Assembly (NCBI GenBank): GCA_030619715.1
Contig: JAUXAW010000006.1
Span: forward strand, 1 to 37,823
DNA: 37,823 nt
From: a candidate division WWE3 bacterium
Lineage (GTDB): Bacteria > Patescibacteriota > WWE3 > JAUXAW01
Direction: 5' to 3'
Made by a program: the position numbers and the translations under genes. The notes below the pieces were generated by a model. That model was not told the DNA's origin. It searched no databases and worked only from the letters and a program-made list of their open reading frames with translations. Of this stretch, positions 1-37,823 are shown piece after piece (the stretch's first letter is position 1; each line of letters opens with the position of its first letter).

Positions 1-287
1 GCCACGCCAGAAGGTCCATATCCCTCCAGCCTCAATTCTTCAAGCCGCGCGCCTTCCGCACCCCCACTCCCCCGCTCGATCGCCCTTTTGATATTATCCT
101 TGGGCATATCGCCGCTCTTCGCATTCTCAATCGCCGACCGCAGCGTCGGGTTCGTCTCCGGATCCGGCCCACCCTTCTGCGCCGCAACCGTAATCGCCCG
201 CGCCAACTTCGTAAACATCTTTCCCCGCTTGGCGTCCTTGAGGGCTTTTTTGTGTTTAATCGTCGACCACTTACTATGTCCTGACAT
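1..287 (-). CDS. yebC: YebC/PmpR family transcriptional regulator, partial (runs off the left edge)
   Basis: Minus strand from ATG at 287 reads [76 protein letters not shown]..., the classic YebC N-terminus. It is open to the window edge, so it is absent from the ORF track. Confidence 0.95.
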
Positions 288-342
288 TGCAAAACCTATT
301 GTAACACGCTAACACATAAATATGTCACTTCGTACGAGTGTG

Positions 343-1110
343 TTACCGCAACTCTTCGTCGTTTTCGACGCCGGCCAGAGGCCGGTCGTCCTTTGGACGA
401 GGTTCGGGGGCGGGTTTGGCTTTGGGTTTTTCTTCCTCTTTTTCTGTGTCCTCTGTTTTCTTCCGTGCCTTCCGTGTTACAGGCTTTTTGATCACCGGTT
501 CCTTTTTGGTGGTTCTCCTTTTAATGGCCTTCTTAATCACTGAAGGCACTGAAGGTTCAGAGGGCATTGAGGGTTCTTTTTCTGTGTCCTCAGTTTTTTT
601 CTGTGTTCTCTGTGTTTCCTCTTTCTTAATTGATTCTAGCGCCGCAAAGGGGGCGTTTTTGTCCTCAAGCGGCAAAACGACGACGACCTCATCGCCCTCT
701 TTACCGCCGTAAAATCCGACCGCCACCGGCGAAACTTTATAGGAACCATCGGCAGTCACCGCCACAAACTTACCATCCTTCTTGGCCAAAATCCCTTCAA
801 CCTTTTGCCGCTTGACCCGCGCAATCTGCTTGAATCGCTCCTGCCCGTCTTCCTCAATCTTCTTCAAAGTATCGCCATAGACCAAAACGGATTTGGAAGC
901 ATAATTGGGATTGACGGGATATTTCTTGCCCTCCTCGGTGACCATATCTTCTCCGTCAAAAGTGCCGGTGATCCCCGGAAGCTCCCGCGTCGACGGTTTC
1001 GGTGGTTGGTCTCTGACACCAGAGAGCAGCTGCTTAGCCAACTTAATATTCGTCTCGGCCGCATTGAGGGCCTGGACGATTAATTGCTGTTCACTCTTTT
1101 TCTTAGTCAT
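343..1110 (-). CDS. Hypothetical protein with low-complexity, repeat-built basic C-terminal tail
   Basis: 255-aa ORF just downstream of and co-oriented with the ATPase ORF. The C-terminal third contains KKTEDTEKE twice and SMPSEPSVPSV. Confidence 0.75.
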   Translation of the reverse strand: MTKKKSEQQLIVQALNAAETNIKLAKQLLSGVRDQPPKPSTRELPGITGTFDGEDMVTEEGKKYPVNPNYASKSVLVYGDTLKKIEEDGQERFKQIARVKRQKVEGILAKKDGKFVAVTADGSYKVSPVAVGFYGGKEGDEVVVVLPLEDKNAPFAALESIKKEETQRTQKKTEDTEKEPSMPSEPSVPSVIKKAIKRRTTKKEPVIKKPVTRKARKKTEDTEKEEEKPKAKPAPEPRPKDDRPLAGVENDEELR

Positions 1111-1114
1111 CTCG

Positions 1115-3637
1115 TCACCCCCTTACCTTAAACTCTCCCTCAAAAGTAGAAGCAGAATCCGCGTCCTTCTGCTTGTCATCCGCGCTCATCTGCGTTGCCC
1201 GCCCCTGGCGGGCTTCTTCAGCTTTAGCGAGACCGAGGTCAAACTGCTTTTCCGTCCAGCGCTTAATCCGGGCTTCGACCTCCTCCGCCGGCCGACCATA
1301 TTTCTGTCGAGACAGTTCAACCGCTTTTTTAGCATTACCGGTCGGATCATCCGGCGGCGGCATCGTCACTCCCGAAAACGGCTGACTGGTCATCCCATCA
1401 ATCATCAGTTTGACATAAACATTGTACTTGTCCAAAGTAATCAGGTCGTTCTCCTCAAAAATCGGGGCAAATTCAGGAGCCAAAACTTTAGCATCCGGCG
1501 CCCCCAAGGCAAAAGAAATAATCGTTCCGATGTTGCCAAAGACCGCATCCTGCATCTCTTCGGGAAGTTGCGCCGTGTACTGGTGGGTCAGATTCAAGCA
1601 CAATCGATACTTCCGCGCCTCAGAAAGAATCGAGGCAAAAGCACCAGAGGCAAAGTTTTGGAACTCATCAGCATAGAGAAAAAAGTCCCGCCGCTCCTCC
1701 TCGGGAATCCGCACCCTTTGCATCGCCATAAAGTTCAAACGTGAAATAATCAACGAACCGAGCAGATTCGCATTGTCCTCGCCGATTTTGCCCTTGGCCA
1801 GGTTGATAAAAAGAATCTTGCTTTCGTTCATAATCTCACTGAGCCTAATCGTCGATTTCGCCTGACCTAAAATATTGCGGATGGTTGTCGTCGCCAAAAA
1901 GCGACCGATTTTGTTCTGAATGGGGGCTATCGCTTCGGTGTGGAAAGAAACGTTACCCATCATCTGCTTGAACTCTACCTCCCAGAAATCCCTCAAAACG
2001 GGGTCTTTGATCTTGTAGACGATATATTTTTGGTAATTTTTGTCCATCAGCAGGCGGACAATCCCGAGTATCGTCGTGTTAGGGATCTCAACAAGTGTCA
2101 AGATAGCATTATTAAGCAAATACTCCAGCCGCGGACCCCAGGAATACTCAAAGTGTTTTTTGACCGCGGTGACCAAACCCGAGGCCATCAAATTTTTCTG
2201 GGCTGGGTCGGGACACTCAAGCATATTGATGCTGACTGGCCACTTGGTGTCACCGGGGTCAACCAGAACGACATCGTCAACACGATCGTCGGGAACATAA
2301 TCCAAAAGTTCCTCAATCAGGTCACCGTGAGGATCAAGGACGCCAACGCCCCTACCCGCCTCCATATCCTGGATAATCATATTCTTAAAAACAGTTGTTT
2401 TACCGGTGCCGGTTTTTCCGACCAAATAAATATGCCGGCGGCGGTCGTCGGTGCCAGTTTTGATACCGAAATTAACCATCTGGTCGCGGAAACTGGTCCG
2501 GGCAAAAAAGTTGCAGTCGGTCGTCGGCAAGCTCAACGGCGGCTCGCCTTTGCGGCTGGCCGTCCAGGCGATGGCTGGCGTTTCGACGGTGATCGATGGT
2601 AGGTGGAAAACCGAGGCCAGCTCGACGGTGTCAAGGATATATGATTGTTCGGGAGTGAAAACCCGCTGGCGGTAATTTTCAAGAAACTCATTCTTATCCT
2701 TGATTTCCTCACCACGGACGAAGGAGTTGAGGTTGGCCGTCGAAAACTGACGAAAGGATGCCAGAGTTGAACGCAATCTGCCTCTGGCAGACTCACCGTC
2801 GGGAGCCAGAGTGACAACCCTAACTAGAGTCTCAAAACCCATGTGGGTCATCTTGTCTTCGATTGCCTTGAGCTCCAACTCTTGTCCGGCCGAAAGGCGA
2901 ACCGCTTCTTTGCGAGCCGGAGCTTTTCTGGACGGCTCCTCCGGTGGGGCAAAGATTGATTTAAACATGTGGAGAAAAAGCTCCCCCACCTCTTTCTGAA
3001 TTTCGCCCAAAATTTCCAGTGGCCCAATACCAACGGGGCTAATCCCCTCCCGCACCCTATCTACGTAATCATGCCCCTCCTCCTGCCAGACATCGGGCAC
3101 CGGTCGAAGTAAAATCTGGATCCAAACCCGCTCGCCGCCGGGCAAATCGGAGATAGCACTGGTGATAGCGGCGAGAGGATCAACCTCAAAATCGGGAAAG
3201 GTTCGAATGGGAAAAATATGCTCTTTTTCGAGCTTAAGATAGGTACCACCGACCACATGGGTCTGGGGGTCAATTTTTTTAGCATAATCTTCGGCCTCAC
3301 GGATTTCGGCTTCGGGATACTGGGCGTAAACCTGGCTCTCGACAAAAGTCTGCAACTCCTTGGGAACGACGGCATAAAAGTTGATCCCCTCGACGGAGCT
3401 GGCAATTTCAAAAGAGAGGTGCTCCTGGACCTCGGGCGTCAACTTCAAGAGTCCATGGAGGGAGGCGAACATCTGCTCGGCCGAGCGGGCATCCTTTTCG
3501 TTTTCCTTGGGGACGCGGATGGCTAAGACAACGTTGTCAAACTGGGCCGGGGTCAGCCTTTTTTTCCGGGCAGCGAGAACCGCCAGTATCAACGATACGG
3601 CTAGGACAATGAAAAGAACAATGAGATAAAAAGTCAT
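1115..3637 (-). CDS. Type IV secretion/conjugation-type ATPase (VirB4/TraG/HerA-like, DNA-binding-domain protein)
   Basis: 840 aa; N-terminal TM segment; Walker A VGKTGTGKTTVFKNM; GVGVLDPHGDLIEELL; Walker B-like FFLYADEFQNFAS. Confidence 0.88.
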   Translation of the reverse strand: MTFYLIVLFIVLAVSLILAVLAARKKRLTPAQFDNVVLAIRVPKENEKDARSAEQMFASLHGLLKLTPEVQEHLSFEIASSVEGINFYAVVPKELQTFVESQVYAQYPEAEIREAEDYAKKIDPQTHVVGGTYLKLEKEHIFPIRTFPDFEVDPLAAITSAISDLPGGERVWIQILLRPVPDVWQEEGHDYVDRVREGISPVGIGPLEILGEIQKEVGELFLHMFKSIFAPPEEPSRKAPARKEAVRLSAGQELELKAIEDKMTHMGFETLVRVVTLAPDGESARGRLRSTLASFRQFSTANLNSFVRGEEIKDKNEFLENYRQRVFTPEQSYILDTVELASVFHLPSITVETPAIAWTASRKGEPPLSLPTTDCNFFARTSFRDQMVNFGIKTGTDDRRRHIYLVGKTGTGKTTVFKNMIIQDMEAGRGVGVLDPHGDLIEELLDYVPDDRVDDVVLVDPGDTKWPVSINMLECPDPAQKNLMASGLVTAVKKHFEYSWGPRLEYLLNNAILTLVEIPNTTILGIVRLLMDKNYQKYIVYKIKDPVLRDFWEVEFKQMMGNVSFHTEAIAPIQNKIGRFLATTTIRNILGQAKSTIRLSEIMNESKILFINLAKGKIGEDNANLLGSLIISRLNFMAMQRVRIPEEERRDFFLYADEFQNFASGAFASILSEARKYRLCLNLTHQYTAQLPEEMQDAVFGNIGTIISFALGAPDAKVLAPEFAPIFEENDLITLDKYNVYVKLMIDGMTSQPFSGVTMPPPDDPTGNAKKAVELSRQKYGRPAEEVEARIKRWTEKQFDLGLAKAEEARQGRATQMSADDKQKDADSASTFEGEFKVRG

Positions 3638-3728
3638 TGTGCAACTCCCCTTTGAAATGACAGCTTTAGCTGTTACTTCGTTCGTAAAGCATTATACCCA
3701 AAACAAAAACCTCTGTCAAAAAGAAAAT

Positions 3729-3757
3729 TTGACACCTACAGGATAGCGTGCTATAGT
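3729..3757 (+). promoter_or_regulatory. Sigma-70-type promoter: TTGACA-17 nt-TATAGT with extended -10 (TGC)
   Basis: ttgaca at 3729-3734, tatagt at 3752-3757, spacer 17, upstream of the 131-aa ORF. Confidence 0.75.
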
Positions 3758-3847
3758 CTATTCAGCTTTACAAAGCCAATTGCTCCGAAGTCCTTCGGAG
3801 CACCAAACCGTCCTCTGGACGAAAATCAATGAAAGGAGAAGCAAAAA

Positions 3848-4243
3848 ATGGAAGAAAGAGTCCAGATAGTTATTGGTGCCTCGTTACCTCCTAAATACCG
3901 AGCGGAGAGGGAGCACTACCTCAGAGAAAGGCTGAGAGAGGTGCTCGGTGAGTCAATTTACGGCTTGCTCATTAATATGGAGGTAGAGAGTGTGGAAATC
4001 GTCCCCGCCGCCGCGGGCGAGGACGAGGCCATCGAGGTTCGCTTCCTCCTCGACGATGGACAGATGAATCGGGCGGAGCAAGCAATCAATAATCGGCTCG
4101 TGACCCCGATCAAACAAATCGCGATGGCATCAATCGACCGAGGCACCCGAACTCTCTTTGCTTGGTGCCTCCTCCACAACAGGGAGCAGGGGTGGGTCAC
4201 TGTCCCGCTCCCACCGGAGAGCATTGACCTCATTCTGGGATGA
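3848..4243 (+). CDS. Hypothetical protein (131 aa)
   Basis: RBS gaaaggag before ATG; own promoter and intrinsic terminator; no family recognised. Confidence 0.8.
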   Translation: MEERVQIVIGASLPPKYRAEREHYLRERLREVLGESIYGLLINMEVESVEIVPAAAGEDEAIEVRFLLDDGQMNRAEQAINNRLVTPIKQIAMASIDRGTRTLFAWCLLHNREQGWVTVPLPPESIDLILG

Positions 4244-4270
4244 GGCCTGAACCGAGTCCCGCGGACTCAA

Positions 4271-4310
4271 AAGACCCCGCTGAGCGGCCAGCAGGGTCTT
4301 TTTCTTTTTC
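4271..4310 (+). terminator. Intrinsic terminator
   Basis: aagaccccgctg-agcggc-cagcagggtctt hairpin followed by tttctttttc. Confidence 0.85.
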
Positions 4311-4343
4311 TAAAAAAACGCGCAGAAGACACCAAAGAAGGAC

Positions 4344-4441
4344 GTCAAAGGGAGTTAAAGGATCGCTAGAGGAAATTAAGGGATGTTAAGGGCAAATAAG
4401 GGTGGTTAGGGGAGGAAAAGGGGTGTTAGGGGGAATAAGGG
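4344..4441 (+). repeat. Degenerate ~10-nt tandem repeat (NNNTTAAGGG-like) with G-quadruplex-capable G-tracts
   Basis: agttaaagg/atcgctagagg/aaattaaggg/atgttaaggg/caaataaggg/tggttagggg/aggaaaagggg/tgttaggggg/aataaggg. GGG-N6-GGGG-N7-GGGG-N5-GGGGG-N5-GGG at 4400-4441. Confidence 0.7.
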
Positions 4442-4461
4442 TTAAAAACCCCCGAAATACT

Positions 4462-4488
4462 AGCCCCCCGCTCTTTTGGCGGGGGGCT
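4462..4488. terminator. Perfect 10-bp G/C hairpin between convergent genes
   Basis: AGCCCCCCGC-tcttttg-GCGGGGGGCT. No clean T-tract on the plus side; the minus side has scattered T runs. Confidence 0.5.
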
Positions 4489-4518
4489 GAAGAAAGGAGA
4501 GAGACTATGATCATATTA

Positions 4519-5574
4519 CTACAAATTCTTCCAGCTGTCAAGTCCCAAAATAATTGTCAAATCCGCCCGCTCCTCCACCCCTTCAAACTCCGAACGGGTA
4601 TCACCAATCTTTAAAACTTTAGAAAGTCTCTGGACGGTGTGCACCTTAGGCTTGCTCGTTACCATAAGACTCTGCTTTAAATCTGTTCGCTCAAAATTGG
4701 TAATCACAATCACATCGCCACCCAAATTTTTAACATAGCGTGAAATATGAGTCGCCAAACCCGACTTTTCCGTCGCGTTGAGAACCTGAATCTTGAATCT
4801 TTCTTCAATTATTTTTGAATCGGTGAAATGTTTTTGCAGTTCCAAATCCAAATGCTGCCGGTCGTAAAGCTCTCCTTCGGATATTGCCCACACCTCCTCC
4901 TCAACTCTCGCCGTCCAGATAAACTTACCTACCTGCAACAGCGAAGTGAAAGTCAAATTCGTCTTGATACTACGCCGAAGTTCAACCAAAAGGTTTGGCA
5001 GCAATTTCACCATTCGAAACCCGTCGCCGAGGAACTGGTTGATTTGACCCAAACCTGAAGAGTCGGTCACAATATAGCCATCAATTGGAACCGCCAGCAA
5101 TTTGGCCACTGTCTGCGCCGTCAAATCCAAATTGGCCTGTGGTTTGGTCAAAGCCCCTAAAGCATAAACCGTCGCCAGCTTGCCAGAACCGAAACCTTGG
5201 GGAACCAAAACCTCGGCCTCAAGCGGCAATTTGACCATAAAGACTTCGTTCTCGCTGACGTCCAAAGTGATGACCGAAAGTTCCTCGATCAGTGAGGTGG
5301 GGTTTTTGACATCTTCGAGCGTTATCAGCAGAAGATTAAACCGTCCCCCGGAAAAGATAACATCGCCATCGGAGGCACCGGACGCCGCCGCCATTGGTTT
5401 GGTAAAGAATTGATATAGAGCAACAGCACCGGAAACAACAATGGTCGCGAAGACGACGATGAGTGCTAGACCTAAAATTTTCAAGCGGTGTTTAACCTTC
5501 CTCGAAAGCCGCAGTTTTCTCCAAGAAGAAACTTTCTGGCGGCGTTTTGTTTTGTAATTTCTAGTCCTACCCAT
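4519..5574 (-). CDS. Membrane-anchored protein with LytR C-terminal (LytR_C) domain
   Basis: 351 aa; basic N-terminus then TM (LALIVVFATIVVSGAVALY); C-terminal IQVLNATEKSGLATHISRYVKNLGGDVIVITNFE matches LytR_C style. Confidence 0.75.
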   Translation of the reverse strand: MGRTRNYKTKRRQKVSSWRKLRLSRKVKHRLKILGLALIVVFATIVVSGAVALYQFFTKPMAAASGASDGDVIFSGGRFNLLLITLEDVKNPTSLIEELSVITLDVSENEVFMVKLPLEAEVLVPQGFGSGKLATVYALGALTKPQANLDLTAQTVAKLLAVPIDGYIVTDSSGLGQINQFLGDGFRMVKLLPNLLVELRRSIKTNLTFTSLLQVGKFIWTARVEEEVWAISEGELYDRQHLDLELQKHFTDSKIIEERFKIQVLNATEKSGLATHISRYVKNLGGDVIVITNFERTDLKQSLMVTSKPKVHTVQRLSKVLKIGDTRSEFEGVEERADLTIILGLDSWKNL

Positions 5575-6190
5575 TGAGATTATCCAACACCTTCCTCAAA
5601 TCCTCCGGCAAATCCACCTCAAAACTCAACCACTCCCCTGTCCTCGGATGCTCAAACCCTAGTCGGTAGGCGTGCAAAAATTGCCGCGGGCACCATTTTT
5701 TGTCTTCTCTAATCTGCTTCCGGCTGGCGTAAAGCTTATCCCCCACCACCGGATGACCGATGGATTTGAGATGAACCCTAATCTGATGGGTTCGGCCGGT
5801 TAAAGGTTTTACGTCCAACAATGTGTAGTTTTCCAAATGTTTTTTAGTCGAGTACTCTGTTACCGAATCCCTACTCCCTTCAACTACCACAAATTTCCCT
5901 ACCCCTTTGGGGGCCCTCCCAATCGATGCATCAACCACACCCGACGGGTGCTTTGGTCGCCCGTGCACCAGCGCTAAATAACCCTTCTTGACCTTCCTCT
6001 CCTTAAACTGCCGCTGCAAATTTTCAAGCGCTTCCGTTGTCTTGGCGAAGAGCAAAAGCCCCGAAGTGTCCCTGTCCAACCGATGAACAGCCAAGCGATT
6101 GTCCGTTTGTATCGTGGAACGATCGACGACTAGGCCGGGAGGCTTGTTTACCACTAAAAGATCGGAGTTCTCGTAGATAATTTCCATCAA
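5567..6190 (-). CDS. RluA family pseudouridine synthase
   Basis: 207 aa; VVNKPPGLVVDRS, VHRLDRDTSGLLLFAK, LTGRTHQIRVHLKSIGHPVVGDKLY. Confidence 0.93.
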   Translation of the reverse strand: MMEIIYENSDLLVVNKPPGLVVDRSTIQTDNRLAVHRLDRDTSGLLLFAKTTEALENLQRQFKERKVKKGYLALVHGRPKHPSGVVDASIGRAPKGVGKFVVVEGSRDSVTEYSTKKHLENYTLLDVKPLTGRTHQIRVHLKSIGHPVVGDKLYASRKQIREDKKWCPRQFLHAYRLGFEHPRTGEWLSFEVDLPEDLRKVLDNLNG

Positions 6191-6561
6191 TCCGTCACCA
6201 AAAACTTTTTCACTTCCAACACTATTTGCTCCGGTGTATGCTCCGACTTGATCAAATATCCATCGGCACCCAAGGCAAAGCCTTCCTTGATGATCGATTC
6301 CCGCCCCAAGTTGGTCAAAAGAATCACCGGAATATCCTTGAGCTCCGCCTTTTTCTTGATCGTCCTTAGGATCTCCAGGCCATCAAACTTAGGCAGCATA
6401 ATGTCCAGAAGAATCAAATCGTGGACGTCTCCCAGCACTTTGGCCAGACCGGATTGACCGTCGACCGCCTCCTTGACCACAAAGCCTTCGTCCCGCAAAA
6501 CTTCGGCGTAAAGCTCACGGACATCTTGGTCGTCCTCAATTATTAAGATTTTTTTCTTCAT
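6187..6561 (-). CDS. Stand-alone response regulator receiver domain
   Basis: 124 aa; KKILIIEDDQDVRELYAEVL, LILLDIMLPKFDGLEIL, PVILLTNLG, K(SEHTPEQ). Confidence 0.93.
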   Translation of the reverse strand: MKKKILIIEDDQDVRELYAEVLRDEGFVVKEAVDGQSGLAKVLGDVHDLILLDIMLPKFDGLEILRTIKKKAELKDIPVILLTNLGRESIIKEGFALGADGYLIKSEHTPEQIVLEVKKFLVTD

Positions 6562-6577
6562 TCAAGCTCACCCCCAG

Positions 6578-8770
6578 TCACGCCAAAGGTAGAGTAAAAC
6601 TAAACGTACTTCCCTTCCCCACCTCACTCTGCACACTAATTTTACCGCGCATCCTCTCGACCAAAGCTCTACTAATATAAAGCCCCAGACCCGTTCCCCC
6701 CGCCTCGGCGGCGGTGACGAAAGAAGTTTCCAACCGACCAAATTTTTTAAAAAGCCGAGGAATGTCCTCTTTTCTTATCCCCCGCCCGGTATCGGTCACA
6801 TTGACCTGAACAAACTTGCCTTTTTGGTAGGCATCAATCGTCACCGAGCCTTTGTTTGTAAACTTGATCGCGTTGTCCAAAAGATTCATCAAAACCCGCC
6901 GCACTTTGTCCGCATCGGCTTTAACCTTTGGTATTTTCTCTCGCACGCTCAAAAACTCCAGCTTCAACTTCTTCTTTTGCGCCTGCTCCCTGAGTTCCTC
7001 CATCACCCCTCCTATCATCGGCACAAGCTCCAGCGGCTTGATCTCCAACTCCACCCTCTCCTGCTCGATTCTTGATACATCAAGCATATCATTAATCAGC
7101 GAAACCATTCGCTCCGAACCCTTCTGCGCCTTCCCCAAATATCTTTTCTGCTTTTCGTTCAACTCCCCACCTTTTTCGGAAAGCATCCAGAGATACCCCT
7201 GAATCGCCGTCATCGGGGTTCTCAGCTCGTGGGAAGTAATCGAGATAAACTCGTCCTTCATCTTGTCTAAGACTTTAAGTTCCTCATAAGCCTTCCTTAA
7301 TTCTCTAGTTCTTTTTTCTACCTCTCGTTCAAGTGTGGCACTAAAGCCTTTGATTTCGGAATAAAGTTTGGCATTCTGCATGGCAATTGAAGCTTGGTTG
7401 GCAAGCGAGATCAAAAGCTCGATATCCTGCACCGAGTAGGGATCGCCGGAAACCTTGTTCCCCAAGACAATCATCCCGATGATTTTTTCCTCAAAAAGAA
7501 GAGGAAGACAGAGGGTGGCTTCGATTCTCTTCATCGTTGATTGCAGCTTCTCCAAGTTTCTTTTTTCCTCTTCCTCAAAAGTATCCCTGATGATCAAGGA
7601 GAGCTCCTCGTAAACCACCGGCTTTGTGGTCTTTTCCAGCCAAAGAGTCAAGAAATTGTCTCTGACCAGAGCGATTCCGTTCTCTTCTCTAAACCCGATG
7701 TTCTTTTTGATTTGGTAATCTCCGTTCCCCGGTTCCCGCAGAAGGACGACGACTCGATCCAGCTTCATCGTCTCTATCAAAGTATCAACAATTAAAGAAG
7801 AGAGCTTATCTAGCTCCAAAACCTGAGTTAACCTTCTTCCCAGATCGGTTAAGACGGTCTGGGAACTATAGAAGGTGTAGTAAAAATACTGCGAGGCAAC
7901 TTTTTCAAAGAAGCGGAAAATTGGTTGGAAAAGGATAACACTGATAATTAGGATTAAGGGACCGGTGGTGTTGAAGGAAGCCGCACCGAAAAACCGATTG
8001 CTTAAAAGTGTTGCCGAAGAGGCAAAGGCGACGATGGTGATAAAAGAAAAAGCATAAACCGCCCCCCGACCCAAGGCGAAGCGGATGTCCATGAAACGGT
8101 GTCTTATAATTGCATAGAAAATAATAGCAATCATGCCAAGGAGCGAGAAGGGTCCAATCCAGATTAGGCGATAGTTGCCAAAATACGGAAGGATTAAGTT
8201 AAAAGGAAATGAGCAAGTCATTGGGGGAATCACGGATAAAAGTATGAATTGAAGCTGCGTCCGAGTAATCCCTCTCACCACCCGGTATTTGTTCACCAGA
8301 TTGGCGAGCGCCAACCCCATGAAGACTCCGAACCAAATCATCCAAATTAAATAAACTGGCCCCAGGGTGGCGTGATTTCCATTAGTGGTTAAAATAACAT
8401 CCTTGATAAAAAGTCCTCTTGTGAAAAAGGTAAAATAGGAGAACACAAAGATGGGGAGGATTATTCCAATCTTTGTTAGCAAAGCAGGAGGCTTCTCTTG
8501 CTTAGGAAATATAAAAGAAAAATATAAAAAAGCAGTTGCAGGCAGGTTCCCAACAAAATAGATTGCTTTATCCCAAAACCATGCTGAGTCTATATGTGTT
8601 GACATTCTAAACATCGCAATAACAAAAGCCCATAAGGAACCGCTGAGGGCAAAAAGGGCAAATGAAATATTTACCGGATTTTTCCGATTACGGAGATAGA
8701 CCAAAAATGGAATGGGTAAGGTTGAAAAAGAAACTAAAAGGAGAAGTATGTCTATCGGGGTAGTCCTCAT
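6578..8770 (-). CDS. Sensor histidine kinase (N-terminal 7TM, GAF, HisKA, HATPase_c)
   Basis: ISITSHELRTPMTAIQGYL H-box; N/G boxes DNAIKFTNKG, VTDTGRGI, GGTGLGLYI; multiple TM helices. Start chosen at MRTTPIDILLLL (8770); the ORF extends to 8905 (an alternative ATG there also has an RBS). Confidence 0.92.
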   Translation of the reverse strand: MRTTPIDILLLLVSFSTLPIPFLVYLRNRKNPVNISFALFALSGSLWAFVIAMFRMSTHIDSAWFWDKAIYFVGNLPATAFLYFSFIFPKQEKPPALLTKIGIILPIFVFSYFTFFTRGLFIKDVILTTNGNHATLGPVYLIWMIWFGVFMGLALANLVNKYRVVRGITRTQLQFILLSVIPPMTCSFPFNLILPYFGNYRLIWIGPFSLLGMIAIIFYAIIRHRFMDIRFALGRGAVYAFSFITIVAFASSATLLSNRFFGAASFNTTGPLILIISVILFQPIFRFFEKVASQYFYYTFYSSQTVLTDLGRRLTQVLELDKLSSLIVDTLIETMKLDRVVVLLREPGNGDYQIKKNIGFREENGIALVRDNFLTLWLEKTTKPVVYEELSLIIRDTFEEEEKRNLEKLQSTMKRIEATLCLPLLFEEKIIGMIVLGNKVSGDPYSVQDIELLISLANQASIAMQNAKLYSEIKGFSATLEREVEKRTRELRKAYEELKVLDKMKDEFISITSHELRTPMTAIQGYLWMLSEKGGELNEKQKRYLGKAQKGSERMVSLINDMLDVSRIEQERVELEIKPLELVPMIGGVMEELREQAQKKKLKLEFLSVREKIPKVKADADKVRRVLMNLLDNAIKFTNKGSVTIDAYQKGKFVQVNVTDTGRGIRKEDIPRLFKKFGRLETSFVTAAEAGGTGLGLYISRALVERMRGKISVQSEVGKGSTFSFTLPLA

Positions 8771-8780
8771 CCTGGCATAA

Positions 8781-8809
8781 TTTGTAGCATAAAGTCTTAA
8801 ATTACGCAA
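8781..8809 (-). promoter_or_regulatory. Putative promoter TTGCGT-17-TACAAA with extended -10 TGC
   Basis: Minus-strand -35 at 8804-8809 and -10 at 8781-8786, placing the TSS a few nt from ATG 8770 (near-leaderless). Confidence 0.4.
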
Positions 8810-8836
8810 GGATAACTCCAGAGGAATGAAGGGATC

Positions 8837-8880
8837 GCGTGGGACGCAAATACGCCGATTAGGCGATGAGCGCCCCACGC
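8837..8880 (-). promoter_or_regulatory. Long hairpin (11-bp stem with one mismatch, plus inner hairpin) between methyltransferase and histidine kinase genes
   Basis: GCGTGGGACGC (8837-8847) pairs GCGCCCCACGC (8870-8880); inner CGCC-gatta-GGCG. Confidence 0.45.
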
Positions 8881-8917
8881 GCGGGATCTGATGTGCTCTC
8901 TCCATCGTCTCTCCCCT

Positions 8918-9808
8918 TCACGGGACTGGGTTGTGGGTAACCCTCAAGAAGGTCGTTTGCCCCCAAAGAGGCTGAGCAAGTACCTCCACCTTGCAGCCTA
9001 AGCCGTTAAGCGCTTCCGCAATCTGATCGGATGACCAGAGCGGGAAGAGCTTCTTTAGCTCCAGACCATAGGGGATCATCCTCGTTAGGGCCTTCAGGGC
9101 CCGGATAACCTGAATTCCCGAGAGTTCCCTACGGACGAGGCCTTTGGCTAGGAACGGCATGAAGTGGACCATCAGCGAAGGTGGGCTGAACTTACCTGCT
9201 GTAAGCTGGTCGACTGTCAGGTCGCAAGCTCCAGCCTCAAAGGCCTGCTTCACAATCCTGACGATTGACTGCATCGGTAGGTAGAAAGCCCACCGAGCCA
9301 AAACCCTCGCTCGCCCTGCTTTAGCGATGGCCTCTACAGCAGACCCGGGTAAACCAACTAGCAGGTCGTGTTTAACGACAGTGCCAGCAAGTCCAAGGCG
9401 GTCCAGTTCCTTCCTTGCAGTAGTCACGGTCGCGGGGTGAGAATCCACCCCCACGTAGCCCGCTATCGTGGTGCTGGGTATGAACTGAGCCATCCAGGCC
9501 GCCCCACAGCCGAGGTCGATTACAACATCATTGGGTTCCAATGACATGAACCGAATGAGTTGATCCTCGAGCTTGAACATTCTAACGATGTCGTGGAACG
9601 ACCCACCTGGTGTCCCGGGACGTGCATGCCGCCACTCGGCCCAATTGTCCCAGAAGGCCGCGTGAGCTTCGGCTGCTTGCCCCCACACCGCTGCCTCAAC
9701 TGTTGGGTCCGTGCTCAGATCGTTCTCGAGCGCCCGACCCAATGGAAGTACTCCAGTTGTCAGTCCCTTCAGAACTTGTGCGGGTGCCAAGACCCTTACT
9801 GTTGCCAC
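8918..9808 (-). CDS. Class I SAM-dependent methyltransferase
   Basis: 296 aa from GTG at 9808 with RBS aaaggaggaggaga; motif I VVIDLGCGAAWMAQF; VGVDSHPATVTTARKEL. Confidence 0.8.
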   Translation of the reverse strand: MATVRVLAPAQVLKGLTTGVLPLGRALENDLSTDPTVEAAVWGQAAEAHAAFWDNWAEWRHARPGTPGGSFHDIVRMFKLEDQLIRFMSLEPNDVVIDLGCGAAWMAQFIPSTTIAGYVGVDSHPATVTTARKELDRLGLAGTVVKHDLLVGLPGSAVEAIAKAGRARVLARWAFYLPMQSIVRIVKQAFEAGACDLTVDQLTAGKFSPPSLMVHFMPFLAKGLVRRELSGIQVIRALKALTRMIPYGLELKKLFPLWSSDQIAEALNGLGCKVEVLAQPLWGQTTFLRVTHNPVP

Positions 9809-9891
9809 GTCTCTCCTCCTCCTTTAATGTGTTTTGGCCGGCGGTTTTGCCGGCGTTATAGGCCTCTCTGCCTCTTTCTCTTCATAGTAAG

Positions 9892-9920
9892 TTTATAGCA
9901 TAATTTCGGCTAAAAGTCAA
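9892..9920 (-). promoter_or_regulatory. Promoter for methyltransferase gene: TTGACT-17-TATAAA, extended -10 TGC
   Basis: agtcaa 9915-9920 and tttata 9892-9897 (reverse complement), spacer 17. Confidence 0.7.
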
Positions 9921-9958
9921 ACTCGCTACACCCCCAAAGATAAAAATTGCTACTTTTG

Positions 9959-9983
9959 GGAAAAGTCAAATTTTGGGCGGAGG
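9959..9983. repeat. 25-nt exact repeat, copy A (GGAAAAGTCAAATTTTGGGCGGAGG)
   Basis: Identical to 15281-15305; a 15-nt core recurs at 13092-13106. Confidence 0.9.
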
Positions 9984-10002
9984 GAAAAGGAGTCAAAAAA
10001 AG

Positions 10003-10038
10003 AAAAAAGGGACCGCTGGAATAGAACCAGTCAGTCCC
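10003..10038 (-). terminator. Intrinsic terminator downstream of the CHAP-domain gene
   Basis: Minus strand GGGAC-TGA-CTGG-ttctatt-CCAG-CG-GTCCC followed by TTTTTT. Confidence 0.8.
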
Positions 10039-10069
10039 CTGTTAGTCGGTCTCCCTATACTTCATTTCC

Positions 10070-11833
10070 TCACCCCTTTCTTACCCAAGGTAAGAAGATC
10101 CTGTATAGCATCTTTGGTGTTGGGGTGGGCGGCGGTGTGACCGTTACCGTCACCGTGTTTATTGGTGTCGCCGTTCCCGTCGGTGTCAGCGTCATCGTTG
10201 GTGTTGGCGACCAACCTTCTGGTGTCGCTGTTGGGTATAGTGTTGTCGTTGGGATTGCCGTTGCCGTCCCTTCCACTGGAGTAGCGATTGGTGTATTTGT
10301 TGGTGTTGACGTTGGTTGTGGCATAAACGGTGTTACCGTTATTGGGACGGGGGTTGGTGTAGCTAGACCACCTCCGGGAGTTGAGGTTGGGGTCGGTGTG
10401 TCGTCTGGCGAAACTGTTGGTGTATCTATCGGCGGTGGGGTGTTGGTGGAGGTAGGGCTTGGTGTAGGGGTGGGGGTATTTACCGGTTCGGGAACGACAT
10501 CAAAGCACTGGGTTTGACGGTAACCGTTGGCTGGTAGATCAAGCCACACCCCGTTCTGATCCAAGACCGGAATGTGCTCGATGCACCAAGTGGCCTCCCA
10601 CTCAAACGACCTACGGGCGGTAATGCTGACGGTTTCTCCCGGACCGACGGTGATATCGTGAGACGGGACGTTCCACGGTCCGGTCTGTTGGCCATCGTCA
10701 TAAGCATACCCCTGAGGTATGATCGTGTCGATGGTAATCGACTCACCTCCGTGGTTCTTGACCGCGTAACTGAAGGTTACTTCTTGATTCACCACAGGAT
10801 ACGCGGGTGAGACTACCAGGTCCGAGGCCTGCCGTAGATCGGCTGCGCCCGGAATTGGTGTGGCCGTTGGTGGTGGGGGCAAGGTTGGTGTTGGAGTTGG
10901 ATAGAGGTATTGAGACGGACACTCCTCGTCACCTAACACCAGCGCACCTTGGGCCCCACTGCCTCCCGAAGCAAGGACACAGAAAGTCACCTCCTGCTCG
11001 ACACATCCCGATTCGGTGCAGATGGGAATGAGCGGGAATTGTCTACTGTCTCCCGGAACGCGATAGCTCACCTGTTTGAGCGTCCACCATCCGACTTCGG
11101 TGAGGTTAGGCACCCAGTTATGGACTGTGAACAGAGCGTAGGCCCATTGACCAGCGGCGAAGGAGCGGCTGCATCCATCCGTACGGAGCCTTACCTCGTT
11201 CCCGAATGGTGAGGTGAAAAGGAAGTGGAACTCTGGGCAGACCCCGGCCTCTCCGTAGTTTTGGATGTCGATACCGAGCTGGAGTTGGTCCGTAGCGCAG
11301 ATGGGAGGCGGCGGCCAGACCTCGGTTGGGAGTAACTGCATCAAAAGATGCGTTCCCGCGGTTTTGTAGATGAAGCTGACGCCGTTCCGCGTCACGTCGC
11401 CTCGTCCCTCGTTGAAGCACAGCCCGCCCCAATGCATTTCGGAGACGGTAAAGCTTTCGCCTTGAACACTTTCTACATAGGCGACATGGCCAGGGTCGTC
11501 TATCTCTCCCAACCACCCTTCGTAGACGGCGATTGCTTCTTGGCGGGGGGTTTCCCCGACGATGAACCCCTCCCGTCTGGCAACGCTATCCCACTGTTCA
11601 GCATTGCCGAAGTCAACGTTGTCCGGTATATCCTGCCTCATGTAGGAAGCATACCAAGTACATTCCCCGCAGGTATAGGGATTGCCGGGGTCTTCGAAAT
11701 GCTTCCCTCCGCAATCACACACATCGTCCCCTGCTAGCACTAGTTGATGGGAAGTCGTCAACGACCCTGAACCAACAGCTAGCAGTACCAGCAACACCAT
11801 TGTTGCCACCAATAGAACTCGTAGCTTATTCAT
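10070..11833 (-). CDS. Secreted CHAP-domain (amidase/peptidase) protein with Thr/Pro-rich linker and short C-terminal hydrophobic motif
   Basis: 587 aa; signal peptide MNKLRVLLVATMVLLVLLAVGSG; CGECTWYASYMRQD...DPGHVAYVESV CHAP signature; long TPTPTPSPTST tract; ends YRIFLPWVRKG; RBS aaaggag. Confidence 0.85.
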   Translation of the reverse strand: MNKLRVLLVATMVLLVLLAVGSGSLTTSHQLVLAGDDVCDCGGKHFEDPGNPYTCGECTWYASYMRQDIPDNVDFGNAEQWDSVARREGFIVGETPRQEAIAVYEGWLGEIDDPGHVAYVESVQGESFTVSEMHWGGLCFNEGRGDVTRNGVSFIYKTAGTHLLMQLLPTEVWPPPPICATDQLQLGIDIQNYGEAGVCPEFHFLFTSPFGNEVRLRTDGCSRSFAAGQWAYALFTVHNWVPNLTEVGWWTLKQVSYRVPGDSRQFPLIPICTESGCVEQEVTFCVLASGGSGAQGALVLGDEECPSQYLYPTPTPTLPPPPTATPIPGAADLRQASDLVVSPAYPVVNQEVTFSYAVKNHGGESITIDTIIPQGYAYDDGQQTGPWNVPSHDITVGPGETVSITARRSFEWEATWCIEHIPVLDQNGVWLDLPANGYRQTQCFDVVPEPVNTPTPTPSPTSTNTPPPIDTPTVSPDDTPTPTSTPGGGLATPTPVPITVTPFMPQPTSTPTNTPIATPVEGTATAIPTTTLYPTATPEGWSPTPTMTLTPTGTATPINTVTVTVTPPPTPTPKMLYRIFLPWVRKG

Positions 11834-11944
11834 TTGTCTTTTCTCCTTTCTATTCTCTAGATTTTTGTTTTTGCTACGACCTCGACACTTTATGGCGTGT
11901 CAACCTTGTTGTCTTGTTAAGGTGCTGCGTATTTTGACAAATTA

Positions 11945-12625
11945 CTAAAAACCCATTGGAAATGTTGGTAATTTGTCAGGAATATTTTCTGTATTTTCAA
12001 ACTCAAAGGTTCTTAAAAAGTGTTCGTAGATATCCCAAAGGAGAGGGTTTTCGTTTTTGGGTGTGAAGTGTTCCAAAGTGAAAATATAGTCTCCTTTCTT
12101 CAAAACAGCCACTATTTTTGAGGGTGCCTGCTCAGAAGGTGAATAAACAATAAAAGCATTGTGGCCGGCCAACTTGGCGTTGGGTTTGGGCGGCAACGCC
12201 TCTGCGTTCGAGCTTAGTAATTCATAAAACTTACTGGACCAACCCATCAAACCAAGATCCGTTCTCATTGTATAAATAGTGATATAACCTTCTCCGGCTA
12301 CCCCAAACGAGATTTTAGCTCTCGCCACGTATTCCGGTGCGCCTGCCTTGCTTATATTTTCTTCTTCCACACCCCAAGTTGCTGGATACTCGACCGAGAA
12401 GCCATATTCTTTATTAATGTAGAGATTCCAATTAGGATCGTCCGTCGGCTCGGTGATTGGGGTTGGTTTTGGATCCTCGGCAACAGAGGGTTCCTGCGCC
12501 TCGGAGACCGATTGGTCTATATGCAGGTATCGGTAACCAACGTAAAAAGAGAGGATACCGCCCAAGACGAGTGCAGTAAGGACGGAGAAAACGGAAAGTT
12601 TGGCCTGCTTAGTCAGTTGAATGCT
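11945..12625 (-). CDS. Membrane-anchored protein with PsbP-like domain
   Basis: TM VFSVLTALVLGGILSFYVGY, then acidic/proline linker, then EYGFSVEYPATWGVEEE. Start chosen at MSIQLTK (internal Met of the 11945-12649 ORF). Confidence 0.65.
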   Translation of the reverse strand, partial: SIQLTKQAKLSVFSVLTALVLGGILSFYVGYRYLHIDQSVSEAQEPSVAEDPKPTPITEPTDDPNWNLYINKEYGFSVEYPATWGVEEENISKAGAPEYVARAKISFGVAGEGYITIYTMRTDLGLMGWSSKFYELLSSNAEALPPKPNAKLAGHNAFIVYSPSEQAPSKIVAVLKKGDYIFTLEHFTPKNENPLLWDIYEHFLRTFEFENTENIPDKLPTFPMGF

Positions 12626-12725
12626 CATCTTAGCTTCTTTATACCACAATGACCCATAAAATTACAAACCTGAGAAGCAAAATTCAAACAACAATGTCTG
12701 TTACCTGAATCCTACTTTCCAGATT

Positions 12726-12995
12726 TTACCAAAATGATGACCGAACGGACCGAGTTTTGGTAAACCCCAACTCACGTCCGTAAAACTTTCCCAATTGTGT
12801 GAGAAAATTTTCCTCGACCCCAAGCCAGTTATCCTCAATATGTTCAATCAGGGATTTTAGAAAGGGGGAATCTGGTGGTATAGACACTCTGTTCAGCTCC
12901 TTCTCAATCATACTTCTTGAAGGCTCCTCTAACTTAGTTTCTTTAATCGTGTGGAATATTTTTAATTCTCTCTCTCGATCGTAAACAAACTTCAT
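12726..12995 (-). CDS. Hypothetical protein (89 aa), possibly truncated
   Basis: ORF preceded by a good minus-strand promoter at 13070-13099; no recognisable family. Confidence 0.5.
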   Translation of the reverse strand: MKFVYDRERELKIFHTIKETKLEEPSRSMIEKELNRVSIPPDSPFLKSLIEHIEDNWLGVEENFLTQLGKFYGRELGFTKTRSVRSSFW

Positions 12996-13069
12996 TGGCT
13001 AATGGTGGTACGCGGTCTCTCACCTACCTTTCCTTTTAATTTGGCTTAGTGCCAGCCCCTTGTGACAAT

Positions 13070-13099
13070 GTTATACCATAATTTTCGAGGGAAAGTCAA
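13070..13099 (-). promoter_or_regulatory. Promoter TTGACT-18-TATAAC with extended -10 TGG
   Basis: agtcaa 13094-13099; gttata 13070-13075 on the reverse complement. Confidence 0.65.
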
Positions 13100-13261
13100 A
13101 TTTTGGATGTTTTTCATTTCATACTCATTTGGTGGCGACCGTCTGCTTTTAAGTATGAATTCTCCCTACAACCCCAACCCACAAACTAGAAATTTGATAT
13201 AATACGAGGCACGAGGAAATAGAGAGCAAAAGCAGGTAAAATAAGGGAAGGAGGTTGAGCA

Positions 13262-14314
13262 ATGAAAAAGGCTCTTTTACGACTGTTGGTGCTGGCTAGG
13301 CGCTTTTGGCGGATTTATGTCCGACCACCGGAGGAATCCAAGGTTTCCCTGGACCTTTCGGGTTTGCCAACGCTGAGCGAGAAAATCGCGGAGTGTGAAA
13401 CAAGTCCAGAGCCGAAGCAGGTGGCGGCACATCTCGAACGGCAGTTAGCCTTCGTCAGCTGTATGAAGGGACACGCTGTTCAAGCATTCGACTACTCCAA
13501 CGGCAAACTGGAGCTAGTCCGAGAATGGAGTTTTCCCGAGCAATGCGTCGAGGTCGAAGTCGTTGGTGATCTTTTGTTTGTCACCATGACCAATTTCGCC
13601 CGCGGACCGGGAGAAAAAAGTCGCCTGGCGATTGTTGACATCGATTCGGGAGAAGTGCTTTCGACGATTGACACCGGTGGCGAATGGAGCAAGGTGGCCA
13701 AACCACACCCCAACGGGTGCATGGTATTTGTCTCCAACTGGCATAGCCATGACTTGTCCGTAATGGATGTCAGCAACCCGCGCAATCCGTGTCTGCTTCA
13801 GACAGTGTCGTGTGGTGAATCACCTCGAGGAATTGATTTTACCGCCGACGGAACCTGTCTGGTGGCCGGCTTCTACTCCGCCCGAATCTACATCCTCAAA
13901 GAGAAGGGCGGACGCTGGGTGATAATGCATGAATCGCCTGAGTTTGAGCCTGAGGGTTACAGCGGCAATATGAGGGATCTTGTGATTGCTCCCGATGGCC
14001 ACCACGCCTGGGTCTCCAACTTGGGGAGGAATCTGGTCCACCGCTTCGACATCGAGCGTGGGGAAATCACCGACTCTATCTTGGTCGGACGCCATCCCAA
14101 CTCGATCCGCTTTTTGGATGGGGAAGGCAAAACGCTGCTTGTCTCGTGCCGCGAAGACGGCGTGGTCTGTTTTGTGGACACAGAGAAGCTGGAAGTAAAA
14201 GGAAAATCGGTCCTAACCGGAGTCAAGCCAATAGGTCTAGCCGTTGTCGACGACGGGTTCCTCGTCACAAACTTTGCTGATGGTGTACTAGAATACCACT
14301 CTCTAGGGGGTTGA
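13262..14314 (+). CDS. YncE/lactonase-like beta-propeller repeat protein
   Basis: 350 aa with repeated blades (LAIVDIDSGEVLSTIDTG, LSVMDVSNPRNPCLLQTV, SPRGIDFTADGTCLVAGF, LVIAPDGHHAWVSNLGRNLVHRFDIERG); RBS ggaaggaggttgagcaATG; TGATATAAT upstream. Confidence 0.75.
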   Translation: MKKALLRLLVLARRFWRIYVRPPEESKVSLDLSGLPTLSEKIAECETSPEPKQVAAHLERQLAFVSCMKGHAVQAFDYSNGKLELVREWSFPEQCVEVEVVGDLLFVTMTNFARGPGEKSRLAIVDIDSGEVLSTIDTGGEWSKVAKPHPNGCMVFVSNWHSHDLSVMDVSNPRNPCLLQTVSCGESPRGIDFTADGTCLVAGFYSARIYILKEKGGRWVIMHESPEFEPEGYSGNMRDLVIAPDGHHAWVSNLGRNLVHRFDIERGEITDSILVGRHPNSIRFLDGEGKTLLVSCREDGVVCFVDTEKLEVKGKSVLTGVKPIGLAVVDDGFLVTNFADGVLEYHSLGG

Positions 14315-14359
14315 AATTTTTCTCACAATATACTACCATCTCAAATAGGAGGTGCGAAG

Positions 14360-14515
14360 ATGGTCTCCAAAAAGCCCGCTACCAAAAAAAGAATTTACAA
14401 TCCTGTTACTAGAACCTACTACGAAGTGAGAGTTAGAAGCACGTCCGCTGGCAGGAAAGGGTCAATTCTCAAAAAATGGTCTCCCTCCTCCAAAAAATCT
14501 AGGAAGAAGAGATAG
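14360..14515 (+). CDS. Small highly basic protein (51 aa), upstream partner of PIN-domain gene
   Basis: ATG with RBS taggaggtgcgaag; MVSKKPATKKRIYNPVTRTYYEVRVRSTSAGRKGSILKKWSPSSKKSRKKR*. Below the ORF-track length cutoff; 6 bp separate its stop codon from the next ATG. Confidence 0.7.
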   Translation: MVSKKPATKKRIYNPVTRTYYEVRVRSTSAGRKGSILKKWSPSSKKSRKKR

Positions 14516-14521
14516 ATTCTC

Positions 14522-15163
14522 ATGCTGAAAGGGTCCTACTCGCTTTATCTCGACACCAATATTTGGATAGATTATCTCTGGTTTAAAAAAGTAGCTTTGG
14601 ACACAAAGTTCATACGAGATACAAGAAAAAGGCAGCTATCCGTCGAACTCATCACATTTCTCTCCGAGAAAAATTACAGAGTGGTAACTTCCCTCTTCCA
14701 CAACACCGAAATATCAACATGGTTCCGCGACTGGCTGCTTTTTAAACAGGCTCTTAGCAAAGGCTTTCACTTCGGCGATTTCCAAAGATATAAACGAAGT
14801 TTTAAGTTGTCTGAGAAGGAACGTGAGGAAGTTAGTTCATATTACAGTTGGATATCCGACCTTCCCTTTGTGGATTCTGTACAATTGAAAAATCTGAATG
14901 AAAAAGCCCTAGACGCTTTCTTCATACTAACTACCGATTACGGCGTTTGGTATATGGATGCTCTACACCTAATTGTGGCAATGATTGAAGGGTGCCGGTA
15001 CTTAATAACAGGAGACTTGGACTTTAAAGATAAAGCTAACCAATTCCTGAAGGATGAGGGGTTAATTCAAAATATTAAAATACTCTCAACTAAAGAATTT
15101 CTCAATATAATAGCCAAATCAAGGAGCAGAAAATCTAAAGACGTTAAGGTTGCACCTAAATGA
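14522..15163 (+). CDS. PIN-domain-like ribonuclease (putative toxin)
   Basis: 213 aa; N-terminal YLDTNIWIDYL; C-terminal WYMDALHLIVAMIEGCRYLITGDLDFKDKANQFL, typical PIN acidic positions. Confidence 0.75.
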   Translation: MLKGSYSLYLDTNIWIDYLWFKKVALDTKFIRDTRKRQLSVELITFLSEKNYRVVTSLFHNTEISTWFRDWLLFKQALSKGFHFGDFQRYKRSFKLSEKEREEVSSYYSWISDLPFVDSVQLKNLNEKALDAFFILTTDYGVWYMDALHLIVAMIEGCRYLITGDLDFKDKANQFLKDEGLIQNIKILSTKEFLNIIAKSRSRKSKDVKVAPK

Positions 15164-15262
15164 TGTTGCGTCCCCCCCCCTCCTTTCGTTTCATTGTTAC
15201 TCACCTCCATTTTCTATTTTCTACTTTTTCTACCTCTCCTTTCGAGCTTCTACGATGTCTAC

Positions 15263-15291
15263 CTTATAACAGTGTTGGGTGGAAAAGTCAA
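15263..15291 (-). promoter_or_regulatory. Promoter TTGACT-17-TATAAG with extended -10 TGT, directed antisense into the PIN gene
   Basis: agtcaa 15286-15291; cttata 15263-15268; spacer 17; followed on the minus strand by GGAGGTGAgtaacaATG at 15194. Confidence 0.6.
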
Positions 15292-15305
15292 ATTTTGGGC
15301 GGAGG
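15281..15305. repeat. 25-nt exact repeat, copy B
   Basis: Identical to 9959-9983; contains the -35 of the antisense promoter. Confidence 0.9.
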
Positions 15306-15376
15306 AAAGGAAAATAGAACGTTCGTCGAACATTCGAAGCACATACAAATAAAATATGTTAAAATCGTTCTCATCG

Positions 15377-16063
15377 ATGACTTTACCTTCTCACATCGCC
15401 ATCATTATGGACGGCAATCGGCGTTGGGCGCGGAAACACGGGAAAACGATTGCTGAAGGTCACCAGGCCGGTGCGGAGGCAACAGCCAAACTTGTTGACT
15501 ATTGCGAAGAATTGGGAGTCAAAACTCTAACCCTTTACACTCTCTCGACCGAAAATTGGAAGAAAAGAACCAAAAAAGAAGTCAAGGGCATTTTTAAACT
15601 CTTGATCCAAATCGTTAAAGAAAAAAAAGACGAGTACGCTAAGCGCGGCATCCGAATGACCGTCCTTGGTGATATTAACGAATTCCCTCAAAAAGTGCGT
15701 AAAGCGCTTAGAGAGATAGCGAAGGTTGTGATCAAAAACGAGACGATGCGGGTTAATCTGGCTCTAAATTATGGCGGAAGGGACGAGATTGTCCAGGCGG
15801 TGCAGAAAATTGTTCAAGAAGGACTCAAACCGGAAGAGGTCAACGAGGAAGTCATCGCCAACCATCTTTATACCAACAGTCAACCCGACCCCGACCTCAT
15901 TATCCGCCCCGGCGGCGAACAGCGTCTCTCCAATTTTTTACTCTGGCAAATGTCCTATTCCGAAATCTATTTTACCGACACCCTCTGGCCCGATTTTACC
16001 CCCAAGGAGCTCGACAAGGCCTTGGCGGAGTACGCAAAAAGGCAACGAAGGTTTGGGAAGTAG
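15377..16063 (+). CDS. uppS: Isoprenyl transferase (undecaprenyl diphosphate synthase family)
   Basis: MTLPSHIAIIMDGNRRWARKHG; IIRPGGEQRLSNFLLWQMSYSEIYF. An alternative start is 15356; extended -10 TGTTAAAAT at 15358-15365 favours a near-leaderless start at 15377. Confidence 0.93.
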   Translation: MTLPSHIAIIMDGNRRWARKHGKTIAEGHQAGAEATAKLVDYCEELGVKTLTLYTLSTENWKKRTKKEVKGIFKLLIQIVKEKKDEYAKRGIRMTVLGDINEFPQKVRKALREIAKVVIKNETMRVNLALNYGGRDEIVQAVQKIVQEGLKPEEVNEEVIANHLYTNSQPDPDLIIRPGGEQRLSNFLLWQMSYSEIYFTDTLWPDFTPKELDKALAEYAKRQRRFGK

Positions 16064-16115
16064 CTCTTTGGCTCTTAGCTAAGTGCTAGGTGCTAGGTGC
16101 TAAGTGCTAGGTGCT
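16061..16115. repeat. Heptad-type tandem repeat (GTGCTAG/GTGCTAA), locus 1
   Basis: tagctctttggctcttagctaagtgctaggtgctaggtgctaagtgctaggtgctgtcagctc. Confidence 0.85.
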
Positions 16116-17152
16116 GTCAGCTCCTTTTTCTCCTGACAATCTAGACAAAGAGTAATTGAGGGGTCAACTTTGAGACGGGCGGGGTCGATTGGTTTGCCGC
16201 ACTTTTCGCAAGCTCCGTATTTTCCCTTCTTCATCCGCGAAAGTGCTTGCTTGACCTGCGTCGAACGGACTTTAACGGCCTCGCGGATCGCAGCAAACCG
16301 CCGGTGACCAATTTCTTCCTCGGCCTCGGCGACCATCTCCGGGTTAGAGTGCGTCCGTCCCGGCTCGAACAGCGGGTCGTCTTCTTTTAATCTCTGCTGC
16401 TGTCGCTCTAACTTCCGCTTCTCGCGACGCAACTGTTTTTTGAATTTTTCCAAGGGAATCCTCGGAAACTTGATCCTCATCTTAAACTCCTTCAAATCCT
16501 CCCTTAAATCCCTCTTTGAGCCCTCATATACCCACCGCAATCCTACCACGCCCAAGATTAAAAACACAATCGACAAAACCTGATTCAAGTTCACGCCGAG
16601 AAAAAATGTTTTTTCGAGGCGGAAAAATTCGGCGAGGAATCGAACAAGAGAAGTAGTGATAAGATAAACTGCAACTTGAAACCCCACGGCAAACTCTCCC
16701 TTGCGGGTATAATTAAAAAGGATAAAGAGGATTAAAAAGGACAGGGATTCAAGTGGGTAAGTTGGCAACAAGCCGATCGCTTGGCCGAGGACTAAAGCGG
16801 GCACGGCCGTGTCCCAAATTTTTTTCAGGTCCCAATGATTATAATCAGCAAAAATCGAGCCGGTGATAAAACCGCCGACGAGGGCTCCGTACCAAAGCAT
16901 TCCCCCACCCTGCCAAACTTTGAAGAGTTGGAGGAGATTTTGCGTCGTTAGATTCTGTTCAAAAAGAAAATAGAAAACCCGACCGCCAACAATACCACCG
17001 ACGAGAGTGACAAGAACGAAGTCAAACAATGCCTCTTCCTCAAATTTCCTTCTTATCCCTTCGCGCCAGAAGAGATAGGACGAAGTAATAATCGCAATGA
17101 GAAGAAAAATTCCTTGTTTGTAAATTGTTATTGGACCTAAAGTAATCATCAA
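16100..17152 (-). CDS. Lgt-like membrane protein fused to C-terminal DksA/TraR-type C4 zinc finger
   Basis: N-terminus MMITLGPITIYKQGIFLLIAI... with Lgt-like TM layout (GGRVFYFLFE, GGGMLWYGALVGGF); C-terminus KGKYGACEKCGKPIDPARLKVDPSITLCLDCQ. Confidence 0.8.
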   Translation of the reverse strand: MMITLGPITIYKQGIFLLIAIITSSYLFWREGIRRKFEEEALFDFVLVTLVGGIVGGRVFYFLFEQNLTTQNLLQLFKVWQGGGMLWYGALVGGFITGSIFADYNHWDLKKIWDTAVPALVLGQAIGLLPTYPLESLSFLILFILFNYTRKGEFAVGFQVAVYLITTSLVRFLAEFFRLEKTFFLGVNLNQVLSIVFLILGVVGLRWVYEGSKRDLREDLKEFKMRIKFPRIPLEKFKKQLRREKRKLERQQQRLKEDDPLFEPGRTHSNPEMVAEAEEEIGHRRFAAIREAVKVRSTQVKQALSRMKKGKYGACEKCGKPIDPARLKVDPSITLCLDCQEKKELTAPST

Positions 17153-18423
17153 AGTTTCAAAATCTTTTCAAACTTCCCTTTATCCTTAAATGGCCCGACG
17201 ATTCCTAAATTCAGCCGATCTTCCCGCAAAAGGTCTCGAGCAACGGATTTAATTTCGGTCGCGGAAACCGTCTCGATACGTTGATTATACCCCTCGGGAC
17301 CAATCATTTCCTCCCCAAAGAGCTCTCTAAACCCAAACCAACCACCCAGAGCGTCGCTGGTTTCCACCGAAAGCAGCGTTTTTCCTTTGACATATTCCTT
17401 AGCTTTTCTAAGTTCTTTGCCGCCAACTTTCTCACCAGTCAGTCTAACAAACTCAGCGAAAATGGCCTCAATTGCCTTCTCCGCCCGATCGGTGTCAACC
17501 CCTGCCCGAGCGAACCACAACCCCGTATCAAGACACTCCCAGTTACTCGAACTGACATAGTAGGCCAACCCCAACTCCTCGCGGATTTTGCGGAACAGGC
17601 GGCTGCTCATTCCCTGGCCAAGAATAGTGTTGAGAAGGTCCAGGGCATAACGACGCTCGTCGTACCGATCAAAACTCTTGACCCCCAAACAAAGATGGGT
17701 TTGTTTTGTTTCATCGCTATCCAAATGAATTCGCGGCTTCTTTTGAAACTCCCTAAACGGCTCTGTGGTAGTCCTAGCAAAAGCTTCGCCCTTGACAAAA
17801 TCTTTGTAAAAGGCGGAAACCTGAGAGTTAATCTTTTCAACATCCACATTCCCCGCAGCAACAATAACCATCCTCTCTGGGGAATAATTGTGTTTCACAA
17901 ACTGCAGCATCTGCTGCCGGGTGATGCTACTCACCGTTTTTTTAGTTCCAATGACCCTTCTACCAACCGGCTGGCTGCCCCAGACAAACTCCAAAAAATC
18001 GCGCAAAAGTCTGGCCGGGGGGTTGTCCTGATACATGTTAATCTCTTCGATGACATTCCCCCGCTCAATCTCCAAATCTTTTTTGGGAAACCTCATATTG
18101 AGAGAAATATCCATCACAATATCCAAAATTTTTTCAACCTGAGAGCTGGCTGCCTTGGCCCAGTAATTGGTGTAATCGAAGCTTGTCCACGCATTGGTTA
18201 CGCCACCCAAACCCTCGATTTCTTCGGTAATCTGGTTACGTCGCGGACGGTTTTTAGTTCCCTTAAAAACATTGTGCTCGATAAAGTGGGAGATACCGGC
18301 CAGACGAGGTTTTTCGTGACGCGAGCCAACCCCGACCATCACCATTACCGTCGCCGAGGGAGAATCGGGTTTTGGAACGGCGACGATACGCAGACCATTT
18401 TTGAGAGTAGTTTTTTTATACAT
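17149..18423 (-). CDS. M16 family zinc metallopeptidase
   Basis: HFIEH motif in GISHFIEHNVFKGTKNR; NVIEEINMYQDNP; start MYKKTTLKNGLRI with RBS taaaggaac. Confidence 0.92.
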   Translation of the reverse strand: MYKKTTLKNGLRIVAVPKPDSPSATVMVMVGVGSRHEKPRLAGISHFIEHNVFKGTKNRPRRNQITEEIEGLGGVTNAWTSFDYTNYWAKAASSQVEKILDIVMDISLNMRFPKKDLEIERGNVIEEINMYQDNPPARLLRDFLEFVWGSQPVGRRVIGTKKTVSSITRQQMLQFVKHNYSPERMVIVAAGNVDVEKINSQVSAFYKDFVKGEAFARTTTEPFREFQKKPRIHLDSDETKQTHLCLGVKSFDRYDERRYALDLLNTILGQGMSSRLFRKIREELGLAYYVSSSNWECLDTGLWFARAGVDTDRAEKAIEAIFAEFVRLTGEKVGGKELRKAKEYVKGKTLLSVETSDALGGWFGFRELFGEEMIGPEGYNQRIETVSATEIKSVARDLLREDRLNLGIVGPFKDKGKFEKILKL

Positions 18424-18468
18424 ATTGTGAGTTCCTTTACGAAAAAGTATAATGGTAACCAACTGCCA

Positions 18469-19092
18469 ATGCAAGGTTACAAAAATCTCCTCAGTTATAA
18501 ACTATCCAAGATAGCATTCGACTTGACCTGGGAGTTGGTTCCAATCATTTACCCCGCTCCGGAAGACAGTCGTCAGCGAAGCCAACTTAAGCAGGCAGCA
18601 CGGTCTTTAAAGCAGAATAACGTTGAGGGCTCCGAGGAGCGAAGCCTTTCCAGCAAACTGAAACTTTGGGATGTAGCTCGGGCTTCCGGCGGTGAACTAA
18701 TTGAGGATTGCGAAGACTTTATGAGGCAAAACAACATCCCCCGCTGGAATAAGGACGATCCGCGCTTGATGAGGCTGCGCGCAGAGCTGGAGGGATATCG
18801 TCCTCGCTCTATTTCCTCTAGTACTTCTGGTACTCCTGGTACTCCTCCCGCCAAGATAACGGTGGCCAGTGTTCTGCAAGTGCTCAGAGGAACAAGAAGT
18901 ACCAGAGGTACAAGGGGCGTCAGACTAACGAGAGAAGAACTAGAGATAGTCTTGAATTACCTCCTGGACGTACTGATTCGCTGCGGATATTTGCTGGACA
19001 GGCAGATAGACGCCGTCGAGAAGAAACACCAAACTGAAGGTGGTTATCGAGAGAAGCTTTACAGAAGACGCAAACAGTATCGTGGTTACTGA
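18469..19092 (+). CDS. Four-helix bundle protein (S23/intervening-sequence-protein family) with repeat-derived insertion
   Basis: MQGYKNLLSYKLSKIAFDLTWELV...SQLKQAARSLKQNNVEGSEERS...LWDVARASGGELIEDCEDFMRQN follows the four-helix bundle pattern. TATAAT at 18449-18454 suggests a near-leaderless mRNA. Confidence 0.65.
   Translation: MQGYKNLLSYKLSKIAFDLTWELVPIIYPAPEDSRQRSQLKQAARSLKQNNVEGSEERSLSSKLKLWDVARASGGELIEDCEDFMRQNNIPRWNKDDPRLMRLRAELEGYRPRSISSSTSGTPGTPPAKITVASVLQVLRGTRSTRGTRGVRLTREELEIVLNYLLDVLIRCGYLLDRQIDAVEKKHQTEGGYREKLYRRRKQYRGY
18816..18917. repeat. Period-9 repeat (GGTACTYCT) in two inverted arms inside a CDS
   Basis: tctagtacttctggtactcctggtactcctcc (18818-18849) and gaggaacaagaagtaccagaggtacaagg. 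Confidence 0.75.
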
Positions 19093-19111
19093 AATCTGTT
19101 AAAATCAAGGT

Positions 19112-20530
19112 ATGGATATTAAACTGAAAAAAATTGGAGTTAATAAATATCAACTGGAAAAAGTTCCGGGAATGAGGGCCGAGGCGGTGATCTACGTCAA
19201 GCCTTCGATGCTCGATCAGATTAGAAAAGACCGCTCGCTGATGCAGTTGGCCGAGGCGGCAATGCTTCCCAGGGTTGTCTCTCCTCTAGTGGGGATGCCG
19301 GACATTCACGAGGGCTTTGGTTTGCCCATCGGCGGCGTAATGGCCACCACCGGTCTGATCTCCGCCGGGGCGGTCGGGATGGACATCAACTGTGGCGTCC
19401 GCCTGGTGGCGACTAATTTGGAACACGATCCCAAGGTCTTCACAACCGAAAATTTGAGAACTCTAGTCAGAAAAATTGAACGGGTGATCCCCGTTGGGGT
19501 CGGGAGTCAGCGAAAAAAGCTTCCGGCAAAAATTACTCTTAGGGATGTGGTTCTGGGCGGGGCGGAGTTTGTCGTTAGGGCCGGTTACGGAAAATTGTCC
19601 GACCTTGAATCAATCGAAGAGGGAGGAAAACTTGAAGGCGCTCGCTTTGAAGCTCTGACTCCCAAGGCAACCAAAAGAGCTCGGTTCCAAGTTGGCACGC
19701 TGGGTTCGGGAAATCATTTCATCGAAATCCAGAGAGTAGCCAAGGTCTTCGACCCACTGATAGCCAAAGTTTTCGGGCTGCGAGAAAATCAAATCTGTTT
19801 GATGATTCACTGCGGCTCAAGGGCTTTGGGTCACCAAACCTGCACCGATTACAGCGAGATTCTTTGGCGAGCACGGGATAAATACAAAATTGAGGTCCCA
19901 CGAAAGGGTCTGGCGGCTCTGCCGATCGAAACTTCTGAAGGTCAGGACTACTTTGCCGCCATGGTTGCCAGCGTCAACTTCGCCTTCGCCAACCGCCAAC
20001 TAATTATGTTCGACTTGGAGCGACTGCTGGTACATTTCTTTGGCCCCCAGACCCGGTTTAATCTTGTCTATGACATCGCCCATAATATAGCGAAGTGGGA
20101 ACCCTTCGACTCCGCTCAGGGTAAAGAGCTTTTAATTCACCGCAAAGGGGCGACGCGAGCGTTACCGGCAGGACATCCTAAAAATCCACAGAAGTATATG
20201 ACAACGGGACATCCGGCCCTGGTTCCCGGCAGCATGGGGACGCCTTCTTATGTTTTGGTCGGACTGGACAAAGCCCGCGAAACTTTTTATTCCGTCAATC
20301 ACGGGGCCGGTCGGACGATGAGCCGCAAGCAGGCCCGAAGAACCATACAGCAAAAAGAGTTTGTCCAGAAAATGGGTGCGATTGTCTACAATCTACCCTT
20401 TAGAAAAATTGCCGACGAGGCCCCCCAGGCCTACAAAGACATTAATGCCGTCGTCGAGACTCTGGTCGAGGCCGGCCTAACGAAAAAAGTTGTCAAGCTA
20501 GAACCTCTGGCAGTAGTTAAGGGTGATTAG
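19112..20530 (+). CDS. rtcB: RNA-splicing ligase RtcB
   Basis: AVGMDINCGVRL, TLGSGNHFIEIQ, IHCGSRALGHQ, YDIAHNIAKWE, HRKGATRALPAGHP, SMGTPSYVLVG, VNHGAGRTMSR. Confidence 0.96.
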   Translation: MDIKLKKIGVNKYQLEKVPGMRAEAVIYVKPSMLDQIRKDRSLMQLAEAAMLPRVVSPLVGMPDIHEGFGLPIGGVMATTGLISAGAVGMDINCGVRLVATNLEHDPKVFTTENLRTLVRKIERVIPVGVGSQRKKLPAKITLRDVVLGGAEFVVRAGYGKLSDLESIEEGGKLEGARFEALTPKATKRARFQVGTLGSGNHFIEIQRVAKVFDPLIAKVFGLRENQICLMIHCGSRALGHQTCTDYSEILWRARDKYKIEVPRKGLAALPIETSEGQDYFAAMVASVNFAFANRQLIMFDLERLLVHFFGPQTRFNLVYDIAHNIAKWEPFDSAQGKELLIHRKGATRALPAGHPKNPQKYMTTGHPALVPGSMGTPSYVLVGLDKARETFYSVNHGAGRTMSRKQARRTIQQKEFVQKMGAIVYNLPFRKIADEAPQAYKDINAVVETLVEAGLTKKVVKLEPLAVVKGD

Positions 20531-20566
20531 AAGAGAGCCTGCACCGACCCGCCAGAGGCGGGGAGG

Positions 20567-20653
20567 TGGTGGGCAAGGAGAGAATCGAACTCTCATGGTG
20601 TCACCACCACACGATTTTGAGTCGTGCGCGTCTGCCAATTCCGCCACTTGCCC
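20567..20653 (-). tRNA. tRNA-Leu (anticodon CAA), CCA encoded
   Basis: GGGCAAG-TGGCGGAATTGGCAGACGCG-CACGA-CTCAAAA-TCGTG-variable arm-GAGAGTTCGATTCTC-CTTGCCC-A-CCA on the minus strand. Confidence 0.95.
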
Positions 20654-20706
20654 TCAAATATCAGAGCCAATTATACCAAAAAACAGCTTGATTTGCAAAA
20701 AGGGTA

Positions 20707-22017
20707 TTACCCACCCCGCACCGTTTCCGCCTCATAAAACTTCGTTCTTTCCCCCCGAAAATACAGATCAATTTCGCCGGTGGGGCCGTTGCGGTGCTTG
20801 GAGATCAGAAGTTTAATTTCCGAACGGTTTTCCGGATCGGGACGATACAAAAACATCACCACATCCGCCTCTTGTTCAATCGAGCCGCTCTCGCGAAGAT
20901 CGGAAAGTTGGGGAATTCGCGAGGTGCGGGATTCGATTGCCCGCGAAAGCTGAGCGCAGGCAAGAACCGGGACCTTAAGTTCACGAGCCATGTTTTTGAG
21001 GGCCTGAGAAATTTCGGATACTTCTTGTACTCGATTTTCAAGGCCTCGTCCGTGAAGCAATTGCAAGTAATCAACGATGAAAAGTTTGACCCCGTGCTCC
21101 ATCTGCAGCCGCCGCGCCTTGGTCCGCATCCCCAAAATATTCAAGCCGGGAGTGTCGTCAACAAAAATCGGTGCCTCGGCTAACTCCCCCATTGCCTCAC
21201 CAATGCGGGCAAAATCCTCCTCCTCGAGGTTGCCAGTAGTAATCCGCCAGGCATCAACATCAGCCTGGGCCGACAGCATCCGGTCGACCAGCTGCTCGCG
21301 GCTCATCTCCAGAGAAAAAACGCCGACGGGAGTTTTTTGCGCGACGGCGGCATATTGGGCAATATTGGCGGCCATTGAACTTTTTCCGATGCTAGGCCTG
21401 GCCGCCAGAATGATTAAATTCGACTCCTGCAGACCGGACAACTTGCGGTCCAAAGTTTTAAAGCCGGTCGAAACACCGCGCAGACCCTCACCTTTTTTGT
21501 GGAGCTCATCGAGACGGTCAAAGGAGACCTCCAACGTTTGCTTGATCGGAACAAAATATTCGCGCAAAAAATCCTGAGAAACCTTAAAAAGGGTCCGCTC
21601 AGCTTTGTCGATCAGCTCCGCGCACTCAGTTCCCTCCTCGTAGCCCATCTCCGCAATCCGCGAGGCCGAGGCGATTAGCTCACGCTTGACAAAATTATCC
21701 TTGACGATACGCCCGTAATACTCAATGTTCGCCGCCGTCGGCACCGAGGCCGCCAGCTCCGAAAGATATCCCACTCCCCCCACCTTACTTAAAAGCTTCT
21801 TTTTCTTGAGTTCGTCGGGAACGGTGACCATATCCGCCGGTTCGCGCTTTTCGTACAACGAAAGAATCGCGGCATAAACCTGGCCGTGGGCGTCTTTGTA
21901 AAACTGTTCGGGACGCAAAAACTCCGCCACCTGGACAATGGCGTCTTTGTCAATGAGCAGAGCACCCAACACTGATCTTTCTGCTTCTAAATTCTGAGGA
22001 GGCAAACGTTCAGGCAT
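20707..22017 (-). CDS. dnaB: Replicative DNA helicase DnaB
   Basis: PPQNLEAERSVLGALLID; LIILAARPSIGKSSMAANIA; SLEMSREQLVDRML; VDYLQLL; HRNGPTGEIDLYF. Confidence 0.96.
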   Translation of the reverse strand: MPERLPPQNLEAERSVLGALLIDKDAIVQVAEFLRPEQFYKDAHGQVYAAILSLYEKREPADMVTVPDELKKKKLLSKVGGVGYLSELAASVPTAANIEYYGRIVKDNFVKRELIASASRIAEMGYEEGTECAELIDKAERTLFKVSQDFLREYFVPIKQTLEVSFDRLDELHKKGEGLRGVSTGFKTLDRKLSGLQESNLIILAARPSIGKSSMAANIAQYAAVAQKTPVGVFSLEMSREQLVDRMLSAQADVDAWRITTGNLEEEDFARIGEAMGELAEAPIFVDDTPGLNILGMRTKARRLQMEHGVKLFIVDYLQLLHGRGLENRVQEVSEISQALKNMARELKVPVLACAQLSRAIESRTSRIPQLSDLRESGSIEQEADVVMFLYRPDPENRSEIKLLISKHRNGPTGEIDLYFRGERTKFYEAETVRGG

Positions 22018-22021
22018 GTCT

Positions 22022-22672
22022 TTACTTGGTTCTTTCTAAAACCACAACTTCTGTGTCTTCGGGCAAATTGCTTTTGGTGATTTTAAGCTTTTTCTCGCGC
22101 CGCACATTTTCTTCGCCCATTTGCTCTAAAAATTTCTCAACGGGATCTAGTTTTTTGGAAAGACCGGTCAGTTCAGGAATTTGGTAGTGCATCGGGACGA
22201 CTATTTTCGGCTCCAACTGGGCAACAACCTCGGCGGCGGTCTCGGCGTTGATCGTATAGATCCCACCGACGGGAACCATCAAAATATCAACCGCATTCAG
22301 CTCCTCCACCTGATCGTGTTCCAGCTTGTGACCAAGATCGCCCAGATGAACCAGGGAAAGATCGTCCATCTCGATCAGATAGAGCACAATCCTCCCACGT
22401 TCAGCACCTTTTTTGTTGTCATGGAAAGCCTTGATACCAAAGACGCGAACGCCCTTGACCTCATACTCCCCCGGTCCAGAGATAACAAACGGCTCACCCT
22501 TAACTCCCTTAACAAAGTTGTGGTCGGTGTGCTCGTGCGAAACGGTCACAATGTCCGCCTCGACTTTGGGAAACTCAAACCCAGTTTCTTTCGGATCAAA
22601 AGGATCGGTCACAACCGTGACATCCTTGCCCTTGATTTTAAAACTCGAATGCCCCAAAAACGAAATTTCCAT
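22022..22672 (-). CDS. MBL-fold metal-dependent hydrolase (UlaG-like)
   Basis: MEISFLGHSSFKIKGKDVTVVTDPFDP; VSHEHTDHNF; HLGDLGH; PMHYQIP. Start chosen at 22672, inside the 22022-22891 ORF. Confidence 0.88.
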   Translation of the reverse strand: MEISFLGHSSFKIKGKDVTVVTDPFDPKETGFEFPKVEADIVTVSHEHTDHNFVKGVKGEPFVISGPGEYEVKGVRVFGIKAFHDNKKGAERGRIVLYLIEMDDLSLVHLGDLGHKLEHDQVEELNAVDILMVPVGGIYTINAETAAEVVAQLEPKIVVPMHYQIPELTGLSKKLDPVEKFLEQMGEENVRREKKLKITKSNLPEDTEVVVLERTK

Positions 22673-22799
22673 AGTTCGATGATAACAAAATAATGAGAGG
22701 TTGACAAGAGGGAAAACGGCTGGCGCCGACCAATAGAATATGTTATAGTTAACAAGACCGTTAGGAGGGGTAATAACCGCCAAAAGAAAGGGAGGGAAA

Positions 22800-23234
22800 A
22801 TGTCAAAATGGGAAAGGGATCTTGGACCCTGGATTCGCTTTCTGAATGGCGTCATAGAAAGGCTAAAAGAAACCGATCCAAAGTTTAGCATCTATACAGA
22901 CGGACCTTGGCACGGTTTTGGGCCTATCTGGATGCGCCACTTTAAGCGAAAAACTGGGGGACTCCCGAGGGGCGTTGCCGTCAAATGGGAAACGATCTAC
23001 ATTTTGTTTTTGCCAACGATGTTTGATGGTGTCCCTCTGGACCCCAACAGACTCCCCATGTGCCAGATAAAAGAGATGGAGAGAGATTTTAAACAGTCCT
23101 CTGCACTAATGCTTCACCAGGTCCATAAGCTAGCCGGTGAGAGCTGGCGCAATGCTTGGGAAGAGGTGAAGGCTACGTGGGAGGCGAAGGGTCGTGAGGT
23201 TCCCAGTTTCGAAGAGTTTCTCCAAGAAGATTGA
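22800..23234 (+). CDS. Hypothetical protein (144 aa)
   Basis: RBS aaagggagggaaa-ATG; upstream TGTTATAGT extended -10; followed by intrinsic terminator. Confidence 0.75.
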   Translation: MSKWERDLGPWIRFLNGVIERLKETDPKFSIYTDGPWHGFGPIWMRHFKRKTGGLPRGVAVKWETIYILFLPTMFDGVPLDPNRLPMCQIKEMERDFKQSSALMLHQVHKLAGESWRNAWEEVKATWEAKGREVPSFEEFLQED

Positions 23235-23255
23235 GATGGCAGGGCCCCACATAGG

Positions 23256-23290
23256 CTCGGAGGATGTACTATCTCCTCCGAGTTTTTCTT
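23256..23290 (+). terminator. Intrinsic terminator
   Basis: CTCGGAGGA-tgtactatc-TCCTCCGAG-TTTTTCTT. Confidence 0.92.
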
Positions 23291-23297
23291 TGCGGCA

Positions 23298-23348
23298 AGA
23301 AACAAAATAGCGGATCGAGGGTGAAAATGAAACTCACCGACGATCCGC
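23298..23348 (-). terminator. Intrinsic terminator
   Basis: Minus strand GCGGATCG...CGATCCGC with inner GGTGA/TCACC, then TATTTTGTTTCTT. Confidence 0.75.
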
Positions 23349-23379
23349 TTCCGCTGGATGTACAAAGCTCCCGGTACCC

Positions 23380-23616
23380 TTACTGCGCTGGCCCTCTTTG
23401 GCGGCCATGGCGTATCCGCACCCCAGCGGTGGGCCACGCTCGCAACCAGGCTGAACACCCACCATTGACCCCACGCGGTTTCTGGCGAGGGTGGGTGGCT
23501 GCTGGACGCGGGCGGACGATCACCGGCTCCTCCACCCTAGGCTTCTCAGCGCGCTGGAAAAACCGATCCCATAACCGCCGCAGGAAACTACGTACCTGAT
23601 CGAAAAACTCTCGCAT
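23380..23616 (-). CDS. Hypothetical protein (78 aa)
   Basis: RBS aaaggagagaaagaccaATG; own consensus-like promoter at 23680-23708 and terminator. Confidence 0.65.
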   Translation of the reverse strand: MREFFDQVRSFLRRLWDRFFQRAEKPRVEEPVIVRPRPAATHPRQKPRGVNGGCSAWLRAWPTAGVRIRHGRQRGPAQ

Positions 23617-23679
23617 TGGTCTTTCTCTCCTTTCGCTATGAATGATTGACCCGCCGATCTTCCGGATTTGCGTAGTCTA

Positions 23680-23708
23680 TTTATACCACAAACCAACCCT
23701 CCTGTCAA
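23680..23708 (-). promoter_or_regulatory. Promoter TTGACA-17-TATAAA with extended -10 TGG
   Basis: tgtcaa 23703-23708; tttata 23680-23685. Confidence 0.78.
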
Positions 23709-23724
23709 GTGCTAGAGGACAGAC

Positions 23725-23753
23725 TTGACACGGTTTTAAAATTGTGTTATTTT
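23725..23753 (+). promoter_or_regulatory. Promoter TTGACA-17-TATTTT with extended -10 TGT, driving the T-box leader
   Basis: ttgaca 23725-23730; tatttt 23748-23753. Confidence 0.7.
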
Positions 23754-23759
23754 ATAGTC

Positions 23760-24090
23760 ACAATTTAACCAAAGGCGCTAATTATCAAGGAATAGTAGGT
23801 TGGGAGGTGGGTTGCTAGCGAGTCAACGACGGTGGAAGGTTGACAACCACGAGCAAGCCGAACACGCCTTGAGACCCTAAGAGAAAATCGAAGGGGCGCT
23901 GCTCGGGGGAAATACCGAGACGGTAAGTTCGGCCGTAATAAATGGACACCCGGTGTCGTAAAAACGGAGCCGGGATTGAGTGGTCAGACTGAGCAATCGG
24001 TTTGGCAACAAGGATGGGACCGCGGAGGTTCAAAAAGGCCTTCGTTCCTTTATCACGAAAGTGGTAGGTGAACGAGGGCTTTTTGCGTTT
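23760..24090 (+). promoter_or_regulatory. T-box riboswitch (leader RNA), predicted histidine specificity
   Basis: Stem I base TCAAGG(23785-23790)/CCTTGA(23867-23872); AATAGTA loop-E side; GTGGGTTG/CAACCAC; AG-bulge-like GCGAG; TCAAC-gacGGTGGAAG-GTTGA distal loop; specifier GAA-CAC (23863-23865); T-box AAGGATGGGACCGCGG (24010-24025) with antiterminator AAGGA/TCCTT + 7-nt bulge UGGGACC + GCGGAGG/CCTTCGT; competing terminator GCCTTCGTTC/GAACGAGGGC + TTTTT. Confidence 0.9.
24038..24084 (+). terminator. T-box conditional intrinsic terminator
   Basis: GCCTTCGTTC(24038-24047)/GAACGAGGGC(24070-24079), inner TATCAC-GAAA-GTGGTA, then TTTTT. Confidence 0.88.
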
Positions 24091-24122
24091 AGCCCTCAAA
24101 ATACAAAGAAAGGAGGTTGAGG

Positions 24123-24317
24123 ATGAGCTTAGAACAGGTGGTGGAAATCAGAGGTAGGCTGTGGCAGATTCTGGCAGATCTCAGATCCCTGGCGAAAGAC
24201 AACAAAGCCAGCAATAAGGCCCCATTCAGTAACGAGCGTCTAGCCGACGCAATCGGCATCATCAAAGACGAGCTGGGATGCCACGTAAAACCACCGGGGC
24301 CGCTGAGCCCCCACTAG
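24123..24317 (+). CDS. Hypothetical small protein (64 aa), first ORF behind the T-box
   Basis: RBS aaaggaggttgagg-ATGAGC; MSLEQVVEIRGRLWQILADLRSLAKDNKASNKAPFSNERLADAIGIIKDELGCHVKPPGPLSPH. Confidence 0.65.
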   Translation: MSLEQVVEIRGRLWQILADLRSLAKDNKASNKAPFSNERLADAIGIIKDELGCHVKPPGPLSPH

Positions 24318-24335
24318 ACAAAGAAGGGGAGGGGA

Positions 24336-24398
24336 ACGAGGGGTAGGAGAGGAAGTCTAAAGCTTGCACTAAAGGGCTTCCTCCCTACTCCCCCATCA
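24336..24398 (+). terminator. Long purine/pyrimidine hairpin after the 64-aa ORF
   Basis: gaggggtaggagaggaag ... cttcctccctactccccc imperfect long stem; only a weak T-run after it. Confidence 0.4.
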
Positions 24399-24455
24399 CA
24401 TTTTAGATAATTGAAGAACAAGAATCAAAAGTGTTAGGATGAAGGAGGATTAATT

Positions 24456-25724
24456 ATGAATAAAAAAATTAAGCCACAAACACTTAAAGGCTTCCGAGAT
24501 TTTTTGCCGGATGAGATGAGAATCCGGAATTTTGTGTTGGGAGTTTGCAAAGAAGTTTTTGAATCTTTTGGGTTTGAGCCGTTGGAGACACCGTCGCTGG
24601 AATACGCTTCAACCTTGCTGGGAAAATACGGCGAGGAAGCCGACCGTTTGGTTTACACCTTCAAAGACCGCGGCGACCGCGAGGTTGGTTTAATTTATGA
24701 CCTGACTGTCCCCGTCAGCCGCGTCCTAGCCACCTACCGCGACGAGATTTCGCTGCCTTTTAAGCGCTACCAAATCCAGCGCGTCTGGCGAGCGGAAAAA
24801 CCGCAAAAAGGCCGCTTTCGCGAATTTGTTCAGTGTGATTTTGATATTTTTGGGGTTGCTTCTCCTCTAGCCGACGCCGAAATTATTGCCGTGATTTATC
24901 AGGTCCTCAAAAAATTAGGTTTTGATGACTTCAAAATTCGTATCAATTCCCGTCCCCTCCTCTTTTCTATCCTAGAGGAAGTAGGAATAACGGAAAAAAA
25001 TCAGCAGCTTGAAGTCTTGCGTATCGTCGACAAACTCGATAAACTGCCAGAGGAAAAGCTTATCGAAGACTTGCAAAAAAAGAATTTATCTTATTCGACA
25101 TGCGATCGCTTGCTAAACATGATAAAGCAAACTGTCCCAGATGAAAATACTGAGAGGATACTGAGTTACCTCCAGGCAATGGGCCTAGAGGAGAAATACT
25201 ATTGTTTTGATCCTACTCTTGTCCGCGGTTTAGACTATTACACCGGCCCGATTTTCGAGGCGGTCGTCGGAGATTCCAAGAATAGTGTTGCCGGCGGTGG
25301 AAGATATGACAACCTGATCAAGCAGATGGGTGGACCAAATGTTCCCGCCACCGGCTGCTCCCTCGGCCTCGACCGCATCTGTGAAATTCTTTCAGAGCGA
25401 GGCTCTGCAAATAAGCTCAACCAAGCCGAAACGCAGGTCCTCGTTACCATCTTCGACGAATCACTAGTTGATGAGTCTTTGAAACTTACTACCATGCTGC
25501 AGAGTATGGATGTTTTTACCGAAATCTATCTTGACCCCTCCGCCAAACTCGACAAACAGCTCAAGTATGCCGATCGGAAAGGAATACCCTATGTCGTTAT
25601 CCTTGGACCGGATGAGATCAAAAGTAATAAAGTGACGATCAAAGATTTAAGAACTGGTGAGCAGGAGATGGTCGGACGTAAAGATTTAGTAAATTTTCAA
25701 TTCTCAAATCCCAATTTTCAATGA
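24456..25724 (+). CDS. hisS: Histidyl-tRNA synthetase
   Basis: KGFRDFLPDEM; DLTVPVSRVLA; RVWRAEKPQKGRFREFVQCDFDIFG; VRGLDYYTGPIFE; GGRYDNLI. Confidence 0.96.
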   Translation: MNKKIKPQTLKGFRDFLPDEMRIRNFVLGVCKEVFESFGFEPLETPSLEYASTLLGKYGEEADRLVYTFKDRGDREVGLIYDLTVPVSRVLATYRDEISLPFKRYQIQRVWRAEKPQKGRFREFVQCDFDIFGVASPLADAEIIAVIYQVLKKLGFDDFKIRINSRPLLFSILEEVGITEKNQQLEVLRIVDKLDKLPEEKLIEDLQKKNLSYSTCDRLLNMIKQTVPDENTERILSYLQAMGLEEKYYCFDPTLVRGLDYYTGPIFEAVVGDSKNSVAGGGRYDNLIKQMGGPNVPATGCSLGLDRICEILSERGSANKLNQAETQVLVTIFDESLVDESLKLTTMLQSMDVFTEIYLDPSAKLDKQLKYADRKGIPYVVILGPDEIKSNKVTIKDLRTGEQEMVGRKDLVNFQFSNPNFQ

Positions 25725-25746
25725 ATTTTCAATGATCAAATTTTCA
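25691..25746. repeat. AATTTTCAATTT-type degenerate repeat, locus 1 (encodes the hisS C-terminus and stop)
   Basis: aaattttcaattctcaaatcccaattttcaatgaattttcaatgatcaaattttc; hisS ends NFQFSNPNFQ*. Confidence 0.75.
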
Positions 25747-26655
25747 AACACCGCTATCATTGCTATTCTCGCAGTGACAGCAATATGGGGACTAGCTGGG
25801 CCGGTCATTGTTTGGACACTTCAACACATTCCCCCATTTACTTTCTTGTTTTTAAGATTTCTAATTGCTTCAGTTGTCATCTTGCCCTTTGCTTTGAAAG
25901 CAAAATTTTGGCGGGAAATTAACCGGCAGAACCTGCCGACGCTTCTTGGCCTTTCGCTTTTGAGCACGACCGTCGGACTTGGGCTCCTTTTTTACGGCTA
26001 CCAGTTCACCACCGCCCTCGACGGCTCGTTAATCGCCCTGCTCGCCCCCCTTTTAATCATCGCCGGCGGCGCTTTTTTCTTAAAAGAAGAAATTACCACC
26101 CTCGAAAAAATCGGACTCCTGGTCGCTTTTGCCGGCAGTATCGTCACCCTCATCCAGCCGCTACTTGAAAAAGGAATCGCCGGAGAAAAAGCGGCCCTGG
26201 GAAACTTCCTTATTCTTTTGTACCATATCTCCTGGGCGACCTATGCTCTTTGGAATAAAAGAATTGGTAAGAAGTTTAGTACACTGACAATGACGGCGGT
26301 ACCGATTTTTATCTCTGTTCCAATCTTTGCGCTGCTTGCTGGCTTCGAAAACCAAAATTTTCAATTTTCAATTTTCAATGTTCAATCAATTTTCAATTCC
26401 CAATTTACAAGTGCTCTGCCAGGAATTCTCTATATGTCATTGCTATCCTACATCGTCGCCTACTACCTCTATGAGTGGTCAGTTAGACGAATCGAGGTTT
26501 CCGAAGCCGCTCTCTTCGGCTACCTCCAACCCATCTTCGCCTTCCCCGCCGCCTACCTTTTGCTCGGTGAAGTTCCAACGCGCTACTTCCTCCTTGGTGC
26601 GAGTTTAATTGGGATCGGGGTGTTTCTGACGGAGTGTAGAAAGAAGCACCAATGA
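25732..26655 (+). CDS. EamA/DMT-superfamily transporter
   Basis: 307 aa, about 10 TM helices, two EamA-like halves; repeat-derived linker NQNFQFSIFNVQSIFNSQF. Confidence 0.85.
   Translation: MIKFSNTAIIAILAVTAIWGLAGPVIVWTLQHIPPFTFLFLRFLIASVVILPFALKAKFWREINRQNLPTLLGLSLLSTTVGLGLLFYGYQFTTALDGSLIALLAPLLIIAGGAFFLKEEITTLEKIGLLVAFAGSIVTLIQPLLEKGIAGEKAALGNFLILLYHISWATYALWNKRIGKKFSTLTMTAVPIFISVPIFALLAGFENQNFQFSIFNVQSIFNSQFTSALPGILYMSLLSYIVAYYLYEWSVRRIEVSEAALFGYLQPIFAFPAAYLLLGEVPTRYFLLGASLIGIGVFLTECRKKHQ
26351..26410. repeat. AATTTTCAATTT-type repeat, locus 2, inside the EamA CDS
   Basis: accaaaattttcaattttcaattttcaatgttcaatcaattttcaattcccaattt. Confidence 0.8.
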
Positions 26656-26719
26656 GTCACGAAGGAGGTAACAGATAAATCTGTCACTTCATCCCCCGAT
26701 TGTGTATAATACCAATACC

Positions 26720-27013
26720 ATGAAAAAAGAGATTCATCCAAAGTGGTATCCGGAAGCGAAAATAAGTTGCGCCTGCGGGCATAAGTTTACTGCCGGGGCG
26801 ACGGTGCCGGAAATAAGAGTCGAAATCTGCAGCCAATGCCATCCCTTCTACACCGGCCAGGAAAAGCTGGTCGATACTGCCGGCAGGGTGGAAAAGTTTG
26901 AAAGAAAACTTGCAACCGCAAAAGCGCAAAAAACAACCAAAAAGCGCAAAAAGGGCAAGGTTGAGAAGGTTGACGAGAGACCGAAGACGTTGAAGGAAAT
27001 GTTGGGGACATGA
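26720..27013 (+). CDS. rpmE: 50S ribosomal protein L31 with basic C-terminal extension
   Basis: [23 protein letters not shown]...[28 protein letters not shown]. Confidence 0.93.
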
Positions 27014-27726
27014 CTTCAGTTATTTTAGAAATCAGAGCCGGTGCCGGTGGAGACGAGGCCGGTTTGTTTGCCGCCGAGCTTCTGCGGATGTATCAGAAGT
27101 TCGCCGCTACTCAAGGCTGGAAATCTCGCATCCTTTCAACCACAACCGGTGGTCTTGGCAATATCAAGCAGGTGACTGCTGAAATTGCTGGGGTGGCTGG
27201 CGAACAAATTTTCAAATTGCTAAAAAACGAATCTGGCGTTCACCGTGTCCAGAGAGTGCCTAAGACGGAGAAATCGGGCCGGATTCACACTTCGACCGTC
27301 ACGGTTGCTATTTTGCCCAAAGTTTCCCCGACCAAAGCAGAAATCAACCCCAAGGATCTTAAAATTGAGACTTTCAGGGCCTCGGCTCCCGGCGGCCAAC
27401 ACATGCAAAAATCGGAAACAGCGGTGCGAATTACTCACCTACCGACGGGAATCGTTGCTTCCTGCCAAGACGAACGGTCGCAGAAGCAAAACAAAATCAA
27501 GGCCGAAGAGGTTCTGCGCAGCCGCCTGTTCCAAATGATGCAAAAACAGAAGAAGTCGAAGGTTGATGAATTACGGCGGGAGCAAATCGGCACCGCCGGC
27601 CGCGAAGAAAAAATAAGGACATACAATTTTCCCCAAAACAGAGTGACAGACCATAGGTTGGGTAAGTCTTGGCACAAGTTGAAAGATATTCTTGACGGAG
27701 ATTTGGATCAGCTCCTTAGCACTTAG
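27010..27726 (+). CDS. prfA: Peptide chain release factor 1-like, lacking N-terminal domain 1
   Basis: [37 protein letters not shown] (PxT as PKT); GGQ in [34 protein letters not shown] overlap with rpmE. Confidence 0.9.
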
Positions 27727-27790
27727 CACTCAGCACTTAGCTAATCGAGAGCTAGGAGCTAAAGAGCTAACGAGCTAGGTGCTAGGTGCT
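27711..27790. repeat. Heptad-type repeat, locus 2
   Basis: gctccttagcacttagcactcagcacttagctaatcgagagctaggagctaaagagctaacgagctaggtgctaggtgct. Confidence 0.85.
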
Positions 27791-28893
27791 TCGCCGAGGG
27801 TAGCGGTCATGGTTAGAACTTCACCGTTGCGATTGACAGTTAATTGCAGCTTGTCCCCCACTTTGTGACCCCGTATTACTTGAGCCAAGGTGTGCTTTTC
27901 GTTAATGTCCTCGCCATCAATCTTGGTAATGACATCTCCTGCTTTCAGGCCGGCTTCCTCCGCCGGGGTTCCACTGACAACTTTTTGAATAAAGGCCCCC
28001 TGGGGAAGTTTGCGCAGAACCGAAAGGTCCTCAGTAACAATCACATACTCGACTCCGAGGAATGGCCGGACAATCCGGCCTTTGGCCTTAAAGTCCGTCA
28101 GAACCGGTTTGATGGCATTGACCGGAATCGAAAAGCCGATGTTTTCCGCCCCCGAGGTGGTGGCGACGTTGATGCCAATGACCTCGCCGGACAAATTGAG
28201 CAGCGGGCCGCCGGAATTGCCGGGGTTGAGGGCGGCGTCGGTCTGAATGACATCATCCAAAACCTCGCTCTTGCCATAGCCGCTGGAGGCGGTCACTCCC
28301 CGCCCGATGCCGGAAACGACCCCGACGGTCACCGTGTTGGAAAATCTTCCCAGAGCATTGCCAATCGCCACCACCGTCTGTCCAACCCTTAGGGTTGCTG
28401 AATCTCCCAGCTCGACCGTCGGCAGTCCAGAGGCTTCGATCTCTAAAATGGCTAGGTCAACGAAGGGATCGCGGTGAATCGCCACCACCGGGTAATCGGT
28501 ACCGTCCTTCAAGACCACTCGGTAGCGGGTTTTTTCCGAGGAAACGACGTGTTTGTTGGTCAGAATCAGCCCGTCGGACCCGACGATAAAACCGGTGCCG
28601 ATGCCGCTTTCCTCGGCCGCGGGACCGGTGAAGGGGCTAAAAACAACCTGCTTGGCCGCAATGGAGACAACCGCCGGTGAGGCCTTTTCCACGACCTCGA
28701 TTACCGCCGATTCCTCCGAGATAATTTTTTGTTCGGTGGTGGTTTGAGTTTGAACCTGAACCAGGGAGTCTTTAAAGTTTTCCCAAAGCTGCTCGATTTG
28801 AGGACCGGCGTAGTTGAGACCCGCGGCCAGGACAACAAGAGTAATTGCTGCTACAAGAACTAATCTATTTTTAGTGTTTTGGGCGTTTTGCAT
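27775..28893 (-). CDS. HtrA/DegP-type serine protease with PDZ domain
   Basis: GTGFIVGSDGLILTNKHVV; DPFVDLAILEI; NPGNSGGPLLNLSGEVIGIN; C-terminal PDZ; ends GEAPST*. Confidence 0.95.
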   Translation of the reverse strand: MQNAQNTKNRLVLVAAITLVVLAAGLNYAGPQIEQLWENFKDSLVQVQTQTTTEQKIISEESAVIEVVEKASPAVVSIAAKQVVFSPFTGPAAEESGIGTGFIVGSDGLILTNKHVVSSEKTRYRVVLKDGTDYPVVAIHRDPFVDLAILEIEASGLPTVELGDSATLRVGQTVVAIGNALGRFSNTVTVGVVSGIGRGVTASSGYGKSEVLDDVIQTDAALNPGNSGGPLLNLSGEVIGINVATTSGAENIGFSIPVNAIKPVLTDFKAKGRIVRPFLGVEYVIVTEDLSVLRKLPQGAFIQKVVSGTPAEEAGLKAGDVITKIDGEDINEKHTLAQVIRGHKVGDKLQLTVNRNGEVLTMTATLGEAPST

Positions 28894-28978
28894 AGTCAAA
28901 TTTTCAATGATCAATCGTTTGGAAATTGGTTAATTGGAAATTGATTGGTGAATTGAAAATTGTAAATTGAAAATTAAA
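28894..28978. repeat. AATTTTCAATTT-type repeat, locus 3 (between htrA-like and S41 genes)
   Basis: gtcaaattttcaatgatcaa...ggaaattggttaattggaaattgattggtgaattgaaaattgtaaattgaaaatt. Confidence 0.75.
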
Positions 28979-30191
28979 GTTCTCTCGCAATTTCCAAAGC
29001 TTTCTCTAGCTGCGGATCCTTGCCGGCATTGGCATCCTCCTGCGTCCTTTCCACCACCATATCCGGCTCGAGGCCGACGCCGTCAACATTCACACCTTCG
29101 GGCGTTAGCCAGCGGGCGATGGAAACGTGAATCGCGGAGCCGTCGGCGAAATCAACCGCATCTTGAACCGTGCCCTTACCAAACGACTGCTTCCCGACCA
29201 AGGTTGAGCCCTTAAGATCCCGCAGCGCCGCCGCTAAAATCTCCGAGGCCGAGGCGCTACCCCCGTTAATCAGAACAACTGTGGGCACCGAAATCAGTCG
29301 CCCACGGTGGTCGGACTTAAACGCCTGCCTTCGCCCGTCGCCAAATTCCTCGTAGACAACCACTCCGGTGTTGGTAAACTCCGAGGCGATGTGAATGCTT
29401 GCCTGGAGATAGCCGCCGGGGTTAGATCTGACATCCAAAACAATTTTGGGATTTGTTATTTGTAATTTGATGATTTCGCCAACGGCGGCATCCCAATCCT
29501 TGTTGGTTTGCTCGCCGAAACGAGCTACACGGATGTAAATCACACCATCGCCCTTATCGTCCCAAGAAATACCTTTGATCGTGATCTGCTGCCGGGTGAT
29601 TTCAACCGGAAACGGCTCGTCTTCGTTGCGTTTTAGGGTAAGCCGCACCATCGTCCCCGCCGGCCCCCGAATCTTGGAAACGGCCTCGCTCAAACTTAGG
29701 TCGGTGGTGTTCTCATCACCAACCTTGAGAATAATATCCCCCGGCTGGACACCAGCGGCCTCAGCCGGCGAACCATCAAGTGGAGAGATAATCGTCAGCT
29801 GCCCGTCTCGCATCCCAAGTTCGGCCCCAATCCCCTCGAATCTGCCGCTGAGGTTATCTTTAACCTCCTTGTTTTCCGGCGGCGGGAGAAAGGCGGTGTA
29901 GGGGTCACCGACGGCTTCGGCCAGGCCCTTTAGAGCCCCGTAAAAAAGTTTTTGGGTATCTAGAGGCTGGTCAACGTAGCGGGTGTTTAAAACCTCCCAG
30001 ACCTTCCAAAAGGTGGAAAAATCGAGATTTTGGGGTGCTAGCTCCGCTTGCTTGTTGATAATCTGAATCTTCGGAGGGCTGCTTTCGACCTCAACCTCGT
30101 ATCCTTGACCACCGAGATACCAACCGCCAGCGAAGGTGGAGATTGAGATGAGCAGTATTAGAATGTAGAGCTTTAAGTTTCTTCGATGCAT
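28974..30191 (-). CDS. S41 family C-terminal processing peptidase (CtpA-like)
   Basis: TM start; PDZ GIGAELGMRDGQLTIISPLDGSPAEAAGVQPGDIIL; LDVRSNPGGYL; NGGSASASEILAAALRD; VGKQSFGKGTVQ. Confidence 0.95.
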   Translation of the reverse strand: MHRRNLKLYILILLISISTFAGGWYLGGQGYEVEVESSPPKIQIINKQAELAPQNLDFSTFWKVWEVLNTRYVDQPLDTQKLFYGALKGLAEAVGDPYTAFLPPPENKEVKDNLSGRFEGIGAELGMRDGQLTIISPLDGSPAEAAGVQPGDIILKVGDENTTDLSLSEAVSKIRGPAGTMVRLTLKRNEDEPFPVEITRQQITIKGISWDDKGDGVIYIRVARFGEQTNKDWDAAVGEIIKLQITNPKIVLDVRSNPGGYLQASIHIASEFTNTGVVVYEEFGDGRRQAFKSDHRGRLISVPTVVLINGGSASASEILAAALRDLKGSTLVGKQSFGKGTVQDAVDFADGSAIHVSIARWLTPEGVNVDGVGLEPDMVVERTQEDANAGKDPQLEKALEIAREL

Positions 30192-30203
30192 CAAAAAATC
30201 CAA

Positions 30204-31043
30204 TTATTTTATGATTCCGACGTTCCTCCCCGGCACAGTTATCTTATCACCCCCGTCAAGTTGAACCTCAACCTTATCCTCAAGTACTTTCTCCACCTTT
30301 CCCGTCTGGCCAAAAGTTGAGGAAGTAAAAACCTGAACTTCCATTCCTTTCTTGAGATCGGCGAAGACCTCGGTTACCTCCTCCGACTGGGCGTCGAGGA
30401 GTTCATGCCGGTCTTCTTCACCATCAACATAACGGGCAACCAAAAGCTCCCCATACTCGGGGGACAGGAAAACATGACGTCCCTCGACATTTTTCAAAAA
30501 ATCAAAAATCTTGCGGTTTAGCGGAGGTCTGCCAAAGCCCTCGGTTATAAGGATTGGTAGTTTCGTTTTGGCAAAAGCCGAAAAGTCCGCCCCACCACAG
30601 ACGATCCCTTTGACCCCGACGGCCTCGGCTTTCTTAAAAATCTCCAGCGTCGGCACATTCCCCCCAACCAAAATTTGACCTAGACAGCCGGCATCAATCG
30701 CCTCCAGTTTGATCGGTTCGTTGTAATCGGCCGCTATTCTGACCTCTCCCTCGCTGTCCTCACCGTTACCGGCCACTCCGCGAATAATCACCGCCGAGGT
30801 TTGGATCAGAACCGCTTTGCCCGGCAGCAACTTGACAACCTCACCGCTAACCCCGGCGGTTAAACGCTGGCGAACGGTATCTTTAATCTCGGCAACGAAA
30901 TCAAAAGGGCGAACTTTACTCCCCTTTTTGACGAGAAATTTTGCTTTACCCGCCCCTACCTTGCCGGCAGGCAGGTCTGGCGGGCGCCGCTCAACAAAAA
31001 CCTTTTTGCTAAAAATTACTTTTTGAATAACGGGCGCCTGCAT
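30204..31043 (-). CDS. Hypothetical protein with C-terminal KOW-like motif
   Basis: C-terminus KKGMEVQVFTSSTFGQTGKVEKVLEDKVEVQL; RBS gggaggaggccgt-ATG at 31043; start overlaps the upstream gene. Confidence 0.75.
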   Translation of the reverse strand: MQAPVIQKVIFSKKVFVERRPPDLPAGKVGAGKAKFLVKKGSKVRPFDFVAEIKDTVRQRLTAGVSGEVVKLLPGKAVLIQTSAVIIRGVAGNGEDSEGEVRIAADYNEPIKLEAIDAGCLGQILVGGNVPTLEIFKKAEAVGVKGIVCGGADFSAFAKTKLPILITEGFGRPPLNRKIFDFLKNVEGRHVFLSPEYGELLVARYVDGEEDRHELLDAQSEEVTEVFADLKKGMEVQVFTSSTFGQTGKVEKVLEDKVEVQLDGGDKITVPGRNVGIIK

Positions 31044-32074
31044 ACGGCCTCCTCCCATTTTTTCAAAACCTTTATCCGCTCACCCTCACCTTGGGGAAGC
31101 TCTAACGGCCGGCCACGGGCGTCAATCACCAAACCAACAAGACCGCCCTCGGCTTCAAATTCCCCCTTTTGACTCTGGCCTTCAAATCTTACCTTGGCAA
31201 TTTTACCAGCTTCCAGAGGGAACAGAACCAGCTCCCCGAAAGCAACTTCCAATTCCTGCGGCTCTGCCAAACCGAGGTCGATGGAAAGAAAAATCTCCTC
31301 GGAGACGGAAAAAGTCGTTGCCAAAAAGGTAAACGGTTTCTGGTCCAAAATCTCCTGGGCCTTTGAAGGTGCCTCTGGCACTTCCTCCTCAAAGAAGGCA
31401 AGGGTGGCCAGGGCTGGCAGCATCTGTTTTTGATCAAGATAAACTTTAAACAACCCTTCAGGTTGAAGTGCATCAAGTAGCATTAAAACAATACACGATG
31501 GGGTTGGAGCTTTGGAAAAAACCCCGCCACTGGCAATTATATAATCGCTCCCTCCTCCCTCCCCCCTCCTTTCTACCTTCTGGATTCTCACTCGCGCCGC
31601 CGCTTGCTCAAGATGTATGTCCCCGGGGGTGGTCGGAATAATCCGCGGATAAAGCCTCTTGTTAGCGAAATAATTCTGAATCTCGGAAAGCCGTGCTTCA
31701 AACGGTAGCCAACGGGCAATCTCTTCGGCGTAATCCGTAATATCTACACCCCGCGCCGCCTCGCCGTTGACATAAGTTATCCCCGCACCGACGATCACAA
31801 CCGGAAGTTCGAATTTCTTTAGGGCCTCAACCGGATCCAATGGTGGTTTGGTCAGAATCTTTTTAAGCTCCACCGAAGCGATCTCCCCCGAGGCATAGAT
31901 AGCGTCCGGTTTCTTGTTACCGACGGCTTGCTCGATAATATAGCGCAGGGTTTCCGGAATCGTCAAATGTGGTCGGGTTCGAAAACCCAAAGGAACTTCA
32001 ACGATGTCGAATCTATTTCCGTCAACAACTAGTACTTTAGCAACCGCCCCACCGAAATCAATGGACAAGATCAT
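31016..32074 (-). CDS. GlmL/MutL-like (ASKHA-fold) ATPase
   Basis: MILSIDFGGAVAKVLVVDG; YIIASGGVFSKAPTP; LLDALQPEGLFKVYLDQKQMLPALATLAFF. Confidence 0.68.
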   Translation of the reverse strand: MILSIDFGGAVAKVLVVDGNRFDIVEVPLGFRTRPHLTIPETLRYIIEQAVGNKKPDAIYASGEIASVELKKILTKPPLDPVEALKKFELPVVIVGAGITYVNGEAARGVDITDYAEEIARWLPFEARLSEIQNYFANKRLYPRIIPTTPGDIHLEQAAARVRIQKVERRGEGGGSDYIIASGGVFSKAPTPSCIVLMLLDALQPEGLFKVYLDQKQMLPALATLAFFEEEVPEAPSKAQEILDQKPFTFLATTFSVSEEIFLSIDLGLAEPQELEVAFGELVLFPLEAGKIAKVRFEGQSQKGEFEAEGGLVGLVIDARGRPLELPQGEGERIKVLKKWEEAVCRRPLFKK

Positions 32075-32079
32075 GATAA

Positions 32080-32112
32080 AAATTTTCAATTTTCAAATCC
32101 CAATTTTCAAAC
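32080..32112. repeat. AATTTTCAATTT-type repeat, locus 4
   Basis: aattttcaattttcaaatcccaattttcaaa upstream of the GlmL-like gene. Confidence 0.75.
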
Positions 32113-32154
32113 TTGATTATACGGGGTTGGGAAAAAAGTTACAAGAAGAATCCA

Positions 32155-32231
32155 GCATCTAGCTCTTTAGCTCATTAGCTCTTAGCTAAACGTTAGGTGC
32201 TAAGTGCTGGGTGCTAAGCGCTAAAGAGCTG
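32155..32231. repeat. Heptad-type repeat, locus 3
   Basis: agcatctagctctttagctcattagctcttagctaaacgttaggtgctaagtgctgggtgctaagcgctaaagagctgg. Confidence 0.85.
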
Positions 32232-32235
32232 GTTA

Positions 32236-32281
32236 AAAGAGAAAGAGGCAACCTTTCGTCGTGACAAGGTCGCCTCTTTGG
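32236..32281 (-). terminator. Intrinsic terminator
   Basis: Minus strand AAAGAGGCGACC-ttgtcacgacgaaa-GGTTGCCTCTTT-CTCTTTT, 12-bp stem. Confidence 0.85.
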
Positions 32282-32301
32282 CAGGTGTGGGCAGGAACTC
32301 C

Positions 32302-32997
32302 CTATCCTTTCAGGGGAACTGGGTAGCCGGTCACCGAGAGCTTCTCTTGCAGAAGTCTCATCAGTCCCTCGCCGATTCCAGGTATTTGCCTGTGATCCCA
32401 CCCCCCCTCATCGAGCAACTGAAGCGTAGGACCAACAAATACCTTGTTGTTGGGCATATTGAGAGCACGGCTAATCTTGTTGTTGATCAGGGATGCGTTT
32501 GACTTCTCAGGCTTTGTCTGCACCCCAACCATCAGGATCTCAAGGAGGGGCCTCTCGTGCATCTCTCTGGTGATCTCCAACTCCTCCCAGGGCCGCTCCT
32601 CCTCGACCGACGGCTCCTCGACCGGCCCCTCCGTGGGCGCTTCCTCCTCTTCGGGCGGAACCTCTTGTCCAAGAAGTTGGGCATACTCGATGAGTCTAGC
32701 TTCAGCGACCCGAATGTTTTTGATAGCCGCACCGATCTGGCCGTAATCGATGGGCATCTCGATGTACCCGCCCAAGAAGTCCATATCTTCAAGGACCTGC
32801 TTACGGAAAGCAGCAATCACGTCCTCCGCTTCGAGGATGCGCAACCACCTCCCAAATTGGTTGAGGCCATCCTTTATGCCTCTAATCGATCGGTCATCGA
32901 TCGGGTCACGGAGGTGCAGGTACTCCTTCATCAGCTTAGCCCAAGCCGCCTCGACCTCAGGTACCACCTGCTCCTCTTTCCTCTTTCCTCCCGTCAT
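32302..32997 (-). CDS. Hypothetical protein (231 aa) with acidic central linker
   Basis: RBS aaggaggtagagag-ATG; acidic VPPEEEEAPTEGPVEEPSVEEERPWEELE; own terminator; candidate promoter TTGACA-17-TAGTGT upstream. Confidence 0.75.
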   Translation of the reverse strand: MTGGKRKEEQVVPEVEAAWAKLMKEYLHLRDPIDDRSIRGIKDGLNQFGRWLRILEAEDVIAAFRKQVLEDMDFLGGYIEMPIDYGQIGAAIKNIRVAEARLIEYAQLLGQEVPPEEEEAPTEGPVEEPSVEEERPWEELEITREMHERPLLEILMVGVQTKPEKSNASLINNKISRALNMPNNKVFVGPTLQLLDEGGWDHRQIPGIGEGLMRLLQEKLSVTGYPVPLKG

Positions 32998-33215
32998 CTC
33001 TCTACCTCCTTCTTTGATTTTTTGGCCCAGCTAAAAGCTGGAAAGGGTTTTCTAAAAGCCTCAATGGCTTATACTGAAACACTAGCAGAGAAGGGGTTGT
33101 TTGTCAAATTAAAAAAGCGCGCAATAAGAACCTGCTCGCTTCGCTCGCAGAACCTTGCATTTGAGCGTAGCCTCCGCTGACGCTACGGCTATTAGCTCAA
33201 AAGTGAATTGCGCTA

Positions 33216-33467
33216 CTACTGATGACGGATGAAAGGAAGAAGAGCCAGAATGCGAGCACGTTTAATTGCTGTCTTGAGTTGCCTTTGGTGCTTGGCGCAG
33301 ACGCCGCTCTTGGCGCGGGCGAGGATTTTGCCGCGATCGGTGATAAAACGCCGCAAAACCAAGACATTTTTGTAGTCCGGTTCTTCACCTTGCCTGCAAA
33401 AGCTACAAAATTTTGGCCGACGATCAAAAACTCTTCGCCGGCGGCGGCGCTTCTGAAATCTTGGCAT
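33216..33467 (-). CDS. rpsR: 30S ribosomal protein S18
   Basis: [59 protein letters not shown]. Confidence 0.97.
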
Positions 33468-33476
33468 AATAAAAGT

Positions 33477-34025
33477 TTAAAACGGCATCTTTTTCGATAC
33501 TTCCTCTGGATCTACGTCCTCCTTACCACCTGATTGCGCTGATTTATCCGCTGATAACGCTGATTTGGTTTCGGATTCCGCTGATTTTTTCTGCTTAGGC
33601 TTCTTTTCCTCAGCCTTGACCTCCGGTTCCCCCACCGGAGCTGGAGGCACCGCCAGCGCCTGCCCCGTACTGGATGGTGCTGGAGCCCCACCGGGACGCT
33701 GCAACATCACCATATCATTGGCAACAATTTCCGTCCTTGATCGACGATTCCCGTCCTTACCTTCCCAGGTTCGCGTCTGCAACCGCCCCTGAATATAAAC
33801 TTTTTGCCCCTTGGTCAGATACTGACTGCAGATTTCCGCCAGCCGGTTCCAGGCGACGATGTTGTGAAATTCGGCACTCTCCTTGCGTTCCCCCTCGGCC
33901 GTCTTCCACACACGGTTGGTCGCTACTCCAAAATTGCAAACCGCGTGTCCCGCCGGAGTGTAGCGCAACTCCGGGTCGCGAGTCAGGTTGCCGAGGACAA
34001 CCGCCATATTAATCGATCTCGCCAT
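33477..34025 (-). CDS. ssb: Single-stranded DNA-binding protein
   Basis: NMAVVLGNLTRDPELRYTPAGHAVCNFGVATNR...FHNIVAWNRLAEICSQYLTKGQKVYIQGRLQTRTWEGKDG. Confidence 0.97.
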   Translation of the reverse strand: MARSINMAVVLGNLTRDPELRYTPAGHAVCNFGVATNRVWKTAEGERKESAEFHNIVAWNRLAEICSQYLTKGQKVYIQGRLQTRTWEGKDGNRRSRTEIVANDMVMLQRPGGAPAPSSTGQALAVPPAPVGEPEVKAEEKKPKQKKSAESETKSALSADKSAQSGGKEDVDPEEVSKKMPF

Positions 34026-34038
34026 AACTTCTCACCAC

Positions 34039-34320
34039 CTACTCAGAACATACAATCAAAAACCGCAACACCTCATCATCAAGATTAAGTTTCTTTTCCA
34101 GCTCTTTGATCTTGGAGGGGGTTAACTTGAAGTTGAGAAGGTGATAGATGCCTTCGGTGAGGTGCTTGATCGGATAAGCCAAAACACGCTTGCCCCACGC
34201 TTCCTCCTTGGCAACCTCGCCCTTGTTCTTTGTAATCAAGTCCTTGATCTTATCCACTTCTGCCTTCAGTTCCGCTTCGCTCACTTCGGGCTTCAGAACA
34301 ACCATTAGTTCGTAGTTCAT
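34039..34320 (-). CDS. rpsF: 30S ribosomal protein S6
   Basis: MNYELMVVLKPE...WGKRVLAYPIKHLTEGIYHLLNFKL. Confidence 0.96.
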   Translation of the reverse strand: MNYELMVVLKPEVSEAELKAEVDKIKDLITKNKGEVAKEEAWGKRVLAYPIKHLTEGIYHLLNFKLTPSKIKELEKKLNLDDEVLRFLIVCSE

Positions 34321-35090
34321 ATCTTCACCGTCACCACATCACCGTCTTGAACTTGGTAATCCTTCCCTTCCACCCGGACCCAACCTTTGGCCCTGGCCTC
34401 TTGATATGATCCGGCTACGTCTAGCTTTGCGAAAGGGATCACCTCGGCCCGGATAAACTTGTCTTCAAAATCTGAGTGTACCATCCCAACCGCTTCTTTG
34501 ACAACCGCTCCCCGCTTGACCGGCCAGGCCTGAACCTGCTTACCACCTTCAACCGTAAACATCGTAATCAGGTCGAGCAATTTATAACATTCTTTGATTA
34601 TCTGGTCAAGAGTGGCCCCGTCGGGATACTCCTTGTTGAGATAGACAAAAGTTGGCTTAAGGATTCCGGCCTGTTTGAGCTCCTCACTGATGATTTCAAT
34701 ATCACGCTGGGAGTCGACACTTCCCATCACATGAGCAACCTGAGGATTCTCAAACGCCCTAACAACATGCAAGACAGCATCGCACTCACGAATTTTAGCC
34801 AGAAAGCGGTTGCCGAGTCCGGCGCCCTTGTGAGCGTCTTTGACCAAACCAGCGATGTCAATAAATTTGATCGCCGCCGGAACTACCTTCAAATCTCCCC
34901 GAGCCACACCCGAAACGACCTCCACCAACCTCTTTAAGCGCTTATCCGGCACCTCCACCACTCCCACATTCGGCTCAATCGTCGTAAATGGATACTCGGC
35001 CACATAAGCAATCTGCCGGCCTAAGAGGGCGTTAAACAGCGTCGACTTCCCCGCGTTAGGTAAGCCGACTATCCCTACTTCTAAAGCCAT
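34317..35090 (-). CDS. ychF: YchF/Obg-family GTPase-like protein, compact form lacking the coiled-coil region
   Basis: VGIVGLPNAGKSTLFNALL; YPFTTIEPNVGVVEVPD; FIDIAGLVKDAHKGAGLGNRFLAKIRE; C-terminal TGS-like FIRAEVIPF...RVEGKDYQVQDGDVV; 257 aa. Confidence 0.92.
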   Translation of the reverse strand: MALEVGIVGLPNAGKSTLFNALLGRQIAYVAEYPFTTIEPNVGVVEVPDKRLKRLVEVVSGVARGDLKVVPAAIKFIDIAGLVKDAHKGAGLGNRFLAKIRECDAVLHVVRAFENPQVAHVMGSVDSQRDIEIISEELKQAGILKPTFVYLNKEYPDGATLDQIIKECYKLLDLITMFTVEGGKQVQAWPVKRGAVVKEAVGMVHSDFEDKFIRAEVIPFAKLDVAGSYQEARAKGWVRVEGKDYQVQDGDVVTVKI

Positions 35091-35163
35091 CTTGCTTCAA
35101 TTCTATCACACTAAGAAACTCTCACTGACATTTTTGTTAATTGTGGTAATATAGATAGGAAAG

Positions 35164-35616
35164 ATGGGCTTAGTGGATAAGGAAAAGCATCAAAAAACCC
35201 TCTCATACATTTGGTCTCTTAAAGAGCGGGCCGAGAAATTACGGGAAGAAGCTGATGATTGGGAAGCAAAGCCACGTATGAGTAAAGGGCTAAAGAAGCT
35301 AAAGACTCATTCAGGATCCCTTAGACGCATAATAAAAATAGCCTCAAAACCAAAATTAACCGAAAAAGAAAAAAGGCAATTAGTCCGTTTGACTAAGCGC
35401 CAGCTTACTCTACTCAAGAAACACTTTTTGTCGGTGCACAGGGTAATTCAGAAAAACCCTAGTGGGTTTTGGGACAAAAAAATTAAAAGCACCGAGAGAG
35501 AATTGGAAGAGCTTCTTACTCTTTACGAAGAAATCGTACCGCTCTTGTTCCGAAAGAAATCCGCTGCTTTCCCGGAAGAATTACAAAGAAATTCCCGAAC
35601 AAAAGGAGGTGATTAG
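35164..35616 (+). CDS. Hypothetical coiled-coil protein (150 aa)
   Basis: ORF with TGGTAATAT extended -10 immediately upstream; Lys/Glu-rich helices. Confidence 0.65.
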   Translation: MGLVDKEKHQKTLSYIWSLKERAEKLREEADDWEAKPRMSKGLKKLKTHSGSLRRIIKIASKPKLTEKEKRQLVRLTKRQLTLLKKHFLSVHRVIQKNPSGFWDKKIKSTERELEELLTLYEEIVPLLFRKKSAAFPEELQRNSRTKGGD

Positions 35617-35617
35617 T

Positions 35618-35908
35618 ATGAATAAAAAGCTTTATGTTGGTAGTCTCGACTACAGTATGACCGCCAGTAAGTTAGAGGAAATGTTTACCGATGCTGGGCA
35701 TGTGGAGAGCGCGGATGTAATTATGGACCGCGACTCCGGTCGCTCCAAAGGTTTTGGTTTCGTGGAGATGAGCACCGAGGAGGAGGCCAAAGCTGCTATC
35801 GAGATGTTTAACGGCAAAGAAGTTGACGGACGGGCTCTAATTGTTAATGAAGCTCGACCGCGAGCTCCTCGCGAAGATCGAGGGTCTTTCCGTGGACGGA
35901 GATACTAA
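35618..35908 (+). CDS. RRM-domain RNA-binding protein
   Basis: RNP2 KLYVGSL; RNP1 RSKGFGFVEM; RG-rich tail; RBS aaaaggaggtgattagt-ATG. Confidence 0.95.
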   Translation: MNKKLYVGSLDYSMTASKLEEMFTDAGHVESADVIMDRDSGRSKGFGFVEMSTEEEAKAAIEMFNGKEVDGRALIVNEARPRAPREDRGSFRGRRY

Positions 35909-35916
35909 AAACTGCA

Positions 35917-36262
35917 GACCGCTCTCATGAAAGTCTTTGAGGAACCTTGTGAACTCCCCCTTGGCTGCGAGGTTTTTTATTCTTTCTATTATTTTTTGTT
36001 TTTTAAGAGGCTTTTGGAGACCAAGATAAAAAGTGTTATTTCTGACGGTGAGAGCGTAGCATTGAGCAAAAAGACGAGGGAACTCGAGCAGGAACTCTTT
36101 GTTTGTTTTCTCTTGCTTTTTGGTGTTTGCCCGGTTGATCAGTACGATGCCCTCGGGCTTGAGAAGCTTAATTACGTTTAGGTAGAACTCTAGACAACTA
36201 CATCTAGGATCAACCTCATCGTCTTTGAAGGTATCTATTAAAACTAAATCAAATCTTGGCCG
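35917..36262 (-). pseudogene. Spermidine-synthase-like methyltransferase C-terminal fragment
   Basis: RRPRFDLVLIDTFKDDEVDPRCSCLEFYLNVIKLLKPEGIVLINRANTK; the upstream SAM-binding half is missing. Confidence 0.5.
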
Positions 36263-36743
36263 CCGGTAGGCGGCTTTTTCTGAATTTTCCCTGGGGGTAG
36301 AAATCCTCAAAATACTTATCTCGGTGGAACTCAAAGTCCTTCCCCCGGTTTTTTCTAAGATATCTTCTTACATCTTTCTTTGTCTGGGCCAAGAGTTTGT
36401 CCAAATCTAAACCTAAATTTATGTGGATCGTTCTGGTGGGGCAAAGAGCCCAGCGGGATTCTTCATAGCCAAATTTTTTTAGGCGCTCTAAGATTGCCGG
36501 TGTGCGTGGATCGTCCGTTGTCAGGTTTGGTTCGAGCTTAATAAGGAGGGTGCGATGTCTCTTTGCTACTCTATCTATTTTTTGCAAAGAGACCTTGGGG
36601 TCACATCTTTGAATCTTTATTATCGAGCCCACGAGAGGGAGGTGCCGAATTAGAATGAAAGTACCGTTGATCTTTTCTACAATCCAACCCCGTTTCCCAA
36701 AGAAGTTGTTATATTCCACGTACTGGCGATAATCCCGTCCCAT
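36249..36743 (-). pseudogene. FemAB-like aminoacyltransferase, truncated N-terminal fragment
   Basis: ESRWALCPTRTIHINLGLDLDKLLAQTKKDVRRYLRKNRGKDFEFH; ends abruptly at a GCCGCC palindrome. Confidence 0.55.
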
Positions 36744-36989
36744 TTGGATTCATTCTATCATCGAACCCTTTCATTTGTCACTCTCCCCCTCCTCGGTTCG
36801 GGCAGAGAAACCTTAATCTCAAAAGGTAAGGTTACGCTTTGGCTGTCCCGACAAATAAAGACGGTATCGCGAGCTTATTTTATCACAAAGCGGCTAAAGG
36901 GAGTTTGACTGCTACGAATCATATCATGGTAGTCATGGTAGTGAGGTTTCAGGAATAGGAAATCGAAGAAAAAATTTCAGGTGCTAAGC

Positions 36990-37013
36990 TAAGATACCTT
37001 CGGGGTATCAGAA
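36990..37013 (-). terminator. Hairpin (GATACC-TTCGG-GGTATC) just downstream of the SPASM gene
   Basis: 6-bp stem with UUCG-type loop abutting the stop of the 37017 CDS. Confidence 0.4.
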
Positions 37014-37016
37014 CCA

Positions 37017-37823
37017 CTATATAAAATCTACGTGCGGCTTAACTTTTAACCTAAGATAACGAATGATATCATTATAATAATTAAATCTAAAACCGCAGTG
37101 TTTTGCACATTCTAACTTAGCTATTTTAGCTAAAACCCTTTTTCTGCGAGAGCTATTCCAAATTTCCGAAAAGGAAGTTTTTATCTCACCAAAATCATAC
37201 TCCTGTCTATACCTGAGATCACAACACCCATAGACATGCTTGTCTGCACAAACAACCGCTGAAAGAAAAGGAGCGAAACACTTTTTGAAAGTAATTTTTC
37301 GTCTTGATTCCTGGCCGCGAAATGCATCGGCGAAAACTGGAATCCCTAACTTCTTGCCCAAAATTTTGGCTTTTTCAAATTCTTTATTAATTCTCATATT
37401 TAAACTTTCTGAATCTTTTTGCGGCCCAAAAAACCTCTCAGCAAAAAGTATTTTCCTAAGACCAACATAATCTACTCCCAACCTTTTGCCCAATCTCACC
37501 GCTTCTGCGGCCTTTCGGTAATTCCTAAAAAAGCAAAAATTCATCCCAATTAAGAAGTTGTCTTTCTTCTTCCCTTTTTTAAGCTTGACTAAATAATTGA
37601 TGTTGCTTAATACCCTATCGAAGTTAGCCCCCAAGTCTTTGGGTCGATGGGTTTTCAAGTAGTCTTTTTTATTCGTAGCATCCAAGCTCACCCTTACCCC
37701 CTCGCAACAATTTAAAATAGTCTCTATAACCTTTTTTGTAGGTGAAGAAAAATTAGAAATTACTGCTACTTTTAGCCCTGCAGTTTTACAAAGATTTAAA
37801 ATCTCTTTTATATCAGGGTGCAG
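37017..37823 (-). CDS. Radical SAM/SPASM-domain protein, partial (N-terminus beyond right edge)
   Basis: The ORF-track start at 37691 is GTG, but the frame stays open to 37823 (LHPDIKEILNLCKTAGLKVAVISNFSSPTKKVIETILNCCEGVRVSLDATNKKDY). SPASM-like Cys residues in VVCADKHVYGCCDLRY...LECAKHCGFRFNY. Confidence 0.8.
   Translation of the reverse strand: MHPDIKEILNLCKTAGLKVAVISNFSSPTKKVIETILNCCEGVRVSLDATNKKDYLKTHRPKDLGANFDRVLSNINYLVKLKKGKKKDNFLIGMNFCFFRNYRKAAEAVRLGKRLGVDYVGLRKILFAERFFGPQKDSESLNMRINKEFEKAKILGKKLGIPVFADAFRGQESRRKITFKKCFAPFLSAVVCADKHVYGCCDLRYRQEYDFGEIKTSFSEIWNSSRRKRVLAKIAKLECAKHCGFRFNYYNDIIRYLRLKVKPHVDFI

Follow-up and report, generated by a model that had tools for sequence, protein, structure and literature searches.

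The locus described here raises the question of how the histidine--tRNA ligase gene, hisS, is controlled in a member of the Patescibacteria, and whether the leader upstream of it is a T-box riboswitch answering to tRNA-His. The window is positions 1 to 37,823 of contig JAUXAW010000006.1 (forward strand) from assembly GCA_030619715.1 of a candidate division WWE3 bacterium. A T-box would provide a sequence-readable regulatory mechanism for a bacterial group whose gene regulation is little known. Earlier reports of T-boxes come mainly from Firmicutes, Actinobacteria, Chloroflexi and a few others; the 2008 survey (PMC2494555) lists these three together with Deinococcus/Thermus and two Proteobacteria, and the phylum of the present host is absent from that list.

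Leader and operon

The initial annotation had described a promoter, Stem I with loop-E, AG bulge and specifier, a UGGGACC bulge and a terminator in front of a 64-aa ORF and hisS, and all of these landmarks are present in the sequence:

23725..23753, + strand: sigma-70-type promoter TTGACA-17-TATTTT (consensus scan, 10/12 matches; a consensus match only, with an imperfect -10 hexamer)
23779..24052, + strand: T-box leader, histidine class (RF00230 covariance match, 66.2 bits)
23785..23872, + strand: Stem I, with base TCAAGG/CCTTGA, loop-E AGTA, AG bulge and distal loop (sequence and Rfam alignment)
23863..23865, + strand: specifier codon CAC (His), invariant in seven His leaders and placed by the rule of PMC7778990
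23875..23936, + strand: Stem II with the AAGAGAAAA S-turn strand, and the ACGG/CCGT linker hairpin (sequence and alignment)
23917..23977, + strand: linker hairpin and Stem IIA/B (CCCGG/CCGGG, GTGTCG...CGGAGC; model R1)
23980..24008, + strand: Stem III region (minimum free energy fold; boundaries approximate)
24010..24050, + strand: antiterminator AAGGA [TGGGACC] GCGGAGG ... CCTTCGT TCCTT (sequence; -10.3 kcal/mol as drawn)
24015..24021, + strand: T-box bulge UGGGACC, its UGGG complementary to the CCCA 3' end of tRNA-His
24032..24084, + strand: intrinsic terminator sharing its 5' arm with the antiterminator (-30.0 kcal/mol)
24123..24317, + strand: 64-aa ORF with AAAGGAGG ahead (open frame, good ribosome-binding site)
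24456..25724, + strand: hisS, histidine--tRNA ligase (TIGR00442, 414.8 bits; cut-off 286.75)
25732..26655, + strand: EamA-family transporter gene (PF00892, 144.4 bits)

In the specifier strand, GAA-CAC-G, the CAC codon lies immediately after GAA, and the loop is closed by the G that follows it. The leader shares with canonical T-boxes a long Stem I with loop-E, AG bulge and distal loop, a specifier in an internal loop, Stem II with its S-turn, Stem IIA/B, Stem III, an antiterminator with a 7-nt UGGNACC bulge, an overlapping terminator and an aminoacyl-tRNA synthetase gene downstream. It differs from them in scoring lower than the curated family and in having G as the bulge N, matching C73.

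Comparison with the Rfam T-box model, which the initial annotation had proposed, gave a significant match over the full length of RF00230 (model positions 1-219 of 219 at 23779-24052; E 2.6e-14 for the stretch, and 9.6e-15 when the whole host genome was searched). The score falls short of the gathering score of 93, a curation threshold rather than a biological feature, and for this reason routine Rfam annotation misses the element: the default scan of the window at the gathering threshold returned a tRNA-Leu and no T-box. Since a match above 93 was found in just 13 of the 129 Patescibacteria genomes with a match, the shortfall is read as a bias of the RF00230 model and not as failed membership.

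The CCTTCGTTCCTT strand belongs to both the antiterminator and the terminator, so the two hairpins are mutually exclusive; the overlap claimed at the outset is thus confirmed, with -10.3 against -30.0 kcal/mol, the terminator having a z of -7.2 versus dinucleotide shuffles. Translational T-boxes do exist, mostly in Actinobacteria (PMC7583486), and the leader could then act by sequestering the ribosome-binding site of the 64-aa ORF. However, the terminator is a 15-bp stem followed by TTTTT, which ends 24 bases before that site (24108-24116) and leaves it outside, and a translational mode is scarcely credible here. The window element is, judging from its sequence, very probably a transcription-attenuating histidine T-box riboswitch controlling an operon of the 64-aa ORF, hisS and the EamA gene in Patescibacteria. 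By analogy with known T-boxes, the GUG anticodon of tRNA-His would pair with the CAC specifier. If the tRNA were uncharged, its 3' CCCA end would pair with UGGG, the antiterminator would hold the strand CCUUCGUUCCUU and hisS would be transcribed; if it were charged, the terminator would form. A shortage of histidine would raise the output of the synthetase and probably that of a histidine importer, in cells for which a dependence on amino acid uptake is expected.

The transporter gene begins 8 bases past the hisS stop, and the hisS-EamA pair also stands behind His leaders in two other genomes, in the order tRNA-His, M20 peptidase, hisS, EamA in G275 and tRNA-His, hisS, EamA in G026. Because the gene shares the His regulon with hisS, a role in histidine uptake is predicted for it, from the regulon only, the inferred substrate being histidine or a source of it. 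The 66-aa frame containing the 64-aa ORF gave no Pfam or NCBIfam match, and no homologue of the ORF was found in the compared loci. A strong hairpin (GAGGGGTAGGAGAGGAAG.../CTTCCTCCCTACTCCCC) lies between this ORF and hisS, at window 24340-24396, with no T-run after it.

Histidine specificity and related leaders

A single tRNA-His(GTG) was found in the host genome (ARAGORN, tRNA loci; 42 distinct tRNA sequences), encoded with G-1 and C73. The CAC in Stem I is cognate to the hisS downstream, identified by TIGR00442, and UGGG is complementary to the CCCA end of the sole tRNA-His found, so that the agreement of CAC, UGGG and hisS put forward in the initial annotation is upheld. The discriminator, C73, fits the bulge G as predicted there. 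The further claim that the bulge G pairs with C73 is supported with a qualification: UGGG and CAC do coincide, but pairing of N with C73 is not the usual criterion for His T-boxes, as C73 can pair with G-1 in mature tRNA-His (PMC7778990). The specifier and UGGN rules of TBDB class the window element as His, as here, whereas the discriminator is unused there for His T-boxes (PMC7778990). UGGG can pair only once the acceptor has opened, given that mature tRNA-His normally has a G-1:C73 pair, and the leaders of relatives bear on how a T-box reads tRNA-His in spite of this.

Among 131 T-boxes found with Rfam and having a readable bulge, N was U in 78, C in 31, A in 18 and G in 4; all four UGGG bulges belong to CAC leaders, the window leader among them. 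Reading by eye added eight CAC leaders with UGGG (G012, G337, G214, G251, G275, G307, G223 and PFL108, the last a named Microgenomates). Each of the 12 UGGG bulges read is thus in a CAC leader, although CAC/UGGG leaders were among the sequences used to build models R1 and R2, and those leaders are not all mutually independent.

The positions of hisS and of T-boxes were compared across 48 genomes of the class, and the sequences were then read. Six other genomes have His leaders: those of G004, G010, G012 and G034 are linked to hisS and all carry UGGGACC, and those of G026 and G042 precede tRNA-His. All seven His leaders, window included, have an identical AACAC within the GAACAC strand, so that the expected conservation was borne out for CAC (7/7) and, in the hisS-linked leaders of the class, for UGGGACC (5/5). 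Model R1, made from the linker hairpin and Stem IIA/B with the window sequence left out, recovered the window leader (36.6 bits, E 6.5e-9); at E up to 0.1 no other match was listed for the host genome. The hisS locus of G001, from the same order, gave neither an Rfam T-box match nor an R1 match. An R1 match upstream of hisS in G003 (L085, E 0.003) was dropped, as no specifier hairpin or bulge was seen on reading.

The host assembly (674 kb, 91.8 percent complete) is in 36 contigs, and this one might be a contaminant from a Firmicute or Chloroflexi genome, in which a T-box would be no surprise. Such an origin is highly improbable: the contamination estimate is 0.35 percent, the window HisS is nearest among named organisms to Candidatus Shapirobacteria (54 percent) and other Patescibacteria (51 and 51 percent), with 53 percent to G001, and homologous His leaders occur in the six other genomes of the class. 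In the closest hisS loci from named organisms (L134-L136 and others), scanning with Rfam gave tRNA-His ahead of hisS and no T-box, and this led to the finding of a reduced leader in L135. In L134:520-681, from Candidatus Shapirobacteria, the intact tRNA-His, 2.3 kb before hisS, is immediately preceded by a broken partial copy of itself.

The identified targets of His leaders elsewhere (hisS, tRNA-His, hisG, hisD and hutH) are all histidine-related, hisG and hisD being found behind them in G214, G251 and PFL108. In one case (L344, G337 C15) a histidine ammonia-lyase gene follows the His T-box, together with a gene resembling threonine synthase; as the lyase would break histidine down, it is unexpected under a switch that responds to starvation.

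T-boxes were found in 129 of 384 sampled Patescibacteria genomes and in 24 of the 48 genomes of the class (Rfam model, E up to 0.001). A T-box in a CPR-like genome had been called notable in the initial annotation; the host does belong to the Patescibacteria, but the element is not exceptional there. Its presence in a third of the sampled genomes bears on the age of the mechanism. The open-licence papers searched contained none on T-boxes in candidate phyla, which is weak evidence of novelty. In one genome two T-boxes stand in tandem on the same strand (L259, G223 C3:25376-25700).

Leaders with a minimal specifier hairpin or lacking the bulge

Stem I is replaced in eight His leaders (L135, G337, G214, G251, G275, G307, G223 and PFL108) by a small hairpin whose loop, mostly GUCACG, contains CAC, and the Trp leader of the host has AAUGGG in the loop of such a minimal specifier hairpin. 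All of these His leaders except L135 have UGGGACC, most with a clear terminator after it. Actinobacteria have translational T-boxes with an ultrashort Stem I (PMC7583486), and some Patescibacteria His, Trp and Tyr leaders, including the host Trp leader, resemble them in their small specifier-loop hairpin. Unlike those, the short Patescibacteria leaders are followed by intrinsic terminators and therefore look transcriptional; the window element differs from the ultrashort type in its long Stem I. According to a review (PMC7583486), transcriptional T-boxes cannot do without the distal Stem I motif, whereas translational ones can, and the apparently transcriptional leaders with minimal hairpins would, if functional, be an exception to this rule. 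An automatic count over all T-boxes gave minimal specifier hairpins in 45 of 104, against a mean of 33 and a maximum of 43 in shuffles; as this is too close to chance, they are claimed solely for leaders aligned by hand or with a model.

Four His leaders (in G026, G042, L135 and G109) keep specifier and terminator and have no UGGNACC bulge. They are located at L096:557-853, L128:744-1007, L135:1440-1668 and L383; three precede tRNA-His, and L383 (G109) directly precedes hisS. They may sense the amount of tRNA-His, or something else, or be decaying. No description of T-boxes with a minimal hairpin or lacking the bulge was found in the open-licence papers searched, and these relatives bear on whether transcriptional T-boxes work with a minimal Stem I or without a bulge.

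The loss of the bulge in these four leaders means that decay or change does occur in the lineage. The window leader could itself be a decayed T-box, its anatomy still recognisable and its response to tRNA lost, with hisS expressed from a promoter further down, and its score under the Rfam cut-off would fit such a history. However, all positions known to matter are intact, including the exclusive hairpins and the rare bulge G, and a consensus scan of 23500-24600 gave no plus-strand promoter besides the one at 23725. Decay of the window leader is thus very unlikely, and a working histidine T-box is much the better explanation.

T-boxes ahead of cognate tRNA genes

The interest of the window T-box lies in its setting, a predicted Patescibacteria T-box regulon with tRNA genes among its targets. 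In 8 of the 154 T-boxes examined, the T-box match is followed after 42 to 61 nt by the start of a tRNA gene in the same orientation, the terminator lying in between, and all eight tRNA genes are cognate to their T-box. They are Trp in the host genome (C13), His in G026 and G042, Tyr in G204 (Candidatus Beckwithbacteria, CP011210.1) and G337, and Arg in G208, G270 and G278. By our own estimate, from about 45 tRNA genes per 0.85 Mb, fewer than one same-strand tRNA neighbour within 200 nt, and about 0.04 cognate ones, would be expected by chance among the 154. Further cases are His in G214, G275, PFL108 and L135 (the reduced leader), Trp in G283 and Tyr in the genome of L135, giving 14 leaders (His, Tyr, Trp, Arg) that precede a cognate tRNA gene. 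About 20 Chloroflexi T-boxes examined had no tRNA gene downstream, against the 8 of 154 in Patescibacteria, a comparison that does not prove restriction to Patescibacteria.

The host Trp T-box (G000 C13:25379-25712; L131, L002) has UGG in its minimal specifier hairpin and a UGGC bulge, and is followed by tRNA-Trp, a 291-aa ORF without a Pfam match, and trpS. A second, divergent tRNA-Trp of the host lies free in a tRNA cluster on C14. Similarly, a second tRNA-His was found elsewhere in G275, G214, PFL108 and the genome of L135; in G026 and G042 the T-box-linked tRNA-His is the only one found. In G283 the tRNA-Trp behind the Trp T-box is ahead of trpS, and in the genome of L135 the tRNA-Tyr behind the Tyr T-box is ahead of tyrS. 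Tyr T-boxes stand directly before tRNA-Tyr in L280 (CP011210.1:374153-374353, minus strand), L227 and L349, in the last with an ORF and tyrS following.

These arrangements suggest, with fair probability, that Patescibacteria T-boxes also control the gene of the tRNA that they sense. Uncharged tRNA-Trp, -His, -Tyr or -Arg would turn on its own gene, which in several cases would be an extra copy, inducible by starvation, in addition to one that stands free. The host would do so for Trp, and the window His T-box would be of the same leader family, in which some members lack the bulge that senses aminoacylation. The window element adds to a known kind, and the tRNA-gene targets look like a new variant of T-box use; no description of such targets was found in the open-licence papers searched.

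In most cases the stretch from the T-run to the tRNA is too short for a separate promoter. The three Arg T-boxes (L235, L224 and L226, in G208, G270 and G278) have an AGA specifier and are followed by three different tRNA-Arg (TCT, GCG and TCG). Here a TATAAT-like stretch is present between the T-run and the tRNAs, and it is possible that these three tRNA clusters have a promoter of their own.
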